Assembly: GCA_017542475.1 (NCBI GenBank)
Contig: JAFXXD010000031.1
Location: 18,106 to 82,105, forward strand
DNA: 64,000 bases
Direction of reading: 5' to 3'
From: Ruminococcus sp.
Lineage (GTDB): Bacteria > Bacillota > Clostridia > Oscillospirales > Ruminococcaceae
The translations under genes were made by a program, and so were the position numbers. The notes under the pieces are model-generated. The model saw only the letters and a program-made list of their open reading frames with translations, was not told the origin of the DNA and ran no database searches. Positions 1 through 64,000 of the stretch are shown here, piece by piece; positions within the stretch are counted from its first letter, which is position 1, and every line of letters starts with the position of its first letter.

Positions 1-376
1 CCGACAGGCTGTCCCCGCAGTGGTGCAGGAGCGCATTCACGAGAGTGCCCGTGTAATTGCCGTGGGCGGGGTGTACCACCATGCCCTTCGGCTTGTTCAC
101 GACGAGGAGGTCGCTGTCCTCATAGACGATATCGAGCGGTATATCCTCGGGAACTGCGTCCATCGGCTCGGGCTCGGGTATCTCGACCTCGACCGTCTCG
201 CCGCCGCGGAGCTTGTAGTTCTTGCTCACGCTCCTGCCGTCGGCGAGAACGAGCCCGCCCTCGATAAGTCCCTGTACAGCGGAGCGTGTGAGCTCCGCAA
301 TATTGTCCGAAATATACTTGTCTATCCTCGCTCCCGCGGCGTCAGAGCCGCAGACGAGTGTGACCCTGTCACTCAT
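1..376 (-). CDS. rluD: RluD-family 23S rRNA pseudouridine synthase, N-terminal part
   Basis: The gene reads leftward and runs off the window, so only the first 125 residues are present. They contain an S4-type RNA-binding domain (about residues 5-65, with ARIDKYISDNIAELTRSAVQ) and the beginning of the catalytic domain (VVNKPKGMVVHPAHGNYTGT near residues 95-115), the usual lead-in to the pseudouridine synthase core. The catalytic Asp motif lies beyond the edge and cannot be checked. RluD-type enzymes isomerise uridines in helix 69 of 23S rRNA; related RluA-family members act at other sites, so the exact target is inferred. The start ATG overlaps the 3' end of lspA by 8 bp, and lspA-rluD is a common Firmicutes pair. 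Confidence 0.9.
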   Translation of the reverse strand, partial: MSDRVTLVCGSDAAGARIDKYISDNIAELTRSAVQGLIEGGLVLADGRSVSKNYKLRGGETVEVEIPEPEPMDAVPEDIPLDIVYEDSDLLVVNKPKGMVVHPAHGNYTGTLVNALLHHCGDSLS

Positions 377-890
377 TGCCGCTCTCCGTTTTCGCCTCTT
401 CGAGCTTCGCAGCCTTCTTCGCCTTCTCTATCTTCGGGTCGATGAAGACCATATACACGAGCACGAATATGAACGCGAACGTCACGCAGATGTCGGCAAC
501 ATTGAATATCGCAAAGTGAAAGGGCTTGAACTCGAACATATCCACAACGTAGCCGTAGCGTATGCGGTCGATGAAGTTCCCGATGCCGCCCGCAACGAAC
601 AGCATTATCGAAAAGCTCAGGAATTTCGAGCGTTTCAGCGCATAGAACATTCCCACGAAGCCGAGCACGATAACCAGCGACGTGAAGCCGATAAGGAACC
701 ACTTCTGCCCCGACATACTGCCGAAGATAGCACCGTCGTTCTCGAGGTAGGTCAGGTCGAACACCTTGAAGCTGCCGAAGTGTATGAAGTCCATACTGCC
801 GACGGGCTTGAGCGATGTGACCGCCCAGTGCTTGACGAGCTGGTCTGCCACGACGAGCACGGCGATGAGTACAACGAGTATTATCGTCAT
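369..890 (-). CDS. lspA: Lipoprotein signal peptidase II
   Basis: A 173-residue integral membrane aspartyl protease that removes signal peptides from prolipoproteins at the lipobox Cys. Four hydrophobic segments can be read. The two conserved catalytic-Asp blocks are present as GGIGNFIDRIRYG and VVDMFEF, with the Asn and Asp spacing of the family. I chose the ATG at 890 (MTIILVVL) because an AAAGGA ribosome site lies about 6 bp upstream; the longer open frame adds 16 residues without such a site. It overlaps rluD and follows ileS after 61 bp. Substrates in this window would include the lipoproteins at 14950, 35914, 38066 and 47359. Confidence 0.95.
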   Translation of the reverse strand: MTIILVVLIAVLVVADQLVKHWAVTSLKPVGSMDFIHFGSFKVFDLTYLENDGAIFGSMSGQKWFLIGFTSLVIVLGFVGMFYALKRSKFLSFSIMLFVAGGIGNFIDRIRYGYVVDMFEFKPFHFAIFNVADICVTFAFIFVLVYMVFIDPKIEKAKKAAKLEEAKTESGNE

Positions 891-951
891 ATTTATCCTT
901 TCGCAAACATTGCCTGCCGCAGTATTCACGGCAGGCAATATCGTTCTGATT

Positions 952-3723
952 TTATATCTCTACGGCTGCCGCACATCTGTCGCAGAGTGTGGGGTGCGCG
1001 GCGTTCCTGCCGACTGTGCACGAATAGCACCAGCAGCGCTCGCACTTGTCGCCGTCAGCCTTGGCTACCTCGAACGAGGTATCGCCGTCAGCCTTCTCGA
1101 CCTCCACGCCCGAAACGATGAGGATATCCTTCAGCTCGGGAGCGAGGGCGGTGTATCTGTCGAAGTCAGCCTCGGAGGACTTGACGATTATCTTAGCCTC
1201 GAGCGACTTGCCGATAGTCTTTGCGTTTCTTGCGTCCTCAAGCACCTTGTTCACACCGAGGCGGGTGTTGTAGATGAAGTCCCACTTGTCGGTGAATTCA
1301 GCGCTGAACGCGATACCGCTCTTCTCAGGCATCTGATTGAGGAATACGCTCTCCTTGTCATCAGCGGAAGTGTGCGGCATGAACTGCCATATCTCCTCTG
1401 CTGTGAACGAGATTATCGGAGCCGCGAGCCTTGCAAGCGCGCTGAGTATGCGGTACATAGCCGTCTGAGCAGCACGGCGGAGGTCACTGTTCTCCTTCTC
1501 GCAGTAGAGCCTGTCCTTGATGATGTCGAGGTAGAAGTTGGACATATCAACAACGCAGAAGTTGTGGATAGCATGGAAGGCGATATGGAAATCGTACTTC
1601 TCGTAGCCGCCCTTTACGTCGTCAATGAGCTTGTCGAGCTTCATAAGAGCCCATTTATCGAGCTCCGTGAGCTTATCGTCGGAAACGCAGTCCTTATCGG
1701 GGTCGAAGCCTGCGCCGTTGCCGAGGTTTCCGAGTATGAATCTTGCGGTATTGCGTATCTTCTTGTAGGCGTCCGAGAGCTGGCTCAGAATGGGCTTGGA
1801 GATACGGATATCGCTGTGATAATCGGAGGAAGCCACCCACAGGCGGAGGATATCCGCGCCGTACTGGTCGGTTATCTCGCTGGGGTCGATACCGTTGCCG
1901 AGCGACTTGTGCATGGTCTTGCCCTCGCCGTCAACTACCCAGCCGTGGGTGCAGACTGCCTTATAGGGGGCAGTTCCCTTGTATACTACAGATGTAAGGA
2001 GTGACGACTGGAACCAGCCGCGGTACTGGTCTGCGCCCTCAAGATAGAGGTCGGCAGGCCATGAGAGGCTGTCGAATTCGTCCATAACAGAGGTGTGCGA
2101 AACGCCGCTGTCGAACCATACGTCCATTATGTCATATTCCTTGGTGAACTCGCCGCAGCCGCACTCGCACTTGACGGAAGCGGGTATGAACTCGCCGACT
2201 TCCTTCGTCCACCATGCGTCCGAGCCCTCCTTGCGGAAGAGGTCAGCGATAGCGGTGATAGTCTCGTCGGTGACGATGGGCTTGCCGCAGTCCTTGCAGT
2301 AGATGACGGGTATCGGAACGCCCCATGTTCTCTGGCGCGAGATACACCAGTCGCTTCTGTCGCGGACCATGCCCTTGATGCGGTCCTCACCCCACTCGGG
2401 TATCCACTGTACGCTCTCGATAGCCTTTACAGCCTCGTCCTTGAAGCCGTTCACGGAGCAGAACCACTGCTCTGTTGCGCGGTAGATTATCGGGCTGTTA
2501 CATCTCCAGCAATGGGGGTACTGGTGGACAATCTTCTGTGTCGCGAGCATTGCGCCGAGCTCTGTGAGCTTTGCGGCGATAGCCTTGTTAGCCTCGTCGG
2601 TGTCAAGTCCCGCAAACTCGCCTGCCTCCGCAGTCTGCTTGCCCTTGGCGTCAACGCATACGATTATGCCGATGTCGTCGTAGTTCTTGCAGACCTCAAA
2701 GTCCTCGACGCCGTAGCCGGGAGCGGTATGTACGCAGCCCGTACCGCTTTCGAGAGTTACGTGGTCGCCGACGATTATCGGTGACGGACGGTCGTAGAGC
2801 GGGTGCTTGGTCTTCATTCCCTCGAGCTCTGCGCCTGTGAAGATGTGCTCGGTGGTATAATCGGTGATACCCGCAGTCTCCATGGTCGTCTTTACGAGCT
2901 CCTCAGCCATTACGTAGTACTCATCGCCTACGTGTACGAGGGTATAGTTATACTCGGGTCCGAGGCAGATAGCGAGGTTGCCCGGGATTGTCCAGGTGGT
3001 GGTAGTCCAGATAACGAAGTATATCTTTGAAAGGTCAAGACCGAGACCTTTGAATATGCCCTTGTCGTCGGTAACGTTGAACTTTACGTAGATAGAGTAG
3101 CACGGGTCGTTGGAATACTCTATCTCAGCCTCTGCGAGGGCTGTATTACAGTCGGGGCACCAGTAAACGGGCTTCAAGCCCTTGTACATATAGCCCTTCT
3201 TAGCCATCGAGCCGAATACCTCGACCTGACGAGCCTCATACTCGGGACGGAGCGTGAGATAGGGATAGTCATAGTCGCCGAGCGAGCCCATTCTCTTGAA
3301 GCCCTTCATCTGGTTGGCGACCTGAGTCATGGCATAGTCGCGGCAATGCTTTCTCAGCTCTATGGGCGGGATAGCGCCGTCCTTTACGCCGATAGCCTTC
3401 ATAGCCTTGAGCTCGATAGGCAGACCGTGCGTGTCCCAGCCGGGGACGTAAGGAGCGCAGAAGCCCGTCATATTCTTATACTTCACGATGAAGTCCTTCA
3501 GCGACTTGTTCAGCGCATGACCGAGGTGGATATCACCGTTAGCATACGGAGGTCCGTCGTGGAGAATGAATGTGGGCTTGCCCTTGTTCTTCTCTATCAT
3601 CTTGTAGTAGAGCCTCTCGCTCTCCCATTTTTCGAGAGTTTCGGGCTCTCTCTTGGGCAGATTTCCTCTCATCGGGAATTCTGTAACAGGTAAATTCAGA
3701 GTAGCATTGTAATCCTGTGCCAT
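952..3723 (-). CDS. ileS: Isoleucyl-tRNA synthetase
   Basis: A 923-residue class I aminoacyl-tRNA synthetase charging tRNA-Ile, of normal bacterial length. The HIGH motif appears as HLGH at residues 66-69 and the editing (CP1) domain fills the middle. The KMSKS loop reads GKTMHKSLGN near residue 600, so the first positions deviate from the textbook form. The C-terminal zinc site is present (CERCWC ... LCDRC). The ATG at 3723 has an AAAGGTG site at good spacing; an upstream GTG is part of that same site and is less likely. No T-box leader is visible in the 150 bp upstream, which holds a repeat element instead. It sits between divIVA and lspA, a usual Firmicutes order. Confidence 0.97.
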   Translation of the reverse strand: MAQDYNATLNLPVTEFPMRGNLPKREPETLEKWESERLYYKMIEKNKGKPTFILHDGPPYANGDIHLGHALNKSLKDFIVKYKNMTGFCAPYVPGWDTHGLPIELKAMKAIGVKDGAIPPIELRKHCRDYAMTQVANQMKGFKRMGSLGDYDYPYLTLRPEYEARQVEVFGSMAKKGYMYKGLKPVYWCPDCNTALAEAEIEYSNDPCYSIYVKFNVTDDKGIFKGLGLDLSKIYFVIWTTTTWTIPGNLAICLGPEYNYTLVHVGDEYYVMAEELVKTTMETAGITDYTTEHIFTGAELEGMKTKHPLYDRPSPIIVGDHVTLESGTGCVHTAPGYGVEDFEVCKNYDDIGIIVCVDAKGKQTAEAGEFAGLDTDEANKAIAAKLTELGAMLATQKIVHQYPHCWRCNSPIIYRATEQWFCSVNGFKDEAVKAIESVQWIPEWGEDRIKGMVRDRSDWCISRQRTWGVPIPVIYCKDCGKPIVTDETITAIADLFRKEGSDAWWTKEVGEFIPASVKCECGCGEFTKEYDIMDVWFDSGVSHTSVMDEFDSLSWPADLYLEGADQYRGWFQSSLLTSVVYKGTAPYKAVCTHGWVVDGEGKTMHKSLGNGIDPSEITDQYGADILRLWVASSDYHSDIRISKPILSQLSDAYKKIRNTARFILGNLGNGAGFDPDKDCVSDDKLTELDKWALMKLDKLIDDVKGGYEKYDFHIAFHAIHNFCVVDMSNFYLDIIKDRLYCEKENSDLRRAAQTAMYRILSALARLAAPIISFTAEEIWQFMPHTSADDKESVFLNQMPEKSGIAFSAEFTDKWDFIYNTRLGVNKVLEDARNAKTIGKSLEAKIIVKSSEADFDRYTALAPELKDILIVSGVEVEKADGDTSFEVAKADGDKCERCWCYSCTVGRNAAHPTLCDRCAAAVEI

Positions 3724-3743
3724 TGGTATCACCTTTCGTTGTA

Positions 3744-3847
3744 TTAATGCGTAATTCGTAATTCGTAATTGCGGTGTCCCTTCGGGACTTATTTTTAATA
3801 ATATCGCGCCAGCGATACCATTAATTACGCATTACGAATTTTAATTC
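3744..3847. repeat. Two-hairpin core repeat with TAATTCG heptad arms
   Basis: The core at 3773-3819 begins GGTGTCCCTTCGGGAC (hairpin 1) and ends ATCGCGCCAGCGATACC (hairpin 2), so outer GGT and ACC face each other. The left arm is a period-7 series (TAATGCG, TAATTCG, TAATTCG, TAATTGC) and the right arm is its approximate inverted complement. The same core occurs at 8110, 25906 and 42921 with different arms. It lies between divIVA and ileS. Confidence 0.85.
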
Positions 3848-3872
3848 GCCGTTTCCGCTGCAGGGCAGTCGA

Positions 3873-4424
3873 TCAGCCCTCAACGCCGTTAGCTACAGCA
3901 TTTGCGATGTCCTCGGCAGTCTCTGTGGGGTCGAGGTCGTCGTCGTAGCTCTCGGGCATAGAGGATATCATCTCAAGGTGAGCCTTGTACATATAGAAGA
4001 GGCTCTTCTTGAACTCAGCCACCTGGCGGCGTGCGTCGATGAGAGCTTCCTTCTCCTTTGCTATCTCGGCACGGTTCTTCTCCATAGCCTCAGCGTGCTG
4101 ACGAACAGCCTCGTCCTCGAGCTGGTCTGCCTTAGCCTGAGCCTCGGCGATTATCTGCTCAGCCTTGTCGTTTGCGTCATTGAGCACCTGATGACCCTGC
4201 TTCTGAGCGCCGAGGAGTGCGTCCTTGAGGGCGTCCTCGTCCTTCATATACTCTCTTACCTTGTCGGCAAGTATCTGTATCTTGTTGTTGGCCTCTGCGC
4301 GCTCGCGCTCCATTTCGTCGAGCTCAGCCTCGAGCTGTGAGAGGAATTCGTCTATCTCCTCCTGCTTATAGCCGAAGGCAGCCTTTTCAAACCTCTTATT
4401 TCTTACGTCCTTTGATGTTATCAT
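3873..4424 (-). CDS. divIVA: DivIVA-family cell division protein
   Basis: A 183-residue protein that recognises curved membrane and organises the division site or pole. The N-terminal membrane-binding segment is visible (KRFEKAAFGYKQEEIDEFL near residues 10-28), followed by a long charged coiled coil rich in Glu, Ala and Lys to about residue 140, then an acidic tail. Two in-frame ATGs lie 6 bp apart. The GAGGTG site is only 1 bp from the outer one (4430) but 7 bp from the inner one, so 4424 is preferred. It follows ylmH with 12 bp between, in the standard sepF-ylmH-divIVA-ileS series of Firmicutes. Confidence 0.94.
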   Translation of the reverse strand: MITSKDVRNKRFEKAAFGYKQEEIDEFLSQLEAELDEMERERAEANNKIQILADKVREYMKDEDALKDALLGAQKQGHQVLNDANDKAEQIIAEAQAKADQLEDEAVRQHAEAMEKNRAEIAKEKEALIDARRQVAEFKKSLFYMYKAHLEMISSMPESYDDDLDPTETAEDIANAVANGVEG

Positions 4425-4436
4425 TATCATTCACCT

Positions 4437-5195
4437 CTAAATAAATTTTTTCAGAATTATGTGTATACGGCGCTTTTTGGTCTCGCCGCCAATACCCGAA
4501 AGAATAAATCTGCCGCAGCCTCTCACCGAGAGTATATCCCCCTCCGCGAGCTCCTTCGAGCACGAGTCTGCGGTGATATGGTTCACGTCCACCCTGTCCG
4601 TGCGGATAAGCTCTGCCGCTTTTTCGCGGCTCACCTTAGCCGCGAGGCTGACAACGCAGTCGAGCCGCAGAGAGGCGACCGTACCGCCCATATCCTGAAA
4701 TTTCTGAGCATCTGTGAGCTCAAACGGACGGCTGTCGGTTATCTTCACGCCGACGCGTCCTATCTTCGTCACGGATGACATTATCGTCTCCGCGGCGATG
4801 TCCGTCACAAAAGTCTGGGCGAGCCCGTCCTCCGCGACGATATCCCCTATCACCTCGCGTTTGAGCATCTGAGCCATGAACGAGCCGAGGAAGTCCCTGT
4901 GCGTGAGCTTGTCCTCCTCCCGAAAGATGAAGGTCAGGCACTTCATCGGGAACAGCTCCCTTATGCCGTCCTCGAGGTAGTCGGGGTAAACAGCCAGCAT
5001 TTTCCGCCTTGCGCCGTCGTAGCCGCCCCACATCAGATATCCGAGCGAGCCGACGTTCGCCCTGCACCAGAGCTCCGCCTCCGCGCACTGTCTCTCGTCG
5101 AAGAAGGACGAGAACACGGGAGCGCAGTCCCTGCCGCAGCGGCTCACCATATCCGCGAGCCTTGCGAAAAAAAGCTTATCGGGCTGTGTATCCAT
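4437..5195 (-). CDS. ylmH: YlmH-type S4-domain RNA-binding protein
   Basis: A 252-residue protein with an N-terminal YlmH alpha/beta region and a C-terminal S4 domain (VSLAAKVSREKAAELIRTDR followed by VDVNHITADSC, about residues 180-235). In Firmicutes, YlmH binds rRNA or stalled ribosomal complexes and lies in the division cluster; its role in division has stayed indirect. Its ATG overlaps the stop of sepF by one base, so the two are translationally coupled. Length and order match the family. I see no damage. Confidence 0.93.
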   Translation of the reverse strand: MDTQPDKLFFARLADMVSRCGRDCAPVFSSFFDERQCAEAELWCRANVGSLGYLMWGGYDGARRKMLAVYPDYLEDGIRELFPMKCLTFIFREEDKLTHRDFLGSFMAQMLKREVIGDIVAEDGLAQTFVTDIAAETIMSSVTKIGRVGVKITDSRPFELTDAQKFQDMGGTVASLRLDCVVSLAAKVSREKAAELIRTDRVDVNHITADSCSKELAEGDILSVRGCGRFILSGIGGETKKRRIHIILKKFI

Positions 5196-5680
5196 CAGAT
5201 GAATACGCCGTTGTTCTCCAGCTCGCCGACGAGGTCCTCGCCGATGAAGCCGACATTGTAGGGCGTGATGATGTATGTGAGGTTCGCAACGGGCTTGAGG
5301 CTGCCGCCGTTAGCGTAGGCAACGCCAACGAGGAAGTCGATTATTCTTCTCTTGTTCTCGGGAGAAGCTGTCTCAAGGTTGAGAACTACTGTCTTCTTGG
5401 CGATGAGGTGATCGGCTATCTGCTTTGCGTCTGTGAAAGCAGAGGGCTTTACGAGAACGACCTGAAGCTGTGCGGTGGTCTGGATATTAACGACCTTGTT
5501 CCTTCTGCTTCCGAATGTGCTTCCGCCCTCACCTGATGCTGCGGCTACAGCCTCCTCGTGCTCGATAGCGGCAGCTGCGCGCTCGGCTCTGGGGTCAGCG
5601 TGGAGGGGAGTATCAGCGAAATCGCCGTCTTCGTCCTCGGCAGCAAAAAAGAAGTCCTTGATATTCTCGAACAGTTTCAT
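5195..5680 (-). CDS. sepF: SepF cell division protein
   Basis: A 161-residue membrane-associated FtsZ anchor. The amphipathic N-terminal helix (MKLFENIKDFFFA) would insert in the membrane, a low-complexity acidic linker spans residues 15-60, and the compact SepF domain follows (VVLVKPSAFTDAKQIADHL, KKTVVLNLE, RRIIDFLVGVAYANGGSLKP). SepF bundles FtsZ and tethers it at mid-cell. It lies between yggS and ylmH, overlapping ylmH by one base. A 131-bp spacer to yggS contains small palindromes but no obvious promoter, so it is probably read with the upstream genes. Confidence 0.95.
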   Translation of the reverse strand: MKLFENIKDFFFAAEDEDGDFADTPLHADPRAERAAAAIEHEEAVAAASGEGGSTFGSRRNKVVNIQTTAQLQVVLVKPSAFTDAKQIADHLIAKKTVVLNLETASPENKRRIIDFLVGVAYANGGSLKPVANLTYIITPYNVGFIGEDLVGELENNGVFI

Positions 5681-5811
5681 AATTTACTCCATTCTCCGCA
5701 TTTTTTATATTTCTGTGACTGCCGCGCTCCATGCGGAGGGACGCGGAAGCTTGTAATGCCGTGATATATCATTTCCGTCCGCGGACGGTTCTGAACTGCT
5801 GAAGGCAAAGG

Positions 5812-6507
5812 TCACTTCTTCGAGTAGTCCCTCGCTCCGAAAAGTCCCGTGCCTACACGCACGAGCGTCGAGCCGTGCATAACGGCGTCGGCGTAATCGT
5901 GGGTCATACCCATAGAGAGCACGTCCATACCGAGCCCTGACGAGTCCTTCATCTTATGGAAGAGCTCCTCCATACGCCCGAGGAAGATGTCTCCCGAGGC
6001 GGGCGGCGGTATCGTCATAAGTCCGCGCACTCTCAGGTTCTCCATTGAAGCCGCCGCCTCAAGGAGCTCCGCAAGGCCGTCGGGAGCTATACCGCTCTTG
6101 GAATCCTCTCCGCCGATGTTGACCTCGCAGAGTATATCCATCGTCTTATTATGTGCAATCGCGAGCCTGTTTATTTCCGCGGCGAGCTTTATGCTGTCCA
6201 CGGACTGTATCATCGTCATCGGCCCGATTATGTATTTGACCTTGTTTGTCTGAAGGTGCCCGATGAAGTGCACCTCCGCAGAAGGGTCATATGCGTCCTG
6301 CTTGGAGAGGAATTCCTGCACCCTGTTCTCGCCGAGGAGCGTCACGCCGAGCTCTACCGCGCGGTTGACTATCTCGGGAGCGACGGTCTTGGTGACCGCC
6401 ATAATGCGTACATCCTCTGCCCTTCTTCCGCATTTATCAGCCGCCTCCGCGATATTCTCACGTATAGCGGCGAGGTTTTCGTTTACATAGCTGAGAGCGT
6501 CAGTCAT
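5812..6507 (-). CDS. yggS: YggS/YlmE PLP homeostasis protein
   Basis: A 231-residue PLP-binding protein of the alanine racemase N-terminal fold. The PLP lysine is in the segment IMAVTKTVAPE (about residues 36-46), and GENRVQEF, HFIGHLQTNKVKYI and LSMGMTHDYADAV are the expected signatures. YggS proteins control free pyridoxal phosphate and amino-acid pools rather than racemise. The ATG at 6507 is used because AAGGAG lies 9 bp upstream; the outer TTG directly abuts that site. It overlaps the 3' end of the HlyD-like gene by 8 bp and precedes sepF. Confidence 0.93.
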   Translation of the reverse strand: MTDALSYVNENLAAIRENIAEAADKCGRRAEDVRIMAVTKTVAPEIVNRAVELGVTLLGENRVQEFLSKQDAYDPSAEVHFIGHLQTNKVKYIIGPMTMIQSVDSIKLAAEINRLAIAHNKTMDILCEVNIGGEDSKSGIAPDGLAELLEAAASMENLRVRGLMTIPPPASGDIFLGRMEELFHKMKDSSGLGMDVLSMGMTHDYADAVMHGSTLVRVGTGLFGARDYSKK

Positions 6508-7771
6508 CTGCGTCAACTCCTTCTATCAGGATATCGTCGTACAGAGACAGGTAAGAGCTGTCCTCCTCGTGCACCTTGGAGAGCACGTAATCGCTTCCCT
6601 CGTAGATAACGTCTATCTTCTTGAAGGTTACCTGTTCGCCCTTCATTATGTAGACGCCCTTGTAGTTGACGGTCGTGGTGGCGGGCTCGGTGCCCTCGGC
6701 GGGAGCCGAAGGGTCGGTCTCGGTCACGTCCGCGAAGCGTATGGACTCACGCGGCACCTTAAGCCCGTGGTACTCGCCCTTGATTATCTCGCACTTCTCG
6801 ACGCGGTGCTTGACGAGGTCGTAGTTGAACTGGTCGCACTCGAGTATGATGATACTCTTTGCGGCGTTGCCCTCGTCCCTGACGTCCTTTATCACAGCGC
6901 TGAAAGTATCAGCGGAGGAATCAAATCTGAGGCTCACACTGCTGCCTATCGCGTACTCCTTGCGGGAGTTGTCGATAATGCCCGCGAGGTACCAGCCGTA
7001 GCCGTCGATGAGCTTGCCGACCACCTGCGGGTCGTCGGTCTTGCGGTCAACGATGCTGCTGAGCTCCGCGATGGTGAGCTCGTCCAGCTTATCGGGGGTG
7101 AGCTCCTTCTCGTAGCCGTCACTGTAGCTGACGAAATATGCCGAACGCGGAGACTTTATGACCTCCGTGGGCTTTGTGGACTCCGACTTCAGCAGAGCGA
7201 GCTCCGCATTGATGTCGGTTATCTGCTGATTGAAGCCGCTCACCTGCTTGGTGATTATCTGGTACGTGCTCATATCCACGACCAGATCCTCCATATCCCT
7301 TTTCAGAGTCTCATAGTCGCCCATATCGCGGCTGTAGATGAGGCTTCTGTAGCTCTCCTCAATGCTCTCGGAGAGAGTGGAGGGCTGAGCTGACTCGATA
7401 GTACCGGGGTTCTGTATCTTCTTGAGTATATCGAGCTCTCTGGTGAGCCTTTCTATCTCCCTGTTTCTGGCTATCTGCGTGTCGTCGGGGTAGATCTCGG
7501 CGATGACCGTGCCGTTTCCGAGCTTGCCGCCGTCGGCTACGTTGTAGCTGATGATGCCGTTGCCGCTGTAGAGGCGCACCTCCTCGCTCCTTATGAACAC
7601 GCCATTGAGCTCCTTCGAGGCTACAGCGTCGGACATAAGTGCCACGGCAGTTTTCTCCTGTCTGTTGCGGAAATTGTAAACGATACTGATAAATATTATC
7701 AGAAGCAGTATGAGGACGCCGTTCCTCAGTATCTTCGAGATGATACTACTGTCTGACTTATTCGTATTCAT
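6500..7771 (-). CDS. HlyD-like membrane-anchored adaptor in the division cluster
   Basis: A 423-residue protein with a short cytoplasmic N-terminus, one membrane helix (about residues 15-35, GVLILLLIIFISIVYNF), then an extracytoplasmic part. Early in it is a biotinyl-lipoyl-like segment (YSGNGIISYNVADGGKLGNG ... IAEIY), followed by a coiled coil around residues 100-200 and a second beta-rich section. This order resembles HlyD-type membrane fusion proteins. No outer membrane or TolC is expected in this organism and no ABC partner is adjacent. Position between hfq and yggS-sepF suggests an envelope or division role, which is inference. It overlaps yggS by 8 bp. Confidence 0.75.
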   Translation of the reverse strand: MNTNKSDSSIISKILRNGVLILLLIIFISIVYNFRNRQEKTAVALMSDAVASKELNGVFIRSEEVRLYSGNGIISYNVADGGKLGNGTVIAEIYPDDTQIARNREIERLTRELDILKKIQNPGTIESAQPSTLSESIEESYRSLIYSRDMGDYETLKRDMEDLVVDMSTYQIITKQVSGFNQQITDINAELALLKSESTKPTEVIKSPRSAYFVSYSDGYEKELTPDKLDELTIAELSSIVDRKTDDPQVVGKLIDGYGWYLAGIIDNSRKEYAIGSSVSLRFDSSADTFSAVIKDVRDEGNAAKSIIILECDQFNYDLVKHRVEKCEIIKGEYHGLKVPRESIRFADVTETDPSAPAEGTEPATTTVNYKGVYIMKGEQVTFKKIDVIYEGSDYVLSKVHEEDSSYLSLYDDILIEGVDADD

Positions 7772-7783
7772 TCACGTCACCGC

Positions 7784-8023
7784 TCATTCGCTCTTGTCTG
7801 TAGTATCGAGGATAGAAACGGGTCTTGCGGGGATTATTGTTGAGATAGCGTGCTTGTATACGAGCTGCTGCTTGCCGTCGCAGTCAAAAATAGCGACGTA
7901 GCTGTCAAAGCCCCTTACCATACCCTTGAACTGGAAGCCGTTTGTGAGGATAATGGTCACTACGATCTTTTCCTTTCTGCACTGGTTGAGGAAAACATCC
8001 TGCAAATTGATCGTTTTGTTCAT
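7784..8023 (-). CDS. hfq: RNA chaperone Hfq
   Basis: A 79-residue Sm-like protein forming a hexameric ring that binds small RNAs and A-rich mRNA. The Sm1 strand set ([26 protein letters not shown]) and the Sm2 block with its Lys-His pair ([11 protein letters not shown]) are intact. The ATG at 8023 is chosen because GGAG lies 8 bp upstream and the protein then begins [14 protein letters not shown], the usual Hfq N-terminus. It lies downstream of miaA as in many bacteria, although a repeat element separates the two here. The HlyD-like gene follows after 12 bp. Confidence 0.97.
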
Positions 8024-8073
8024 ACACATTCTCCATTCCTTTTTAGAATTCGGGAGCAGCCAGAAACAGGCGG

Positions 8074-8190
8074 CAGCCATCAGCCTTTAGCCATCAGCCC
8101 TTAGCTCGCGGTATCGCTGACGCGATAATATCGGAATATGTCCCGAAGAGACACCTCAAGCTAACGGCTAACGGCTGGCAGCTAACGGCT
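8074..8190. repeat. Two-hairpin core repeat with AGCCATC/GCTAACG heptad arms
   Basis: The core at 8110-8155 is GGTATCGCTGACGCGAT, a spacer, then GTCCCGAAGAGACACC: the same core as at 3773 in opposite orientation. The left arm repeats AGCCATC/AGCCTTT and the right arm GCTAACG, both in 7-bp steps and mutually inverted. It lies between miaA and hfq. The rest of the 8024-8284 gap holds a short hairpin near 8245-8265 and AT-rich sequence. Confidence 0.85.
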
Positions 8191-8284
8191 TTCCGCAGCT
8201 TTTGCCGCTTCCGCAGGATCAACGTCCTTACGACGTGAGGGCATACCTATCCCATAAGGATAAAAATACACACAATACATTATA

Positions 8285-9229
8285 TCATACTCTGCCGTAA
8301 TTTGCTATAGCTTTTTTGGAATTTTCCAAAATTTCATATTTTTTACTAAAATCGTCTGTGATAATCCACCTGATACGTTCATTTCTCCTAAACCACGTGA
8401 GCTGTCTTTTCGCGTAACGGCGGGACTCCTGCTTGATTTTGTCGATACAGTCGTTAAGGCACATCTCGTTCTCGAAGAAGGGTATCAGCTCCTTGTAGCC
8501 GATGGCGTTGGCGGCTGTGCGCATATTCCCCTCGGCATAGACTGCCCGTGCCTCCTCGACGAGCCCCGCCCGCACCATAGCGTCCACGCGGGCATTTATG
8601 CGCTCGTACAGCACAGACCTGTCGGCGGCGTTCAGTCCCAGTATCAGCGCGTCGTAGGGGCTTTCTTCGGCTATGCTCTCGGCTTTGAGCTCGCTGAACA
8701 GCCTCCCCGTGAGATGAATGACCTCCAGAGCCCGCACCACGCGGACGGTGTTGTTCATATGAATCGACTCGGCGGCTACAGGGTCAGCCGACACAAGCTC
8801 GGCGTACAGCGCCTCGCTGCCCTTTTCACGGGCGAGGGCGTGCAGGCTCTCGCGGTAGGCGGGGTCGCTCTTCATCTCCGAGAACTGCACATTGTTGAGG
8901 AGGGAATCCACGTAAAGCCCCGTCCCGCCGACGATTATCGGGAGCTTTCCCCTGCCGAGGATATCGGCGATGACCTCGCGCGCCATCTTCACGTAGTCTG
9001 CCGCCGAGAACGGCGTGTCGCGGTTTATCACGCTGATGAGGTGGTGGGGTATGCCCTGCATCTCCTCGGCTGTCGGCTTGGCGGAGGCTATGTCCATGCC
9101 CTTGTATATCTGCATGGAATCGGCGGAAACGACCTCGCCGCCGTATTCCTTGGCGAGCTCGGCGCCGAGCCACGTCTTGCCCGAAGCAGTCGGTCCGACC
9201 ACCGCGAGCACGAACGGTTTACTGTTCAT
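8285..9229 (-). CDS. miaA: tRNA dimethylallyltransferase
   Basis: A 314-residue enzyme that transfers a dimethylallyl group to N6 of A37 in tRNAs reading UNN codons. The P-loop is GPTASGKT (residues 12-19), followed by the DSMQIYKGMDIASAKPT block, PHHLI, and the prenyl-binding GGTGLYVDSLL. The C-terminal AKRQLTWFRRN tRNA-contact motif is present. MiaB, encoded at 15989, performs the next step (ms2i6A37). It follows mutL after a palindrome-rich spacer and precedes hfq. Length is normal. Confidence 0.97.
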   Translation of the reverse strand: MNSKPFVLAVVGPTASGKTWLGAELAKEYGGEVVSADSMQIYKGMDIASAKPTAEEMQGIPHHLISVINRDTPFSAADYVKMAREVIADILGRGKLPIIVGGTGLYVDSLLNNVQFSEMKSDPAYRESLHALAREKGSEALYAELVSADPVAAESIHMNNTVRVVRALEVIHLTGRLFSELKAESIAEESPYDALILGLNAADRSVLYERINARVDAMVRAGLVEEARAVYAEGNMRTAANAIGYKELIPFFENEMCLNDCIDKIKQESRRYAKRQLTWFRRNERIRWIITDDFSKKYEILENSKKAIANYGRV

Positions 9230-9240
9230 ATTGTCACCTC

Positions 9241-9498
9241 CGATGAGAGAGCTCAGAGCTCAGAATTGTATGATACGCGGCGAAAGACTGCCGCCTTGAA
9301 GAATCTACAGCGCGAAACACGGGTTCCAAGGGACTGTGTCCCTTGGCGAATTCCAAAGGCAGAGCCTTTGGCAGGGCGTGGGACAGCGTCCCACACACGA
9401 AGTGCGCTCTGCAAGGGGATGAATTCAAAAACAGTCCGGTGGACTGTTTTTGAAGAGGGGAGGCTCTGCAAGAGAGAGCCTCCCCTTCTTCCGTTTCA
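9241..9498. repeat. Cluster of five perfect palindromes with a heptad tract
   Basis: The mutL-miaA gap starts with AGAGCTC heptads (9243-9262). Five strong hairpins follow: 9326-9346 (CCAAGGGAC loop), 9353-9371 (CCAAAGGC), 9378-9394 (GTGGGAC), 9426-9452 (CAAAAACAGTCC) and 9457-9485 (GGGGAGGCTCT, 11-bp stem). The last two could stop or slow transcription leaving mutL. The CCAAAGG/CCAAGGG type recurs at 29648-29695. Confidence 0.8.
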
Positions 9499-9582
9499 TA
9501 TTTGCTTGCCTGCGGAGTTACCTCCGCACGATATTACAATGCCGTTTGGGCTGAACGCCGAGGGCGGCGTTCCCTACACAGG

Positions 9583-11577
9583 TCACGTCCGCCTGAACTG
9601 GTGGTCGATGTTGTACTTCGTCATCGTGAACATCACGGGACGTCCGTGCGGACAGTGGCGGATATTCTCGTTGTAGCAGACCTGCTCCGCAAGCGCTTGC
9701 AGCTCCTCGGGCGAGTTCTTGTCGTTCGCCTTTATCGCCGATTTGCAGGCGACAGTATGCAGCATATCGTCGAGCAGCCCCGACTGCGGGTTCGCCTTGT
9801 GCAGACGCAGATTGTTCGCGACCTCGCAGATGATGTCCTCGATGTCGGCTTCCATTATGAACGTGGGCACAGCCGTCGCGACTATGCACGGTCTCTGCGT
9901 GAAATCGAACGTGAAGCCGAGGTCGGCGAGGAGCTCCTGCTCCCCTTCCATCGCGTCTATCTCCTCCGCCGTGAGCAGCACCTTTATGCCTGTGAGCAGG
10001 CTCTGGCTGTACTGGCGGCAGTTGCGGCTGCGCAGGCGCTCGAAGATTATGCGCTCGTGGGCGGCGTGCTTGTCTATCATTATCATTTTGCCAGCGCTCT
10101 CGCAGATGACGTAGAGCCCGAAAGCCTCGCCGATGACCTTTATATCGGGGAATTCCTCGTGCAGAGCGTCCACAGGCTCGGGCTTTTTCTCGGGCTCGGG
10201 AGCTGCGGGCTTCGCGAACGAGCTCGCGCTGATGTAGGTGAAGCCTTCGATGGAGGCATCGGGTACGGGCTCGGGCTCGGGAGCCATAGCAGGCTTCGTG
10301 TCGGCAATTACAGGCTTGGGCTCGGACTTGGCAGCGGTAACGCCGCTCTCGCCGAAGTGCTCGAACGGGCGTATGCCTACGACCTCCGCGCCGTCCTCCT
10401 CGAGCTTTACAGGCGTCGTATATACGGGCTTTTTGGGAGCCTTCACGGGCTCGGGAGCAGCGAGCTCCTGCTCCTTCTGCGCTATCTGCTCCACGGGCGT
10501 GAACATTATCTCCTGCTGGACGGGCGGCTCCTCGGGAGGCGGCGCTGTCCAGTCGGTGCGCGGCTTGAGCTCGAATTCGTAGATGAGCCCGTCGTTCATC
10601 AGCGCATTCTTCACGCCGAAATATATCGCGTCGGACACGCTGCGCTCGTCGGTGAAGCGCACCTCAGCCTTTGCGGGGTGGATATTGACGTCCATTGCCG
10701 CGGGAGCGAGGTCTATCATCATCACGCAGGCGGGGAATTTTCCCGTCATTATCATATTGCTGTAGGCGTTCTCCAGCGCCGCCGAGCACAGCCGCGAGCG
10801 CACGTATCTGCCGTTGACGAAGAAGTTCTGGAAAGCCCTGTTATTGCGGGAATAGAGCGGCTTTATCACGTAGCCGCTGACGTGTATGCCGTGGTATTCG
10901 TAGTCGCAGGGAATGAGATCGCGGGCGAAATCGCGCCCGTAGACCGCGTATACCGCCGAAAACAGCTCGCCGTCGCCCGCGGAGTTGAACTCCATACGGT
11001 TGTCACGTATGAGCTTGAACGCGACGGACGGGTGCGAGAGCGTTATCTTTTGCATTATATTGCTGATAGCGTTAGCCTCGGTGACGTCCTTCTTCATAAA
11101 CTTTGCCCTCGCGGGGACGTTGTAGAAGAGGTCGCGGATTATTATGGTCGTACCGTCGGGGCAGCCGCTCTTCTCGTGCGATTTTTCCACGCTCCCGTCT
11201 ATGGTGTAGAGCGTGCCGTACTCGTCCTCGCGGCGCTTTGTCATTACCTCCACCCTTGCCACCGCCGACACCGAGGCGAGAGCCTCTCCGCGGAAGCCGA
11301 GGGTGCGTATGTCGTCGAGGTCTGCTTTTGCGACTATCTTGCTCGTAGCGTGTCGGAGAAAAGCCGTCGGGACGTCCTCGAACGCCATACCGCAGCCGTC
11401 GTCGGTGACGCGCATATACGTCGTGCCGCCGTTCTTTATCTCGACGGTGATATGCTTGGCGCCCGAATCTATCGAGTTCTCCACGAGCTCCTTTATTACC
11501 GAGGCAGGACGCTCTATGACCTCGCCCGCGGCTATGAGCTCGGATATCTCCTTGCTCAGTACGTTTATCTGCGGCAT
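9583..11577 (-). CDS. mutL: DNA mismatch repair protein MutL
   Basis: A 664-residue mismatch repair ATPase and endonuclease. The N-terminal GHKL ATPase has the expected motifs (KELVENSIDSGAK, TDDGCGM, GFRGEALASVSAV). A Pro/Glu-rich linker spans roughly residues 335-465. The C-terminal domain carries the metal-binding nuclease motif DKHAAHERIIFE, the DQHA-X2-E-X4-E form of MutH-less bacteria, so this MutL probably nicks DNA itself. The ATG at 11577 has AAAGGAG 7 bp upstream; a longer reading frame to 11673 runs into a repeat element. It follows mutS, from which a hairpin repeat separates it. Confidence 0.97.
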   Translation of the reverse strand: MPQINVLSKEISELIAAGEVIERPASVIKELVENSIDSGAKHITVEIKNGGTTYMRVTDDGCGMAFEDVPTAFLRHATSKIVAKADLDDIRTLGFRGEALASVSAVARVEVMTKRREDEYGTLYTIDGSVEKSHEKSGCPDGTTIIIRDLFYNVPARAKFMKKDVTEANAISNIMQKITLSHPSVAFKLIRDNRMEFNSAGDGELFSAVYAVYGRDFARDLIPCDYEYHGIHVSGYVIKPLYSRNNRAFQNFFVNGRYVRSRLCSAALENAYSNMIMTGKFPACVMMIDLAPAAMDVNIHPAKAEVRFTDERSVSDAIYFGVKNALMNDGLIYEFELKPRTDWTAPPPEEPPVQQEIMFTPVEQIAQKEQELAAPEPVKAPKKPVYTTPVKLEEDGAEVVGIRPFEHFGESGVTAAKSEPKPVIADTKPAMAPEPEPVPDASIEGFTYISASSFAKPAAPEPEKKPEPVDALHEEFPDIKVIGEAFGLYVICESAGKMIMIDKHAAHERIIFERLRSRNCRQYSQSLLTGIKVLLTAEEIDAMEGEQELLADLGFTFDFTQRPCIVATAVPTFIMEADIEDIICEVANNLRLHKANPQSGLLDDMLHTVACKSAIKANDKNSPEELQALAEQVCYNENIRHCPHGRPVMFTMTKYNIDHQFRRT

Positions 11578-11616
11578 TGCCTTCTCCTTTCGCATATTGG
11601 GTAAAGAATAATCAGT

Positions 11617-11684
11617 TGTAGGGGCTGATGCCCTCATCAGCCCGCATAATATCAGTCGGGGCGATGTGGGCATCGCCCCCTACA
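11617..11684. repeat. TGTAGGG-ended double hairpin between mutS and mutL
   Basis: TGTAGGGGCTGATG pairs with CATCAGCCC across a 4-base loop. After a short AT-rich linker, CGGGGCGATG pairs with CATCGCCCC, and the unit ends CCTACA. The outer TGTAGG and CCTACA are inverted. It fills the mutS-mutL gap almost exactly. Confidence 0.85.
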
Positions 11685-11687
11685 GGT

Positions 11688-14309
11688 TCAGTTTTCCATA
11701 ACAGCTATCATATCCGTGAGCAGACTGCGGCATTCCGCGTCCGAGAGCTCGTCGATATTGGTGCGGCTCAGCATATCGAGTGCCGCCTCGCGCCCGAGAC
11801 TGCCGAAGCTTATCTGCCCGCCGTCGTCGCGTACTACGCCGCTCTTTTCAGCGGCGTGCGAGCGCTCCATTTCCTCAAGAAGCTCCTTTGCCCTCGCGAG
11901 CACCTTCGTCGGCAGTCCCGCGAGCTTTGCCACGTCTACGCCGTAGCTCTCGTCAACTCCGCCGCGCACTATCTTGCGCAGGAAGCGTATCGTACCGCCG
12001 TGCTTGTTCACGGCTATGCTGTAGTTCTTCACGCCCTCAAGCTCGTTTTCGAGCCCTATCAGCTCGTGGTAATGGGTCGCGAACATTGTCTTGCAGCCGA
12101 GCTTCTTCGACGTGCAGATGTGCTCCGCGACCGCGCGGGCTATGCTCACGCCGTCAAATGTGGAGGTTCCGCGTCCCACCTCGTCGAGGATGACAAGGCT
12201 GTCGGGCGTGGCATTCCGCAGTATATCGGACACCTCGCTCATCTCGACCATGAACGTGGACTGTCCCGCGGTGAGGTCGTCGGAGGCTCCCACGCGGGTG
12301 AATATCTTGTCAACTACCGATATCTTCGCCTTGTCTGCGGGCACGAAGCTTCCCACCTGCGCCATCAGCACGATGAGGGCTGTCTGGCGCATATACGTCG
12401 ATTTACCTGACATATTCGGACCTGTGATTATCTCCATACGGTCGGCTTTCTTGTCTATGTACACGTCGTTCGGCACGAACATCTCGTTTTCCAGCATCAG
12501 CTCCACGACAGGGTGGCGTCCCGCCTTGATGTCGACAGCGCCGTCTATCGCGATATCGGGCTTTACGTAGTTGTTGCGCAGGGCTACGTCCGCGAACGAG
12601 CACAGCACGTCCACTGCCGCGACCGCCGAAGCCGTCTTCTGTACGGGCTCGAGCCTCGTTGCGAGGAAGTCGCGCACCTCCGAGAAGATGTCCGCTTCAA
12701 GCTGGAGAGCCTTGTCCTTCGCGCCGAGTATCGCATTTTCGGCGTTTTTGAGCTCCTCGGTGATGAAGCGCTCGGCGTTGGCGAGGGTCTGCTTGCGTAT
12801 CCAGCCCTCGGGTATGAGCTCGTAGTACGAGCGCGTTACCTCCAGATAGTAGCCGAATACGCGGTTATAGCCGATTTTCAGGTTCTTTATGCCCGTCGCG
12901 TCCTTCTCGCGCTGCTCTATCTCAGTGATGATGTCCTTGCCGTGGTTCATTATGTGGCGGAGCTGATCGAGCTCCTCGTTGAAGCCGTCCTTTATCACGC
13001 CGCCGTCCTTGACCGAAACAGGCGGTTCCTCCATTATCGCGTTCTCTACGAGCTTCACTATCTCGTCGAGGGTGGATATCTCGGAATCGAGCCTTGCGAG
13101 CAGCTTCGAGCTGCCCAGCTGCGCGAGCTCCTTTTTCAGCGCAGGCAGCTGCATTGCCGTCGCGGAGAGGGACTTCAGGTCGCGCGGTGTCGCCGACTTG
13201 TACATCACCTTCGTCATCAGGCGTTCGAGGTCGTATACCCTCTCCAGCAGAGCCTGCATATCCGCGAGGGACACGCTCCTGCAGTACAGAGCCTCGACCG
13301 CGTCAAGGCGCTCGATTATGCGGGCGGGACTTTTAAGCGGCTGCTCTATCCAGCTTCTCAGCATACGGCGTCCCATTGAGGTCTTGGTCGAATCGAGCAC
13401 CCACATCAGTGAGCCCTTCTTCTCCTTGCTGCGCATAGTCTCGGTGAGCTCAAGGTTTCGCCTTGCGTTGAGGTCGAGCCCCATATAAGCGTCGCCCTGC
13501 ATAAGCTGTATCGCAGTAAAGCGCGAAACGTTGTTCTTCTGCGTCTCGCGTATGTAGTCGAACAGTCCGCAGACAGCATAGCAGTCCGCACCGTCCTCGG
13601 ATATGCCGAGCTCCGCCATGGACTTCACACCGAATACCTGCTTTACGTAGTCTATCCTCTCGGGCGTGCGGAAGCATACCGTGTCGCGCAGAGTTACCGC
13701 GCAGTCGAGCCTTACCTTCACGAATTCAGCCACGTTCTTCATCGAGAGGAAGTTCTCTGGGAATATCATCTCCGCGGGTCTGCACCGCGAGAGCTCGTTG
13801 ATAACGTCGGCTTCCATATCCTTGCCCTCGAACACGCACAGGCTCGCCTCGCCCGTCGATATATCGGCAGAGGCAACGCCGCAGGTCTTGTGCTCGGCGT
13901 CGTAGTAAACGCTGCACAGGTAGTTGTTAGCGCCGTCCTCGAGCATCTCCGAATCGGTCAGAGTGCCCGCAGTCACCACGCGTATTACGTCGCGGACAAC
14001 TATCCCCTTCGTCTCGGCGGGGTCGGTCAGCTGCTCGCACACCGCCACCTTGAAGCCCATCTCTATGAGCCGCTTTATGTACATATCCGCGGCGTGATAA
14101 GGGACACCGCACATCGGCGCTCTCTCCTCAAGACCGCAGTCCCTGCCCGTGAGGGTCAGCTCGAGCGCCTTCGACACAGTTATAGCGTCGTCGAAGAACA
14201 TCTCGTAGAAGTCGCCAAGACGGAAGAACAGTATGCAGTCGGGGTACTTGTCCTTGACCTCGAAATACTGCTGCATCATCGGCGATATCTTGCTTCTGTC
14301 GATATCCAT
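11688..14309 (-). CDS. mutS: DNA mismatch repair protein MutS
   Basis: An 873-residue mismatch-recognition ATPase of MutS1 type. The N-terminal mismatch-binding domain holds the F-x-E motif (FRLGDFYEMFFDD, near residues 30-42), the clamp and lever regions follow, and the ABC-type ATPase has Walker A GPNMSGKSTYMRQ and Walker B with DEVGRGTSTFDG. Two ATGs lie 6 bp apart (14315 and 14309); GGAG is 3 bp from the first and 9 bp from the second, so 14309 is preferred with some doubt. It shares the leftward order with mutL and miaA. The spacer to the YlbF-like gene is filled with repeats. Confidence 0.97.
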   Translation of the reverse strand: MDIDRSKISPMMQQYFEVKDKYPDCILFFRLGDFYEMFFDDAITVSKALELTLTGRDCGLEERAPMCGVPYHAADMYIKRLIEMGFKVAVCEQLTDPAETKGIVVRDVIRVVTAGTLTDSEMLEDGANNYLCSVYYDAEHKTCGVASADISTGEASLCVFEGKDMEADVINELSRCRPAEMIFPENFLSMKNVAEFVKVRLDCAVTLRDTVCFRTPERIDYVKQVFGVKSMAELGISEDGADCYAVCGLFDYIRETQKNNVSRFTAIQLMQGDAYMGLDLNARRNLELTETMRSKEKKGSLMWVLDSTKTSMGRRMLRSWIEQPLKSPARIIERLDAVEALYCRSVSLADMQALLERVYDLERLMTKVMYKSATPRDLKSLSATAMQLPALKKELAQLGSSKLLARLDSEISTLDEIVKLVENAIMEEPPVSVKDGGVIKDGFNEELDQLRHIMNHGKDIITEIEQREKDATGIKNLKIGYNRVFGYYLEVTRSYYELIPEGWIRKQTLANAERFITEELKNAENAILGAKDKALQLEADIFSEVRDFLATRLEPVQKTASAVAAVDVLCSFADVALRNNYVKPDIAIDGAVDIKAGRHPVVELMLENEMFVPNDVYIDKKADRMEIITGPNMSGKSTYMRQTALIVLMAQVGSFVPADKAKISVVDKIFTRVGASDDLTAGQSTFMVEMSEVSDILRNATPDSLVILDEVGRGTSTFDGVSIARAVAEHICTSKKLGCKTMFATHYHELIGLENELEGVKNYSIAVNKHGGTIRFLRKIVRGGVDESYGVDVAKLAGLPTKVLARAKELLEEMERSHAAEKSGVVRDDGGQISFGSLGREAALDMLSRTNIDELSDAECRSLLTDMIAVMEN

Positions 14310-14354
14310 TATCATTTTCTCCTTATCGTGGATTTTTCGTTGGTTGATATACCG

Positions 14355-14437
14355 TGTAGGGACGACCATTGGTCGTCCGCATATATCAAATCGGCTGATG
14401 TTTCTGTAATTGCGGACGCGCAATGCGCGTCCCTACA
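14355..14437. repeat. TGTAGGG-ended double hairpin, upstream of mutS
   Basis: TGTAGGGACGACC pairs with GGTCGTCC at the left, and GGACGCGCAATGCGCGTCCCTACA closes the right side. A linker of about 35 bp joins them. Inverted TGTAGGG and CCCTACA mark the ends. It lies just 5' of mutS, so it may fall in the mutS leader. Confidence 0.85.
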
Positions 14438-14520
14438 ATTGGTAAGGCGCGCGGGAAAAGACCCGCCACCCATTTCGGTAAACGAGTTTACGAGTGTCCG
14501 CGTGAACCGCCCGCGGGAGC
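14438..14520. repeat. Block shared with 63540-63608 in inverse orientation
   Basis: The stretch ATTGGTAAGGCGCGCGGGAA, the GACCCGCC that follows and GGTAAACGAGTTTACGAG recur, on the opposite strand, near 63540-63608. Both sites adjoin TGTAGGG hairpins. Read as protein, the two copies give similar short peptides, but I take this as a DNA repeat and not a gene. Confidence 0.65.
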
Positions 14521-14527
14521 TCCCCGC

Positions 14528-14932
14528 TCAGTGACAGCCGCCGCAGGTCGCACAGCTGCCCGTGCAGCCCGATGCGGGCTCGCAGGTGGCGGGGTCTTCG
14601 CCGTTCGCAGACATAGTGATTATCTCCTGTATATTGCCGACAAGCTGCTCCAGCGACTTCTGCGCCGCCGAGAACACTATCATATTCTTGTTCGACATTA
14701 TCTTGTTGTACGTCTCTTTGATATTGTCGTCGAGCTCCTTCACCTTATCGGTGTCCTTGTTCTCCTTGGTGAGCTCCATACTGAGGTCGTAGCGCATCTT
14801 CTCGAAGCTGTCGATGTCCTTCTGGAGCTCCTCGTCTGCGTCATTCACCTGCTTCGCGAGCATATACGCGATGTAGCGGTCGTCCGTCTGGAGAGCCTTT
14901 CCGAGCTCCCTTGCCATTTCGATTATATCCAT
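14528..14932 (-). CDS. YlbF/YmcA-family protein with Cys-rich tail
   Basis: A 134-residue helical protein of the YlbF/YmcA (DUF964) type: MDIIEMARELGKALQTDDRY and the central charged helices match the family. In Bacillus, YlbF and YmcA work with YaaT, bind Fe-S clusters and influence RNase Y mRNA maturation. Here the last 20 residues contain five Cys (CEPASGCTGSCATCGGCH), the kind of tail that could supply cluster ligands. AAAGGAG lies about 8 bp before the ATG. It lies between the lipoprotein gene and mutS. Whether the partners exist cannot be seen in this window. Confidence 0.8.
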   Translation of the reverse strand: MDIIEMARELGKALQTDDRYIAYMLAKQVNDADEELQKDIDSFEKMRYDLSMELTKENKDTDKVKELDDNIKETYNKIMSNKNMIVFSAAQKSLEQLVGNIQEIITMSANGEDPATCEPASGCTGSCATCGGCH

Positions 14933-14949
14933 TGTGATTACTCCTTTTC

Positions 14950-15783
14950 TTAGTGTGATGCCCAGCCGAAGCCGAAGTCGATGTAGAGCCCGTCTAACTC
15001 CTCGTACTCGCTGTAGGCGTAGTTGATATACGATTTTATTTCCGTGTTCTTATCGAAGCTGTAGGCGCTGATGTAGTCGATTCTCCACACGTTCTGCGCC
15101 ATCTCGAGCTGCTCGTAGGACTCGTCGTCCTCGAGAGAGTGGCTGTACTCCTTGTGCAGTGACAGGTTGAAGTTGTCATCCATATTGTACCACAGCATGG
15201 ACATCTCGCCCATATGTCCCTGTATAAGGACGAAGTCGCCGTCTGTGTCGTCGCGGGCGAATACGGCGTGGCTGCCGCCGATCTGTCTGACCATCCGAAG
15301 CCTTGCATCGAGGTCAACCGTGTAGATATCGGTCAGGAAATCAGCCTCGCAGGTACCGTGCTTGAAGATGAGCTCGGGAATTCCGTCGGCGTCAATGTCA
15401 TACGTCGCATAGGCTATGCTCACACAGCCGTCGTTTGTCTCGTATATCTCATCCCACGCTCTCTTAACTGTATCCGTGTAGAGATCAGGATAGGCGTCGA
15501 GCCTGTCCGTGAATGTAGCCGTGCCGCCCGACGAGCTTGTAGTTGTGGCGGCGACAGTAGTAGTCGTTGCCGCGGTCGTGGTGGTCGCCTTTGTGGTCGC
15601 GGGCTTGGTCTTTTTCGTGGTCACCGCCTCTGTCGTTGGCTCTGTTTCAGGCTCCGTGGTGGTCGCAGCCGTAGTCGCCGCGCTCACGGGCTCAGGCTTG
15701 CTTATCTCCTCATTTGGCTCGTCAACTCCGCAGCCCGCAAGTAATAGCGTCGTCAGGCACGATAATGCTATCAGTTTTTTCAT
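14950..15783 (-). CDS. Thr-rich-linker lipoprotein of unknown function
   Basis: A 277-residue predicted lipoprotein. The signal peptide ends at the lipobox LLAGC (Cys about residue 18). Residues 35-90 form a Thr/Ala/Lys linker of the type used to hold a domain away from the membrane. The folded part (about residues 92-277) contains YDIDADGIPELIFKHGT, an Asp-rich loop resembling FG-GAP or calcium-binding turns, and several aromatic strands. I do not recognise a catalytic motif. It lies 17 bp upstream of the YlbF-like gene and downstream of repeats that separate it from miaB. Function is unknown. Confidence 0.8.
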   Translation of the reverse strand: MKKLIALSCLTTLLLAGCGVDEPNEEISKPEPVSAATTAATTTEPETEPTTEAVTTKKTKPATTKATTTTAATTTTVAATTTSSSGGTATFTDRLDAYPDLYTDTVKRAWDEIYETNDGCVSIAYATYDIDADGIPELIFKHGTCEADFLTDIYTVDLDARLRMVRQIGGSHAVFARDDTDGDFVLIQGHMGEMSMLWYNMDDNFNLSLHKEYSHSLEDDESYEQLEMAQNVWRIDYISAYSFDKNTEIKSYINYAYSEYEELDGLYIDFGFGWASH

Positions 15784-15805
15784 ATAACCTCTCCTTTATT
15801 TCAGC

Positions 15806-15986
15806 TGCGGGCGGACCCGTGTTTCCGCCCCTACAGGTCATTTCCATTCAACCGAATGTAGGGGACGGCGTCCTCGACGTCCCGTCGATATACAGACAAA
15901 CCAAATTCAACCGATTGTAGGGACGCCCATCGGGCGTCCGTCTGCCGTTTGTCCGTTATTTACGGACGCCCGATGGGCGTCCCTAC
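15806..15986. repeat. Array of three TGTAGGG-type hairpin units
   Basis: Units at about 15808-15835 (GGCGGACCC/CCGCCCCTACA), 15859-15891 (TGTAGGGGACGGCGTCC with CGTCCCG) and 15914-15986 (TGTAGGGACGCCCATCGGGCGTCC, linker, GGACGCCCGATGGGCGTCCC). Stem words differ while the CCTACA/TGTAGG ends repeat. The array ends only 3 bp from the miaB stop codon. Confidence 0.8.
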
Positions 15987-15988
15987 AC

Positions 15989-17356
15989 CTACACGCGCCG
16001 CCCGCGCACAGCCCAGTTCATGGCTTCGGTTATCTCGACGTCCACGAACTGCCCTATCAGCGAGCTGTCGCCCTCAAGCTCGACTATGATGAACTCGCTG
16101 CTCTTGCCCGAAACATAGCCCTCGCGCTTCTTTGAGACGTCGTCCACCAGCACCCTCATTCTCCTGCCGATGAAGCGCTTGTAGTGCTCGGTGGATATCT
16201 CACGCTGGAGCTCCAGCAGCCGCCGCATACGCGCTCCCTTCTCCTCCTCGGAGACAGCGTCGGGCATTTCCGCCGCCTTAGTGCCCGTCCTGCGCGAATA
16301 GATGAACGAGTAGATGTTGTCGTAGCGCACGCGCTCCATTATCGCGAGGGTCGCCTCGAAGTCCTCCTCCGTCTCGTCGGGGAAGCCGACTATGATGTCC
16401 GTAGTCAGCGAGAAATCGGGGTCGCGGCGGCGTATCTCGTCAACTATGCCGAGGTACTTCTCAGCCGTGTAGCGCCTGTTCATACGTCGGAGCACCCCGT
16501 CGCTGCCGCTCTGTACGGGCAGGTGCAGATGCTTGGCTACCTTGTCGCACTCGAATATGGCGTCTATCAGCTCCGCGGACGCGTCCTTCGGGTGCGAGGA
16601 CATAAAGCGTATCCAGAAGTCGCCCTCTATCGCGTTGAGCCGCCTCAGCAGCTGCGGGAAGCTCATCTCCCCGCCGAGGTCGTTGCCGTAGGAATTGACG
16701 TTCTGTCCCAGCAGCATTATCTCCTTGTAGCCGTCCCGCACCAGTCCCTCGACCTCGGAAATAATGTCCTCGGGACGGCGGCTGCGCTCTCTGCCGCGGA
16801 CATACGGCACTATGCAGTAGGTGCAGAAGTTGTTGCAGCCGAACATTATCGGCACGCTCGCCTTGAAGCTGCTCTCGCGCACCTGCTCCGCCTGCGCGGA
16901 GAAGTCGTCGTATTCGGCTATATCAGCCGAGAATTTCGCCCCGTTGAGGCAGTCCAGCAGCAGCCTCGGCAGACCGTTTATCGCCGATGTGCCGAGCACG
17001 AAGTCCACCTGCGGGTAGGACTTCTTTATCTTTTCCGCGATGTGGCTCTGAGCCGTCATACAGCCCGCTATGCCGATTATCAGGTCGGGGCGGAGCTCCT
17101 TGAGCTTCTTCATGCTCCCGACTATGCCGAACACCCTGTCCTCGGCGTTCTCGCGGACTGCGCAGGTGTTGAGTATGATGAGGTCGGCTTGCGCCTCGTC
17201 CTCGGTGAAGCCGTAGCCCATTTTTCTGAGCAGTCCCTTTATCTTCTCGCCGTCCGATGTATTGAGCTGGCAGCCGAAGCTCCGCACATAGGCGAGGGGC
17301 TGTCTGCCGCCGAGAAGGCGCTTTATTTCGCTTATGATAACGGTGTTGTCGTTCAA
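15989..17356 (-). CDS. miaB: tRNA-2-methylthio-N6-dimethylallyladenosine synthase
   Basis: A 455-residue radical-SAM methylthiotransferase that adds the 2-methylthio group to i6A37, the product of MiaA. The N-terminal UPF0004 domain supplies three Cys (SFGCQLNTSD, ILNTCAVREN, GIAGCMTAQ). The radical SAM motif is FGCNNFCTYCIVPYVRGRERS, with the CxxxCxxC triad. A C-terminal TRAM domain follows (KREGYVSGKSSEFIIVELEG). No suitable in-frame ATG exists; a TTG at 17356 has GGGAGG 8 bp upstream and gives normal length, so TTG initiation is proposed. An own promoter lies just upstream. Confidence 0.95.
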   Translation of the reverse strand: MNDNTVIISEIKRLLGGRQPLAYVRSFGCQLNTSDGEKIKGLLRKMGYGFTEDEAQADLIILNTCAVRENAEDRVFGIVGSMKKLKELRPDLIIGIAGCMTAQSHIAEKIKKSYPQVDFVLGTSAINGLPRLLLDCLNGAKFSADIAEYDDFSAQAEQVRESSFKASVPIMFGCNNFCTYCIVPYVRGRERSRRPEDIISEVEGLVRDGYKEIMLLGQNVNSYGNDLGGEMSFPQLLRRLNAIEGDFWIRFMSSHPKDASAELIDAIFECDKVAKHLHLPVQSGSDGVLRRMNRRYTAEKYLGIVDEIRRRDPDFSLTTDIIVGFPDETEEDFEATLAIMERVRYDNIYSFIYSRRTGTKAAEMPDAVSEEEKGARMRRLLELQREISTEHYKRFIGRRMRVLVDDVSKKREGYVSGKSSEFIIVELEGDSSLIGQFVDVEITEAMNWAVRGRRV

Positions 17357-17392
17357 TCTGCATACCTCCCGAACATTTTCCGCCAATATATC

Positions 17393-17421
17393 ATTATAGC
17401 ATAGTGTCCGAGAAAAAGCAA
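17393..17421 (-). promoter_or_regulatory. Sigma-A promoter of miaB
   Basis: Read on the minus strand: TTGCTT (17416-17421), 17 bp, TATAAT (17393-17398). The -10 lies 36 bp before the proposed TTG start, with GGGAGG between. Confidence 0.7.
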
Positions 17422-17429
17422 GCCCGCGG

Positions 17430-18002
17430 GTGTGAGAACTCAGAGCTGAGAGTCTATGACAACAGGGCACTATATATCAGTTGTCATAGTCGTCATAGTT
17501 GTCATTCAGAGCTAAGAGCTCAGTGCGCGTACCTTACCAATCAATAATACCTTGATATCTTGGTATCTTGGTATCTTGGTATCTTGACCGATGTAAAGCA
17601 ATAAAGTGAAATTGAACAGGGACGGAATTAATGAATATTGAAGAATGAATAATGAATAGTGAATAATTGCGGTGTCCGCTGACGCGGACGTATCTGAATA
17701 ATTGTAGGGGCGCATTCCGTGCGCCCGTGCCATTCACAATATCTGACGTAACACGGATTGTAGGGGCGGCGTCCCGCCGCCCGTTGGCGACCGATAAACC
17801 AACGGCAACCGATTGTAGGGACGCGCATTGCGCGTCCGCATAACGTTAACGGCAATTGATACGGATAATCGCGAACGACCATTGGTCGTCCCTACAATTG
17901 GTTGATTGAACGTATTCGTGTATGGGACGGCGCGGCTAACAGCTGACAGAGGGTCGCGGGTCCTGTTGGGACACCGCGCCAAGATACCAAGATACCAACA
18001 TT
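17430..18002. repeat. Mosaic of nested repeats between miaB and the mannanase gene
   Basis: This gene-free stretch of about 570 bp starts with AGAGCTC heptads around GTCATAG repeats (17437-17520). TTGGTATC octads follow (17549-17586), which reappear inverted as CCAAGATACCAAGATACCAA near 17980-18000. Between them lie a TGAATAA heptad arm with half a core, GGTGTCCGCTGACGCGGAC (17671-17689), and TGTAGGG hairpins (about 17701-17900). The outer octads look like the two ends of one element whose interior was filled by others. No gene is seen. Confidence 0.7.
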
Positions 18003-18030
18003 TTATGTGTATGACCTTTACATCTTGAAC

Positions 18031-18062
18031 AAGAAGAGCACCCGCTTGGGTGCTCTTTTTTT
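18031..18062 (-). terminator. Intrinsic, probably bidirectional terminator after the mannanase gene
   Basis: GAGCACCC-GCTT-GGGTGCTC (18036-18055) with a T run on the plus side and a TC-rich tail on the minus side. It lies directly 3' of the leftward mannanase gene and could also block plus-strand transcription. Confidence 0.75.
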
Positions 18063-18063
18063 G

Positions 18064-20157
18064 TTATTTGGTTGTTTCAGGCAGGGATTCTATCGCGTGC
18101 GCGTCGAGGCGCTGTATCGCGAGGGCGTCCATAGCCGTAACGCCGTCGCCTGTGTCACAGCAGTCGGCATTCGCCGCTCCCTCTGCCGAGAGCGCGTACT
18201 TGTCCTTGTTCGCTATCGACTGCAATATAGCCACCGCGTCCGCTACCGTGACCTTCTTGTCGCAGTTGGCGTCGCCTATGAGCGTCACCGCGGGAGCTGT
18301 TCCCGTGCCCGCTGCGGAGGTGGTGGTGGTCAGAGCTGTAACGGCTGTGGTCGTAGCCTTTGTTGTAGAAGTAGCAGTCGTGCTCGTCGGAGCAGTGCCG
18401 CCCTTGAACAGGTCAGCGGGTAGCTCATCGAGCGTGATGCAGTAGTCGCTGTTGTAGAGAGCCTTGAACTCGTCGTGGTCCTGATAGTTGTCGCCGCTTA
18501 CGAAGTAAGCCTGCTGTGAGTCGTACCACGGGCAGAAGTAGAGCCACGCCGCGTGCTCGACCTGAAGATTCTTCATCGAGGGGACGGAGTCGTTCTCAGC
18601 CATTGCCACCATTTTATTGCCCTTCACATAACCGTGTATCTTGTAGAATATGCCTGCCTCGGCGTCGAGGTTGGGACCCGAGGTCTTGCCGTCGTGGCGG
18701 TTGTACTGGGTGTTGTACTTGTCGAATGCGACGATGTCAACTCTGTCGTCGCCCGAGTACCACTTCGCCGACGAATCAGACCATGCGTAGAGGTTCTGCT
18801 CCCAGATGAGGTTGTGCAGACCGTACTCGTTCTCGAGGGTGTCCTGTAAGAGAGCCCACAGCTGCTTGTATACGACTGCTCCCTCCTTGGCCCACCAGAA
18901 CCACGCTCCCGAGCCGTCTATCGGGTCATCGGTGTGGCTGGGGTTGCCCTCAGCCTCGTGGAAGGGGCGGAAAATAACGGGAACTCCCGCGTCCTGAAGC
19001 TTTTGAAGCTCCGCGGCGAGATTCTTCATACAGAGCTGGAAGTACTCATACTCGACCGTGCCCTCTACCATACAATTGGCGGTCTTGAAGTCAGTCTTTT
19101 CGCTGTATGTGGTCTTCGAGAAGTCGAGCGGCTCGCCGAGGGTGTAGTCAGCCATTGCCGTCGGTACGTTCACGTGCCACGAAGCCGTGCATATGCCGCC
19201 CTTTTCGTTCGTCCATTCTATCATACGTCCCGCAACGCCGTCGTCCCACGCATAGCACGGGCAGTAGCTTCCGAAGTCGAAGCCCTGTATCGCGGGATAT
19301 TTGCCCGTCAGCTCGTAGACAAGGTCCACGTCGAGGTCGTAGTTGTTGTAGGTGTAGTTACGGTTCTGCGTGCTGTAGGTGTATACCTGCCCGTCGGGAC
19401 CCGTGCAGTGCCACGGGAACTTGTGCCCCTGCTCGTCCTCATCATAGCTCTCGGGGTCTATCTCGTAGACAGTGCCGTCCTGATCGGTGCACTTGTCGGC
19501 GTTCTCGTCGTAGCGGATAGTGGTCTGCACCTGATTTCCGCCGCCGTATATCTGCTGCTGACCCGAGAGGATATTCGTGCCGTAGACACTGTGCAGGTAC
19601 TTCATCAGAGCCTTAGCCTCGGGAGTAGCGTCGGGGTCGCAGGTCTCGGCTGTAGCAAGCGAGAGGTCGGGGAAGACCGCCTCGGAAACGGTAACGGTGT
19701 CTATTGCCATATAGCCGTACTCATTGATGAACTCGATAGTGTTCACGCCCTTGTTGAGGCGTATCATACCGAAGTCGTAATCGCGCCACTCTGCGGAATA
19801 GCCCGCCTGTATGGTGTACTTCACTCCGTTAACCTTTACTGCCTGCTGACGTGCTCCGCCCTCGCCGCTGAGTATCTGAGCTCCGCGGACTGTGAGCTGG
19901 TACATCGCGTCCTCGGGGACAGTCACCTCAAAAGAGCCTGTTGCATTCGAGAGGTACCAGAAGCCCTCGCCCGAATAGTCGGGTATCTTCGTTTCGTAGA
20001 TGGAAGTCCAGAGGTCAGCGCCCTTTAAGTCCTCGCCCTCGATGGTGTAAGGGAAAGCCGTGTCCGCTGCCCGTGCGGGAGCTATGTAGGGCATACCCGC
20101 CGCTGTTACTGCTGCTGCCGAGATAGCCGACAGCACCTTGCCTATGAATCTGTTCAT
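18064..20157 (-). CDS. Dockerin-bearing GH26 beta-mannanase with N-terminal CBM
   Basis: A 697-residue secreted enzyme. A signal peptide (to about residue 30, ending ARA) is followed by a beta-sandwich of CBM35 type (about 35-165: YTIEGEDLKGAD ... GVNTIEFINEYGYMAIDTVT). The GH26 catalytic domain (about 175-580) has the acid/base Glu in VIFRPFHEAEG and the likely nucleophile Glu in MVAMAENDSVPS, with GAWFWWAKEG between. A Thr-rich linker leads to a type I dockerin (last 65 residues: GDANCDKKVTVADAVAILQ and DTGDGVTAMDALAIQRL). GH26 members mostly cleave beta-1,4-mannan; the dockerin would bind a cohesin, perhaps in a cellulosome. It has its own promoter and stands alone. Confidence 0.9.
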   Translation of the reverse strand: MNRFIGKVLSAISAAAVTAAGMPYIAPARAADTAFPYTIEGEDLKGADLWTSIYETKIPDYSGEGFWYLSNATGSFEVTVPEDAMYQLTVRGAQILSGEGGARQQAVKVNGVKYTIQAGYSAEWRDYDFGMIRLNKGVNTIEFINEYGYMAIDTVTVSEAVFPDLSLATAETCDPDATPEAKALMKYLHSVYGTNILSGQQQIYGGGNQVQTTIRYDENADKCTDQDGTVYEIDPESYDEDEQGHKFPWHCTGPDGQVYTYSTQNRNYTYNNYDLDVDLVYELTGKYPAIQGFDFGSYCPCYAWDDGVAGRMIEWTNEKGGICTASWHVNVPTAMADYTLGEPLDFSKTTYSEKTDFKTANCMVEGTVEYEYFQLCMKNLAAELQKLQDAGVPVIFRPFHEAEGNPSHTDDPIDGSGAWFWWAKEGAVVYKQLWALLQDTLENEYGLHNLIWEQNLYAWSDSSAKWYSGDDRVDIVAFDKYNTQYNRHDGKTSGPNLDAEAGIFYKIHGYVKGNKMVAMAENDSVPSMKNLQVEHAAWLYFCPWYDSQQAYFVSGDNYQDHDEFKALYNSDYCITLDELPADLFKGGTAPTSTTATSTTKATTTAVTALTTTTSAAGTGTAPAVTLIGDANCDKKVTVADAVAILQSIANKDKYALSAEGAANADCCDTGDGVTAMDALAIQRLDAHAIESLPETTK

Positions 20158-20216
20158 TGAAATCCCTCCAAAAATAAACGATCGCCGCGCCTAAACGGCT
20201 TAATTAATCTGCTTTA

Positions 20217-20245
20217 ATTATAGCGATATTAAAGTAATATTTCAA
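20217..20245 (-). promoter_or_regulatory. Sigma-A promoter of the mannanase gene
   Basis: Minus strand: TTGAAA (20240-20245), 17 bp, TATAAT (20217-20222). The leader is about 55 nt and carries GGAGGG before the ATG at 20157. Confidence 0.75.
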
Positions 20246-20316
20246 GAAGAATTTATGAACAGTATATAATTTCGTAGTATTGTCTAAATCATCACTCAGT
20301 TTTTGCACGGATAAAG

Positions 20317-20345
20317 AAAAAAGCTACTTAAATAAAGCAGCTTTT
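20317..20345 (-). terminator. Intrinsic terminator after the small unknown gene
   Basis: Minus strand: AAAAGCTGC, an 11-nt loop, then GTAGCTTTTTTC. It lies about 60 bp downstream of the stop at 20406. The remainder of 20246-20405 holds only AT-rich sequence. Confidence 0.7.
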
Positions 20346-20405
20346 AATCGAATTGATTTAATCAATCAGGTGAAATCATTTTCAGCATTAACAAGATGTC
20401 CGATA

Positions 20406-20690
20406 TCATACCGCAAGAGCCTTGTCCAGCCACACCTTCGCGATGTCGAGCGCCTCGTACAGTCCGCACTCGCGCTCCGTGTTCTTCACGAAAGCCTTTA
20501 TCGGGTCGGTCTCGTTGGTGTCCATCTGTACGACCCTCACCTTCGAGGTGACCTCCTCGCCGTTCTCGTTGGTGGTCGTGCCGAGTATCTGTATCCATAT
20601 TACATACGGGTCAGCCATATAGCCGTAGTATATCTGGCTGCCGTTTCTCACGAGCGGATAGCCCTTGTATGTGAAAAATTTCTCGCTCAT
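20406..20690 (-). CDS. Small protein of unknown function
   Basis: A 94-residue soluble protein beginning MSEKFFTYKGYPLVRNGSQIYYG. The ATG at 20690 has GGAGG 7 bp upstream; a start 6 codons earlier would cover this site. The sequence is rich in Tyr and contains a beta-type N-terminal half (IYYGYMADPYVIWIQILGTT) and a helical C-terminal half (TERECGLYEALDIAKVWLDKAL). No signal peptide, membrane segment or known motif is visible. It lies between the DUF4340 gene and the mannanase gene, with a half repeat upstream and a terminator downstream, so it is probably an independent unit. I do not recognise it. Confidence 0.75.
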   Translation of the reverse strand: MSEKFFTYKGYPLVRNGSQIYYGYMADPYVIWIQILGTTTNENGEEVTSKVRVVQMDTNETDPIKAFVKNTERECGLYEALDIAKVWLDKALAV

Positions 20691-20794
20691 CAGTTTTCCT
20701 CCGTTCATATATTATGCTCGTGCAGGTGCCGGCGGCGGAACGCCGCCTCTGCACAATGCCGATTCAGCCGTTTTTGAAATCCATCGTCAAAGCC

Positions 20795-20830
20795 GATACC
20801 ACAAGCTAATGGCTAACGGCTAACGGCTTG
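20795..20830. repeat. Half copy of the two-hairpin core repeat
   Basis: GATACC (20795-20800), the outer end of the core, is followed by a GCTAATG/GCTAACG heptad arm of the type seen at 8156 and 25952. The other half is missing. It ends at the stop codon of the DUF4340 gene. Confidence 0.7.
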
Positions 20831-22378
20831 TCATTTCCACGTTGTCTTGAATTCCTCGTCCGTGTCGAGTATCTGAACGTTGTGTATCAGCGTCTCGACG
20901 AACGACTTCGTCACCGTGAACTTAGCCTCGCCGTTCACGACGATGAGTGCGCTCATTGCCGACTTATCGTAGAATTCAAGCGTTGTAGTCTCATTCGTAT
21001 ACGAATCCGTATAGGTCAGCTTCACCATAGGTGCTGCGGCGGGTATCTCCTCGCCGAGCGCGAAGCTCTCGGCGTTGCCGCTGATGAGGAAGCCGTAGAA
21101 CTGGCGGAAGCGCTCACTGTCGAAGCTCTCGCCGTTCTTGGTGGTGTTGATGTCCTCAGCCTTGTAGGAATCCTTCTTCTCGTTCGGGTCCTTCTTCTCG
21201 AGCCTGAACTCCGCCTTCTCGCCCGAGCTGCACTCGACGCTGAGGTCGGAGATGTTCCATACATAAGAGGCTATGAATATCTTCGAGGCGATGTCAACGG
21301 GCATTACCGTCGCCCACTGAGCCTTGTCCCCGCTGATGATGAAGATGACGTTGCCGCCCTTGAGCATACCGTAGTAGCACTTGCCGTACTCGCTGTCGGT
21401 GAACTGCTCGCTCAGCAGGAGTGTGTACTCATTGCCGTCGTCGCAGGACATAGTCACCGTGCAGAACGGATCCTTCAGCCCTGCCTCTGCGATGTCGTTT
21501 TCCGTGCAGTGTACGCTGTATATGCCCGCAGCACTCAGCCCGAACATACCCGTGGTGATGTCGGTCGAGCGCTCTACCGCGAGGTAAGCCGTCGTAGGCT
21601 CGACAAGGATGTGAGCCGAGGACGTACCGCCCGTATAGCTCGAATCGTCAGCCTTTTCGTCGTACTTTATCACGATATCGTAGTCGATGTCGCCGCGCTC
21701 TATCTTCAGAGTCTTCACTATCGGAAGCTCGTCGGGAGAGGCAAGAACAGTGGTATCAACAAAGTCCCACGCCGCCTTGCTGTAGTTGGCAAGCGCGGAA
21801 TTTCTCACGGTATACACCGTATTTATGCTGTCTATCATCACGTAGGAGACGTCGCCCGAGGGAGCCTCGTCGCCTATATACATACGGTAGAACTTACCGC
21901 TCTCGTACTTGATATCCGCAGTGATGCGCGGGCTTTCAAGTCCGTACTTGGCGAGGTCGGTGCAGTCCTCGGCGATGACGTCGCTGCTCGTCAGCTCATT
22001 CGCGTTGTTCGCGAGCGTGCCGATTATTGAGTTCTCCATTGCTATGTCCTGATAGCCGTCGAGAGTATACGTCGTGTAGGAAGAGCCTTCGTCCGTCGAG
22101 CTCTTCTCCTTCTGCACCACGTGGAGCTCGCCGCTCTCGTTCGTAACGTCAACGGTCTTGACAACGCCGTATTCAAAGCTCTGATTCGGGTCCTCGGGAC
22201 CGTCGGGAGCCGTATCGCTGATGATGATGACTTCCTTGCCGCTCTCGGAGACCTCGGACGAGGAGGAGCTCTCGCTCTCGCCGCCCTTGTCCTCGGTGAG
22301 CCTCAGTGCGGCATAGCCGCCGCCGAGCAGTACAAGTACACCGCTGAGCGCTATCAGACCCTTTGCAGTTTTATTCAT
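20831..22378 (-). CDS. DUF4340-type membrane-anchored protein of the Gld-like ABC locus
   Basis: A 515-residue protein with one N-terminal membrane helix (about residues 7-27, GLIALSGVLVLLGGGYAAL), an acidic Ser/Glu stretch, then a large extracytoplasmic part of beta-rich repeats (residues 60-515) of the kind called DUF4340. Its ATG overlaps the stop of the GldG-like gene (ATGA), so the two are coupled. DUF4340 proteins often accompany GldG/ABC-2 pairs, and their molecular role is not established. No catalytic motif is visible. The gene ends flush with a repeat. It is the last of the four-gene unit that starts at 25848. Confidence 0.8.
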   Translation of the reverse strand: MNKTAKGLIALSGVLVLLGGGYAALRLTEDKGGESESSSSSEVSESGKEVIIISDTAPDGPEDPNQSFEYGVVKTVDVTNESGELHVVQKEKSSTDEGSSYTTYTLDGYQDIAMENSIIGTLANNANELTSSDVIAEDCTDLAKYGLESPRITADIKYESGKFYRMYIGDEAPSGDVSYVMIDSINTVYTVRNSALANYSKAAWDFVDTTVLASPDELPIVKTLKIERGDIDYDIVIKYDEKADDSSYTGGTSSAHILVEPTTAYLAVERSTDITTGMFGLSAAGIYSVHCTENDIAEAGLKDPFCTVTMSCDDGNEYTLLLSEQFTDSEYGKCYYGMLKGGNVIFIISGDKAQWATVMPVDIASKIFIASYVWNISDLSVECSSGEKAEFRLEKKDPNEKKDSYKAEDINTTKNGESFDSERFRQFYGFLISGNAESFALGEEIPAAAPMVKLTYTDSYTNETTTLEFYDKSAMSALIVVNGEAKFTVTKSFVETLIHNVQILDTDEEFKTTWK

Positions 22379-23988
22379 CGGTTCTTTCTCCTTAACAGTA
22401 CAACAAGTCCTATGAGGGCGATTATAGCGGGGATAACGAGGATAGCGAATATCTCGATGAATCTTACCTCGCCCGCTGTCGGTGAGATGGTGTTCATCTG
22501 CAGCGACTTCTCGGGAATGATGGAAGCGCCTGTCTCCTTGCCCGACATACCGTTGATTATGTTCAGAAGTGCAGAGGCATTGTTGTAGGTGTTTGCGCTT
22601 GAAACTATCGAGCTGTCAAGCATATACGGGCTGCCTATAACGAGGAGGTCGCTTCCGTACACGCTGAGACCCGACGAGGTCTCCTTCCTTGCCTTGACAA
22701 CGATGTTGTACTCGGCTCTCTCGCTCGAATCGGAATCGTCAACGAGTGAAGCGGTGTAAGCCGTGTCGTTCGACTTGATGAGCTCCTTGATGACAGTCTC
22801 GTTGTTCTTGCCGACAACTGTGATAGTTCTGCCGAAGGGAGCAACTATCGGGAGAGTATCGTTCGGGAGAGCGCCTACCTCTTCGGTATCGCTCACCTTG
22901 ACAGTAGGATAGAGCTGCCCCGATATCTGAACGCTGTTCTTGTCGTCCTTGATATAGTTTTCCTCTATCTGTACCTTCCAGTCAGCGAGGAACTCGGTGA
23001 TGTTGGGGAGGTTCAGCGCGTCGAGGCTGGGGACATATATCATATCCTTCTCGTACTCGCCGTTGTTGTAGAGGAAGTCGGTCATCTTGCTGATGACGTC
23101 CTCGGAGAAGTCGTATGCGGGGCAGCAGAGCACGAGCATATCGTAGCCGCCGAGGTCCTCTGTAGCGATGTCTATCTCAGTGCAGTCGTAGCCGTTCTTC
23201 GAGAGGAACTGCTCTGTGGAGTATGCGATGTTGGCGCCTATCTGGTCAACGACAGAGCTGCCGTTGAGCTTGCTTACAACAGCCACCTTTATCGGCTTGG
23301 AATCCGCAACGGACATAATAGCCGAGGTTATCGCACTCTCGCCGCTGAATACCATACTGAGGGTACCTGTCTGCTGGCTTGCCTTCGAGGGAGATATCAT
23401 ACCGAGGATATCGTTCTGACCGAGAACCTTTACTCTGTCTCCGCAGGCGAATATCATGCTCTGCTCGGATATCTCACCGCTGTAGTTAGCCTTGTACTTC
23501 GCAATGACGTCGGGGTCGCGGTTGATATCAACGTACTTTACGCTGACACTTCCCTTGCCGCTCTCGGCGTACACGCTGTACTTGTCGAGTATCTGCGGTA
23601 TCATCGTATACGGTGTTTCAACATACTGTCCGTAATACTGATAATAGTAGCTCGGATACTGCGCTTCGAGGGTCTGGAATACTGATTCCGGAGATGTAAC
23701 GACGATATCAACGTCCTTGTCGAGCTTCTTCAGAGCGTCAATGGACTCGTCCGTGAGCTCATATCTGTTATCGCCCGTGAGGTCGAGCTTCACGGGGTAG
23801 CGCTTGACGATAAGTCCGCACATAAGGTTCGCGAGCACCACGATAGCGATAACGACTACCACGATCCCCAGCGACATCGAGCCGTATTTCAGCTTCTTGC
23901 CTCTGCCGCGCTTCTTGGGAGCGCCTGTCTTGCTTCCCTCGGCTGTCTCGCTTACCTTCTCTATTTCTTCTTTTTTGTTTTTGCTCAT
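22375..23988 (-). CDS. GldG-like auxiliary ABC transporter protein
   Basis: A 537-residue protein with a charged cytoplasmic N-terminus, a membrane helix near residues 40-65 (MSLGIVVVVIAIVVLANLMC), a large extracytoplasmic ABC_transp_aux (GldG) domain and a C-terminal membrane helix followed by LLRRKNR. It belongs with the ABC-2 permease at 24014 and the ATPase at 24718. In gliding bacteria GldA-GldF-GldG is one transporter; homologous sets are common in non-gliding bacteria, where the substrate is unknown. The ATG at 23988 has GGAAGG about 10 bp upstream; an outer GTG at 24000 is possible. Confidence 0.82.
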   Translation of the reverse strand: MSKNKKEEIEKVSETAEGSKTGAPKKRGRGKKLKYGSMSLGIVVVVIAIVVLANLMCGLIVKRYPVKLDLTGDNRYELTDESIDALKKLDKDVDIVVTSPESVFQTLEAQYPSYYYQYYGQYVETPYTMIPQILDKYSVYAESGKGSVSVKYVDINRDPDVIAKYKANYSGEISEQSMIFACGDRVKVLGQNDILGMISPSKASQQTGTLSMVFSGESAITSAIMSVADSKPIKVAVVSKLNGSSVVDQIGANIAYSTEQFLSKNGYDCTEIDIATEDLGGYDMLVLCCPAYDFSEDVISKMTDFLYNNGEYEKDMIYVPSLDALNLPNITEFLADWKVQIEENYIKDDKNSVQISGQLYPTVKVSDTEEVGALPNDTLPIVAPFGRTITVVGKNNETVIKELIKSNDTAYTASLVDDSDSSERAEYNIVVKARKETSSGLSVYGSDLLVIGSPYMLDSSIVSSANTYNNASALLNIINGMSGKETGASIIPEKSLQMNTISPTAGEVRFIEIFAILVIPAIIALIGLVVLLRRKNR

Positions 23989-24013
23989 CTGTAATGACAC
24001 CTTCCTTTCTCAA

Positions 24014-24718
24014 TTAGCTCCAGCGTCTTCTGTCGAGCACCCTTACCGTCAGGAAGTTGAAGATAAAGGCGACGCTGATGAAGAATACCACGCTCGTGAG
24101 ATTGAACACGCCGCGTGTGAATTCCTCATATCTCGAATAGAACGAGAAAGAAAGCATTATCTTTCTGATGAAGTCTATCGAAATGTTAGATGCCAGTGAA
24201 TCAAAGAGGTAGAGCACGAAGAGTGCCAGCATACTTGCTACGGCTGCTGCCATCTGGTTCTCGGTGAGGGACGAGATGAACAGTCCGACCGCGATGAATG
24301 CGGCTCCGAGGAAGAGCATGGCGAAGTAGTTGCCGAGCAGCGACTGCCATACGACATCGCCGAGGTATGCGAGTATAAGCGAGTAGATGAAGACTACGCT
24401 CTCAGCAATGATGTAGAGAGTGAGAGCCGCGAAGTATTTGCCGAGAACTATCGACCACAGTCCTATCGGCGCGGTCAGCAGTCCCTGATCTGTACGGTTC
24501 TTCTTCTCCTCGCTGAGGAGCTTCATCGTGAGTATCGGTATGAGGAACAGCACTACGATGAACATAGAGCTGAACAGCGGCGAGGTCTCGGTAGTGCCCG
24601 AGGCGATAACGCCGAAGAAAAAGAATATGCCCGAAAGCAGTGTGAACACTGTCAGGAACACGTATGCGACGCCCGAAGTAAAGAAAGCGCCCATTTCACG
24701 TCTGTATATAGCTCCCAT
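24014..24718 (-). CDS. ABC-2 type permease (GldF-like)
   Basis: A 234-residue membrane protein with six hydrophobic segments (for example AYVFLTVFTLLSGIFFFFG and MAAAVASMLALFVLYLFDSL). The size and the first cytoplasmic stretch with RREMGAFFTSG are typical of ABC-2 permeases. It overlaps the upstream ATPase gene by one base (TAATG) and is followed by the GldG-like gene, so the three form one transporter. Direction and substrate cannot be told from sequence. Confidence 0.88.
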   Translation of the reverse strand: MGAIYRREMGAFFTSGVAYVFLTVFTLLSGIFFFFGVIASGTTETSPLFSSMFIVVLFLIPILTMKLLSEEKKNRTDQGLLTAPIGLWSIVLGKYFAALTLYIIAESVVFIYSLILAYLGDVVWQSLLGNYFAMLFLGAAFIAVGLFISSLTENQMAAAVASMLALFVLYLFDSLASNISIDFIRKIMLSFSFYSRYEEFTRGVFNLTSVVFFISVAFIFNFLTVRVLDRRRWS

Positions 24719-25848
24719 TACTCCTCGCCTCCTTCATTTTCATCGTCCGCAAAGGACTCATCTGCGGGAAGATTCTCTGTGACCTCTTCCTTTGTCTCTT
24801 CAGCGACCTCGGTGGCGATGAGCTCGCCGTCCCTGATATCGAGGTCGAACTTGGGCTTCTCGGCGGCGGGCTTTTCAGCCTTCTCTGCGCCGGGCATAGC
24901 GTCGCCCATAGTGATCTTGAGGAAGATGTCCTCGAGGGTCATATCCGAAAGCTGGAGCATAAGGATATTCCAGCCCTTGTCGCGGCAGAGCTGATTTATC
25001 GCGCGGCGGATATCCACCTTCTCCTCAGCCTCGACGTCGTAGTCGTAAACGCCCTTCTCACGCTCCATATCGGCGCGGACGTACTTGATGCCGTCGAGCT
25101 TCTTCAGCTCGGCAACGATAGCCTTCTTGTCCTCAGCCGTGTGGGTCGGTCCCTCGATGCGGAGGGTCATCTTGTGCTCGTTGGTTATCTTTGTGGCGAT
25201 GTCGTTGGCAGTACCGTCAGCCGCAACAACGCCCTTGTTGATGATGATTATCCTGTCGCATACAGCCTGTATCTCGGGGAGTATGTGCGACGAGAGGATA
25301 ACGGTATGGTTCTTGCCGAGCTTCTTTATAAGGGTGCGTATCTCGATTATCTGGTTCGGGTCGAGACCGACCGTGGGCTCGTCAAGTATGAGCACGGGCG
25401 GGTTGTTGATAAGTGCCTGTGCCAGACCCACTCTCTGCTTGTAGCCCTTCGAGAGATTGCGGATAAGTCTGCTTCTTACGTTGCTTATCTTGCAGAGATC
25501 GCATATCTCCTTGAGGTGAGCCTTTCTCGGGAGCTTGCACTTCTTGAGGTCGTACATAAAGCCGAGGTAGGCGTCAACTGTCATATCCACGTAAAGGGGC
25601 GGTATCTCGGGCAGATAGCCGATATTCGACTTTGCCTTTATCGGGTCCTCAAGGATGTCCACTCCGTTGATGAGTATCTGTCCCGAGGTCGATGAGATAT
25701 AGCCCGTGAGCATATTCATCGTAGTTGATTTTCCTGCTCCGTTAGGTCCGAGAAAGCCGAGTATCTCGCCCTTTTCGACCGTGAAGCTGATATCGTTGAC
25801 GGCTTGCTTGTCGCCGTAACGCTTGGTAAGGTTTCTGACCTCTATCAT
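24718..25848 (-). CDS. ABC transporter ATPase (GldA-like) with extended acidic tail
   Basis: A 376-residue ATPase. Walker A is GPNGAGKST (about residues 34-42), the signature is LSKGYKQRVGLAQAL, and Walker B is VLILDEPTVGLDP with a switch His in SSHILPE. After the ATPase core and the usual C-terminal regulatory region (about 220-310), an acidic tail of about 60 residues rich in Glu and Ala ends the protein, which is longer than most GldA homologues. It pairs with the permease at 24014. A repeat element lies directly upstream, probably within the leader. Confidence 0.9.
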   Translation of the reverse strand: MIEVRNLTKRYGDKQAVNDISFTVEKGEILGFLGPNGAGKSTTMNMLTGYISSTSGQILINGVDILEDPIKAKSNIGYLPEIPPLYVDMTVDAYLGFMYDLKKCKLPRKAHLKEICDLCKISNVRSRLIRNLSKGYKQRVGLAQALINNPPVLILDEPTVGLDPNQIIEIRTLIKKLGKNHTVILSSHILPEIQAVCDRIIIINKGVVAADGTANDIATKITNEHKMTLRIEGPTHTAEDKKAIVAELKKLDGIKYVRADMEREKGVYDYDVEAEEKVDIRRAINQLCRDKGWNILMLQLSDMTLEDIFLKITMGDAMPGAEKAEKPAAEKPKFDLDIRDGELIATEVAEETKEEVTENLPADESFADDENEGGEE

Positions 25849-25869
25849 TTGGCAATAACCTCCTGTTTT

Positions 25870-25987
25870 GAGCCTTTAGCTATTAGCCTTTAGCCTTTAG
25901 CTAATGGTATCGCTGACGCGATATTTTAAATAAGTCAGCGAAGCTGACACCAAAAGCTAATGGCTAACGGCTAACGGCTAATGGCTT
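25870..25987. repeat. Two-hairpin core repeat with AGCCTTT/GCTAACG heptad arms
   Basis: The core at 25906-25951 begins GGTATCGCTGACGCGAT and ends GTCAGCGAAGCTGACACC. The left arm has AGCCTTT/AGCTATT steps of 7 bp, the right arm GGCTAAC/GGCTAAT steps. Arms resemble those at 8074, but hairpin 2 has a different stem word. A weak promoter (TTCACA, 17 bp, TATTAT, minus strand) may lie at 25990-26020. Confidence 0.85.
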
Positions 25988-26036
25988 ATTTATAATAATA
26001 CTAATGTGTGATAACGTTGTGAAAGCAAAACGAACT

Positions 26037-26921
26037 TTATGTGGTACGCTGTTCCCGAGCTCTCATTATATCAGCGGCTATCTGCGCTTTCAGCTCGTCG
26101 AGCGAACCGAACTTCATCTCGGGACGGATAAAGCCCCTGAAGCGGACATCGACGCTTTTGCCGTATAGGTCGCCGCTGTAGCCGATGATGTGTGTCTCCG
26201 CAAGCGGCTTCTCTGCACCGACCGTCGGCTTCACGCCTATATCCGTTACCGCCGCACAGGTGCGACCGTTCACGGTCACCTCCGTGCTGTATACGCCGTA
26301 TCTCGGGACAAGCTGTCCCTCCGCGAAATGCTGATTTATCGTCGGGAAGCCGAGAGTTCTGCCGATGTGGTTGCCGTCCGTGACCGTCGCATTTATGAAA
26401 TACGCAGAGCCGAGAAGCTCATTTGCCGCAGTGATATCGCCGCTCAGCAGAAGCTCCCTTATTCGGCTCGAGGAAACCGTTTCGCCGTCCAGCTTTACGC
26501 TGTCAACGACCTCAACTTCAAAGCCGTAACGCTTTCCGAAGCCGATGAGCTCCTGCGCGCCGCATGAGGCGTCCCTGCCGAATCTGAAATCATTACCGCA
26601 GCATACATAGGCTGCGTTCATTCGCTCGTGAAGTATTCGCGACGCAAATTCCTCGCCCGATAGTCCGCACACCGTATCAAACGGCGGAAAATCAGTCCGT
26701 ACAACGCCGCACTCGTTCAAGAGCCTTATCTTCGCTCGCTGTCCGTAGATATAGCCCGACGCACCGCCTGCTTTGCGCAGTACGCTCCCCGGCTCAAAGG
26801 TGAAAGCCGACGGGACAAGCCCGTTTTTACGCTGCTCACACGCCGCCCTGAGCACCGCCCTGTGTCCGAGGTGGACGCCGTCGAAAAGTCCCAGCGCGAC
26901 CGCTGTTTTCTTACGTTCCAT
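26037..26921 (-). CDS. ribF: Bifunctional riboflavin kinase / FAD synthetase
   Basis: A 294-residue cytoplasmic enzyme that phosphorylates riboflavin to FMN and adenylates FMN to FAD. The N-terminal nucleotidyltransferase has GLFDGVHLGHRAVL (residues 11-24) and the VSSSRIRELLLSGDI block. The C-terminal kinase has GRTLGFPTINQHF and ETHIIGYSGDLYG. It lies 3 bp after truB at the end of the rimP-nusA operon, a usual Firmicutes neighbourhood. No FMN riboswitch is seen. Confidence 0.96.
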   Translation of the reverse strand: MERKKTAVALGLFDGVHLGHRAVLRAACEQRKNGLVPSAFTFEPGSVLRKAGGASGYIYGQRAKIRLLNECGVVRTDFPPFDTVCGLSGEEFASRILHERMNAAYVCCGNDFRFGRDASCGAQELIGFGKRYGFEVEVVDSVKLDGETVSSSRIRELLLSGDITAANELLGSAYFINATVTDGNHIGRTLGFPTINQHFAEGQLVPRYGVYSTEVTVNGRTCAAVTDIGVKPTVGAEKPLAETHIIGYSGDLYGKSVDVRFRGFIRPEMKFGSLDELKAQIAADIMRAREQRTT

Positions 26922-26924
26922 AGC

Positions 26925-27818
26925 TCACCCCAGATTCTTCGCCACGCGCAGTATGCCGTCCTCAAAGTCGGCGAGCGCGGTGCCGATGAAGGCTCCGTCG
27001 CTGCCGTAGACAGCGTAATCCGTCACGCCCTGCTTTATATCGTGTACCCGCGCAAGGTCAAGCTTGACGCCGTTGCGGTACATTCTCGTCTGCGCCTCGT
27101 TGAGCTTAAGCCTCGGGAGCTTCACGAACACTCGCTCTATCGGGAGTATCAGCTCTTCGAGCCTGTCCTCGCCGCGTGCCTGCTGTATCTGCTCAAAAGT
27201 GAAGCATTCGCCGAGCGTGAAGCCGCCCGAGCTCGTCCGCACGAGCGAGGTCATCACTCCGCCGCAGCCGAGCCTTTCGCCTATGTCATTTATTATAGTG
27301 CGGATATACGTGCCCTTGCCGCATGAGATGTCGAGCACGCCCTCGCGGGTCGCCTCGTCGTAGCTGACGAGGTCAATGCCGTATACCGTTATCGGGCGCG
27401 GCTCGCGCTCGACCTCAACTCCCTTGCGGGCGAGGTCGTAAAGCCTCTGACCGTTCACCTGCACCGCCGAATACATCGGCGGGAGCTGCATGATATCTCC
27501 GATAAACTCGGGTATCACCGCTCTCAGAGCGTCATCCGTGACTGCGCTGTCCGAGCGGGTCAGAACCTCGCCCGTGATGTCCTGCGTGTCGGTGGTCTCA
27601 CCGAGACGGAAGCCCGCTCGGTAGCTCTTGGTGTTGTCGGGCATAATGTCGCACGCCTTCGTTGCCGTGCCCACGAAAACGGGCAGAACTCCCGTAGCCA
27701 TGGGGTCGAGAGTGCCGCCGTGCCCGAGCCGCCGCTCGCGCAGTATGCCTCTCAGCTTCGCGACGACGTCGAACGACGTGAAGCCCGCGGGCTTGTTGAC
27801 GCACAGTATGCCGTTCAT
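26925..27818 (-). CDS. truB: tRNA pseudouridine-55 synthase
   Basis: A 297-residue enzyme that makes pseudouridine 55 in the T arm of tRNAs. The catalytic Asp lies in GHGGTLDPMATGVLPV (about residues 37-52), preceded by NKPAGFTSFDVVAKLR. A C-terminal PUA-like region is present (RMYRNGVKLDLARVHDIKQG). The ATG at 27818 overlaps the nrnA stop (ATGA), which decides against the 38-codon longer frame. It is followed by ribF. Confidence 0.96.
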   Translation of the reverse strand: MNGILCVNKPAGFTSFDVVAKLRGILRERRLGHGGTLDPMATGVLPVFVGTATKACDIMPDNTKSYRAGFRLGETTDTQDITGEVLTRSDSAVTDDALRAVIPEFIGDIMQLPPMYSAVQVNGQRLYDLARKGVEVEREPRPITVYGIDLVSYDEATREGVLDISCGKGTYIRTIINDIGERLGCGGVMTSLVRTSSGGFTLGECFTFEQIQQARGEDRLEELILPIERVFVKLPRLKLNEAQTRMYRNGVKLDLARVHDIKQGVTDYAVYGSDGAFIGTALADFEDGILRVAKNLG

Positions 27819-28768
27819 CAGCCGAGCGCCTTTCTGACGGTCTCTATCAGCATTTTCTTTACCTCTTCGAGCTCGCCCTCGACGGTGCAGCCCGCAGCCT
27901 TCGCGTGACCGCCTCCGCCTATGGTCTGGCATATGGTCGAGACATTGACCTCGTCAGCCGAGCGGAACGAGCACTTGAACACGTTGGGCTCGCGCTCGCG
28001 CATAAGAATGCCGACCTCGGTATTCTCGAGCTGTATAGTCAGCGGAGCAAAGCCCTCGAGCTCGTCGGGGCTTATCCCCAGCTCCTTCATCATATCCTGT
28101 GTTACCGCCACCACGGCGAGCTTGCCGCCGAGGTGCTCCTCCATCAGCTCCGAGACCTTCGCCTCGAGCTTCATTCTGCCGAGCGACTTTACCTCGAACA
28201 TATAGCGGTTTATCCTTGCGAAGTTGATATCGTAGCTGCGCTTCATCTCCGCCGCTATCTCGTGAGCGCGGGGAGTTGTGCAGTCGTAGCGGAAGCAGCC
28301 CGAATCCGTGGCTATTCCTGTATACAGGCACATAGCACAGTGCTTGGTGATATTCACGCCCATATACTTGCCGAGGTCGTAGATTATCTCGCACGCTGCC
28401 GTCGCCTTCTCGCGCAGAAGAGTCTTTTCCGCATAGTCCCTGTTGGACTCGTGGTGGTCGATGCACAGCTGCACCTTGTCGCCGTATATCTCGGCATATT
28501 TGCCCATAAGCTTGACGTCCGCGATATCCACCGCGATTACCGTCTTGGGCTCGAAGTCCTCGCCCGCGCCGACGCTTGTCATAAAGTCGTAGCGCGACGG
28601 GAAAACGTCGCTGCACACGACTCTGCTGCGTATGCCGAGCTCGGCAAGAATGTCTTTGAGTCCGAAGCCTGCACCGATACAGTCGCCGTCGGGACTCTGG
28701 TGAGTGATTATGACAGCATCCTCGCAGTTGCGCAGGAAGGTCTCTGTCTCACTGAAACCAATATACAT
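27818..28768 (-). CDS. nrnA: DHH-family bifunctional oligoribonuclease / pAp phosphatase
   Basis: A 316-residue DHH/DHHA1 phosphoesterase. Metal-binding motifs are HQSPDGDCIGAGFGL, AVDIAD, and the DHH motif CIDHHESNRDY. The DHHA1 domain ends with GGGHAKAAG. NrnA degrades nano-RNA and dephosphorylates pAp; cyclic dinucleotide intermediates are also substrates of some homologues. The ATG at 28768 has GAGGTG 5 bp upstream; the outer TTG at 28795 lacks a ribosome site. It lies between rbfA and truB, the standard order. Confidence 0.93.
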   Translation of the reverse strand: MYIGFSETETFLRNCEDAVIITHQSPDGDCIGAGFGLKDILAELGIRSRVVCSDVFPSRYDFMTSVGAGEDFEPKTVIAVDIADVKLMGKYAEIYGDKVQLCIDHHESNRDYAEKTLLREKATAACEIIYDLGKYMGVNITKHCAMCLYTGIATDSGCFRYDCTTPRAHEIAAEMKRSYDINFARINRYMFEVKSLGRMKLEAKVSELMEEHLGGKLAVVAVTQDMMKELGISPDELEGFAPLTIQLENTEVGILMREREPNVFKCSFRSADEVNVSTICQTIGGGGHAKAAGCTVEGELEEVKKMLIETVRKALG

Positions 28769-28791
28769 AAATGCACCTCTTTCGGTTTCTG

Positions 28792-29133
28792 TCAATCAAG
28801 TAGGTCGTTGAGCTTTTTGCTTATCTCCGCGCTGCGCTCGATGGAGTTGTCAGCCACGAACGTCAGCTCGGGCGACTTTCTCATCTTCAGGCGGTGGAAA
28901 AGCTCTCGCCTTATGAAGCCCGCCGCGCTTTTCAGTCCCGCGACCGACTCCTTGGTACGCTCAATGCCGTCAAGGCTCGAGACATATATCTTGCAGCTCG
29001 ACATATCGCCCGACAGGTCAGCTCTCACTATGGTTAGCAGCTTGTCGATGCGCGGGTCCTTCAGCTCGCGCAGTATAGCGGTCATCTCGCGCTTGATGTC
29101 CTCAGCCATGCGGCTGTTCTTAAAATTAGGCAT
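28792..29133 (-). CDS. rbfA: Ribosome-binding factor A
   Basis: A 113-residue KH-like protein that assists maturation of the 30S subunit, mainly the 5' end of 16S rRNA. MAEDIKREMTAILRELKDPRI and the central IVRADLSGDMSSCKIYVSSL fit the family, as does the size. It follows the acidic unknown gene at 29146 by 12 bp and precedes nrnA. Confidence 0.95.
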   Translation of the reverse strand: MPNFKNSRMAEDIKREMTAILRELKDPRIDKLLTIVRADLSGDMSSCKIYVSSLDGIERTKESVAGLKSAAGFIRRELFHRLKMRKSPELTFVADNSIERSAEISKKLNDLLD

Positions 29134-29145
29134 AGCTTACCTCTT

Positions 29146-29532
29146 TCAGATATTTACGGTGAAGCCGCCGTCCTCGGTCTCGGAATGCTCTTCCTCCTGC
29201 TTTTCCTCGCCGTCGAAGTACTCGCCTTCCTTTGCCTCCTCGACGTCAGCCTCGACCTTGGTATAGTCGGGGAGCTCCTCGTCGCCCTCCTCGTAGTAGA
29301 TGTCGGCGAACTTCGGGTATTCGGGCTCAAGCTCGACATCTCGCACCGGTCGTTCAACTCCCATCAGGTCGTTGGGGAAATCCTCCTCCTGCTCGACGGG
29401 GCTGCACTGACCGAGCAGGATCTTTTTTACGGACTCGAAAAAGAAGATGTCTATCGGTCCGAAATCCTCCCATGCCAGCGCCTCGTTGCAATACTGGATC
29501 ATATCCGCATTGCTCATTCTCTCTGTGTCCAT
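29146..29532 (-). CDS. Acidic protein of unknown function in the infB-rbfA gap
   Basis: A 128-residue protein, very rich in Glu and Asp, especially in the last 60 residues (EEGDEELPDYTKVEADVEEA). The N-terminal third looks folded and helical (ADMIQYCNEALAWEDFGPID, FFFESVKKILLGQ). No signal peptide or membrane segment is visible. It lies in the translation operon between infB and rbfA, normally adjacent genes, and is separated from infB by a repeat cluster. I do not recognise it. Candidate roles are a ribosome- or RNA-polymerase-associated factor, but that is a guess from position. Confidence 0.75.
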   Translation of the reverse strand: MDTERMSNADMIQYCNEALAWEDFGPIDIFFFESVKKILLGQCSPVEQEEDFPNDLMGVERPVRDVELEPEYPKFADIYYEEGDEELPDYTKVEADVEEAKEGEYFDGEEKQEEEHSETEDGGFTVNI

Positions 29533-29599
29533 TGAATGATCCTCCTCTCGCCGAGGTATACTCGGCTGATTTTTGGTTTATCCCTATATTTTCATTTTA

Positions 29600-29702
29600 T
29601 TCTTTGCGGAGCGCCTGACGCTATGCGGGGCTTCGCCCCACACCCCACCAGAGGCGCTGCCTCTGGACTCTGCCAAAGGGACATAGTCCCTTTGGAATCC
29701 CG
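29600..29702. repeat. Palindrome cluster of the 9326 type
   Basis: Hairpins GCGGGGC-TTC-GCCCCA near 29625-29640, CCAGAGGCGCTGCCTCTGG (29648-29666) and a CCAAAGGGAC palindrome (29673-29695) follow one another between infB and the acidic gene. The CCAAAGG words also occur in the mutL-miaA cluster. Confidence 0.8.
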
Positions 29703-29716
29703 ATATGTTTCTAACC

Positions 29717-32401
29717 TTAGTCTTCTCTATACTCCTCGACCATATAAGCCTCGAAGATATCGCCTTCCTTGACGTCGCTGAACTTTTCAAGGCTGATACC
29801 GCACTCGTAGCCCTCGGCTACCTCCTTGGCGTCGTCCTTGAAGCGCTTCAGACCTGATATCTTGTCGTCCGCGATGATGATACCGTCGCGCACAACGCGT
29901 ATCTGGCAGCCTCTTGTTACCTTGCCGCCCAGCACGTAGCTTCCCGCTACCATACCTACGTTGGATATCTTGTATACCTGACGAACCTCTGCACGTCCGA
30001 GCTCTACATCGCGGTACTTCGGAGCGAGCATACCCTTCATAGCCGTGGATATCTCCTCGATAGCGTCGTAGATGATACGGTAGAGGCGGATATCAACGCC
30101 GTCGCGCTCTGCATTCTCAGCCGCAACGGGGTCGGGACGCACATTGAAGCCTACGATGATTGCGTTTGAAGCCGCCGCGAGCATTACGTCGCTCTCCTTG
30201 ACAGCGCCGACTGCTCCGTGGATAACTCTTACTCTTACCTCGTTGTTCGAGAGCTTTTCGAGCGACTGCTTTACAGCCTCTACAGAGCCCTGAACGTCTG
30301 CCTTGACGATAATCGGGAGCTCCTTTATCTCGCCCTCGGCTATCTGGCTGAACAGGTTGTCGAGCGTTACCTTGCGGTACTGGTTGAACTGCTCCTGCTT
30401 CTGCTCGTGCTTTCTCTGCTCTACGAGCTCGCGGGCAAGTCTCTCGTCCTCAACAGCGTTGAAGATGTCGCCTGCGCTCGGGACCTCTGCAAGTCCCGTT
30501 ATCTCAACAGGTACGGACGGACCTGCGGTCTTGACCGTTCTGCCCTTGTCGTTGGTCATCACGCGGACACGTCCTACGGCTGTGCCTGCGATGAGTACGT
30601 CGCCCTGCTTGAGAGTACCGTTCTGCACGAGAAGGGTCGCGATAGGACCTCTGCCCTTGTCGAGACGAGCCTCGATGACAGTACCCTTTGCAAGTCTGTC
30701 GGGGTTAGCCTTGAGCTCCTGCACCTCGGCTACGAGGAGCACGTTCTCGAGGAGCTCGTCAATGCCCTGACCCGTCTTAGCCGAAACGGGAACGCAGATA
30801 ACGTCGCCGCCCCAGTCCTCGCATACGAGGTCGTACTTGGTGAGCTCTTCCTTTATCTTGTCGGGGTTTGCACCCTCCTTATCCATCTTGTTGATGGCTA
30901 CGATTATCTGTACGCCCGCGGATTTCGCGTGGTTGATGGACTCTATCGTCTGCGGCATGATACCGTCATCTGCGGCAACCACGAGGATAGCGATATCAGT
31001 GATGTTCGCACCTCTTGCACGCATTGACGTGAACGCCTCGTGTCCGGGGGTATCAAGGAAGGTGATGTCCTTGCCCTGTACATTTACCTGATAAGCACCG
31101 ATGTGCTGTGTGATACCGCCTGCCTCGCCCGCGGCAACGTGAGCGTTTCTGATGCGGTCGAGTATGGAAGTCTTACCGTGGTCAACGTGTCCCATAACTA
31201 CGACTACGGGGCAGCGCGGCTGGAGGTTTGTATCGTCGTCGTCGGTGTCGTCGATGAGGCGCTCCTCGATGGTGACGATGACCTCCTTCTCGACCTTAGC
31301 ACCGAGCTCCTCGGCTACGAGGGACGCGGTATCGAAGTCTATCTCCTGATTTATGGCAGCCATTACGCCGAGACCCATCAGCTTCTTGATGACCTCGGTA
31401 GCGGTAGCCTTCAGACGTGTAGCGAGCTCGCCGACAGTGATGCTCTCGGGTATCATTACCTTCAGCTGCTGCTTTCTTGCACGCTCGAGCTCGAGCCTCT
31501 TCAGCTTCTCAGCCTCAGACTCCTTCTTGCTGAACTGCTGGCGTGTTCTCTGCTGTGATTTCTGATTTATCTTCTGCTTCTTCGAGCTGTAGTTCTCGCC
31601 GCCGTGCTTGTTGGAGTTAGCCATATTGTCGTAGCGCTCGTTGTACTTGTCGAGGTCTACGTAGCTTCCTCTCGTATCTACGGTGCGTCTCTGTGTAGCT
31701 GTGGAAGCCGTCTCGGACGAGAAGCTGGTGTTGAGCTTCGAGCTCTCGCCTCTGTCTCGCGCCTTGACCTGCTCCTTCTTCTCGTGCTTCTTGGGCTTGG
31801 GAGGCTCGGCAGGTGCCTTTGCGGGCTCCTTCTTTGCGGGCTCAGCCTTTACAGCGGGCTTCTCCTCAGCCTTGGGAGCCTCAGCCTTCTTCGCGGGCTT
31901 TGCCTCTGCGGCAGGCTTTTCAGCAGCCTTAGCGGGCTTCTCAGCCTTGGGCTCTGCCTTTTCGGTCTTAGCCGCGCTCTTCTTCTCAGCCGCGGGCTTC
32001 TCGGCAGCCGCTGCCGCCTTCTTCTTCGGAGCAGCCTTTGCCTCGTCCGACTTCTCAGTCTTCTCGGTCTTAGCCGCCGTTTTCTTCTCGGCTGCTGCCT
32101 TCTTCTCGGCAGCGGGCTTCTCCTCGGCTGTTTCCTTCTTCTTTGTTGTTTTCTTCTCGGGCTTGGGCTCTTCCTTGCGCTCGGGACGGGGATCGCTCTT
32201 GGAAGCGAAATACTCGTCGAAGGACTTAACAGCGTTGAGCTTGGTGTAGTGCTCGAGCACAACGTTCATCTCGTCCTCGGTGAGACCCGTCGAAGCCTTC
32301 TTCTTAGTATCGCCCTTGCCTGCGAAGAAGTCGATTATATCCTGCGAAGCGACGTTAAGGTCCTTCGCGGCGTCGCTCAGTTTTATCTTTTTTGTTGCCA
32401 T
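29717..32401 (-). CDS. infB: Translation initiation factor IF-2
   Basis: An 894-residue GTPase that brings initiator tRNA to the 30S subunit. The N-terminus holds the IF2N motif ([17 protein letters not shown]), then a low-complexity Ala/Lys/Glu/Pro stretch of about 180 residues, a second IF2N region ([20 protein letters not shown]) and the GTPase with [19 protein letters not shown] and NKMD. Domains II-IV follow to the C-terminus. The ATG at 32401 has GGAGG about 10 bp upstream. The Lys/Ala/Glu stretch produces long spurious frames on other strands. It follows the L7Ae-like gene. Confidence 0.97.
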
Positions 32402-32462
32402 ATATTGCAGTACCTCCAATTATCGTAAAAAGTGTATCATCTATATAAACACTTCTGAGGTG

Positions 32463-32777
32463 TTATTTTTGGATCTTTTTGATGAACCCGTTCGCAAAGC
32501 CCTCGTCGCAGACGGCTATCACCGCGGTCTCCTTGCCGCAGAGCCGTCCCATCTCGTCCTTTGCGAGCTCGGTGCGAAGGTGCGCGACCTCATATCTGCC
32601 GCACACGAAATCCACTTCCTTGAGAGTTTTCGGTGAGGCGTCACAGGCGGTGAGCACGCAGAACGCCTTGCCGTCCTTTACCGCGTCCATCGAGCTGTCG
32701 AAGCCCTTTACCGCCCTGCCTGCCTTTATGCATATTGTGAGCAGGTCAGCTGTTTTCCGTTTCTTTTCTGAGCTCAT
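32463..32777 (-). CDS. L7Ae-family ribosomal protein (YlxQ-like)
   Basis: A 104-residue RNA-binding protein of the L7Ae/L30e/YlxQ family: LLTICIKAGRAVKGFDSS and GKAFCVLTACDASPKT show the fold, which binds kink-turn RNA. It overlaps the end of ylxR by 32 bp and lies 61 bp before infB, its usual place. Its exact target is not known from sequence. Confidence 0.88.
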   Translation of the reverse strand: MSSEKKRKTADLLTICIKAGRAVKGFDSSMDAVKDGKAFCVLTACDASPKTLKEVDFVCGRYEVAHLRTELAKDEMGRLCGKETAVIAVCDEGFANGFIKKIQK

Positions 32778-33024
32778 CAGCCATCACCTCATAAACGCTC
32801 TCGTCTATCCTGCATGAGAATGTCTTCTCGAATCTGCGTGCCTTGCGTGCCCTGTCGAAGCACTCGGTGCTCCTGCAGATGTAAGCTCCTCTGCCGTTCT
32901 TCTTGCCGACAAAGTCGAGGCTTATCTCTCCCTCGGGCGACTTCACCACGCGCATAAGCTCCTTCTTCGGCTTCATTTCGTTACAGCCGAGGCACATTCT
33001 CATCGGTATCTTCTTAGGCTTCAT
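32746..33024 (-). CDS. ylxR: YlxR-family RNA-binding protein
   Basis: A 92-residue basic protein. The family core is present: PMRMCLGCNEMKPKKELMRV, GRGAYICRSTECFDRARK. YlxR binds RNA and in Bacillus has been linked to control of gene expression and RNase P. Two adjacent ATGs exist (33027 and 33024); GAGG lies 6 bp from the inner one, which I use. The start overlaps the end of nusA, and the end overlaps the L7Ae-like gene, so translation is coupled. Confidence 0.93.
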   Translation of the reverse strand: MKPKKIPMRMCLGCNEMKPKKELMRVVKSPEGEISLDFVGKKNGRGAYICRSTECFDRARKARRFEKTFSCRIDESVYEVMADELRKETENS

Positions 33025-34189
33025 CATTTTCCTCAGATGCTTCCTCCGCTGACACCTCAGCCTCTGTCTCCTCGGGAGCCTCCTCCTCGTATGTCTCCTT
33101 TACAGGCGGAACATAGTCGGGGCTGAGTTCGGGAGCCTCATCGCCCGTGAGGTTGTCGAACTGGGGCTTGATGTCGATCTTGAAGCCCGTGAGCTTTGCC
33201 GCGAGCTTTGCATTCTGTCCCTTGTTGCCGATAGCGAGCGAGAGCTGATTGTTCGGTACGATAACGGTGCAGGTCTTCTCCTCCTCGGAGGTGATGACCG
33301 TCTTGAGCACCTGTGCGGGAGCGAGCGCCCTTGTGATGAATTCCGCTGTATCCTCGCTCCACGGGATAATGTCTATCTTCTCGCCGCTGAGCTCGTTCAC
33401 TACAGCGGTGATACGCGAGCGCTGAGGTCCTATGCACGCGCCGACAGCGTCAACGTTGTCGTCCTTCGACCATACGGCTATCTTCGTTCTCGAGCCTGCC
33501 TCACGCGATATGGACTTGACCTCTACCGTGCCGTCGTATATCTCGGGGACCTCGAGCTCGAACAGACGCTTTACGAGGTCCTTGTGAGTACGCGATATCT
33601 TTACGATGGGCTTCTTTGTCTTGCCGACAATGCCCGTGATGTAGACCTTTACCTGCTTGCCCTCCTCGAGCACCTCGCCGGGTATCTGCTCGTTCTTGAA
33701 GAGGTAGAGCTCGGTGCCCTGATACTCGACCGTTACAGTGCCTCTGCCGGGCTCTATCTGCGATACGGTAGCGATTATGCAGTCGTGCTCCTTCTGCTCG
33801 AACTTGCCGAGCATCTGCTCACGGTTTATCTCGCGAAGGTCGCCCTTTATCGACTGCTTAGCCGAAAGAGCCGCCATTCTGCCGAGCTTGGAGATGTCTA
33901 TCTCCTTGAGTATCGTACCGCCGACGATAGCGTTGGGGTCGATAGTCCTTGCGACGTCGATGTTTATCTCGTTCTCGTCGATGGGCTCGTCGTCGATTAT
34001 CTCCTGAACGATGTACATTGCGAATTTCTTCTCCGCAGGGTCTATCTCGACTCTTATCCTGTCCTCGCTGTGAGGATATGCTCTCTTGGCGGCTTTGAGC
34101 ATTGCCGACTTCACCTTCTCGATGAGAAGGTCTGTCTCAACGCTGTTTTCTTCGCCGAGCATTTTAAGTGCGTCGAAAAAGTTTTCCAT
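33014..34189 (-). CDS. nusA: Transcription termination/antitermination factor NusA
   Basis: A 391-residue RNA-polymerase-binding factor. The N-terminal domain (residues 1-125, MENFFDALKMLGEENSVETD) is followed by S1 (about 135-200), KH1 (AVGACIGPQRSRITAVVNEL) and KH2 (LAIGNKGQNAKLAAKLTGFK). An acidic C-terminal tail of about 50 residues replaces the repeats of E. coli NusA, as in other Firmicutes. It follows rimP after 70 bp and overlaps ylxR. Confidence 0.97.
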   Translation of the reverse strand: MENFFDALKMLGEENSVETDLLIEKVKSAMLKAAKRAYPHSEDRIRVEIDPAEKKFAMYIVQEIIDDEPIDENEINIDVARTIDPNAIVGGTILKEIDISKLGRMAALSAKQSIKGDLREINREQMLGKFEQKEHDCIIATVSQIEPGRGTVTVEYQGTELYLFKNEQIPGEVLEEGKQVKVYITGIVGKTKKPIVKISRTHKDLVKRLFELEVPEIYDGTVEVKSISREAGSRTKIAVWSKDDNVDAVGACIGPQRSRITAVVNELSGEKIDIIPWSEDTAEFITRALAPAQVLKTVITSEEEKTCTVIVPNNQLSLAIGNKGQNAKLAAKLTGFKIDIKPQFDNLTGDEAPELSPDYVPPVKETYEEEAPEETEAEVSAEEASEENDEA

Positions 34190-34259
34190 TTGTTTTTCCT
34201 CCGTTTATATTATATTTACATTGAACTGAGTTTTATTATGCGGCTCTTGCTCCGACCTG

Positions 34260-34736
34260 TCAGTCGAAGTCGAACCACAGCTTTACGAAAGCGATGTCCT
34301 CGAGCGGTATCACGCGCTCTGTGCCGTCCTCGTCCTTAACCGTGAGCTCGTTCTTATCTGCGCCGACGAGGTACGCGCATATCTCCTTCTCGCCGTCGAT
34401 GCTGCGTATCAGCCGCACCCTCACCTTGTCGCCCTCGCAGACCTCGAAGTGGTCCTCCTTCAGGAGCTCCCTCTCCAGTCCCGCCGAGCCGACCTCCAGC
34501 ATATACTGCTGAGGTATGGGGTCAGCCTCGTCGAGAACCTCGTTCACGGGCGCTGTCACCCTCTCGCAGTCCTCGATGGTGATGCCCTCGTCGCAGTCGA
34601 TGAAGATGCGCAGGTACCACATTGCGCCCTCCTTGACGTAGTTGACGTCCCAGAGGTAGTAGCCGAGCGCGTCGGTGATGGGCTTCACGAGGTCGTAGAC
34701 CTTTTTCTCTGTCCCTCCGAACTTTTTCAGCTTCAT
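34260..34736 (-). CDS. rimP: Ribosome maturation factor RimP
   Basis: A 158-residue factor for 30S assembly. The N-terminal domain has LGYYLWDVNYVKEGAMWYL and the Sm-like C-terminal domain has KVRVRLIRSIDGEKEICAYL. The ATG at 34736 follows AAAGGAG at about 11 bp; the 36-codon longer frame runs through leader hairpins and is not used. It starts the rimP-nusA-ylxR-ylxQ-infB operon, driven by a promoter at 34854-34882. Confidence 0.95.
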   Translation of the reverse strand: MKLKKFGGTEKKVYDLVKPITDALGYYLWDVNYVKEGAMWYLRIFIDCDEGITIEDCERVTAPVNEVLDEADPIPQQYMLEVGSAGLERELLKEDHFEVCEGDKVRVRLIRSIDGEKEICAYLVGADKNELTVKDEDGTERVIPLEDIAFVKLWFDFD

Positions 34737-34777
34737 TCGGTGATTTTCTCCTTTCCTTCGATAGCTGTGCAATAGTC

Positions 34778-34829
34778 GTCGGGAGCACTTCTCCCGATAC
34801 AATACGAAAGACCGGAGGTCTCCGGTCTT
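34778..34829 (-). promoter_or_regulatory. Two hairpins in the rimP-nusA operon leader
   Basis: On the minus-strand RNA, AAAGACCGGAG-AC-CTCCGGTCTTT (34806-34829) is followed by TCGGGAG-AAGTG-CTCCCGA (34778-34796). The leader is about 110 nt. Neither is followed by a U tract, so they are structural or regulatory and not plain terminators. Confidence 0.65.
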
Positions 34830-34853
34830 TAGCTTAACTATCATCTGTACATT

Positions 34854-34882
34854 ATTATAACACGCATTTACAGAAAAATCAA
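34854..34882 (-). promoter_or_regulatory. Sigma-A promoter of the rimP-nusA-infB operon
   Basis: Minus strand: TTGATT (34877-34882), 17 bp, TATAAT (34854-34859). Confidence 0.8.
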
Positions 34883-34931
34883 GTGTTTTCGGAGATTTTT
34901 TCTAATTTTTCGCAGATTTTTTTCAGCGGGC

Positions 34932-34968
34932 AAAAAAATCGGTACCGAACGTCACATTCGGTACCGAT
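34932..34968 (-). terminator. Intrinsic terminator after the Ig-like protein gene
   Basis: Minus strand: ATCGGTACCGAA, a 7-nt loop, TTCGGTACCGAT (12-bp perfect stem) and seven T. It lies 10 bp beyond the stop at 34978. Confidence 0.92.
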
Positions 34969-34977
34969 ATGTACATT

Positions 34978-35562
34978 TTATGCAATGCCTGCCGCGACTG
35001 TAGTTGTCGTGGTGACGGTCTCGCCGTCCGCGCCGAGGATAGATGTCGTAGCGACAGCAGGAGCATCAACTCCGCCAACGTTGACCTTTATCTCTATCTC
35101 GATGTCGGGGTAGTTCTTGAAGCTGAGGACAATGTATGTCTGACCCTTCGACACGCCCGTGATATAGCCCGAAGCGTTAACTACGGCAATAGCGGGGTCG
35201 AGGGACTTCCACACCTCGTCGGATTCGCTCGTTCCTGCGTCGGGGTAAGCCTGTATTATCGGGACATCTGTCTCGCCGACCTCAAGGAAGAGCTCGCGCT
35301 TCGAGAGCTTGACGTTTGAAGCCTTGGGATTTACAGCGACTGTGGTCACCTCTGTGGTAGTCTCGGGCGGAGCGGTAACAACAGGCTCTGTCGCCACCGT
35401 GGTAGTGGTAGTCTCAGCCTTTGAACTGCTTCCCTCGCCCATATTCTTCGTACATTTGGCAAGAAGCACAACAAACAGCAGCACTACGAACGCTATGACT
35501 GCAAGCGCCCCCAGCTGCCTTTGTCTAAGCACTTTACGTGTAACACGCCTTCTGTTGTCCAT
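34978..35562 (-). CDS. Membrane-anchored Ig-like (BIG_2) surface protein
   Basis: A 194-residue protein with a basic N-terminus, one membrane helix (about residues 17-36, LGALAVIAFVVLLFVVLLAK), a Thr/Val-rich linker (about 45-78) and one bacterial Ig-like domain of BIG_2 type (about 80-165: KLSKRELFLEVGETDVPI ... SLDPAIAVVNASGYITGVSK). It would stand on the outside of the cell. A strong terminator follows. It is divided from the rimP operon promoter by about 100 bp. No enzymatic motif is seen. Confidence 0.82.
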   Translation of the reverse strand: MDNRRRVTRKVLRQRQLGALAVIAFVVLLFVVLLAKCTKNMGEGSSSKAETTTTTVATEPVVTAPPETTTEVTTVAVNPKASNVKLSKRELFLEVGETDVPIIQAYPDAGTSESDEVWKSLDPAIAVVNASGYITGVSKGQTYIVLSFKNYPDIEIEIKVNVGGVDAPAVATTSILGADGETVTTTTTVAAGIA

Positions 35563-35726
35563 AGTTGATTCCTTCCTTTATGTTTATATCTTAACAAAAG
35601 AATAATCCTTTGATAACATTATAACACAAGGGCTTAAAAAAGTCACGCACTTTCAGAAATTTTTACACATTGCTGTAAAATCAGCTCGCGATTTGTAGAT
35701 TGTGCACAAAGAAGAGCGTAGACTGT

Positions 35727-35875
35727 AGGGACGCGCATTGCGCGTCCGCAAATTTCACACATAATCGCGGACGACCAACGGTCGTCCCTACACAGATAAT
35801 CTGCAGGGACAATGCCCGCATCGACCCGCAAAATATATACGGGCTGATGCAGGCATCAGCCCCTACATCAATTAC
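35727..35875. repeat. TGTAGGG-type hairpin array with terminal AATTACG heptads
   Basis: The array has TGTAGGGACGCGCATTGCGCGT at the left, GGACGACCAACGGTCGTCCCTACA next, then a degenerate unit (CAGGGACAATGCCCGCATCGACCC) and CGGGCTGATGCAGGCATCAGCCCC. AATTACGAATTACG heptads follow at 35871-35887. The 35563-35726 part is AT-rich with no gene. Confidence 0.8.
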
Positions 35876-35913
35876 GAATTACGAATTTATCGGTCGGCGT
35901 TCCGTTTATATCA

Positions 35914-37296
35914 TCAGTTGAAATTCGCGACCTCCGCGTCTATGACCTCAGACCAGTCGTCACGGAGCTCGCTCCACGAGCCTGCCTCGCCGCTGAGTAT
36001 CGCCGCCGTGAGGTTGTCCATAACACCGCGGGTCTCGTAGGAATAGCCGCCGCTGCCGTACATCCTGCTGCCCATTCCGTAGGCGATGTCGATAGCGGGA
36101 TTAGCCCTGAACATAGCCTTATAACTCTCGATAGCGTCGTACTGCTCCTCCGTCACGAACGGGTTGCGTCTGCCGTCGGCACGCTCCTCCTCCGCAAGCG
36201 CGAGCTCCTTCGCCGCCTTCTTGTACTCCTCGCTTGCAGCTGCTGTCCTCTCGCACCTGATATAGGTCGCGACTGCCGCGCCCTTGGTCGAATTCTTCAC
36301 CAACATCTTTGCCTCAAGGTCGCAGCCGATGTGATACTCGCTCTCGTCGGGAGCCTTCGGGAACGGCACCGCCATCAAGCCCGAATTCGGATTGCCCGCG
36401 TTCGACGCAGCAAGAGCCCAGCTCCCGCCAGCAAAGAACAGCGAGGTCTTGTCCGCGGGGAAGCTTCCCTTCCACTCGGTGCAGTACAGCTTCTTCGAGA
36501 CTATCTCCTCCATGAGCTGTCCCGCCTTTTCGAGCTTGGGGTCGGCTATATTGTTCACAAAGCCGCTGCTGCCGTAATTGACTACGCTGCTGCCCGTCGA
36601 CAGAAGCAGTCCCCTGCCGAGGTCGCCGCATACGCCGTAGTTCTTGCTGTCCTTGGCTGCGTACGCCTCCATCAGCTGCATAAACGCGTCCCAGTCCCAC
36701 TTGCCGTCGAGGTAGAGCTGATACGGGTCGTCGCCGAGCTCCTGCTCGCTGATGATGTTGCGGCTGTATATCAGCACCTGCGGGTCGGACACATCATACG
36801 GCACGACGTACAGACCGCCGTCGTATGCGAGCGTGCTTATCACGCTCTTCATATCGTCCCACAAGCCCTCCTCGTCCAGACCGAGGCTATCCCTGTACGG
36901 GTCAAGGGAGTCGAAGCGCTGCCTCGCAACGCCGTCGGGGACAGCCCCCTCCTCATAGGGGAACATATCCACCTCGTCGCCCGAAAGCACCATAGAATCG
37001 AGCGTCTCGTACAGCTCGTCGGGCTCGGTGCGCACGAAATTCACCTTCGCGCCGTATACGTCCTCAAAGAGAGCCAGCGCCGTAGGACGCGTGCCGTCTG
37101 CGGCTCTGAGGTCATAGTCCGCGAGCCACACTATCTCCTGTCCGCGTATGTCTGAGGCGTCCTTGGTCGCGGGCTGGGTCGCGTAGGTTATCTCCTCTAT
37201 GCTGCTTTCGGAGGTCTTCCCGCTGTCGCACGATGTGGCTGCTCCCACGAGAGTAACAGCTGCCGCCGCAGCAAGAAGCCTTTTTATATCATTCAT
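35914..37296 (-). CDS. Extracellular solute-binding lipoprotein (ABC sugar type)
   Basis: A 460-residue lipoprotein. The signal peptide ends in VGAATSC (Cys near residue 23). The rest resembles family 1 sugar-binding proteins of ABC importers: VYGAKVNFVRTEPDELYETL, GKWDWDAFMQLMEAYAAKDS and a C-terminal hinge region. It is a paralogue of the protein at 47359 (both have DGKWDW-F and a final ETxxAxx motif-like end). No permease or ATPase is adjacent, so its transporter must lie elsewhere, or it has a sensing or binding role. The ATG at 37296 has GGAG 7 bp upstream. Confidence 0.85.
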   Translation of the reverse strand: MNDIKRLLAAAAAVTLVGAATSCDSGKTSESSIEEITYATQPATKDASDIRGQEIVWLADYDLRAADGTRPTALALFEDVYGAKVNFVRTEPDELYETLDSMVLSGDEVDMFPYEEGAVPDGVARQRFDSLDPYRDSLGLDEEGLWDDMKSVISTLAYDGGLYVVPYDVSDPQVLIYSRNIISEQELGDDPYQLYLDGKWDWDAFMQLMEAYAAKDSKNYGVCGDLGRGLLLSTGSSVVNYGSSGFVNNIADPKLEKAGQLMEEIVSKKLYCTEWKGSFPADKTSLFFAGGSWALAASNAGNPNSGLMAVPFPKAPDESEYHIGCDLEAKMLVKNSTKGAAVATYIRCERTAAASEEYKKAAKELALAEEERADGRRNPFVTEEQYDAIESYKAMFRANPAIDIAYGMGSRMYGSGGYSYETRGVMDNLTAAILSGEAGSWSELRDDWSEVIDAEVANFN

Positions 37297-37355
37297 TGTA
37301 ATGCTCCTTCCATAGCCGAGAGCCCGCACCCGCGGACTCGTTCGAGCCAACCTAT

Positions 37356-37384
37356 ATTGTACCATATCAGCCCGTTGAAGTCAA
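37356..37384 (-). promoter_or_regulatory. Sigma-A promoter of the solute-binding gene
   Basis: Minus strand: TTGACT (37379-37384), 17 bp, TACAAT (37356-37361), about 60 bp before the ATG at 37296. Confidence 0.75.
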
Positions 37385-37483
37385 GCGCCGCCGCGGACGG
37401 CTGACAAATGTCTAAGTTTCAGCGGATATCGGCGAAAAAAGGCTATTCTTCATCACTCGTAAGTACAAGCTAACAAATATGTC

Positions 37484-37511
37484 TTGATTTTCTCCGCCTT
37501 TATGTTAAAAT
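37484..37511 (+). promoter_or_regulatory. Sigma-A promoter of the ferredoxin gene
   Basis: TTGATT (37484-37489), 16 bp, TAAAAT (37506-37511). The ferredoxin ATG lies about 50 bp downstream, after GGAGGTG. Confidence 0.7.
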
Positions 37512-37562
37512 AGAAATCAGAGGAGCGGAAGCTCCCGAATATTCTACGGAGGTGCTTTGATT

Positions 37563-37733
37563 ATGGCATATAAGATCTCAGACGATTGTGTTAGCTGTGG
37601 TGCTTGTGCAGGCGAGTGTCCTGTAGGCGCTATCTCAGAAGGCGACGGAAAATACGTTATCGACGCTGACGCTTGCGTAGAGTGCGGCGCTTGTGCAGGT
37701 GTTTGCCCCGTAGGCGCTCCTTCTGCTGAGTAA
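37563..37733 (+). CDS. 2[4Fe-4S] ferredoxin
   Basis: A 56-residue clostridial-type ferredoxin. Both cluster motifs are complete: CVSCGACAGECP (residues 9-20) and CVECGACAGVCP (residues 38-49), each CxxCxxCxxxCP. The ATG has GGAGGTG 8 bp upstream and the gene has its own promoter and terminator, so it is monocistronic. Codons such as GCT, TGT and GGC differ from the GC-rich neighbours, as expected for a highly expressed gene. It would carry electrons for hydrogenase, or for enzymes like the 2-oxoacid oxidoreductase at 55805-58662. Confidence 0.96.
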   Translation: MAYKISDDCVSCGACAGECPVGAISEGDGKYVIDADACVECGACAGVCPVGAPSAE

Positions 37734-37751
37734 TTCTGACACGAAAAAGCG

Positions 37752-37786
37752 ACGGCTGTCCATTGCGGACAGCCGTTTTTCTTTTT
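37752..37786 (+). terminator. Intrinsic terminator of the ferredoxin gene
   Basis: ACGGCTGTCC, a 5-nt loop, GGACAGCCGT, then TTTTCTTTTT. It lies about 20 bp after the stop codon. Confidence 0.92.
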
Positions 37787-37792
37787 GTGTTG

Positions 37793-37988
37793 ATGTAGGG
37801 GCTGATGCCTACATCAGCCCGTTGATCATGTGTATGTTATGCGGGACGCCAAAGCGTCGTCCCCTACAGATTTGCCTTGTAGGGGCGCCCTTTGGGCATC
37901 CGTCAATAATCGACAAATTCGCGGACCGCCAAAGGCGGGAGGACACACGGGGCCGACTTTGCGGGCGGACACACGGGTCCGCCCCTAC
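37793..37988. repeat. TGTAGGG-type hairpin array abutting a promoter
   Basis: Starts TGTAGGGGCTGATGCCTACA, contains units with GGGACGCC/GGCGTCGTCCC-like and GGGCGCCC stems, and ends GGGCGGACACACGGGTCCGC then CCCTAC at 37988. The next base starts the TTGACA of the lipoprotein promoter. No gene is visible. Confidence 0.75.
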
Positions 37989-38018
37989 TTGACATTTTGA
38001 CCGCCCTTGTGGTATACT
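37989..38018 (+). promoter_or_regulatory. Near-consensus sigma-A promoter of the lipoprotein gene
   Basis: TTGACA (37989-37994), 18 bp, TATACT (38013-38018). It begins at the edge of a hairpin repeat. Confidence 0.85.
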
Positions 38019-38065
38019 AAGGGAGCGCGATGTGCGCTATACATTCCCGAACGGAGGCTCATACT

Positions 38066-38659
38066 ATGAGAAAATATAAATTTACCGCGCTCCTGCTCTG
38101 CGCGGCTATGGCTGTGACGGCGGCTGTCGGCTGCTCGGACGGCAATTCAAGCAGCAGGTCGATGTCCGTTGCCTCGCAGGCGACCACCGTAAATCAGAAC
38201 AACGAGGGGCGTGCAGACAACGAGGTCAGCGCCGCTGTTGCCGAGAAGGCAAGCGCCAACAAGACCGACTTCACCCTCAACAGGGTCATCGACGCAGGCA
38301 CCCGCAACGACAAGAACGAGCGCTTCATCTACCTCGATATCACTATCGACAACTCCACTAATAAGGAGTACGAGCTGAGTATGCTCAACAACTTCTACCT
38401 CCTGCTCAGCGACGGCAGCGAGCTCCACTACCACGTGGGCAGCCAGCTCTATGCCACCAACAACATCGACGGCTATATCCCGAGCCCGTTCACTGTCCCC
38501 GCGAGCGGACGGTTCAGCGGTATCGTCGGCGGCTTCGCTGTCAGCGCGGACATCAAGGACTTCAAGGTCTGCTTCTTCCCCACCCCCGACGACCCGAACA
38601 AGACCCCCGATGTTATCAAGGTCGATATCAAGGACAGCGACATCGTTACGCTGAAATAA
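38066..38659 (+). CDS. DUF4352-like lipoprotein
   Basis: A 197-residue lipoprotein. The signal peptide ends with AVGCS (Cys near residue 23), followed by a Ser/Asn-rich linker. The folded domain (about residues 65-197) is of the DUF4352 kind: FIYLDITIDNSTNKEYEL, a strand-rich middle with LLLSDGSELHYH, and GRFSGIVGGFAVSADIKDF. This Ig-like fold is common in Firmicutes envelope proteins of unknown function. The ATG has GGAGG 8 bp upstream; a strong promoter and a terminator frame the gene, so it stands alone. Confidence 0.85.
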   Translation: MRKYKFTALLLCAAMAVTAAVGCSDGNSSSRSMSVASQATTVNQNNEGRADNEVSAAVAEKASANKTDFTLNRVIDAGTRNDKNERFIYLDITIDNSTNKEYELSMLNNFYLLLSDGSELHYHVGSQLYATNNIDGYIPSPFTVPASGRFSGIVGGFAVSADIKDFKVCFFPTPDDPNKTPDVIKVDIKDSDIVTLK

Positions 38660-38670
38660 CCGCATACGCA

Positions 38671-38702
38671 AGGGCAGTCATATGACTGCCCTTTTTGTTT
38701 TT
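38671..38702 (+). terminator. Intrinsic terminator of the lipoprotein gene
   Basis: AGGGCAGTCATATGACTGCCCT is a perfect palindrome followed by TTTTGTTTTT. Confidence 0.92.
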
Positions 38703-38712
38703 CTATGAAATG

Positions 38713-38782
38713 TGCAGGGGCGAGTTCCGCTCGCCCGCACACTGATCCACCCTTTGTCGGGCACACGGAATGCGCCCCTGCA
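38713..38782. repeat. TGCAGGGG-ended hairpin unit at the end of the flippase gene
   Basis: Ends are TGCAGGGG and CCCCTGCA. The left hairpin is GGGCGAGTTCCGCTCGCCC and the right stem is GGGCACACGGAATGCGCCC. The right end lies 2 bp from the stop codon of the leftward gene. Confidence 0.8.
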
Positions 38783-38783
38783 T

Positions 38784-40382
38784 TTATGCCCGTACAGCCG
38801 CATTTTTACGTTTCACGGACAGCAGTCCCAGCGAGATGAAATACAGCGCCGCGCCCGTCCCGACGGCAACCGACAGCGCTATGACGTCGGCAGTCCCCGA
38901 GCGGCGGCAAACGGCGTTTGCGAGGCAGGCTCCGCCGCCGCACATCGCTCCCGCGTACAGTATCTTCAGCAGTGCCGCCGTAGGCAGAGCTGCTCCCGTG
39001 GCGCGGACGTAGACGGTCAGCGCCGCAGCCAGTATCACCGCGTAGCAGACAGATGTGGATATCGCGGCGCCGTCTGCTCCGAGCAAAGGCACGAGGACGA
39101 GGTTGCCCGCGAGCTTTACCGCCGTCCCCACAAGCATTATCTTCAGCGGCGCGGAGGGCTTGCCCACTGCCTGCAAAAGGCTGAACACAGGGAACGACAG
39201 ACACAGGCAGACCATTCCCGCCATAAGCAGCCGCAGCGCCGATATGCACAGCTCTACCTCGTCGCTCTGTAACGGGAACAGCAGGTGCAGCACCTCGGGG
39301 GCGAGGACTCCGAGCCCGAACGCCGACGGCACGGCTATCGCCGCCGCGGTCACGAGTGCCTGCGACGTGCCCGCTTCAAGGGCAGCTCTGTCCCGCGATG
39401 ACCACGCCGCCGTCACCGAGGGGAGTGCTCCCTTGCCGAGCATATTCGTCACCGACGGCACAAGGTTGAACACGGTCAGCGCTATCCCCGCGAACGAGCC
39501 GTATACGAAGTCGGGGACGTCCTCGGGCGCGACCGCGGCGGGTACTCCCCTGCCGCAGCCGAAATGCGCTATGCACGCTATCATCGTCCACATATCGACG
39601 AGGGAGGTCAGGTTCGTGACGACGGAGCTCACTCCCACGGGCAGAGCCGTCAGCGCGAGCTCGCGGGCTATCTCGCGGCGGGACTGCATATGTGCCTCCC
39701 CGCCTTTTGGTCGGCGGCAAAGCAGCGCCGGCACCGCGAAGAAAAGCACCGCCCCGAGGGAGGAGAGCGACACTCCCAGTATGCCCGCCGCCGCAGAGAG
39801 GGCGCGGATATCGGTCACGGAGGGGAAATGCGCCATTATAGCGCTGCCGTGCGAGTTCACGAAGCCGCACAGCCACAGTCCCGCGGCGACCTTGACCGCT
39901 CCCTCGGCTGCCTGCGAAAGGGCGGTCGGGTACATATTGCTCATGCCCTCGTAATAGCCGCGCTCCACAGCCGTGATACAGCCGAACAGCACCGCGGGAG
40001 CTATCATCATCAGCGCGGGTACTGCCTCTGCGCCGCCTGTAGAGAGCAGGCTGAACGGGTAGGCGAGCAGGTACACGGCGGCGCTCCCGACGAGACCCAC
40101 AGCCGTGAACATCAGCAGAGCCGTACTGCGTATGCGGCGGATATTGCCGTACATACCGAGGGCGGCGCTCTGTGCGGTCATTCGCGCCACCGCCGAGGAC
40201 AAGCCCGTCACCGTCAGCGCGTAGACAGGCAGAAAAAGGCTGTAGGCACAGCTGAAATAGCTCATTCCCACGCCGCCGAGCAGGTTCGTCAGCGGTATCT
40301 TGAACAGCGCGCCGAAGCCCTTCGCCACCACTGCCGATATCATCAGTATTATCGAGCCCTTCAGTATGTTCTGCTTCCTCAT
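38784..40382 (-). CDS. MVF/MATE-type flippase (SpoVB / polysaccharide export family)
   Basis: A 532-residue membrane protein with about 14 hydrophobic segments. The N-terminal LKGSIILMISAVVAKGFGALFKIPLTNLLG is typical of the SpoVB/MurJ-like (oligosaccharidyl-lipid flippase) superfamily, as are the ERGYYEGMSNMYPTALSQ and YGSFAGIALTVFNLVPS blocks. Members move lipid-linked sugars; SpoVB acts in the spore envelope. It stands alone on this strand, beside the lipoprotein at 38066, so the substrate is not indicated. GC content is above that of most neighbours. Confidence 0.88.
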   Translation of the reverse strand: MRKQNILKGSIILMISAVVAKGFGALFKIPLTNLLGGVGMSYFSCAYSLFLPVYALTVTGLSSAVARMTAQSAALGMYGNIRRIRSTALLMFTAVGLVGSAAVYLLAYPFSLLSTGGAEAVPALMMIAPAVLFGCITAVERGYYEGMSNMYPTALSQAAEGAVKVAAGLWLCGFVNSHGSAIMAHFPSVTDIRALSAAAGILGVSLSSLGAVLFFAVPALLCRRPKGGEAHMQSRREIARELALTALPVGVSSVVTNLTSLVDMWTMIACIAHFGCGRGVPAAVAPEDVPDFVYGSFAGIALTVFNLVPSVTNMLGKGALPSVTAAWSSRDRAALEAGTSQALVTAAAIAVPSAFGLGVLAPEVLHLLFPLQSDEVELCISALRLLMAGMVCLCLSFPVFSLLQAVGKPSAPLKIMLVGTAVKLAGNLVLVPLLGADGAAISTSVCYAVILAAALTVYVRATGAALPTAALLKILYAGAMCGGGACLANAVCRRSGTADVIALSVAVGTGAALYFISLGLLSVKRKNAAVRA

Positions 40383-40437
40383 CGCCGCGCCTCCCGAACG
40401 TATTCCTTAAAGGATATGCCGCGGAGCGCTGGAATAT

Positions 40438-40464
40438 GAAAACGGGCGCAGAATATGCGCCCGT
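40438..40464 (-). terminator. Intrinsic terminator after the cohesin-dockerin gene
   Basis: Minus strand: ACGGGCGCA, a 5-nt loop, TGCGCCCGT, then TTTC. A short GGGGCTGGCGTCCCCGACAG hairpin at 40477-40503 of the TGTAGGG type lies between it and the gene. Confidence 0.75.
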
Positions 40465-40506
40465 AAATTCGCTTTTATAGGGGCTGGCGTCCCCGACAGC
40501 CCGTTA

Positions 40507-41493
40507 TTATTCCTGCGGTTTGAGGAAAGTCTCGAATGAATCCGTGCCGCCTGTGGAAAGGTACGAATAGTAGGCGAGGATAGCCGAAGCGTCCTTGGCG
40601 TCGACCTTGCCGTCTTTGTTGACGTCAGCCGCCGCTGTCTCCTCGGGTGTGAGCGCAGATTCGCCGCCCGTGGACACCTTCGCGTATTCAACGAGGACGA
40701 ACGAGGCATCATTGGCGTCAACCTTGCCGTCGCCTGTCGGGTCGCCGAGGGGGAAGTCTTCCTTCTTCCTGCGCTTCTCTCCGTTGATCCTTATCCAACC
40801 GTTGTGTATACCCTTTGTGAACACGTAAGCCATCTGCAGCCTGCCAGCGTCGTCCTGAGCTGTGTTGATGAACACATCGCTCCCGACATCATCACGCACG
40901 AAAATTATTCCGAAAGGATATACTTCGCCTTCATCCGCGTCCTCGGGAAGCTTGAAGTCCACCGTGAAAAGGCTGCCGTCAGCCACGGCTTTTTCGTTTG
41001 AGTAAGCGTAGAATTCGAGCTGCCCCTCCTCGACCTTTACCGAGCCCGTCGCGAAGCCCTCGACCGCTCTTCCTGCTGTAATGACCTCGCCGTTCGCGTT
41101 TTCCTCAACTTTTAAGCGCGTATCGTAAAAGATATGGAAGCGCACCATGCCGACCGACTCCTTCACGCCCGACACACTGAAATACACGCGCTGAGTCTTG
41201 CCGCGTGCATACTCTGCGTCCATGCTTATCTTGTCGAAATAGAGCATAATGCCGCCGTCGTACTCCTTTGTGTTTATCTTCGGAACGTTCCACTCCCTCG
41301 GCTGTATCCAGTAAGAGCCGTCATACGGAACTTCTTCGTCGTCCTGCCTGTCGAAGGGATTCTCGTACAGCTCACTTATAGCTGCGGCAATCAGCCCGCT
41401 GCCGTGCAGTGCCGAGCCGCCGAAGGAATATACCGAAGCAGTGACTGATATCATAAGCGACAGAGCTGCCGCCAAGAGCTTTCCTGTTGTCAT
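40507..41493 (-). CDS. Secreted cohesin-like plus dockerin protein
   Basis: A 328-residue protein with a signal peptide (to about residue 25), a beta-rich domain of cohesin type (about residues 75-240: YFDKISMDAEYARGKTQRVY ... VRFHIFYDTRLKVE ... GSLFTVDFKLPEDADEGEVY) and a type I dockerin (about 255-325: GDPTGDGKVDANDASFVLVE and ADVNKDGKVDAKDASAILAY). Both calcium loops are intact. A protein with one cohesin and one dockerin can act as an adaptor in a cellulosome; the cohesin assignment is by pattern only and should be modelled. The ATG at 41493 has GGAGG 6 bp upstream. Confidence 0.8.
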   Translation of the reverse strand: MTTGKLLAAALSLMISVTASVYSFGGSALHGSGLIAAAISELYENPFDRQDDEEVPYDGSYWIQPREWNVPKINTKEYDGGIMLYFDKISMDAEYARGKTQRVYFSVSGVKESVGMVRFHIFYDTRLKVEENANGEVITAGRAVEGFATGSVKVEEGQLEFYAYSNEKAVADGSLFTVDFKLPEDADEGEVYPFGIIFVRDDVGSDVFINTAQDDAGRLQMAYVFTKGIHNGWIRINGEKRRKKEDFPLGDPTGDGKVDANDASFVLVEYAKVSTGGESALTPEETAAADVNKDGKVDAKDASAILAYYSYLSTGGTDSFETFLKPQE

Positions 41494-41524
41494 CAATGAC
41501 CTCCATCAGTAAATTTGTAAATAC

Positions 41525-41553
41525 ATTATACACCATAAGCCGCGGATAATCAA
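41525..41553 (-). promoter_or_regulatory. Sigma-A promoter of the cohesin-dockerin gene
   Basis: Minus strand: TTGATT (41548-41553), 17 bp, TATAAT (41525-41530). It is divergent to the promoter at 41612. Confidence 0.8.
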
Positions 41554-41585
41554 GAGCTTTCGCCGATTTTTCGGTGATTATCCGC
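41542..41585. promoter_or_regulatory. Inverted repeat between divergent promoters
   Basis: GCGGATAATCA (41542-41552) and TGATTATCCGC (41575-41585) are exact inverted copies around CGCCGATTTTTCGGTG. The left half covers the -35 box of the leftward promoter, so it may be an operator. Confidence 0.5.
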
Positions 41586-41611
41586 AGCAGAGCATAATTG
41601 CGTCTTAACTG

Positions 41612-41640
41612 TTGATTTTTTCTCTATAATATGTTATAAT
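41612..41640 (+). promoter_or_regulatory. Sigma-A promoter of the aminotransferase gene
   Basis: TTGATT (41612-41617), 17 bp, TATAAT (41635-41640), about 50 bp before the ATG at 41690. Confidence 0.8.
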
Positions 41641-41689
41641 GTTAGTTGGCTTATTTTGCTTTAAGACTAATCGAAAGGACGAATCATAT

Positions 41690-42883
41690 ATGGAATATAA
41701 ATTTTCCGATAAGGTCAGCGGTCTGAAAGCCTCTGCTATACGCGAGATCCTCAAGTTCACCGCCGACCCCGAGGTAATCTCCTTCGCCGCGGGCAACCCC
41801 GCTCCCGAAGCCTTCCCCAAGGAGCGTATCGCTGAGATATCCGCAGAGCTCCTGCGCGATGACCCTATCCTCGCTCTCCAGTACAGCGTGACCGAGGGAT
41901 ATACTCCCCTGCGCGAGTTCCTAAAGGGCTGGATGACCGAAAAGGGCTGCTTCCACAAGGAATTCGACGACCTCATCATCACGTCGGGCGGTCAGCAGGC
42001 GAACGAGCTCTCATGCAAGGTGCTCCTCAACGAGGGCGACACCCTGCTCGTGGAGTCGCCGAGCTTTATCGGCTCGCTGAACGCGTTCCGCTCGTACAAT
42101 GTCAACCTCGTAGGCGTTGATATGGAGGACGACGGCATCGACCTCGCAAAGCTCGAGGACGCGCTGAAAACTCAGCCGAATGTGAAGATACTCTACCTCA
42201 TACCCAACTTCCAGAACCCGACGGGTCGCACGATGTCGCTCGCTAAGCGCAAGGCTGTATATGAACTCGCGTGCAGATACGACTTCATCATCCTCGAGGA
42301 CGACCCCTACGGCGAGCTCCGTTTCGCGGGCGAGAACGTTCCCACGATAAAGAGCCTCGACACCGAGGGAAGAGTCATCTACTCCAGCACGTTCTCTAAG
42401 CTCATCTCATCGGGCTTCAGAACGGGATATGTTTCGGCTCCCGCGCCGATAATCCAGAAGATAGTAGTCTGCAAGCAGGTCGCTGACGTGCACTCCAACA
42501 TATGGGCGCAGGTCGTATCGCACCGCTTTATGACCACTGTTGACCGCGAGGCGCATTTCAACAAGCTCCGCGGCATATACAGAGAGAAGTGCGATCTGAT
42601 GTGCAGCTACATCGACAACGGCTTCTCGAAGAAGATAAGCTACACCAAGCCCGAGGGCGGTCTCTTCATATGGTGCACCCTCCCCGAGAGTTGCGATATG
42701 AACGCCTTCTGCACCAAGGCTGTTCAGGAGTACAAGATAGCGGTAGTCCCCGGCAACTCGTTCAGCATCAGAGAGGACGAGGTAAGTCACTCCTTCCGCC
42801 TCAACTACTCAACTCCCACGAACGCGCAGATAGAAAAGGGAATGGATATCCTTGCAAAGATGACAAGGGATATGCTTGATTAA
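41690..42883 (+). CDS. PLP-dependent aminotransferase (aminoadipate/aromatic, LysN/ARO8-like)
   Basis: A 397-residue fold-type I aminotransferase. MEYKFSDKVSGLKASAIREI starts the protein; ISFAAGNPAPEAFP, ITSGGQQANELSC, IPNFQNPTGRTMSLAKR and DDPYGELRF are family blocks, and the PLP lysine lies in SSTFSKLISSGFRTGYV. These enzymes transaminate 2-aminoadipate, branched or aromatic amino acids; the specificity cannot be told here. It has its own promoter. AAAGGA lies 11 bp before the ATG. A two-hairpin repeat follows immediately. Confidence 0.88.
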   Translation: MEYKFSDKVSGLKASAIREILKFTADPEVISFAAGNPAPEAFPKERIAEISAELLRDDPILALQYSVTEGYTPLREFLKGWMTEKGCFHKEFDDLIITSGGQQANELSCKVLLNEGDTLLVESPSFIGSLNAFRSYNVNLVGVDMEDDGIDLAKLEDALKTQPNVKILYLIPNFQNPTGRTMSLAKRKAVYELACRYDFIILEDDPYGELRFAGENVPTIKSLDTEGRVIYSSTFSKLISSGFRTGYVSAPAPIIQKIVVCKQVADVHSNIWAQVVSHRFMTTVDREAHFNKLRGIYREKCDLMCSYIDNGFSKKISYTKPEGGLFIWCTLPESCDMNAFCTKAVQEYKIAVVPGNSFSIREDEVSHSFRLNYSTPTNAQIEKGMDILAKMTRDMLD

Positions 42884-42885
42884 GA

Positions 42886-42999
42886 CAATTCGGAATTAGA
42901 AATGCGGAATGCGGAATTATGGTGTGCCTGTCGGCACATATATAAAAACATCGCGAAGCGATACCGCAATTCCGAACTCCGAATTCCGAATTCCAAATT
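42886..42999. repeat. Two-hairpin core repeat with AATTCGG/AATGCGG heptad arms
   Basis: The core at 42921-42965 begins GGTGTGCCTGTCGGCAC and ends ATCGCGAAGCGATACC. The left arm steps AATTCGG, AATTAGA, AATGCGG, AATGCGG; the right arm is the inverted equivalent (GAATTCC steps). Core as at 3773, arm word different. Confidence 0.85.
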
Positions 43000-43035
43000 A
43001 AAACTAAAACAACCAATCGAAAGGAAATAAAAAAT

Positions 43036-43551
43036 ATGGCAACCTCAGACAGATACCCTGTTACTCAGAAATACCTTATGACAAGAGCTCAGGCTCTCAG
43101 CTTTCCCCCGAGCTTCTTCGAGATGAAGTTCGGCAAGAACGACGTTTACGGCGTAGTCATTGATATGCCCATGCCGGGTAATATCCTCACAACTATGGTC
43201 TGCTTCATCAACGGCGCCGCTAACCTCTACTTCAACAACGGCGGCGAGTACGTAGGCGCTTCACAGAAGTACAGAAGCCTCGTGCAGGCGGCTAACGCTC
43301 TCGTGGTGAACTCCGCTCAGCTCGTACCCAAGGGCACAAAGACCAAGCAGTTCGACCTCCCTAAGGGCAGGACACAGTTCGTATACCTTCTCACCAAGAA
43401 CGGCACCTACAAGGTCGAATTCCAGCCAGGTCTCATTCCCGAGACAGAACCCGAGAAGCGCACAGTTTACGTGCTCTATCAGCGCGTGCTCAACGAGCTC
43501 AGGAACTGCCAGCTCAAGGACGATATGGAAGCCCGCAAGGCAGGCAAGTAA
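43036..43551 (+). CDS. Protein of unknown function upstream of trpS
   Basis: A 171-residue soluble protein (MATSDRYPVTQKYLMTRAQA). It has a Met/Pro-rich segment (VVIDMPMPGNILTTMVCFIN) and a beta-like central part, then a charged helical C-terminus (LNELRNCQLKDDMEARKAG). No signal peptide, membrane segment or catalytic motif is seen. AAAGGA lies 10 bp before the ATG. It precedes trpS by 13 bp, so they are probably one operon. I do not recognise the family. Composition is ordinary for the region. Confidence 0.75.
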   Translation: MATSDRYPVTQKYLMTRAQALSFPPSFFEMKFGKNDVYGVVIDMPMPGNILTTMVCFINGAANLYFNNGGEYVGASQKYRSLVQAANALVVNSAQLVPKGTKTKQFDLPKGRTQFVYLLTKNGTYKVEFQPGLIPETEPEKRTVYVLYQRVLNELRNCQLKDDMEARKAGK

Positions 43552-43564
43552 GGAGATACCTCAG

Positions 43565-44566
43565 ATGGACGATAAAAAGCTCATATTCAGCGCTATACAG
43601 CCCACAGGCACCTTCACCCTCGGCAACTACATAGGCGCTGTCAGAAACTGGAGCCCGCTTCAGGAGCAGTACAACTGCATATACTGCGTGGCAGACCTCC
43701 ACGCCATAACAGTCAAGCAGGAGCCCGCAAAGCTCCGTCAGAACACGCTCGCGGCTTATGCTCTGCTCATGGCGTGCGGACTTGACCCCGAGAGGTCTAT
43801 CCTATTCATCCAGAGCCACGCTCACACCCACAACGACCTCAACTGGCTGCTCTGCTGCAATACGCAGTTCGGCGAGCTCTCACGTATGACTCAGTTCAAG
43901 GACAAGAGCCAGAAGCACCCCGACGACGTAAACGCGGGTCTGTTCACATATCCGTCCCTTATGGCGGCGGATATCCTCGCGTACAATGCAGACCTCGTGC
44001 CCGTGGGAGTTGACCAGAAGCAGCACCTCGAGCTCGCGAGAAATATAGCTCAGCGCTTCAATCAGCGCTACGGCGACTACTTCAAGCTCCCCGACCCGTA
44101 CATCACAGAGGTCGGCGCGAAAATAATGTCGCTTCAGGACCCGACAAAGAAGATGTCCAAGTCCGACGAGAACCCCAATGCGTGCATACTTATCCTCGAC
44201 GACAAGGATACCATTATCCGCAAGTTCAAGCGCGCTGTCACCGACAGCGAGGCTGAGGTCGTATTCCGCGAGGGCAAGGACGGTATCAACAACCTTATGT
44301 CCATATACTCCTGCGTGACAGGCAAGGACTACGCCGCTATCGAGGCTGAGTTCGCGGGCAGGGGCTACGGCGACTTCAAGATAGCCGTGGGCGAGGCTGT
44401 CGCTGACCACCTCGAGCCCGTCCGCACAGAGTTCGACCGCCTCATCAACGACAAGGCTTACCTCAAGGAATGCTATACCAAGGGCGCAGAAAAGGCTATG
44501 AAGATATCGAGCCGTATCGTCGCAAAGGCTTATCACAAGGTCGGATTCGTGGACAGACCCTTCTGA
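43565..44566 (+). CDS. trpS: Tryptophanyl-tRNA synthetase
   Basis: A 333-residue class I synthetase. The HIGH equivalent is TFTLGNYIGA (about residues 16-25), the Trp pocket includes CVADLHAIT, and KMSKS is exact in DPTKKMSKSDENP. Length is normal. It follows the unknown gene at 43036 and precedes mazG after about 150 bp that contains a promoter. No T-box leader is visible upstream. Confidence 0.97.
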   Translation: MDDKKLIFSAIQPTGTFTLGNYIGAVRNWSPLQEQYNCIYCVADLHAITVKQEPAKLRQNTLAAYALLMACGLDPERSILFIQSHAHTHNDLNWLLCCNTQFGELSRMTQFKDKSQKHPDDVNAGLFTYPSLMAADILAYNADLVPVGVDQKQHLELARNIAQRFNQRYGDYFKLPDPYITEVGAKIMSLQDPTKKMSKSDENPNACILILDDKDTIIRKFKRAVTDSEAEVVFREGKDGINNLMSIYSCVTGKDYAAIEAEFAGRGYGDFKIAVGEAVADHLEPVRTEFDRLINDKAYLKECYTKGAEKAMKISSRIVAKAYHKVGFVDRPF

Positions 44567-44666
44567 AAAGCGGTCGAAACCACCTAAATACGTGGATTCT
44601 TTTATACAAATCATATAAAAAACAGTCCCTATATTCTGCATATAGCACAAACTTTTGCGAAATATC

Positions 44667-44695
44667 TTGATTTTTGGCGGATTATAGGTTATTAT
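44667..44695 (+). promoter_or_regulatory. Sigma-A promoter of the mazG-hup unit
   Basis: TTGATT (44667-44672), 17 bp, TATTAT (44690-44695). The ATG of mazG is only 19 bp downstream, so the leader is very short. Confidence 0.65.
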
Positions 44696-44713
44696 TAGAG
44701 GAGTGCTAATCCC

Positions 44714-45532
44714 ATGGTCGAATATCAGCAAAAAGATAACTACTCTATCAGCGATCTGCTCGATATTGTAAGGCTTCTGAGAGGCGAGGGCGGCTGTCCG
44801 TGGGACAGAGAACAGACCCACAGCTCCATAAGAAGCGACTTCATCGAGGAGACCTGCGAGGCTGTGGAAGCTATTGATCTCGGTGATACCTCACTTCTGA
44901 GGGAAGAGCTCGGCGACGTACTGCTGCAGGTGGTCTTCCATTGCAGGATAGAGGAGGAAACAGGCTCGTTCAACTTCGACGACGTCTGCGACGAGATATG
45001 CAAGAAGCTCATTCTCCGTCACCCCCACGTCTTCGGCGAGGTCAAAGCCGATACCACCGCGGAGGTGCTGAAGAACTGGGACGCCATCAAAATGGACGAA
45101 AAGGGTCAGGAGACCTACACCGATACTCTTAATCAGGTGGCAAAGTCTCTCCCGTCGCTCATGAGGGCGCAGAAGGTCGGTAAACGTGCTATGCGCGCGG
45201 GTATGGACTTCCGCAGCGCCAAGGACGCGATGGCTTGCATCGACAGCGAAAAGGCGGAGCTCGAAAGAGCTGTTGCCGCGGGCGATACGCAGAACATCGA
45301 CGAGGAGATGGGCGATCTGCTCTTCTCGTGCGTCAATGCCGCGCGTCACCTCGGCGTGAATGCCGAGCTCGCTCTCAAGGCTTCTACGGACAAGTTCATC
45401 AAAAGGTTCTCTGTAACGGAACAGCTGACAAGAGATGCGGGTCTCGATATGAAGGACCTGCCTATCGAAGAGCTCGATATTTACTGGGACAAGGCTAAAA
45501 AAATTATAACGGAGGAACACTCAAATGACTAA
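44714..45532 (+). CDS. mazG: MazG nucleoside triphosphate pyrophosphohydrolase
   Basis: A 272-residue enzyme that hydrolyses NTPs to NMP and PPi, with two MazG domains. The metal-binding Glu clusters are EETCEAVEAID, EELGDVLLQVVFH (about residues 59-71) in the first domain and EEMGDLLFSCVN in the second. The GCPWDREQTHSSIR start is typical of the E. coli-type enzyme. It overlaps hup by 8 bp, so HU translation may be coupled to it. GAGGAG lies about 10 bp before the ATG. Confidence 0.95.
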   Translation: MVEYQQKDNYSISDLLDIVRLLRGEGGCPWDREQTHSSIRSDFIEETCEAVEAIDLGDTSLLREELGDVLLQVVFHCRIEEETGSFNFDDVCDEICKKLILRHPHVFGEVKADTTAEVLKNWDAIKMDEKGQETYTDTLNQVAKSLPSLMRAQKVGKRAMRAGMDFRSAKDAMACIDSEKAELERAVAAGDTQNIDEEMGDLLFSCVNAARHLGVNAELALKASTDKFIKRFSVTEQLTRDAGLDMKDLPIEELDIYWDKAKKIITEEHSND

Positions 45533-45833
45533 GACAGAACTCATCAATTCCATCGCTGATAAAGCAAACTGCACTAAGAAGGACGCTGCTGCTGCTCTCG
45601 AGGCTACACTCTCAGCTATCGAAGAAGCTCTCGTAAGCGGAGACAAGGTTGCTATCACAGGCTTCGGTACATTCGAGGTTCGCAACAGAGACAAGAAGGT
45701 TTGCATCAATCCCAGAACTAATGAGAAGATGACTTGCCCTCCCAGCAAGGCTCCCGCATTCAAGGCAGGTAAGGGTCTCAAGGAGGCTGTTAACGCTAAG
45801 AAGGGCGCTAAGAAGGCTGCTAAGAAGAAGTAA
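45525..45833 (+). CDS. hup: HU-family nucleoid protein
   Basis: A 102-residue DNA-binding protein. MTKTELINSIADKANCTKKD and GFGTFEVRNRDKKVCINPRT are HU signatures, and a Lys/Ala-rich C-terminal extension (KKGAKKAAKKK) follows the usual 90-residue core. Codon use (GCT, AAG, AAC) differs from neighbours and fits high expression. GGAGG lies about 9 bp before the ATG, inside mazG. A hairpin with T tract follows, so part of the transcripts end there. Confidence 0.96.
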   Translation: MTKTELINSIADKANCTKKDAAAALEATLSAIEEALVSGDKVAITGFGTFEVRNRDKKVCINPRTNEKMTCPPSKAPAFKAGKGLKEAVNAKKGAKKAAKKK

Positions 45834-45840
45834 TGACAAA

Positions 45841-45876
45841 GGGGCGGAAGGCTTGACCTTTCGCCCCGCGTTTTTT
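45841..45876 (+). terminator. Intrinsic terminator between hup and rqcP
   Basis: GGGGCGGAAGG-CTTGA-CCTTTCGCCCC with GCGTTTTTT. The rqcP ribosome site follows at once, so rqcP is probably read through at reduced level. Confidence 0.85.
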
Positions 45877-45890
45877 GAAAGGAGAGAGCT

Positions 45891-46133
45891 ATGCGACTTG
45901 ACAAGTACCTCAAGGTGACACGTCTGATAAAGCGCCGCACCGTCGCCAACGAAGCCTGCGACGCCGAGAAGATAGTCGTGAACGGCAAGGTCGCGAGAGC
46001 TTCATACGATGTGAAGGTCGGCGACATCATCGAGATAAATATGGGCGCTAAGCCGCTGAAGGTGAAGGTGCTCAGCGTCACCGAGCACGCCACCAAGGAA
46101 AACGCCGCAGATAATTATACTGTTATCGAATAG
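45891..46133 (+). CDS. rqcP: S4-domain protein RqcP (YabO/HslR-like)
   Basis: An 80-residue S4-domain protein: MRLDKYLKVTRLIKRRTVAN, then IVVNGKVARASYDVKVGDII. RqcP assists RqcH in adding Ala tails during ribosome quality control; older names are YabO and HslR. GGAGAGAGCT precedes the ATG. It lies after mazG and hup, as in other Firmicutes (mazG-yabO). Confidence 0.92.
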   Translation: MRLDKYLKVTRLIKRRTVANEACDAEKIVVNGKVARASYDVKVGDIIEINMGAKPLKVKVLSVTEHATKENAADNYTVIE

Positions 46134-46144
46134 CGGCTTTCACA

Positions 46145-46208
46145 CAGGGCGATGTAGGCATCGCCCCCTACAAAACAAATGTAGGGGCGGATGCCCACAT
46201 CCGCCCGA
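46145..46208. repeat. Two TGTAGGG-type hairpins after rqcP
   Basis: GGGCGATGTAGGCATCGCCC plus CCTACA, then TGTAGGGGCGGATG-CCCA-CATCCGCCC. The units face each other with 6 bp between. Confidence 0.8.
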
Positions 46209-46223
46209 TAATATATTATGCCG

Positions 46224-46251
46224 AAAAAAGCCGCTTCATATGAAGCGGCTT
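46224..46251 (-). terminator. Intrinsic terminator of the epimerase gene
   Basis: Minus strand: AAGCCGCTTC-ATAT-GAAGCGGCTT followed by a T run. It lies 6 bp after the stop codon. Confidence 0.9.
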
Positions 46252-46256
46252 CTGCA

Positions 46257-47210
46257 TTATTTGGTATTGTGTATGTCCCAGCGGAAGCTTGTCAGCTTCG
46301 ACGCCTTCGTGGTGTCAAGCATATTGTTGTACTCGAGCTTTGCCATATCAAGGTAGCGGTAATTGGTCTTTTCGTCCTTGCCGCCTCCGAAGAGTCCCTT
46401 CAGCTTTGACATAGCACCGCCGCTCGATTTCTGCACAACAGTGCCGAGGTGGTGGTTCTCGCGCATAAAGGTGATGATATCAGCAGCAGTAGTCAGCAGC
46501 TTGTCGCTGATGTTGTAGATTCCCGCGTCCTTCATATCGTCCGCGTTCTTGACGAAGCTGAGAATGAAGTCAACAAGATTGTGCACACAGCAGAGCTGGA
46601 AGCCGTACTGACCCTTTCCCGATACGAAGTTCGAGCCGTCCTTGGGGTCGGTTATCTTCGCAACGAGGTTATCGGTGAAATTGAGGGTATACACAGGAGC
46701 AACTCTCGTGATACAGCACATAACTTCCTTGTGATGCTGCATTTCGGATATGAGAGTCTTCTCGGAGTTATACTTCAGCACCGCATAATTGGTATTGGTC
46801 TTTATATCGGAGTCCTCTCTGATAGGCTCACGCGTCTTGGGGAACTCGTACACCTGATAAGTGCTGATGAGCACTATCTTGCGGACATTCTCCGTCATAG
46901 CGTAGCGGTAGATAAACTTATCGCACTGCTTTGCGAGGTCTACCTCCTTATCTGTGACGATAGGTCCAAGATCATTATCAACTGTGCAAGCGGCATGAAT
47001 CAGAACACTTATCTCGTACTTCTCAAATATCTCGGCATAGCCGTTTTTATCCGTCTGATTTACCTGTACAAAGGTATAATTCAGTTTTCCCTCATTATAT
47101 GGATTCGCCTCAACGTCGGCAGAAACCACGGCAAAGCCCTTCTTGAGCAGACCCGAGCAGATGTGCTGACCTATCAGTCCGCAGCCGCCCGTAACAAGAA
47201 CTGTCTCCAT
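46257..47210 (-). CDS. NAD-dependent epimerase/dehydratase family protein
   Basis: A 317-residue extended SDR. The Rossmann motif is VTGGCGLIGQHI (residues 6-17), the catalytic region has STYQVYEF, and YAVLKYNSEK supplies the YxxxK pair. The C-terminal half is less conserved. Substrate unknown; sugar-nucleotide epimerase or ketoreductase are possible. Its promoter (TTGCAA, 17 bp, TATAAT) lies at 47256-47284. AGGAGGG lies 8 bp before the ATG. It is a single-gene unit with a terminator. Confidence 0.85.
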   Translation of the reverse strand: METVLVTGGCGLIGQHICSGLLKKGFAVVSADVEANPYNEGKLNYTFVQVNQTDKNGYAEIFEKYEISVLIHAACTVDNDLGPIVTDKEVDLAKQCDKFIYRYAMTENVRKIVLISTYQVYEFPKTREPIREDSDIKTNTNYAVLKYNSEKTLISEMQHHKEVMCCITRVAPVYTLNFTDNLVAKITDPKDGSNFVSGKGQYGFQLCCVHNLVDFILSFVKNADDMKDAGIYNISDKLLTTAADIITFMRENHHLGTVVQKSSGGAMSKLKGLFGGGKDEKTNYRYLDMAKLEYNNMLDTTKASKLTSFRWDIHNTK

Positions 47211-47255
47211 ACTTCATACCCTCCTTTCTGACATTCATACTCTTATAGCTTAATT

Positions 47256-47284
47256 ATTATATCACATTCCGTATATTTTTGCAA
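47256..47284 (-). promoter_or_regulatory. Sigma-A promoter of the epimerase gene
   Basis: Minus strand: TTGCAA (47279-47284), 17 bp, TATAAT (47256-47261). Confidence 0.75.
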
Positions 47285-47358
47285 GACCTTTTTTTGCGAT
47301 ATTAGCCGTCTCTTACAAGAAAATGGCACCAAATATTGCGGATATCGGTCAGATCCTA

Positions 47359-48762
47359 TCAGTTGCTGATAATGGGATTGTCGTTGACCTCGTCGATATA
47401 TGTCTGCACTGTCGCGTATATAGCGTCATAGGTCTCGTTCCACGGTGTACCTCTTGCGGTATTTCTGAGGTTCTGGTCGAGCAGGTCGCCGCAGTCCTTG
47501 GAAACGCCGTTTGAAAGGTCGAAGAACGGATTCTCGTCCGCCAGCTCCTGCATCTCGTGCTGCATATCCACCATTTCCTGCGTCCAGCCGTAGTCCTCGC
47601 GGAACTGCTTGTCGGAAACAGCCTTGGTGTCCTCGTCCATAATGGAGAAGCGCTTGCAGTCGAGGTACTTGGCAACGCCCTCGGGGTTAGCGCCGTTCTT
47701 TACGAAGGTGTAAGCCTCGATACCGTTGGGGATATAGTACTCCTTAGCCTCGGGGTCCTTGGGCATAGGTACGAAGAATGCGTCGTCGCCGAACTTGCCC
47801 TTCCACTGATCCTCGGAGGTGTAGAACTCGTACAGACCAACGGGATAGAACAGCACCTTGCCCTCGCCGACAAACTCGGGATGAGCTGTCCAGCCGTAGT
47901 CGCCAACGCCGATAGCGATACAGCCCGTCTGGTTGAGGTCGTACAGGAAGTTCTGCACGCGCTCCATAGCGGGGTCGCTGATATTGCTGACGAGCTTGCC
48001 GTTCTCGATACCTACGGGCGGAACGCCTGTGGTGTTCATAAGTCCGAACTCGAACCACCAGCCGTCGATTCCGTAGTGCTGCTTATCGACGTCAACGAAG
48101 CTCTGGAGCATCGACTCGAACGTGTTCCAGTCCCACTTGCCGTCGTAGTAGAGGTCGGCAGGGTCGTCAAGACCAGCCTCCTCGATAGTTTTCTTGTTGT
48201 ATACACAGCCTACCTTGTCGCCTACCGACTGCACGATAGCGAGGTAGTGCTTGCCGTCCCACAGCATACTGTCGTTGACGTCCTTGACGTCCTCCCACAG
48301 CGGCTTGCTGAAGTCGATGTAGTCGTCAACGGAGGTGAACATACCTCTTACAGCGCCCTTCGGGAAGGCGTCCATATCGCCTGCCCAGAAGAAGTCGATA
48401 CCCTCGCCGCTCGAAATAGCCTCGGCGAGCTTCTCATAGCGGTTCTCCCACGTTACCTGGTGGTACTCGATTACGCCGCCGTATTTCTCCTCGAACACAA
48501 CGAGCTCCGTAGGCTTGTTCTTGCCCGAAGCGTCGGGGTTGATGTCCCATGTTGCCATCCACTTGATGGTCTTGTTCTCGAGCTCAACGTCCTCGAGGAG
48601 GTCGGTGTTTGAAGCCGCCTGATTTACCTCGTCCCTGACGCTCTGGTCAACATCGACATCGGCGTAGGGATTGGACGATGAACCGCCGTCTCCGCAGGCA
48701 GTGAGCGAGAGGGTAGCTGCAACTGCCAGAAGAGCCGAGATAAATGCCTTAGTTTTCTTCAT
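47359..48762 (-). CDS. Extracellular solute-binding lipoprotein (paralogue of 35914)
   Basis: A 467-residue lipoprotein with lipobox LSLTACG (Cys near residue 23). WATWDINPDASGKNKPTELV, FEEKYGGVIEYHQVTWENRY, YDGKWDWNTFESMLQSFVDV and PMPKDPEAKEYYIPNGIEAY follow the family 1 sugar-binding pattern. It shares block order with the protein at 35914. No permease or ATPase gene is near. The ATG at 48762 has AAAGGAG 8 bp upstream; the 26-codon longer frame lacks such a site. Confidence 0.87.
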   Translation of the reverse strand: MKKTKAFISALLAVAATLSLTACGDGGSSSNPYADVDVDQSVRDEVNQAASNTDLLEDVELENKTIKWMATWDINPDASGKNKPTELVVFEEKYGGVIEYHQVTWENRYEKLAEAISSGEGIDFFWAGDMDAFPKGAVRGMFTSVDDYIDFSKPLWEDVKDVNDSMLWDGKHYLAIVQSVGDKVGCVYNKKTIEEAGLDDPADLYYDGKWDWNTFESMLQSFVDVDKQHYGIDGWWFEFGLMNTTGVPPVGIENGKLVSNISDPAMERVQNFLYDLNQTGCIAIGVGDYGWTAHPEFVGEGKVLFYPVGLYEFYTSEDQWKGKFGDDAFFVPMPKDPEAKEYYIPNGIEAYTFVKNGANPEGVAKYLDCKRFSIMDEDTKAVSDKQFREDYGWTQEMVDMQHEMQELADENPFFDLSNGVSKDCGDLLDQNLRNTARGTPWNETYDAIYATVQTYIDEVNDNPIISN

Positions 48763-48876
48763 CTGTTTAACTCCTTTTCTGGATTTTTGCCCGCAGGTGC
48801 GGGGCTCCGGTGGTTTATGAACGATACAGCGGCCTGCCAAACAGCCGCAATTATCCTATTATTCAGCTATACATAT

Positions 48877-48906
48877 ATTATATCATTTTAAAATATATGC
48901 TGTCAA
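48877..48906 (-). promoter_or_regulatory. Sigma-A promoter of the second solute-binding gene
   Basis: Minus strand: TTGACA (48901-48906), 18 bp, TATAAT (48877-48882). The leader is about 110 nt. Confidence 0.8.
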
Positions 48907-48992
48907 TATCCAAAATCAATATAAATTATGCTAATTTATTGTGATATTGCTGTATTTTCGGGCGAAAGGTTTACAAAAGGGAAACAATATGC

Positions 48993-49030
48993 AAAAAATT
49001 GAGAATTGATGTACTGCTCAATTCTCAATT
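48993..49030 (-). terminator. Intrinsic terminator overlapping the end of the MetH-reactivation gene
   Basis: Minus strand: AATTGAGAATTGA, an 8-nt loop, TCAATTCTCAATT and T run. The stem begins within the stop codon of the gene. Confidence 0.85.
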
Positions 49031-49702
49031 CTTTCGTCCGCAGCCTCCGTTCGCGGAGAAGGCGCAGCGTCCGCGCATATTGCAGCTCTCACAGCCGCGC
49101 TTCAGCTCCGACTCGGGAGGAGCCGCCGATATGCCTATTATCGCCGTCACCGACTTCGACGGCACGAGCAGCGAGCTCTCCGTGACCGTCAGTCCTATGC
49201 GACGCTGAGCATTCAGCGCGAGCAGGAAGTCCCTTTGCAGGGATATCGGCAGGTCGCCGTAGCCGGGGCTGAAGCGCCATGTCCTGAAGGGAGCCTCCAC
49301 CTCGGAGAATATCTCCTCCTCGGCGCGATCACAGACCTGCTCTACCGCCGTGCTGCACAGGCAGTCCACGGCAAGAGCCGCCGCCATATCCGTCACAGCC
49401 GTCTGGCGTATGAGCTTGTCAGCCTCCGCGGAGACAGTCGCCGCAAGGAGCACCGCCCGCTCGCAGCCCGCAAGGTGGCGGCGTATGTCCGCACCCGTGA
49501 GGACGGCGTTCATGCCCGATATGCGCACTCCGCCGTCCTCGAAGCTGACTGCCGCCTCGCGGTAGACGTATGCGGGGCGGAGCTTTGCTCGGACTATGGG
49601 CTCGTACTTGTCCAGCAAAGCCTGCACGTTGCCGTCAGGAGCGCCTTTCACGCCCATATACCGCGCCGCTTCCGCCTTCGAGAGCGGTCCGAGCTCCATC
49701 AT
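49025..49702 (-). CDS. Stand-alone methionine synthase reactivation-domain protein
   Basis: A 225-residue protein matching the C-terminal activation (AdoMet-binding) domain of cobalamin-dependent MetH. The AdoMet signature region RFSPGYGDLPISLQ is intact, followed by SKSVTAIIGIS and a C-terminal Cys set (CESCNMRGRCAF). In E. coli this domain is fused to MetH; here it is separate, so a MetH lacking it should exist elsewhere. It overlaps metF by 4 bp (ATGA), which supports a folate-methionine role. Confidence 0.88.
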   Translation of the reverse strand: MMELGPLSKAEAARYMGVKGAPDGNVQALLDKYEPIVRAKLRPAYVYREAAVSFEDGGVRISGMNAVLTGADIRRHLAGCERAVLLAATVSAEADKLIRQTAVTDMAAALAVDCLCSTAVEQVCDRAEEEIFSEVEAPFRTWRFSPGYGDLPISLQRDFLLALNAQRRIGLTVTESSLLVPSKSVTAIIGISAAPPESELKRGCESCNMRGRCAFSANGGCGRKN

Positions 49703-50559
49703 GCCTCGATGATGCCGCTGACGGCTTCGCTTATTTTCCGCGCAACATAGGCGTTGTTCATCGTGTAAAGGTGTATTCCGTCAACGCCGCTCGCCGCGAG
49801 GTCAACTATCTGATTTATCGCGTAGGCAATGCCCGCATCACGCAGAGCCTCGGGGTTGTGCTCGTATCTCTGCATAATCTTGACGAATTTGCGCGGAAGG
49901 CTCGCGCCGCAGGTCGTGACCATGCGCTCTATCTGATTCTTGTTGACAACGGGCATTATTCCCGCCTCTATCGGCACGTTTATGCCCTTTGCAGCAGCCT
50001 TGTCACGGAAGTCGTAGAAGCTGTCGTTGTCGAAAAAGAGCTGCGTGATGAGGTGGTCAGCGCCCGCCTCGACCTTAATCTTAAGGTTGTCGATGTCCTC
50101 GTCGAGCGTTTCCGCGTCGGGGTGGCACTCGGGATAGCAGGCTCCCGCGATGTCGAAGTCGCCCTTGCCCCTGAGGTAGGTGATGAGGTCGCTCGCGTGG
50201 GCGAAGTCCTTAACAGGCGGGATATCGGGGTTGATATCGCCGCGGAGAGCGAGGATATTCTCTATCCCGCGCTTCTGAGCCTCAACAAGGGTCGAATCTA
50301 TCTCCGCGCGTGTGAAGTTGATGCACGGCAGATGGAGCACGGGGATAATGCCGCTCTCCTTTATCCTGGAGGCTATATCGAGCGCGAAGAAGCTGTTGCC
50401 GCTGCCGCCCGCTCCGAATGTGACGCTGATGAAGTCGGGCTTCAAGCCGCCGAGCTCATCGAGGGTCTGGTAAATTACGTCAACTGTGCTCGTCTTCTTC
50501 GGAGGAAAGACCTCGAACGAGAAGACCGTCTTGTCCTTGAATAAATCTCTTACCTTCAT
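49699..50559 (-). CDS. metF: 5,10-methylenetetrahydrofolate reductase
   Basis: A 286-residue TIM-barrel flavoenzyme that supplies 5-methyl-THF to methionine synthase. The start FSFEVFPPKKTS (about residues 13-24), SVTFGAGGSG, LALRGDIN and LITQLFFDN are family blocks. It follows ung after 11 bp and is coupled to the reactivation-domain gene. AAAGGA precedes the ATG. Confidence 0.96.
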   Translation of the reverse strand: MKVRDLFKDKTVFSFEVFPPKKTSTVDVIYQTLDELGGLKPDFISVTFGAGGSGNSFFALDIASRIKESGIIPVLHLPCINFTRAEIDSTLVEAQKRGIENILALRGDINPDIPPVKDFAHASDLITYLRGKGDFDIAGACYPECHPDAETLDEDIDNLKIKVEAGADHLITQLFFDNDSFYDFRDKAAAKGINVPIEAGIMPVVNKNQIERMVTTCGASLPRKFVKIMQRYEHNPEALRDAGIAYAINQIVDLAASGVDGIHLYTMNNAYVARKISEAVSGIIEA

Positions 50560-50570
50560 ATTCTATCCTT

Positions 50571-51242
50571 TCAGTCTATCGACCAGTCTATCGGCTCCAA
50601 GCCCTTATCCGCGAGGAAGGCGTTCGCCTGTGAGAAGTGTCTGCACCCGAAGAAGCCGTTATACGCCGAAAGTGGGCTCGGGTGAGCCGCCTTGAGGACG
50701 AGGTGGTTCGGGTTGGTGATGTACATCTGCTTTGCCTTGGCGTCGCTGCCCCACAGCATAAAAACCATCGGCTTCTCGCGGTGGTTGAGGAGCTCTATCA
50801 CGTCGGTGGTGAACTGCTCCCAGCCCATACCGCGGTGACTGCGGGGCTGGTTGGCTCTGACCGTCAGCACGGAATTGAGCAGCAGCACGCCGTTCTGCGC
50901 CCATTTTGTGAGCTCGCCGTGCCTGCCCATATTGTCCACGCCCACGTCGTCGCGTATCTCCTTGAAGATGTTCACCAGCGACGGCGGCGGAACCACGCCC
51001 TTCCGCACGGAAAAGCTCAGCCCGTGAGCCTGACCCTCGCCGTGGTAGGGGTCCTGCCCGATGATGACGCACTTCACGTCGTTGTAGGACGTCATTTTCA
51101 GCGCGTTGAATATGTCATACATTCCCGGGAAAATGCGCTGTGTCTTGTACTCGGTCACAAGGAATTTTCTCAGCTTTACGTAGTATTCCTTGGTGAACTC
51201 GTCCCTGAGCAGCTCGTCCCAGTCGTTTCCGAAATTTACCAT
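50571..51242 (-). CDS. ung: Uracil-DNA glycosylase
   Basis: A 223-residue family 1 UDG. The catalytic Asp loop is GQDPYHGEGQAHGL, and the His loop is AHPSPLSAYNGFFGC; both are exact family motifs. Normal length. AGGAG lies 6 bp before the ATG. A palindrome at 51262-51287 (GGGACGGCAGCTGCCGCCCC) separates it from the DUF2500-like gene. Confidence 0.97.
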   Translation of the reverse strand: MVNFGNDWDELLRDEFTKEYYVKLRKFLVTEYKTQRIFPGMYDIFNALKMTSYNDVKCVIIGQDPYHGEGQAHGLSFSVRKGVVPPPSLVNIFKEIRDDVGVDNMGRHGELTKWAQNGVLLLNSVLTVRANQPRSHRGMGWEQFTTDVIELLNHREKPMVFMLWGSDAKAKQMYITNPNHLVLKAAHPSPLSAYNGFFGCRHFSQANAFLADKGLEPIDWSID

Positions 51243-51290
51243 ACTATTCTCCTATACGAAATATGGGACGGCAGCTGCCGCCCCATAGTC

Positions 51291-51797
51291 TCAGTTGTTA
51301 TAAACAGTGTCCTCGTAGTATTTGAACTTTACAAGTGTGTTCCTCTTGTATGTAAGAGAGCCCTGCTGGTTGAAGGGTATCTTCTCGTAAGCCTCGCGCG
51401 AGCACTCTATCTTCAGCTTCTGTCCCTTGCGCGTAACGAACTGGAGCTCGTAATACTCGTCCATCAGCTTCTGCTGACCCGTGCTCTCGATGACTCTCAG
51501 TCTGTCGTCGGACTTCCTTACAAGCGTTGCCATCTCGACTATCGGCTCGGACGTCTTCTTCTGGTTGCTGTCGTCCTCTGCGGGCTTGCGGTTGTAGCGC
51601 CTCTCGCGTGAGGGAGCTCCGCCGCCGCCCTCGCCGCCGTTCTCCTCAAGGAAGAAGTTTATAAAGCGCATAAACGGGCTCTTTCCGCCGAAGAGAAGTA
51701 TAACGAGAACAAGAATTACAGCGATGGCTCCGAGAGTGATGAGCAGGTTGCGCAACTGCGGAGTAACAGCAAATATTGTTCCTATCTGGGGTGTCAT
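51291..51797 (-). CDS. Membrane protein with DUF2500-like C-terminal domain
   Basis: A 168-residue protein with one membrane helix near residues 16-38 (LLITLGAIAVILVLVILLFG), a Gly/Glu-rich, charged linker, and a C-terminal domain of DUF2500 type (about residues 88-168: EMATLVRKSDDRLRVI ... YYELQFVTRKGQKLKIECS ... GSLTYKRNTLVKFKYY). The domain would be on one side of the membrane, probably outside. Function unknown. Its promoter (51854-51882) is back-to-back with that of the TtcA-like gene. Confidence 0.75.
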   Translation of the reverse strand: MTPQIGTIFAVTPQLRNLLITLGAIAVILVLVILLFGGKSPFMRFINFFLEENGGEGGGGAPSRERRYNRKPAEDDSNQKKTSEPIVEMATLVRKSDDRLRVIESTGQQKLMDEYYELQFVTRKGQKLKIECSREAYEKIPFNQQGSLTYKRNTLVKFKYYEDTVYNN

Positions 51798-51853
51798 ATG
51801 TGTTTCCTTTCAAATAAAGGCAAGGCATACCCTGCCATAATATGCTAATTTAT

Positions 51854-51882
51854 ATTATATATCTTTTTTTTGTATTTTGCAA
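51854..51882 (-). promoter_or_regulatory. Sigma-A promoter of the DUF2500-like gene
   Basis: Minus strand: TTGCAA (51877-51882), 17 bp, TATAAT (51854-51859). Confidence 0.75.
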
Positions 51883-51889
51883 GATATAT

Positions 51890-51918
51890 TTGCAAATTTC
51901 TTGGATTTGCGGTATAAT
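51890..51918 (+). promoter_or_regulatory. Sigma-A promoter of the TtcA-like gene
   Basis: TTGCAA (51890-51895), 17 bp, TATAAT (51913-51918). Its -35 is only 7 bp from that of the leftward promoter. Confidence 0.75.
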
Positions 51919-51962
51919 TTTACTATGAAAGTCAGCATTTTACCCCATCGGAGGGATATTCT

Positions 51963-52679
51963 ATGCAGAAAATTCTCGGACATATGCGCAAGGCGATACA
52001 GCAGTACCATATGATACAGGACGGCGACCGCATTGCCGTCGGAGTGTCGGGCGGCAAGGACAGCGTGGCTCTCCTCGTCGGACTGGCTCGGCTGCGGAGC
52101 TTCATCGGTATCAGCTACGAGGTCACGGCTCTCACCATCGACCCCGCTTTCGGCGGAAAAGCGACCGATTACTCTCCTGTTACGGAGCTTTGCCGCAGGC
52201 TCGGCGTCAGGCACGCCGTTGTCCCGACGCAGATAGGCGAGATAGTCTTCGACGCCCGAAAAGAGCCGAATCCGTGCAGTCTGTGCTCACGTATGCGGCG
52301 CGGAGCTCTCACCAACGAAGCGGAAAAGCTCGGGTGCAATAAAATTGCCCTCGGTCACAACTACGACGACACCGTCGAGACCTTCCTGATGAATCTGTTC
52401 ACGGAGGGACGTATCGGGTGCTACTCGCCGGTGACGAGCTTCGAGGACAAAAATATCGCGATAATTCGCCCCCTCGTACTCACAGAGGAGCGCGAGATAC
52501 GCCGTGCAGTCAAACGGAACGGTCTGCCCGTCGTGAAGTCTGCCTGTCCCGCAGACGGACACACCAACCGCGAAAAAACAAAGGAGCTGATAGCTCAGCT
52601 CGAACGCGGCGACCACGGGCTCAAGGACAGGCTTTTCGGGGCTCTTGTCCGCAGCAATATCGACGGGTGGGGCATATGA
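51963..52679 (+). CDS. TtcA-like tRNA thiolation PP-loop protein
   Basis: A 238-residue PP-loop ATPase of the TtcA group. The P-loop is VGVSGGKDSVALL (about residues 28-40). Cys pairs are CSLC (about residues 105-108) with another Cys in VKSACPADGH, consistent with an Fe-S cluster. KIALGHNYDDTVETFLMNLF is typical. E. coli TtcA makes 2-thiocytidine at tRNA position 32; related enzymes thiolate other positions, so the target is inferred. GGAGGG lies 7 bp before the ATG. A structured RNA candidate follows. Confidence 0.88.
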   Translation: MQKILGHMRKAIQQYHMIQDGDRIAVGVSGGKDSVALLVGLARLRSFIGISYEVTALTIDPAFGGKATDYSPVTELCRRLGVRHAVVPTQIGEIVFDARKEPNPCSLCSRMRRGALTNEAEKLGCNKIALGHNYDDTVETFLMNLFTEGRIGCYSPVTSFEDKNIAIIRPLVLTEEREIRRAVKRNGLPVVKSACPADGHTNREKTKELIAQLERGDHGLKDRLFGALVRSNIDGWGI

Positions 52680-52704
52680 AGCATACATTTTTATCGGTAA
52701 AAGA

Positions 52705-52840
52705 GCTTTCCTAAGGCTGTTAGCCCACGTCTGCCGGCGGGCAATGGTTCATATCTGTCCCGAGGCGGACAAAAAAGCAGAAGCGCCGCATAACCGTAAT
52801 ACCCACGCGGGAGTAATACGAGAGCTTATTGAGGGGAACC
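52705..52840 (+). ncRNA. Rod-shaped structured RNA candidate, 6S-like
   Basis: The segment folds as one long interrupted rod. TTTCCT pairs with AGGGGAA, AAGGCT with AGCTT, TTAGCCCACGT with ACGCGGGAGTAA, ATGGTT with AACCGT, and GTCC-CGAGGC-GGAC closes the tip. The rod has inner loops near the middle, as in 6S RNA. An open frame across it is not convincing. Strand cannot be fixed because rods fold on both strands, and I see no clear promoter. It could also be a pair of REP-like inverted parts. Confidence 0.4.
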
Positions 52841-52844
52841 CTTT

Positions 52845-52890
52845 AAAAAAGTCCGGGAAAGAACCTTTCTTCAGAAAGGTTCTTTCCCGG
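52845..52890 (-). terminator. Intrinsic terminator of the aminotransferase gene at 52968
   Basis: A perfect 18-bp stem, CCGGGAAAGAACCTTTCT with AGAAAGGTTCTTTCCCGG and a 2-nt loop. On the minus strand it is followed, after GAC, by six T. Without a T tract on the plus side, it belongs to the leftward gene. Confidence 0.88.
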
Positions 52891-52967
52891 TAGGTTCACA
52901 TAATACTGCTTGTATAGGTATCGCAGTTAACTGCGGGACTTCTTCACAGGAGCTGCGCCCGTGCTCC

Positions 52968-54134
52968 TCATTCCTTCGGCATTTTCTTCCTGATGTCGTT
53001 CAGCCGTTCGAGCGCCGCATTGAGCGTCTCGTTCTTCTTTGCGTAATGGAAGCGGATATAGCGGTTCTCGGGCTCCTTGAAGAAGCTCGAGCCGGGAACT
53101 GCTCCCACGCCGACATATTCAGCCAGCTTTTCACAGAATACAAGGTCGCTCTTGTAGCCGAACTCGGAGATGTCGAGCAGTATGTAGTACGCTCCCTGCG
53201 GAATTGTGTGCTGTATGCCGATGTCGTCAAGTCCGCGCAGGAAGAGGTCGCGCTTCTCGGTGTACTTGTCCTGAAGCCACTTATAGTAGTCGTCGCCGAA
53301 GCGCAGACCCGTAACAGCTGCCTCCTGCAGGGGAGCGGCGGCTCCTACGGTGAGGAAGTCGTGCACCTTCTTCACGGTGTCGATGACATTGGGCGGAGCT
53401 ATGACGTAGCCGAGACGCCAGCCCGTTATTGAGTAGGTCTTCGACAGCGACGAGCACGAGATAGTGCGCTCCCACATATCGGGCAGGCTCGCGAAGTAGA
53501 CGTGCTTGTGCGGAGCGTAGACGATGTGCTCGTAGACCTCGTCGGTGATGACGAAGGTGTCGTACTTCTTGGCGAGGTCGGCGATTATCTGCAATTCTTC
53601 AAGGGTGAACACCTTGCCGCACGGATTGGACGGGTTGCAGAGTATCAGAGCCTTGGGGTGCTGTCTGAATGCGGCTTCGAGCACGTCCGCATCGAAGCTG
53701 AACTCGGGCGGGTTGAGCGGGACGTATATCGGCTCAGCGCCCGAAAGAATGGTATCCGCGCCGTAATTCTCGTAAAACGGCGAGAACACGATGACCTTAT
53801 CCCCGGGGTTGGTGACGGACATCATCGCCGCCATCATAGCCTCAGTGCTTCCGCAGGTGACGACTATCTCGCCGTTCGGGTCGATGGTGCGTCCCATCAG
53901 GCGGGACTGCTTCTCGGCGAGAGCCTCGCGGAAGTTCTGCGCTCCCCACGTTATCGAATACTGGTGGAAGTCCTCGCGTGTGACCTCGGCGAGGCGGTCG
54001 AGTATCTCCCTCGGAGGCTCAAAGTCGGGGAAGCCCTGCGAGAGATTGATAGCGCCGTATTTATTGGAGATCCGCGTCATACGGCGTATGACGGAATCGG
54101 TAAAGGTAGCTGTTCGGTTTGAAAGCTGTGGCAT
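52968..54134 (-). CDS. Class I aminotransferase
   Basis: A 388-residue PLP aminotransferase of the aspartate/methionine/aromatic group. NLSQGFPDFEPP, VTCGSTEAMMAAM, LCNPSNPCGKVF and the PLP lysine in SSLSKTYSITGWRLGYV are intact. The ATG at 54134 has AAGGAGG 5-8 bp upstream; the 18-codon longer frame starts in a repeat. It lies after the ligase gene at 54280 and before a strong terminator. In context it could transaminate the 2-oxoacid made by the oxidoreductase at 55805-58662. Confidence 0.9.
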   Translation of the reverse strand: MPQLSNRTATFTDSVIRRMTRISNKYGAINLSQGFPDFEPPREILDRLAEVTREDFHQYSITWGAQNFREALAEKQSRLMGRTIDPNGEIVVTCGSTEAMMAAMMSVTNPGDKVIVFSPFYENYGADTILSGAEPIYVPLNPPEFSFDADVLEAAFRQHPKALILCNPSNPCGKVFTLEELQIIADLAKKYDTFVITDEVYEHIVYAPHKHVYFASLPDMWERTISCSSLSKTYSITGWRLGYVIAPPNVIDTVKKVHDFLTVGAAAPLQEAAVTGLRFGDDYYKWLQDKYTEKRDLFLRGLDDIGIQHTIPQGAYYILLDISEFGYKSDLVFCEKLAEYVGVGAVPGSSFFKEPENRYIRFHYAKKNETLNAALERLNDIRKKMPKE

Positions 54135-54154
54135 ATTTTCCTCCTTATAATGAA

Positions 54155-54257
54155 GCGGGCGGATAATATCCGCCCCTACGATAATCATTTGTAGGGGGCG
54201 ATGCCCACATCGCCCCGCACATTACATATCGGGCTGATGTAGGCATCAGCCCCTACA
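54155..54257. repeat. TGTAGGG-type hairpins between ligase and aminotransferase genes
   Basis: GGGCGGATAATATCCGCCCC with CTAC, then TGTAGGGGGCGATG-CCCA-CATCGCCCC, then GGGCTGATG-TAGG-CATCAGCCCC with CTACA. It separates two genes of one probable transcript. Confidence 0.8.
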
Positions 54258-54279
54258 CATCATTTCTATTATACAACAA

Positions 54280-55620
54280 TCAGATAGAGTAGTCAATCTT
54301 TCTCTCGTCGATAACACGTCTGGACTTGTGCTCGGAGCGTGTATTCAGTCCGCCGTCGGGGTGAACGATGACCTTCGCGGGCTTAACGCCTGTACGAGCC
54401 TTGAGAGCCGCGCTTACCTGCTCTGCTACCTCTTCGTCGGTCTTGGTATTGTCGGCGTTCTTCTCGATCTCAACAGCGTACTTGCTGGTGAAGTCCTTCT
54501 CGAAGATACGGATGAGGTACTCGCCTGTGATACCGCTCTGCTCGCGGATAACAGCCTCGATGTCGCTCGGGAACACGTTAACAGCAGAAACGATGAACAT
54601 ATCGTCCTTTCTGCCGAGAATGCTTATCCTGCCGTGAGTACGTCCGCAGCGGCAGGGTGTGACGTCAATGCGTCCGATGTCGCCTGTCTTGAAGCGGATA
54701 AGCGGACGTGCGTGCTTGCGGAGAGTGGTGAATACGAGCTCACCTGTCTGACCGGGCTCAAGGACCTCGCCTGTATGTATGTCGATAGTCTCGACGAGAA
54801 TGTGGTTCTCGGCGATGTGGAGTCCGTCGTGGTATTCGCACTGTGCGGCGCAGGCGCCGAAAATGTCGGACAGACCGTAGAAGTCGTACACCTCAGCCCC
54901 CCAGAGGTCCTCGATAGCCTTTCTTGTGGCGTTGATAGAGCCGCCGAGCTCGCCTGCAACGATTATCTTCTTGATGTTGAAATCCTTCTTCGGGTCGTAG
55001 CCTGCCTTTACCGCCTTCTCACCGAGCTGCCATGCGTAGGAGGGAGAAGTCCAGATGATAGTGGGCTTGTAGGTTTTAAGTATGAAGAGAAGTCTCTCGC
55101 TCGGGAGAGTGCCGCCCCAGATACATAAAGCTCCGAGGTTCTGTGCGCCTATTACGTCAGGTCCGCCGACGTAGAGCGAGAAGTTGAGAGCGTGTACGTA
55201 GCGGTCGTTCGGTCTCATTCCTATCTGCCAGAACCAGCGGCTCTCGGTGTCCTGAAACTCATCGAAGTCCTTCTTTGTGAAGGGGCTCATCGTGGGTACG
55301 CCCGTAGAGCCCGACGAGGTCGAGATGAACACTACGTCGTCCTCGGGAACAGCCGCGAGCTCGCCGAGGAATGAACCTACGCCCTGAGTGTCGCGCTGTG
55401 TCTTCTTGTTGATGAAGGGGAACTTTTCGATGTCCTTGAGGGTCTTGATGTCCTCGGGCTTAACGCCAGCCTCGTCGAACGAACGCTTGTAGTAGGGAGC
55501 GTTGTCGTATGCGAACTTGACTATCTCCTTCAGGTCCTCAAGCTGTCTCTTCTGAAGCTCCTCGCGGGGAAGAGTTTCGAGCTCTTCGTCCCAGAATTTG
55601 TTGTTGATATCTCTGCTCAT
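54280..55620 (-). CDS. Phenylacetate-CoA ligase (PaaK-like)
   Basis: A 446-residue AMP-forming ligase of the PaaK type. The AMP-binding region has FISTSSGSTGVPTMSPFTKK, then YDFYGLSDIFGACAAQC and HARPLIRFKTGDIGR, and the C-terminal domain has GRKDDMFIVSAVNVFPSDIE. It would make phenylacetyl-CoA, or another aryl- or acyl-CoA, from acid, CoA and ATP. The ATG at 55620 has GGAGG 8 bp upstream; the outer ATG lies inside that site. It has its own promoter and an operator matching that of the oxidoreductase operon. Confidence 0.9.
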   Translation of the reverse strand: MSRDINNKFWDEELETLPREELQKRQLEDLKEIVKFAYDNAPYYKRSFDEAGVKPEDIKTLKDIEKFPFINKKTQRDTQGVGSFLGELAAVPEDDVVFISTSSGSTGVPTMSPFTKKDFDEFQDTESRWFWQIGMRPNDRYVHALNFSLYVGGPDVIGAQNLGALCIWGGTLPSERLLFILKTYKPTIIWTSPSYAWQLGEKAVKAGYDPKKDFNIKKIIVAGELGGSINATRKAIEDLWGAEVYDFYGLSDIFGACAAQCEYHDGLHIAENHILVETIDIHTGEVLEPGQTGELVFTTLRKHARPLIRFKTGDIGRIDVTPCRCGRTHGRISILGRKDDMFIVSAVNVFPSDIEAVIREQSGITGEYLIRIFEKDFTSKYAVEIEKNADNTKTDEEVAEQVSAALKARTGVKPAKVIVHPDGGLNTRSEHKSRRVIDERKIDYSI

Positions 55621-55672
55621 TGTTTTTTCCTCCATTTAATTCATATTTGGCATATCTGTTTGGTATGTTTAT

Positions 55673-55742
55673 ATTATACATCGCATTTCCACATTTGTCC
55701 AATACCATAGTTTTATGGTAGGTTATAATCTCAGGCTATACC
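55673..55742 (-). promoter_or_regulatory. Promoter and LysR-type operator of the ligase gene
   Basis: Minus strand: a 22-bp dyad GGTATAG..CTGAG..TATAACC (55721-55742), 18 bp that contain TACCATA-N4-TATGGTA (55703-55720), TTGGAC (55697-55702), 18 bp, TATAAT (55673-55678). The dyad centre falls near -65, where LysR regulators bind. The same layout occurs at 58694-58763. Confidence 0.72.
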
Positions 55743-55773
55743 CAAAGCCTTATTAGCACGGACGTGATGATAC

Positions 55774-55800
55774 TTAAGGGGCGATGCCTTCATCGCCCCG
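55774..55800. repeat. Single GGGGCGATG hairpin
   Basis: GGGGCGATG-CCTT-CATCGCCCC, the stem word of the TGTAGGG family without its TGTAG end. It lies 5 bp after the stop of the oxidoreductase beta subunit and may weaken readthrough into the ligase gene. Confidence 0.75.
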
Positions 55801-55804
55801 TAAA

Positions 55805-56698
55805 TCATAACTCAAAATTCTTGTTTATATAGTCCCACTTCTTGTCGCGGGAAGCCGTGATCATCTGTATATCCTCGTCCGTGAGGTGCCTGAAGCGTCC
55901 CTGCTTTTTCAGATAGGCAGCCACGTCCGTGAACTCCTTGGGCTTGTGGTTCAGCTTAAAGGAACCGTTCTCGTACTCTGCGAGATACCACAGTCCGCAG
56001 TCAACGACCTCCTTGGCTATGTCTACCGTAGCGTCGGGAGCAACTCCCCAGCCCGTCGGACATGGCGCTATTACGTGGATATACTTCGTGCCCTGTATCT
56101 GTGACGCCTTCTGCACCTTGGCGATGAAATCGGGGAGATATCCCACGCTTGCAGTCGCCGCATAGGGGATATCGTGAGCCGCCGCTATCTCGAACATATT
56201 CTTCTTCGGGCGGATATTTCCGTGGATATTCGCTCCCGCGGGAGTAGTCGTGGTCTTGGCTCCGAAGGGCGTAAGACCGCTTTTCTGTATGCCTGTGTTC
56301 ATATAGGCTTCGTTGTCGTAGCAGATGTAGATGATGTTGTCGTTGCGGTCGATAGCTCCCGAAAGAGCCTGTATGCCGATGTCTGCGGTACCGCCGTCGC
56401 CTGCGAAGCCGACTGCCGTGAAGTCCTTGTATCCGCGTGCACGAAGTCCCGCCTCAACGCCCGTGAGCATCGAAGCCGTGCCCGCAAAGGTGGAGATTAT
56501 CGAGTTGTTGGAGAAGCACAGCTGCGGGAAGTTGAAGCCAACCGCCGACATACAGCCTGCGGGAAGCACCGATACCGCGTTCTGTCCGAGGACCTTCAGT
56601 GCCGCTCTTACCGCGAGGCTTCCGCCGCAGCCCGCACACGCCTTGTGCCCGTAGAAATATTCCTCGCGTGAAATGCTGTCCGCGACCTTATTTGCCAT
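55805..56698 (-). CDS. 2-oxoacid:ferredoxin oxidoreductase, beta (TPP) subunit
   Basis: A 297-residue TPP-binding subunit. CAGCGGSLAVRAALKVL provides cluster Cys, and the TPP motif is VGFAGDGGTADIGIQALSGA with DNEAYMNTGIQKSGLTPFGA following. Pyruvate-type (PorB) and branched-chain-type (VorB) subunits share these features, so substrate is not decided. It overlaps the alpha gene by 11 bp. It is last of the four-gene operon. Confidence 0.92.
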   Translation of the reverse strand: MANKVADSISREEYFYGHKACAGCGGSLAVRAALKVLGQNAVSVLPAGCMSAVGFNFPQLCFSNNSIISTFAGTASMLTGVEAGLRARGYKDFTAVGFAGDGGTADIGIQALSGAIDRNDNIIYICYDNEAYMNTGIQKSGLTPFGAKTTTTPAGANIHGNIRPKKNMFEIAAAHDIPYAATASVGYLPDFIAKVQKASQIQGTKYIHVIAPCPTGWGVAPDATVDIAKEVVDCGLWYLAEYENGSFKLNHKPKEFTDVAAYLKKQGRFRHLTDEDIQMITASRDKKWDYINKNFEL

Positions 56699-57860
56699 TG
56701 TTCCCGCCTCCTATGCCGATGAAGTTTACGGCGTCCGTGCCGTTTGCGATGTCAGTGTATATTTTCTCGATGTCAGCGGCGGAGATGTTGCGTCCGCCGA
56801 GACCGCCTATGAAGTTGTAGCCCCTGACGTCCGCGCCCGCCTTTTTCAGTGCGGAGTTGACGTTGGTGAAGACCGTGCCCTCGTTGCCGAAGCTGATGTC
56901 CTTTTCGAGGACAGCGTAAGCCTTGACATTTTTCAGGACTGCCGCTATCTCCTCATTCGGGAACGGGCGCATATAGCGTATGCGGACTACACCCGCCTTT
57001 ATGCCCTGTCCGCGGAGCTTATCCGCTGTCTCGCGGCAGAGACCCGCTATGCTTCCGAGCGTCACGATGATGTAGTCTGCATCGTCGGTGCGGTAATTTT
57101 CGGTCAGACCTGTGTAGTGTCTGCCGAAGATGTCAGCGAATTCCTTCTCCGTCTCGGTGATGACCTCAGCCGCCGCAAGCAGTCCCTTGTGAGCCTTGTA
57201 CTTGAAGATGTAGTTGGTGTCGGGACCCGCCGAAAACGCCATATTCTTGGGGTTATCGAAGTCTATGCGGTTGTCGGTCTCGTAGGGCGGGAGGAAGCTG
57301 TCCGCCTGCTCGTGTGTGGGGATGTCCACAGTCTCGTATGTATGGGTGAGCACGAAGCCGTCGAGATTCGCCATATACGGCGTCTGCACGCGGCTGTCCT
57401 CGGCTATGCGGTAGCTCATCAGCGCGAGGTCGAGAGCCTCCTGCGCATTCTCGGCGTAGGACTGTATCCAGCCGCTGTCAAGCTGAGAAAGACTGTCGCG
57501 CTGGTCGCCGTAGATGTTCCACGGGAGAGCCGTGGAGCGGTCGGCGTTCATCATAACTATGGGGAAGCGTCCGCCTGCCGCATAATAGAGACATTCAGCC
57601 ATATAGAGGAGTCCCTGCGAGGAGGTAGCCGTGAAGGCTCTCGCACCTGCGGCGCTTGCTCCGATAGCGCAGGAGAGCGCGGAATGCTCGGATTCAACGT
57701 GAACGTACTCGGCGCTGAGACTGCCGTCCTCGACCATCTCCGAAAGGCGCTCGACAACGATGGTCTGCGGGGTTATCGGGTAGGCGGATATCACCTGCGG
57801 ACGCGCAAGGCGTATGCCCTCGGCGAATGCCTCGTTGCCTGATAAGAATTTCCTGCTCAT
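56688..57860 (-). CDS. 2-oxoacid:ferredoxin oxidoreductase, alpha subunit
   Basis: A 390-residue subunit with the pyrimidine-binding part: MSRKFLSGNEAFAEGIRLAR, SAYPITPQTIVVERLSEM, ESEHSALSCAIGAS, TATSSQGLLYMAE. The ATG at 57860 overlaps the ferredoxin-subunit stop (ATGA) and has GGAGG upstream, so the longer frame up to 58016 is not used. Together with the other three subunits it would oxidise or, in reverse, carboxylate an acyl-CoA using ferredoxin. Confidence 0.92.
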   Translation of the reverse strand: MSRKFLSGNEAFAEGIRLARPQVISAYPITPQTIVVERLSEMVEDGSLSAEYVHVESEHSALSCAIGASAAGARAFTATSSQGLLYMAECLYYAAGGRFPIVMMNADRSTALPWNIYGDQRDSLSQLDSGWIQSYAENAQEALDLALMSYRIAEDSRVQTPYMANLDGFVLTHTYETVDIPTHEQADSFLPPYETDNRIDFDNPKNMAFSAGPDTNYIFKYKAHKGLLAAAEVITETEKEFADIFGRHYTGLTENYRTDDADYIIVTLGSIAGLCRETADKLRGQGIKAGVVRIRYMRPFPNEEIAAVLKNVKAYAVLEKDISFGNEGTVFTNVNSALKKAGADVRGYNFIGGLGGRNISAADIEKIYTDIANGTDAVNFIGIGGGNNGK

Positions 57861-58150
57861 TTGCGCTCCGCCTCCATTTCTATTGCTCCTATCTTGCATA
57901 TTTTTGCGCATATCCCGCAGCCTTTGCAGAAGTCGTAGTCGATGACAGCCTTGCCGCCCTGTATGGCGATGACGCCGTCGGGACAGTAGAGGTAGCACTG
58001 CTCGCAGCCGACGCATTTCGCGGCATTGATAACGGGTCTGATGCTTCTCCAGCCGCTGTTGACGGTGGTGAGGTAGCCTGCCTCAAAGCACGTATTCTCG
58101 GGGACTTCCTCAAATGTGAAACCCGTCTTTTCTCTGACGTAGGGTCTCAT
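57857..58150 (-). CDS. 2-oxoacid:ferredoxin oxidoreductase, ferredoxin (delta) subunit
   Basis: A 97-residue protein with two 4Fe-4S motifs: CVGCEQCYLYCPDGVI and CKGCGICAKICKIGAI. It transfers electrons between the catalytic core and free ferredoxin. Overlaps of 4 bp with both neighbours show coupling. Confidence 0.95.
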   Translation of the reverse strand: MRPYVREKTGFTFEEVPENTCFEAGYLTTVNSGWRSIRPVINAAKCVGCEQCYLYCPDGVIAIQGGKAVIDYDFCKGCGICAKICKIGAIEMEAERK

Positions 58151-58662
58151 TCTGCCACCTCCTGCACAGCTTTAAGGAGGGCGCTGATATTGCGCTCCTG
58201 AATTTTCGCGGGCATATAGCCCTTTATCGCCTCGACGGCTTCATCGGTCGCAACAACGCCCGATAGTCCCACAAGAAGCCCGAACATCACGGTGTTCGCG
58301 GTGGGAAGCCTGAACTCCGCCGCAATGCTGTCCGCGTCGAAGGTGAGGACGCCGTCTGTCTTATTCTTGGAGTTGACTATTATCCTGCCTGTTTCCTTGA
58401 GCTGTCCGAGGAGCTGAGGGCTGTAGAGCGTGTCGTCGATGATGACGATGTAGTCAGCCTTTTCGGTCTGGCTCCTGTCGGTAACAGGCTTGGTATCGAG
58501 CTTCGTGAACGCGCGCACGGGAGCTCCGCGGCGCTCGGGTCCGAATGAGGGGAAGGCAAGCGCGTACTTATCGGCGCTGTCTATGGTGTATGCCGCTCCG
58601 AGGAGCTTGGCGGCTGTGAAGGCTCCCTGTCCGCCGCGTCCGAGCCATAATATTTCCTGCAT
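58147..58662 (-). CDS. 2-oxoacid:ferredoxin oxidoreductase, gamma subunit
   Basis: A 171-residue subunit (EILWLGRGGQGAFTAAKLLG, PSFGPERRGAPVRAFTKLD) of the CoA-binding gamma family. It leads the gamma-delta-alpha-beta operon. Its promoter and operator (58694-58763) lie just upstream and reach into the end of the LysR gene. Confidence 0.93.
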   Translation of the reverse strand: MQEILWLGRGGQGAFTAAKLLGAAYTIDSADKYALAFPSFGPERRGAPVRAFTKLDTKPVTDRSQTEKADYIVIIDDTLYSPQLLGQLKETGRIIVNSKNKTDGVLTFDADSIAAEFRLPTANTVMFGLLVGLSGVVATDEAVEAIKGYMPAKIQERNISALLKAVQEVAE

Positions 58663-58693
58663 AATGATTCTCCAATCGTTTGATTATAGGTAA

Positions 58694-58763
58694 ATTATAT
58701 ACCCGAAACAGGGCAAAGTCCAATACCAAAGCACTATCCGCGGCTATAGCCTCAGCCTATACC
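58694..58763 (-). promoter_or_regulatory. Promoter and LysR-type operator of the oxidoreductase operon
   Basis: Minus strand: 22-bp dyad GGTATAGGCTGAGGCTATAGCC-like (58742-58763, containing the LysR stop codon), 18 bp, TTGGAC (58718-58723), 18 bp, TATAAT (58694-58699). Spacings equal those at 55673-55742. Confidence 0.72.
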
Positions 58764-59663
58764 GAGATACTTCCTTATCTCGCGGATATATATGTCAGCC
58801 ATTTCGCTGAGAATGACATTTTTCAGCGTGATATAGCCTATCTCCATTATCTCGTCGGTGTCGTCCTCGAAGGGCACGGCGATGTAGTCCGAGCCGTTGA
58901 GCTCCTCGCAGATTATGCCCGAGCACAGCGTGTAGCCGTTCAGACCTATCATCAGGTTCAGCATAGTGGCGCGGTCGTTTGCCTTTATCGTGCGCTGGTA
59001 GTCCGCGGTGCTGAGCAGCTCCTCGGCGAGGTAGAAGGTGCTGTTGTCGCCCTGCTCGAACGAGAGGCAGGGGTAGTCCGCGAGCTGGGCGAACGTTATC
59101 TTCTTCTCCTTCGCGAGCGGGTGACCCTTCCACAGATACACGTATGGTCTGCACTTGGTAAGCGTGTGGAATTCGAGCCCGTTCGAGTGCAGCAGCTTCG
59201 TTATCGACTTGCGGTTGAAGTCGTTGAGGTAGATGATCCCTATCTCGCTGCGGAGCGTGGCAACGTCGCTGATGACCTCGCCTGTCTTGGTCTCGCGGAC
59301 TGCGAACTCATACTCGGCGGTGTCGAACTCCTTGACCATTTCCACGAAAGCCTTGACCGCAAAGGAGTAGTGCTGGGTGGACACGCCGAACTTCTTCTTG
59401 ACATTGCCCTTGCCGATGTACTTCTCGGCGAGCACGTCGAACTGTCCGACCACCTGACGCGCATATTGCAGGAACTCCGCGCCGTCGTTGGTGAGGGTGA
59501 CGCCGCGTCCGCTGCGGTTGAATATCTTTATGCCTATCTCGCGTTCGAGCTCCTGCACCGACGACGACAGCGACGGCTGTGATACGTAGAGCTGCTCCGC
59601 GGCTTTGTTCATCGAGTTCGTCTCCGAGATAGCGAGTATGTATTTGAGCTGCTGTAGGGTCAT
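58752..59663 (-). CDS. LysR-family transcriptional regulator
   Basis: A 303-residue regulator with an N-terminal winged helix (LQQLKYILAISETNSMNKAAEQLYVSQPSLSSSVQELER) and a periplasmic-binding-like effector domain. It is on the same strand as, and just upstream of, the oxidoreductase operon; the two operators with equal geometry make it their likely regulator. The effector is unknown; a 2-oxoacid, aryl acid or acyl-CoA is possible. No clear promoter is seen upstream because a repeat array fills that gap. Confidence 0.9.
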   Translation of the reverse strand: MTLQQLKYILAISETNSMNKAAEQLYVSQPSLSSSVQELEREIGIKIFNRSGRGVTLTNDGAEFLQYARQVVGQFDVLAEKYIGKGNVKKKFGVSTQHYSFAVKAFVEMVKEFDTAEYEFAVRETKTGEVISDVATLRSEIGIIYLNDFNRKSITKLLHSNGLEFHTLTKCRPYVYLWKGHPLAKEKKITFAQLADYPCLSFEQGDNSTFYLAEELLSTADYQRTIKANDRATMLNLMIGLNGYTLCSGIICEELNGSDYIAVPFEDDTDEIMEIGYITLKNVILSEMADIYIREIRKYLGIG

Positions 59664-59691
59664 ATTGTACCTCCGTTTTCTTGTCCATAGG

Positions 59692-59872
59692 GTGTAGGGG
59701 CGAGTTCCGCTCGCCCGTGAATATTTCGCTTGTCTGCGGGACGTCGGGGACGCCGTCCCCTACATTTAGTTGATTGAACGTTATCGTGTAGGGGCTGATG
59801 CCCACATCAGCCCGTGATGTTATGCGAGGTTTGGCGGGTCGATGTAGGCATCGACCCCTACATAATGTTGCT
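59692..59872. repeat. TGTAGGG-type hairpin array upstream of the LysR gene
   Basis: TGTAGGGGCGAGTTCCGCTC then GCCC, GGGACGTCGGGGACGCCGTC then CCCTACA, TGTAGGGGCTGATGCCCACA then TCAGCCC, and GGGTCGATG-TAGG-CATCGACCCC with CTACA. It lies between the cysteine synthase and LysR genes. Confidence 0.8.
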
Positions 59873-59878
59873 CCGCGC

Positions 59879-60790
59879 TCAATCAAAAAGACCCGTACTG
59901 AAATAGCGGTCGCCGCGGTCGGGGAAGACCGTCACGATGTTGCCCTTTGCGCCGCTGTCTATGAGCTTCAGTACCGCCGCCATTGCCGCTCCCGAGGAAG
60001 AGCCCGCGATGATCCCCTCTGTCCTTGCGAGCAGACGCGCCGTGCTGAATGCCTCGTCGTCGTTCATCTTGATAACGCCGTCCACGAGGGACATATCCAT
60101 TGTCTCGGCGATGAAATCGTTGCCTATGCCCTCGATGTTGTAGTCGGCGTGCTCACCGCCGCCCATAGTCGAGCCGAGCGGGTCTGCGAGTATCCCCTTC
60201 GCTGTGGGTACGCGCTCCTTGATGTAGCGGAGTATGCCCGTGTAGGTGCCGCCGCTTCCCGCGCCTGCCACGACGTAGTCTATCTTGCCGTCGAGAGCCT
60301 CGTATATCTCGCGTCCCGTGGTCTCGTAGTGGGCGAGCGGGTTGCTCTGATTCTTGAACTGCTCCAGCGATATGGAGTTCGGTATCTGCGCCTTTATCTC
60401 CTCTGCCTTCGCGACTGCTCCGAGCATTCCCTGCTCGCGGGGAGTGTTCACCACCTCCGCACCGAGAGCACGCAGAAGCGACTGCTTCTCAGCCGAGAAC
60501 TTGGTCGGCACCACGAAGATGATACGGTAGCCGCGGTTCAGAGCCGCAAACGCTATGCCAAGTCCCGTATTGCCCGCGGTAGCCTCTACGATAGTGCCGC
60601 CCGCTCTGAGAAGTCCCTTCTGCTCGGCGTCGTTTATCATATACAGTCCCGTGCGGTCCTTTACGCTTCCCGAGGGGTTCCAGAGCTCCAGCTTCGCGAA
60701 CACGTTCACGCCCTCAGCCTGCACGATATTTCCGAGCCTCACCAGCGGCGTATTGCCGATGAGCGCCTGCATTGAATCATAGTAGTTCAT
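59879..60790 (-). CDS. cysK: Cysteine synthase / cystathionine beta-synthase family protein
   Basis: A 303-residue fold-type II PLP enzyme. The PLP lysine is in NPSGSVKDRTGLY (about residues 38-50), TAGNTGLGIAFAAL binds substrate, and GSGGTYTGILRY binds phosphate. IEGIGNDFIAETMD and EGIIAGSSSGAA are also typical of the OAS-dependent beta-synthase MccA, so beta-synthase activity is possible. The ATG at 60790 overlaps the stop of the transsulfuration gene, and GGAGG lies 7 bp upstream. The pair may convert homocysteine to cysteine. Confidence 0.88.
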   Translation of the reverse strand: MNYYDSMQALIGNTPLVRLGNIVQAEGVNVFAKLELWNPSGSVKDRTGLYMINDAEQKGLLRAGGTIVEATAGNTGLGIAFAALNRGYRIIFVVPTKFSAEKQSLLRALGAEVVNTPREQGMLGAVAKAEEIKAQIPNSISLEQFKNQSNPLAHYETTGREIYEALDGKIDYVVAGAGSGGTYTGILRYIKERVPTAKGILADPLGSTMGGGEHADYNIEGIGNDFIAETMDMSLVDGVIKMNDDEAFSTARLLARTEGIIAGSSSGAAMAAVLKLIDSGAKGNIVTVFPDRGDRYFSTGLFD

Positions 60791-61950
60791 CACTTTACCT
60801 CCGCTTTCTCTATCGCCTGTGCGAGGTCGGCGAGGATGTCGTCAATGCTCTCTATGCCGACCGACAGGCGGATAAGTCCGTCCGTGATACCGACCTTTCT
60901 GCGGATATCAGCGGGTATTGAAGCGTGCGTCATCGTTGCGGGGTGGCATACCAGCGACTCCACGCCGCCGAGGCTCTCCGCCAGCGAGATGAGCTCCAAG
61001 CTCTCGAAGAAGCGGCGGATATCGTAGTTCTCGCGGAGCTCAAACGATATCATCGCTCCGCCGTTCTTAGCCTGTCTGCGGTTGACCTCATAGCCCTGCG
61101 ACGTCGGCAGACCAGGATAGTAGACGTTCTTGACCGCCTTGTGCCCGTCGAGGAAATGAGCCGCCTTTTCAGCGTTCTCGACGTGCCTGTCGAGACGTAC
61201 CGCGAGGGTCTTGATACCTCTTATAAGCAGGAAGGAATCGAAAGGTCCGAGGACGCCGCCCGTGGAGTTCTGAATGAAGGCTATCTGCTCGGCGAGCTCG
61301 GGAGTGCTGACTACTGCCAGTCCCGCGACAACGTCGCTGTGTCCGCCGAGGTACTTGGTCGCGCTGTGGACAACTATGTCCGCGCCGAGGGTGAGCGGCT
61401 TCTGCTAATAGGGGGTCATAAAGGTGTTGTCCACGATGACGAGCAGACCGTGTCTGTGCGAGACCTCCGCGACTGCCGCGATATCGGTCACTGTCATAAG
61501 GGGATTTGCGGGGCTTTCGATGATGACCGCCTTTACGTCGTCGGTTATCTGGCTCTCGTAGACGGAGAGGTCGGTGGTGTCGGCGATGGTGTAGGTGTAG
61601 CCGAAGTGGTCGAAGACCTTGCTCAGCAGGCGGAAGGTACCGCCGTAGACGTTGCTGGAAATGAGCACGCGGTCGCCGCTGTGGAGAAGGCTCAGCACCG
61701 CAGTCAGAGCCGCCATTCCCGAGCCGAATGCAAAGCCCGCATAGCCGCCCTCCAAGTCCCTGATGAGAGCCTCAAGAGCCTCGCGGGTGGGATTGCCTGT
61801 GCGCGAATACTCGTAGCCGCGCATCTTTCCGAGACCGTCCTGCTTGTAGGTGGAGGTCTGATATATCGGGATATTCACCGCGCCCGTGCGCTCGTCAATT
61901 GATATCCCGCCGTGTATAAGTGCTGTTTCTGTGGTTGTATATTTACTCAT
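60790..61950 (-). pseudogene. Transsulfuration enzyme (cystathionine gamma-synthase/lyase type) interrupted by an amber codon
   Basis: A frame of 386 codons with one in-frame TAG at codon 182 (61405-61407). Before it: TETALIHGGISIDERTGAVN, TGNPTREALEALIRDLEG and VIVDNTFMTPY. After it, in the same frame: QKPLTLGADIVVHSATKYLG with the PLP lysine, then GGVESLVCHPATMTHAS. Homologues have Leu or Phe where the stop lies, and TTG to TAG is one change. The truncated product lacks the PLP lysine. An assembly or sequencing error, a real nonsense mutation or suppression are all possible. Confidence 0.82.
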
Positions 61951-61969
61951 AATAATTCTCCTTTTATCT

Positions 61970-62205
61970 CTGTAGGGGGCGATGCCTACATCGCCCCGTC
62001 AAACGTATTGTATATTCACGGGCTGATGTTAAGCTGCGTACCAAATCTATGATTTGGATTTCGCAGCTATATGCAGCTCCGCTGCTGGGCATCAGCCCCT
62101 ACACAAGTATGTTCATTCGACGTGATGTAGGGGACGCCGCCCTCGGCGTCCCGTAAATATGTCGGTTGCCAACGGGCGGGCGAGGGCGCCCGCCCCTACA
62201 TCTTA
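61970..62205. repeat. TGTAGGG-type hairpin array with an insertion inside one loop
   Basis: TGTAGGGGGCGATG-CCTA-CATCGCCCC is followed by GGGCTGATG (62020-62028) and CATCAGCCC (62090-62098), which here enclose 61 nt and not the usual 4. The insert is itself palindromic (GCTGCGTACCAAATC ... GATTTGGATTTCGCAGC). Further units with GGGGACGCC/GGCGTCCC and GGGCGGGCGAGGGCGCCCGC follow. Confidence 0.8.
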
Positions 62206-62212
62206 GCTCTGA

Positions 62213-63109
62213 CTACTCATAGTCATACCCCGCGGTGTAGGTAGCGGAAATGAGGCTGACGTTTTCAAATGCCCTGAGGTCGTCGGTGCGTCCGTCAAAG
62301 TATTCCCTCTGCACCTTCTCGGGCGGCATATACGTATCTATCTGAAAGCCCAGCGAGTACAGCGCACGCGAGACCTCGTTGTAGTCGAAGCCGCCGCGCA
62401 TCACCTCTCCGAGCGATTCCGTTATCTCCTCGAGCTTCCCGACCCTGCGCGGGAACTCGCCCGTCTTTATCGGGTAGTCGAACACGACCCCGCTCCCGAG
62501 CGACGAGAGCTCCGACATCTGCCTCAGCGTGTCCGAGAAGACGTCGAGCGTCAGGTAGTAGGACACGCCCAGTATGCTGAAGAAGGTCTTTTTCTGCGGG
62601 TCAAAGCCTGCCTCTATGAGCTTGCCGCACATTCGCTCCTTCTCGAAATCCACGGGTACGAAGTGCACGTTTGCGGGTATGTTCCATTCGAGCTCGCGTA
62701 TCCGTTCGAGCTTGTAGCGCTGGGTGTCGGGGTGGTCTATCTCGAATATCTCGATGTTCTCGTTCGTGTTGCGGAAGGAGAACGTGTCCGAGCCCGCGCC
62801 GCATATCACGTACTGTATCTTCCCGTTTTCGGCGGCGAAGTCCGCGAGCCTCACCTCGTTGAAGTGTATCCTCGACAGCGGTATCGGAGCGAAATATTCC
62901 CCGATTATCTGCTCGGCGTCCTCGCGGGACAGCCTCTGCGAGCCGTCAAGCCCGCTCCTTATCATATCATAAAGCTCGTCGTACTCTTCCTTGCCCATAA
63001 AGTCGTAGGCGAGGTAGTCGTCGAATATCTTCTGCCTCGACCTGTTCGAGTGCCACGCTCTCACGAACGCGCACAGCTTGGCAGTTACGCTTTCTCTCTC
63101 GTTGACCAT
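62213..63109 (-). CDS. Class I SAM-dependent methyltransferase (LCMT-like)
   Basis: A 298-residue methyltransferase of the leucine carboxyl methyltransferase-like family (also called TIGR00027 group in bacteria). The AdoMet motif is YVICGAGSDTFSFRN (about residues 97-111), motif II is IFEIDHPDTQRYKLERIREL, and FFSILGVSYYLTLDVFSDTL is typical. Substrates in bacteria are unknown, often polyketides or small acids. The ATG at 63109 has GGAGG 5 bp upstream. Upstream lie a terminator, a 30-codon leader and a consensus promoter, so its expression is probably attenuated. Confidence 0.87.
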   Translation of the reverse strand: MVNERESVTAKLCAFVRAWHSNRSRQKIFDDYLAYDFMGKEEYDELYDMIRSGLDGSQRLSREDAEQIIGEYFAPIPLSRIHFNEVRLADFAAENGKIQYVICGAGSDTFSFRNTNENIEIFEIDHPDTQRYKLERIRELEWNIPANVHFVPVDFEKERMCGKLIEAGFDPQKKTFFSILGVSYYLTLDVFSDTLRQMSELSSLGSGVVFDYPIKTGEFPRRVGKLEEITESLGEVMRGGFDYNEVSRALYSLGFQIDTYMPPEKVQREYFDGRTDDLRAFENVSLISATYTAGYDYE

Positions 63110-63119
63110 AAGCTCCTCC

Positions 63120-63158
63120 AAAAATAAAAATGCGCGGAACGCCGACGCACTCCACGCA
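63120..63158 (-). terminator. Leader terminator before the methyltransferase gene
   Basis: Minus-strand RNA: UGCGUGGAG, a 10-nt loop, UUCCGCGCA and UUUUUAUUUUU. It ends 10 bp before the methyltransferase start and 20 bp after the leader peptide stop. Transcripts must pass it to express the enzyme. Confidence 0.82.
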
Positions 63159-63178
63159 TAAAAGTACACTCACTGATG

Positions 63179-63271
63179 TTAAGAGAAGGCGCAACATCGC
63201 TGAGCATAAGCACGCAGAATACGCATAGCTTTACTGTCACACATACAATACCAGCACATATTCGTTCTCAT
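63179..63271 (-). CDS. Cys/Met-rich 30-residue leader peptide
   Basis: The frame codes for MRTNMCWYCMCDSKAMRILR then AYAQRCCAFS. It has five Cys and four Met in 30 codons, plus a Trp and two Tyr. GGGAG lies 8 bp upstream of the ATG, and the frame begins about 50 bp after a perfect promoter. The order promoter, Cys-rich peptide, terminator, enzyme resembles amino-acid attenuation. A second possibility is a small peptide product modified by the methyltransferase. It is too short for usual gene finding. Confidence 0.68.
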   Translation of the reverse strand: MRTNMCWYCMCDSKAMRILRAYAQRCCAFS

Positions 63272-63322
63272 GTTCAGCACTCCCTTCGGTTAATTTACTG
63301 TATTCCTATCGGAACTATATGA

Positions 63323-63351
63323 ATTATAGCATATGACCGACATATTGTCAA
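63323..63351 (-). promoter_or_regulatory. Consensus sigma-A promoter of the leader-methyltransferase unit
   Basis: Minus strand: TTGACA (63346-63351), 17 bp, TATAAT (63323-63328). Both hexamers are exact. Confidence 0.93.
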
Positions 63352-63439
63352 TAGCCTGCGGCTATATTCGGCAATAGTTATAGAAACACCCTATAATCTG
63401 CATAGTCTTTGTGGATTTTGCAGTCCTGCAAGTCAAGAT

Positions 63440-63700
63440 ATTATGTCCACACAGATGATATCTTGATATCTTGATATCTTGGCGCGGTGTCCACGCTGCC
63501 GATTCACGCAGTCGCTCGGCGCGGTGTCCGCGCTGCCAATTCACGCAGTCGCTCGTAAACTCGCTTACCTGTACGGACGGCGGGTCTTTTCCCGCGAGCC
63601 TTACCAATCAATAATATGTTGATATCTTGATATCTTGAACGCAGTAAAGTGATAAAGTAAAATTGAATGTGGGGGACGGAATTAATGAATAGTGCATAAT
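63440..63700. repeat. Mosaic repeat region homologous to 17533-17700
   Basis: GATATCTT octads (63460-63480) are followed by two 37-bp tandem units (63481-63517 and 63518-63554, differing at two bases), the inverse block of 14438-14520 (63540-63608), then TTACCAATCAATAATA, further octads, AGTAAAGTGATAAAGTAAAA and GGACGGAATTAATGAATA as at 17533-17650. Confidence 0.7.
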
Positions 63701-63705
63701 TGTGG

Positions 63706-64000
63706 TGTAGGGGCGCATTCCGTGCGCCCGCCAATGACCGCCAGACTAACGGCTTCATTCCGTAGGGGCGGCGTCCCGCCGCCCGCAATTATACCGCAAA
63801 ACCCACGGCGACGACCTGTAGGGACGACCATCGGTCGTCCGCAAATAATCCGTACCAATTACCGTTAACGTTAATACGGACGCGCAATGCGCGTCCCTAC
63901 ATCGGTCGATTGAATGTATTCGTGTAGGGGCGGCGCCCTCGCCCGCCCGCAATTATACCGCAAAACCCACGGCGACGACCTGTAGGGACGACCATCGGTC
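63706..64000. repeat. TGTAGGG-type hairpin array running to the window end
   Basis: Units TGTAGGGGCGCATTCCGTGC then GCCC, GTAGGGGCGGCGTCCCGCCG then CCC, TGTAGGGACGACCATCGGTC then GTCC, GGACGCGCAATGCGCGTCCC with TACA and GTAGGGGCGGCGCCCTCGCC. The order matches 17701-17900 in part. The phrase ATTATACCGCAAAACCCACG occurs twice (63788 and 63953), so part of the array is duplicated. No gene is seen. Confidence 0.78.

Follow-up and report, generated by a model that had tools for sequence, protein, structure and literature searches.

Comparative sequence analysis points to a cysteine-sensing, ribosome-mediated transcription attenuator before a putative methionine-to-cysteine operon in Ruminococcus

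The locus lies in a 64,000-nucleotide stretch of a Ruminococcus sp. genome (assembly GCA_017542475.1, contig JAFXXD010000031.1, positions 18,106 to 82,105), which is referred to as the window throughout. A promoter, a short cysteine-rich frame, a terminator hairpin and a methyltransferase gene with its downstream neighbours follow each other on the minus strand, and the features are given here from promoter to operon end.

63362..63383, minus strand: interrupted palindrome CTATA-N12-TATAG, likely the binding site of a LysR-type regulator (22/22 match to the genus pattern)
63323..63351, minus strand: promoter TTGACA-17-TATAAT, 12/12 consensus (-35 at 63351-63346, -10 at 63328-63323)
63303..63314, minus strand: palindrome TTCC-GATA-GGAA at the predicted transcription start (TTCC-N4-GGAATA in 41/48 aligned loci, strict pattern)
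63284-63280, minus strand: ribosome-binding site GGGAG of the leader, read from the sequence
63267..63278, minus strand: segment 1 (GCUGAACAUGAG), around the start codon; proposed partner of CUUAUGCUCAGC (63210-63199) in ribosome-free RNA (93.8% of cells paired)
63179..63271, minus strand: leader peptide frame MRTNMCWYCMCDSKAMRILRAYAQRCCAFS, 30 codons and a stop, ATG start (Cys-rich frame in 48/48 aligned loci)
63239..63256, minus strand: proposed sensing codons UGC UGG UAU UGU AUG UGU, codons 6-11 (Cys codon at -45 in 48/48)
63212..63224, minus strand: predicted antiterminator 5' strand, part 1 (GCGUAUUCUGCGU), pairing with the terminator 5' arm
63202..63208, minus strand: predicted antiterminator 5' strand, part 2 (UAUGCUC), also in segment 2, pairing with GAGUGUA
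63193..63198, minus strand: GAUGUU, predicted 5' strand of the apical helix, in the R-C-C codons (helix of at least 5 pairs in 37/48 segment folds)
63175..63180, minus strand: AACAUC, predicted 3' partner in the apical helix, reaching into the leader stop codon (segment folds)
63165..63171, minus strand: GAGUGUA, predicted antiterminator 3' strand, part 2 (covariation, segment folds)
63145..63157, minus strand: GCGUGGAGUGCGU, terminator 5' arm and predicted antiterminator 3' strand, part 1 (covariation)
63120..63159, minus strand: intrinsic terminator of 13 bp (hairpin 63159-63130) with U-tract U5AU5 (10/13 pairs with two-sided changes among the 48 loci)
63119-63115, minus strand: ribosome-binding site GGAGG of the methyltransferase, preceding its ATG at 63109
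62213..63109, minus strand: SAM-dependent methyltransferase, first gene of the operon (PF04072 LCM and TIGR00027 profile matches, Pfam/NCBIfam)
60790..61950, minus strand: mccB-like cystathionine gamma-lyase / homocysteine desulfhydrase gene (Pfam Cys_Met_Meta_PP on both of its pieces)
59879..60793, minus strand: mccA-like / cysK-family PLP enzyme (PALP; cysK-type models just under their cut-offs)
58752..59663, minus strand: LysR-type regulator at the operon end (profile match)

The methyltransferase matches a single PDB sequence at E≤0.01, 2ckd (E 1.5e-06), and belongs to the LCM family, which we take to be another family than UbiG. For the first piece of the mccB-like gene the best NCBIfam match is the model of a bifunctional gamma-lyase/desulfhydrase, below the cut-off of that model. 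The two pieces are separated by an in-frame TAG at 61405-61407 (minus strand; MTPY*QKPL) with the frame otherwise open on both sides, and this codon may be either a real nonsense mutation or an assembly error. Among the 48 aligned loci of the genus, matches to mccB and mccA follow the methyltransferase in the same direction in 47, the exception being G004, where the contig ends first. A LysR gene stands last in the operon in the majority of genomes; no match to it was obtained in G106, G074, G108, G129, G133, G001 and G032. Judged from its gene content, the operon looks built to make cysteine from methionine by reverse transsulfuration. In the intergenic stretches 62010-62200 and 63690-64000, inspection by eye shows recurring short blocks rich in GC (GTAGGGGCGG..., GTAGGGACGACC...) that resemble a dispersed repeat; the former lies within the 262-nt gap between the methyltransferase and mccB, a gap of about 11 nt in several relatives.

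A protein search identified the methyltransferase in 51 of 125 genomes of the genus, and in 33 of the 68 genomes of good quality. Three of the 51 loci were left out of the alignment: G076 because it has only 147 nt of upstream sequence, G112 because its contig is cut, and G080 because at 53% identity its leader could not be aligned. In all of the remaining 48 the leader and the terminator are kept before the methyltransferase. A reading made from the sequence of the window had described a perfect promoter, a 30-codon frame with GGGAG and the codon series UGC UGG UAU UGU AUG UGU, a hairpin with U5AU5, a methyltransferase with its own GGAGG, and adjoining cysteine and transsulfuration genes; each of these was recovered on the minus strand at its described position, and the conservation of leader and terminator in the aligned relatives sets them apart from coincidence.

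The leader is a frame that annotation would easily skip. Over the 48 loci cysteine makes up 20.4% of its residues versus 1.0% in the methyltransferases, and ahead of the antiterminator strand every leader has 3-6 Cys codons, arranged for example as CCCMC, CCMQCCC or CCCCC. With CWYCMC (MCWYCMC with the preceding residue) the leader of the window is slightly atypical, as most of the others have CCCMC, CCMQCCC or similar. That reading had named stop codons or frameshifts in relatives retaining promoter and gene as the observation that would speak against a functional leader; none of the 48 frames is interrupted, and even in G075, where the 3' half has diverged, frame and Cys cluster are kept. 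Methionine codons are enriched as well (10.9%, start excluded), and because of this a methionine signal is also possible. Near the C-terminus most of the 48 leaders share a block Y-A-Q-R-C-C, which is encoded by near-constant codons (TAT in 36, GCT in 45, CAG in 44, CGA in 46, TGT in 46 and TGC in 41 of the 48), whereas the methyltransferase genes of these genomes use CGA for 7% of Arg codons, GCT for 23% of Ala codons and TGT for 24% of Cys codons. The choice of codons in the 3' half is thus largely fixed, which argues for selection on the RNA as well as on the peptide.

The terminator hairpin taken alone proves nothing, because shuffles of the region give 1.1 terminator-like sites where the region itself has one; its evolutionary behaviour is more informative. 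It is present in 48/48 aligned loci, 94.0% of cells are paired, and 10 of its 13 pairs show changes on both sides; none of 500 shuffles reached four of the five measures and one reached the fifth, with the reservation, which applies equally to the antiterminator, that these shuffles leave relatedness in and that the 48 genomes are related and not independent.

The sequence-only reading had stated that no convincing antiterminator could be drawn, and had left the sensing step open. In contrast to that statement, the window is predicted to form an antiterminator in which helices of 13, 8 and 7 bp stack on each other, and its main helices covary in relatives. It would fill the open step by pairing leader strands within 63224-63202 with the terminator 5' arm and with GAGUGUA; in the alignment this second pairing appears as UGCUC:GAGUR, with GAGUR upstream of the terminator 5' arm. 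Over the 48 loci 87.1% of the antiterminator cells are paired and 8 of 18 pairs have changed on both sides, with 22 such cells; the values were reached by 0/500 shuffles for four measures and by 6/500 for the number of pair types, and sliding the partner lowers pairing to 25-65%. A compensatory example is G025, where UUC has become CUU and GAA on the opposite strand has become AAG. The two strands are also matched within each genome, as the own duplexes have a mean of -15.96 kcal/mol versus -14.29 (sd 0.30) for swaps between genomes (0 of 10,000 permutations). The strand-swap test held with representatives chosen at five identity thresholds, from 43 down to 15 genomes, with 0 or 1 of 20,000 permutations each (0/20,000 for 15 genomes, 1/20,000 for 26 genomes). 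The weakest duplexes are those of G077 (-7.5), G024 (-10.6) and G075 (-11.2 kcal/mol). In segment folds the first helix had at least 8 pairs in 47/48 loci, the second at least 4 pairs in 45/48 and the apical helix at least 5 pairs in 37/48, all three being found together in 34/48. The pairing of segment 1 with segment 2 stays a proposal because it is almost invariant and shows no clear covariation: its pairing percentage was reached by 9/500 shuffles and its other measures by 86-124/500.

An alignment-free count placed a Cys codon exactly 45 nt before an anchor codon in 48/48 leaders, the anchor being CAG in 44 of them, and a second Cys codon at 39 nt in 23/48. The other distances vary over the same loci, from 21-39 nt between the start and the -45 Cys codon to 9-33 nt between anchor and stop and 11-51 nt between stop and terminator. 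As judged from this comparison, the distance held constant is that between the cysteine codons and the antiterminator, which is the distance relevant to a stalled ribosome.

When the transcript was folded as far as the terminator 5' arm and a ribosome was represented by 28 masked nt (an assumed footprint), mean antiterminator occupancy was 0.68 with the ribosome on the Cys codons that precede the antiterminator strand, 0.0006 with it on that strand, 0.37 when it stands at the stop codon and 0.44 in its absence; the corresponding values for the window are 0.87, 0.00, 0.00 and 0.58. The mean drops sharply from A-site position -36 to -30, immediately beyond the final Cys position at -39. Stalling at the RCC codons behind the strand gave a mean modelled occupancy of 0.48, below the 0.68 at the first Cys cluster. 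The truncated transcript separates the states on average and not in every genome: occupancy with the ribosome on the Cys codons reaches at least 0.5 in 40/48 and is at most 0.28 in G127, G106, G077, G101, G073 and G063, while at the stop codon it is still at least 0.5 in 19/48, and without ribosome in 23/48, the window among the latter. Occupancy on the Cys codons exceeds that at the stop codon by at least 0.2 in 27/48, and the reverse (by at least 0.05) is seen in 9/48. To free the terminator in these basal states, at the stop codon or without ribosome, the proposed 1:2 stem would be required. Equilibrium folding of the full-length transcript with ribosome masks did not separate the states, the mean for the terminator being 0.94 when free and 0.89 with the ribosome on the Cys codons. 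As the full transcript mostly prefers the terminator at equilibrium, whatever the ribosome position, the switch, if it operates, must be kinetic, and timing is what decides in classical attenuators.

The locus has most of the features of the trp/his type: a Cys-rich leader frame whose translation is predicted, a terminator before the first gene, and an excluding antiterminator positioned for a stalled ribosome. Comparison of relatives established the frame, its cysteine clustering, the terminator, the predicted antiterminator, the fixed spacing and the operon content, and in view of these we consider it very probable that the locus is a cysteine-sensing, ribosome-mediated transcription attenuator before a methionine-to-cysteine operon. 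The alignment of orthologous loci that had been suggested in the sequence-only reading, with its fixed Cys spacing in 48/48, covarying hairpins and species-specific strand matching, supports the ribosome-mediated attenuation put forward there. From these data we infer that tRNA-Cys is the signal, along with the direction of the response, its co-transcriptional timing, the role of the 1:2 stem and the pathway that the operon serves. In such a mechanism RNA polymerase would start at the promoter and a ribosome on the 30-codon leader. When Cys-tRNA(Cys) is scarce, the ribosome would stall on the Cys codons within codons 6-11, break the pairing of segments 1 and 2 and leave the R-I-L-R-A-Y-A strand free to pair with GAGUGUA and the terminator 5' arm once these are made; with the antiterminator formed, the terminator would not arise, and the methyltransferase, mccB and mccA would be transcribed. 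When Cys-tRNA is plentiful, the ribosome would cross the strand to the stop codon, blocking the antiterminator, whose strand would then be sequestered in the 1:2 stem; the terminator could thus form and end transcription.

Three other explanations have to be weighed against this attenuator. The sequence-only reading had offered the alternative that the peptide is itself a product, and a small Cys-rich peptide might indeed be the substrate of the adjacent methyltransferase in a RiPP-like pair, with the hairpin merely lowering downstream expression. Such a role would be in line with the conservation of the Y-A-Q-R-C-C block in most of the 48 leaders, and PF04072 includes carboxyl methyltransferases. 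However, this block is largely fixed by codon and pairs within the antiterminator, the C-terminal residues vary, and one Cys of the RCC pair is missing in several genomes, where the second has been lost by a single base (G102, G108, G133) or replaced by a stop (G075), or the first has been lost (G001, G106). Also, more distant methyltransferase loci carry dissimilar Cys-rich peptides, and the conserved neighbours found in a search limited to the window's own neighbours are mccB, mccA, LysR and Kor genes. A methylated peptide product is thereby disfavoured, and we regard it as quite improbable.

Leader-stalling systems for translation attenuation or the sensing of translation speed exist, and a leader in which Cys codons flank the antiterminator strand and the rare codon CGA occurs could in principle report translation in general, e.g. 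under antibiotics, in place of one amino acid. Against such a system, which is just as improbable as a peptide product, speak the covarying terminator, which in 48/48 loci is kept with its U-tract and has a ribosome-binding site of the gene behind it, and the position of the Cys clusters before a Cys-making operon. Finally, control might reside entirely at the protein level, with the promoter run by LysR and perhaps by a second regulator at TTCC-GATA-GGAA, and with leader and hairpin being incidental. Both DNA sites are conserved and most genomes have a LysR gene at the operon end, but the leader and its alternative hairpins covary, and genomes in which no LysR gene was detected have them too; protein-level control as the sole explanation is the most improbable of these.

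Proteins acting on the DNA are probably involved alongside the attenuator, and we suggest that the operon is controlled at both levels. TTGACA-17-TATAAT is the sole 12/12 promoter site in the 1.1 kb region, which has 5 promoter-like sites versus 1.5 (sd 1.2) in shuffles, and exact hexamers with a spacer of 16-18 nt are found in 43 of the 48 aligned loci. The palindrome CTATAACTATYGCCGAATATAG stands 10 nt before the -35 element in all 45 loci with a matched promoter. As a candidate LysR box it is weaker on average in the 6 genomes without a detected LysR gene than in the 39 others (p = 0.0017, phylogeny ignored, and with G004 and G006 counted as LysR-positive although both loci end before that gene); degraded boxes also occur in several LysR-positive genomes, and the tie between the strength of CTATA-N12-TATAG and the presence of the gene is suggestive only. 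The TTCC-GATA-GGAA palindrome may act as an operator in the DNA or as a hairpin at the 5' end of the RNA; loci in which no LysR gene was detected have it too.

In its exact form GTTCCGATAGGAATAC occurs once only in the own genome (G000). A second operator of this kind was sought there and dismissed, since 19 sites with at most 3 mismatches are fewer than the 42 of a reversed control pattern; the two that differ at 2 positions (L052, L053) fall within or close to frames whose translations, by eye, resemble an ABC transporter and an aminotransferase. The 17-mer TATGCTCAGCGATGTTG with at most 2 mismatches is found in 102 of 125 genomes, where most of the 2-mismatch matches look like chance; its reversed control gives few matches, and among those listed the 0-mismatch matches fall, on comparison by eye, in methyltransferase genomes. 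CymR/Rrf2 was considered as ligand of TTCC-GATA-GGAA; the literature passages yielded no CymR consensus, and no assignment is made. The own genome has, on contig C2 (L123, 1495-1932 and 2104-3030), an Rrf2-family regulator gene facing a cysK-like gene in a CymR/CysK-like arrangement, the identity of the latter being a reading of its translation.

Cys-rich leaders extend beyond the aligned loci. Five more distant orthologues (the L120, L121, L122, G036 and G080 loci) have a Cys-rich frame before the methyltransferase, with terminators identified by eye only. A wider scan covered the best 80 of 284 relatives, of which L164 (147 nt upstream) was dropped, and asked for at least 3 Cys in 6 codons in a frame ending 15-200 nt before the gene. 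Such a frame was found in 64/79 loci, compared with 1/79 in the reverse complement and 28/1580 in mononucleotide shuffles. By hand count, the R. flavefaciens set, made up of L202 and of L136-L175 except L164, was positive in all of its 40 loci; of the other 39, whose methyltransferases are 64-76% identical and many of which are labelled Oscillospiraceae or Lachnospiraceae, though some may be within the genus, 24 were positive and 15 had no leader by this definition. The distant peptides are dissimilar, e.g. LCCCCMLKTRAYS, ICCSACCKCSGG and FVLCPCCCYRNN. A terminator-like hairpin with T-tract follows in all 26 distant leaders examined (the 24 and two near misses; a count made without a control), and an antiterminator better than 95% of shuffles in 7 of the 26, three of these being from near-identical leaders. 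In L121, L122, L118 and L102 the Cys leader and methyltransferase are closely preceded by a second cysK-like gene, as detected by tblastn for L118 and L102 and by reading of the C-terminal end for L121 and L122.

Cysteine attenuators are already in print. Passages of PMC8632094 describe uORFC-8-2 upstream of cysS in Rhodobacterales as a predicted ribosome-mediated attenuator, with a short frame, tandem Cys codons, stems and a terminal U run, and with stalling for Cys-tRNA inferred to lead to readthrough. That element belongs to Alphaproteobacteria, has two conserved Cys codons and precedes a cysteinyl-tRNA synthetase gene, whereas the leader in Ruminococcus, a member of the Clostridia, has 3-6 Cys codons before the strand and the RCC block behind it and precedes a reverse transsulfuration operon. 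Mycobacterial polycysteine short ORFs (Canestrari et al. 2020, as cited in passages of PMC13236596 and PMC9094748) likewise are Cys-rich short frames upstream of operonic genes with cysteine-responsive attenuation; these are, however, leaderless, and the passage in PMC13236596 places the attenuation of cysteine biosynthetic genes in M. smegmatis at the level of translation, in contrast to the Shine-Dalgarno-led frame and the transcription terminator in Ruminococcus. Histidine leader attenuators of Firmicutes (passages of PMC2965389 and PMC9413887) share the codon run for the pathway amino acid together with terminator and antiterminator, and differ in amino acid, genes and lineages; 'regular' leader peptides in Firmicutes are called noticeable in a passage of PMC2965389.

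The gene order methyltransferase-mccB-mccA and the proposed control by cysteine through premature termination recall the clostridial ubiG-mccB-mccA operon, which, according to passages of PMC2940859, converts methionine to cysteine. There a Cys T-box is present in several Clostridium species, where Ruminococcus has a coding leader; in C. acetobutylicum the Cys T-box is described as not fully functional and an S-box-controlled antisense RNA as relied upon, and in C. perfringens VirX and VR-RNA also act on the operon. Searches covering open-licence PMC papers brought up no report of a Cys leader from Clostridia, Ruminococcus included, and we regard the locus as a new, well conserved case of an established type of switch, with good support from comparison. 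If the interpretation is correct, one type of operon has switched its cysteine sensor from a tRNA-binding RNA to ribosome stalling in R. flavefaciens and relatives, and rumen and gut bacteria would have a short regulator, amenable to testing, for their metabolism of sulfur amino acids. It might further be speculated, as a rather unlikely extension, that leaders of this kind arose repeatedly in Oscillospirales/Lachnospiraceae in replacement of the Cys T-box of ubiG-mccB-mccA, and that the switch, with one group of Cys codons ahead of the antiterminator strand and another behind it, may distinguish two degrees of cysteine starvation.

A search of the window against Rfam gave no match at the gathering threshold, and tRNA genes were likewise not found in it. 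Upstream of the gene no T-box was matched; around the leader three chance-like matches appeared at E≤5, none of them a T-box and the best being an L20 leader with 18.6 bits versus a cut-off of 58.7. Amino-acid genes of Firmicutes are mostly governed by T-boxes and riboswitches. The own genome has eleven T-box matches (loci L125-L135), five of them over the cut-off, and thus the organism probably uses T-boxes elsewhere.
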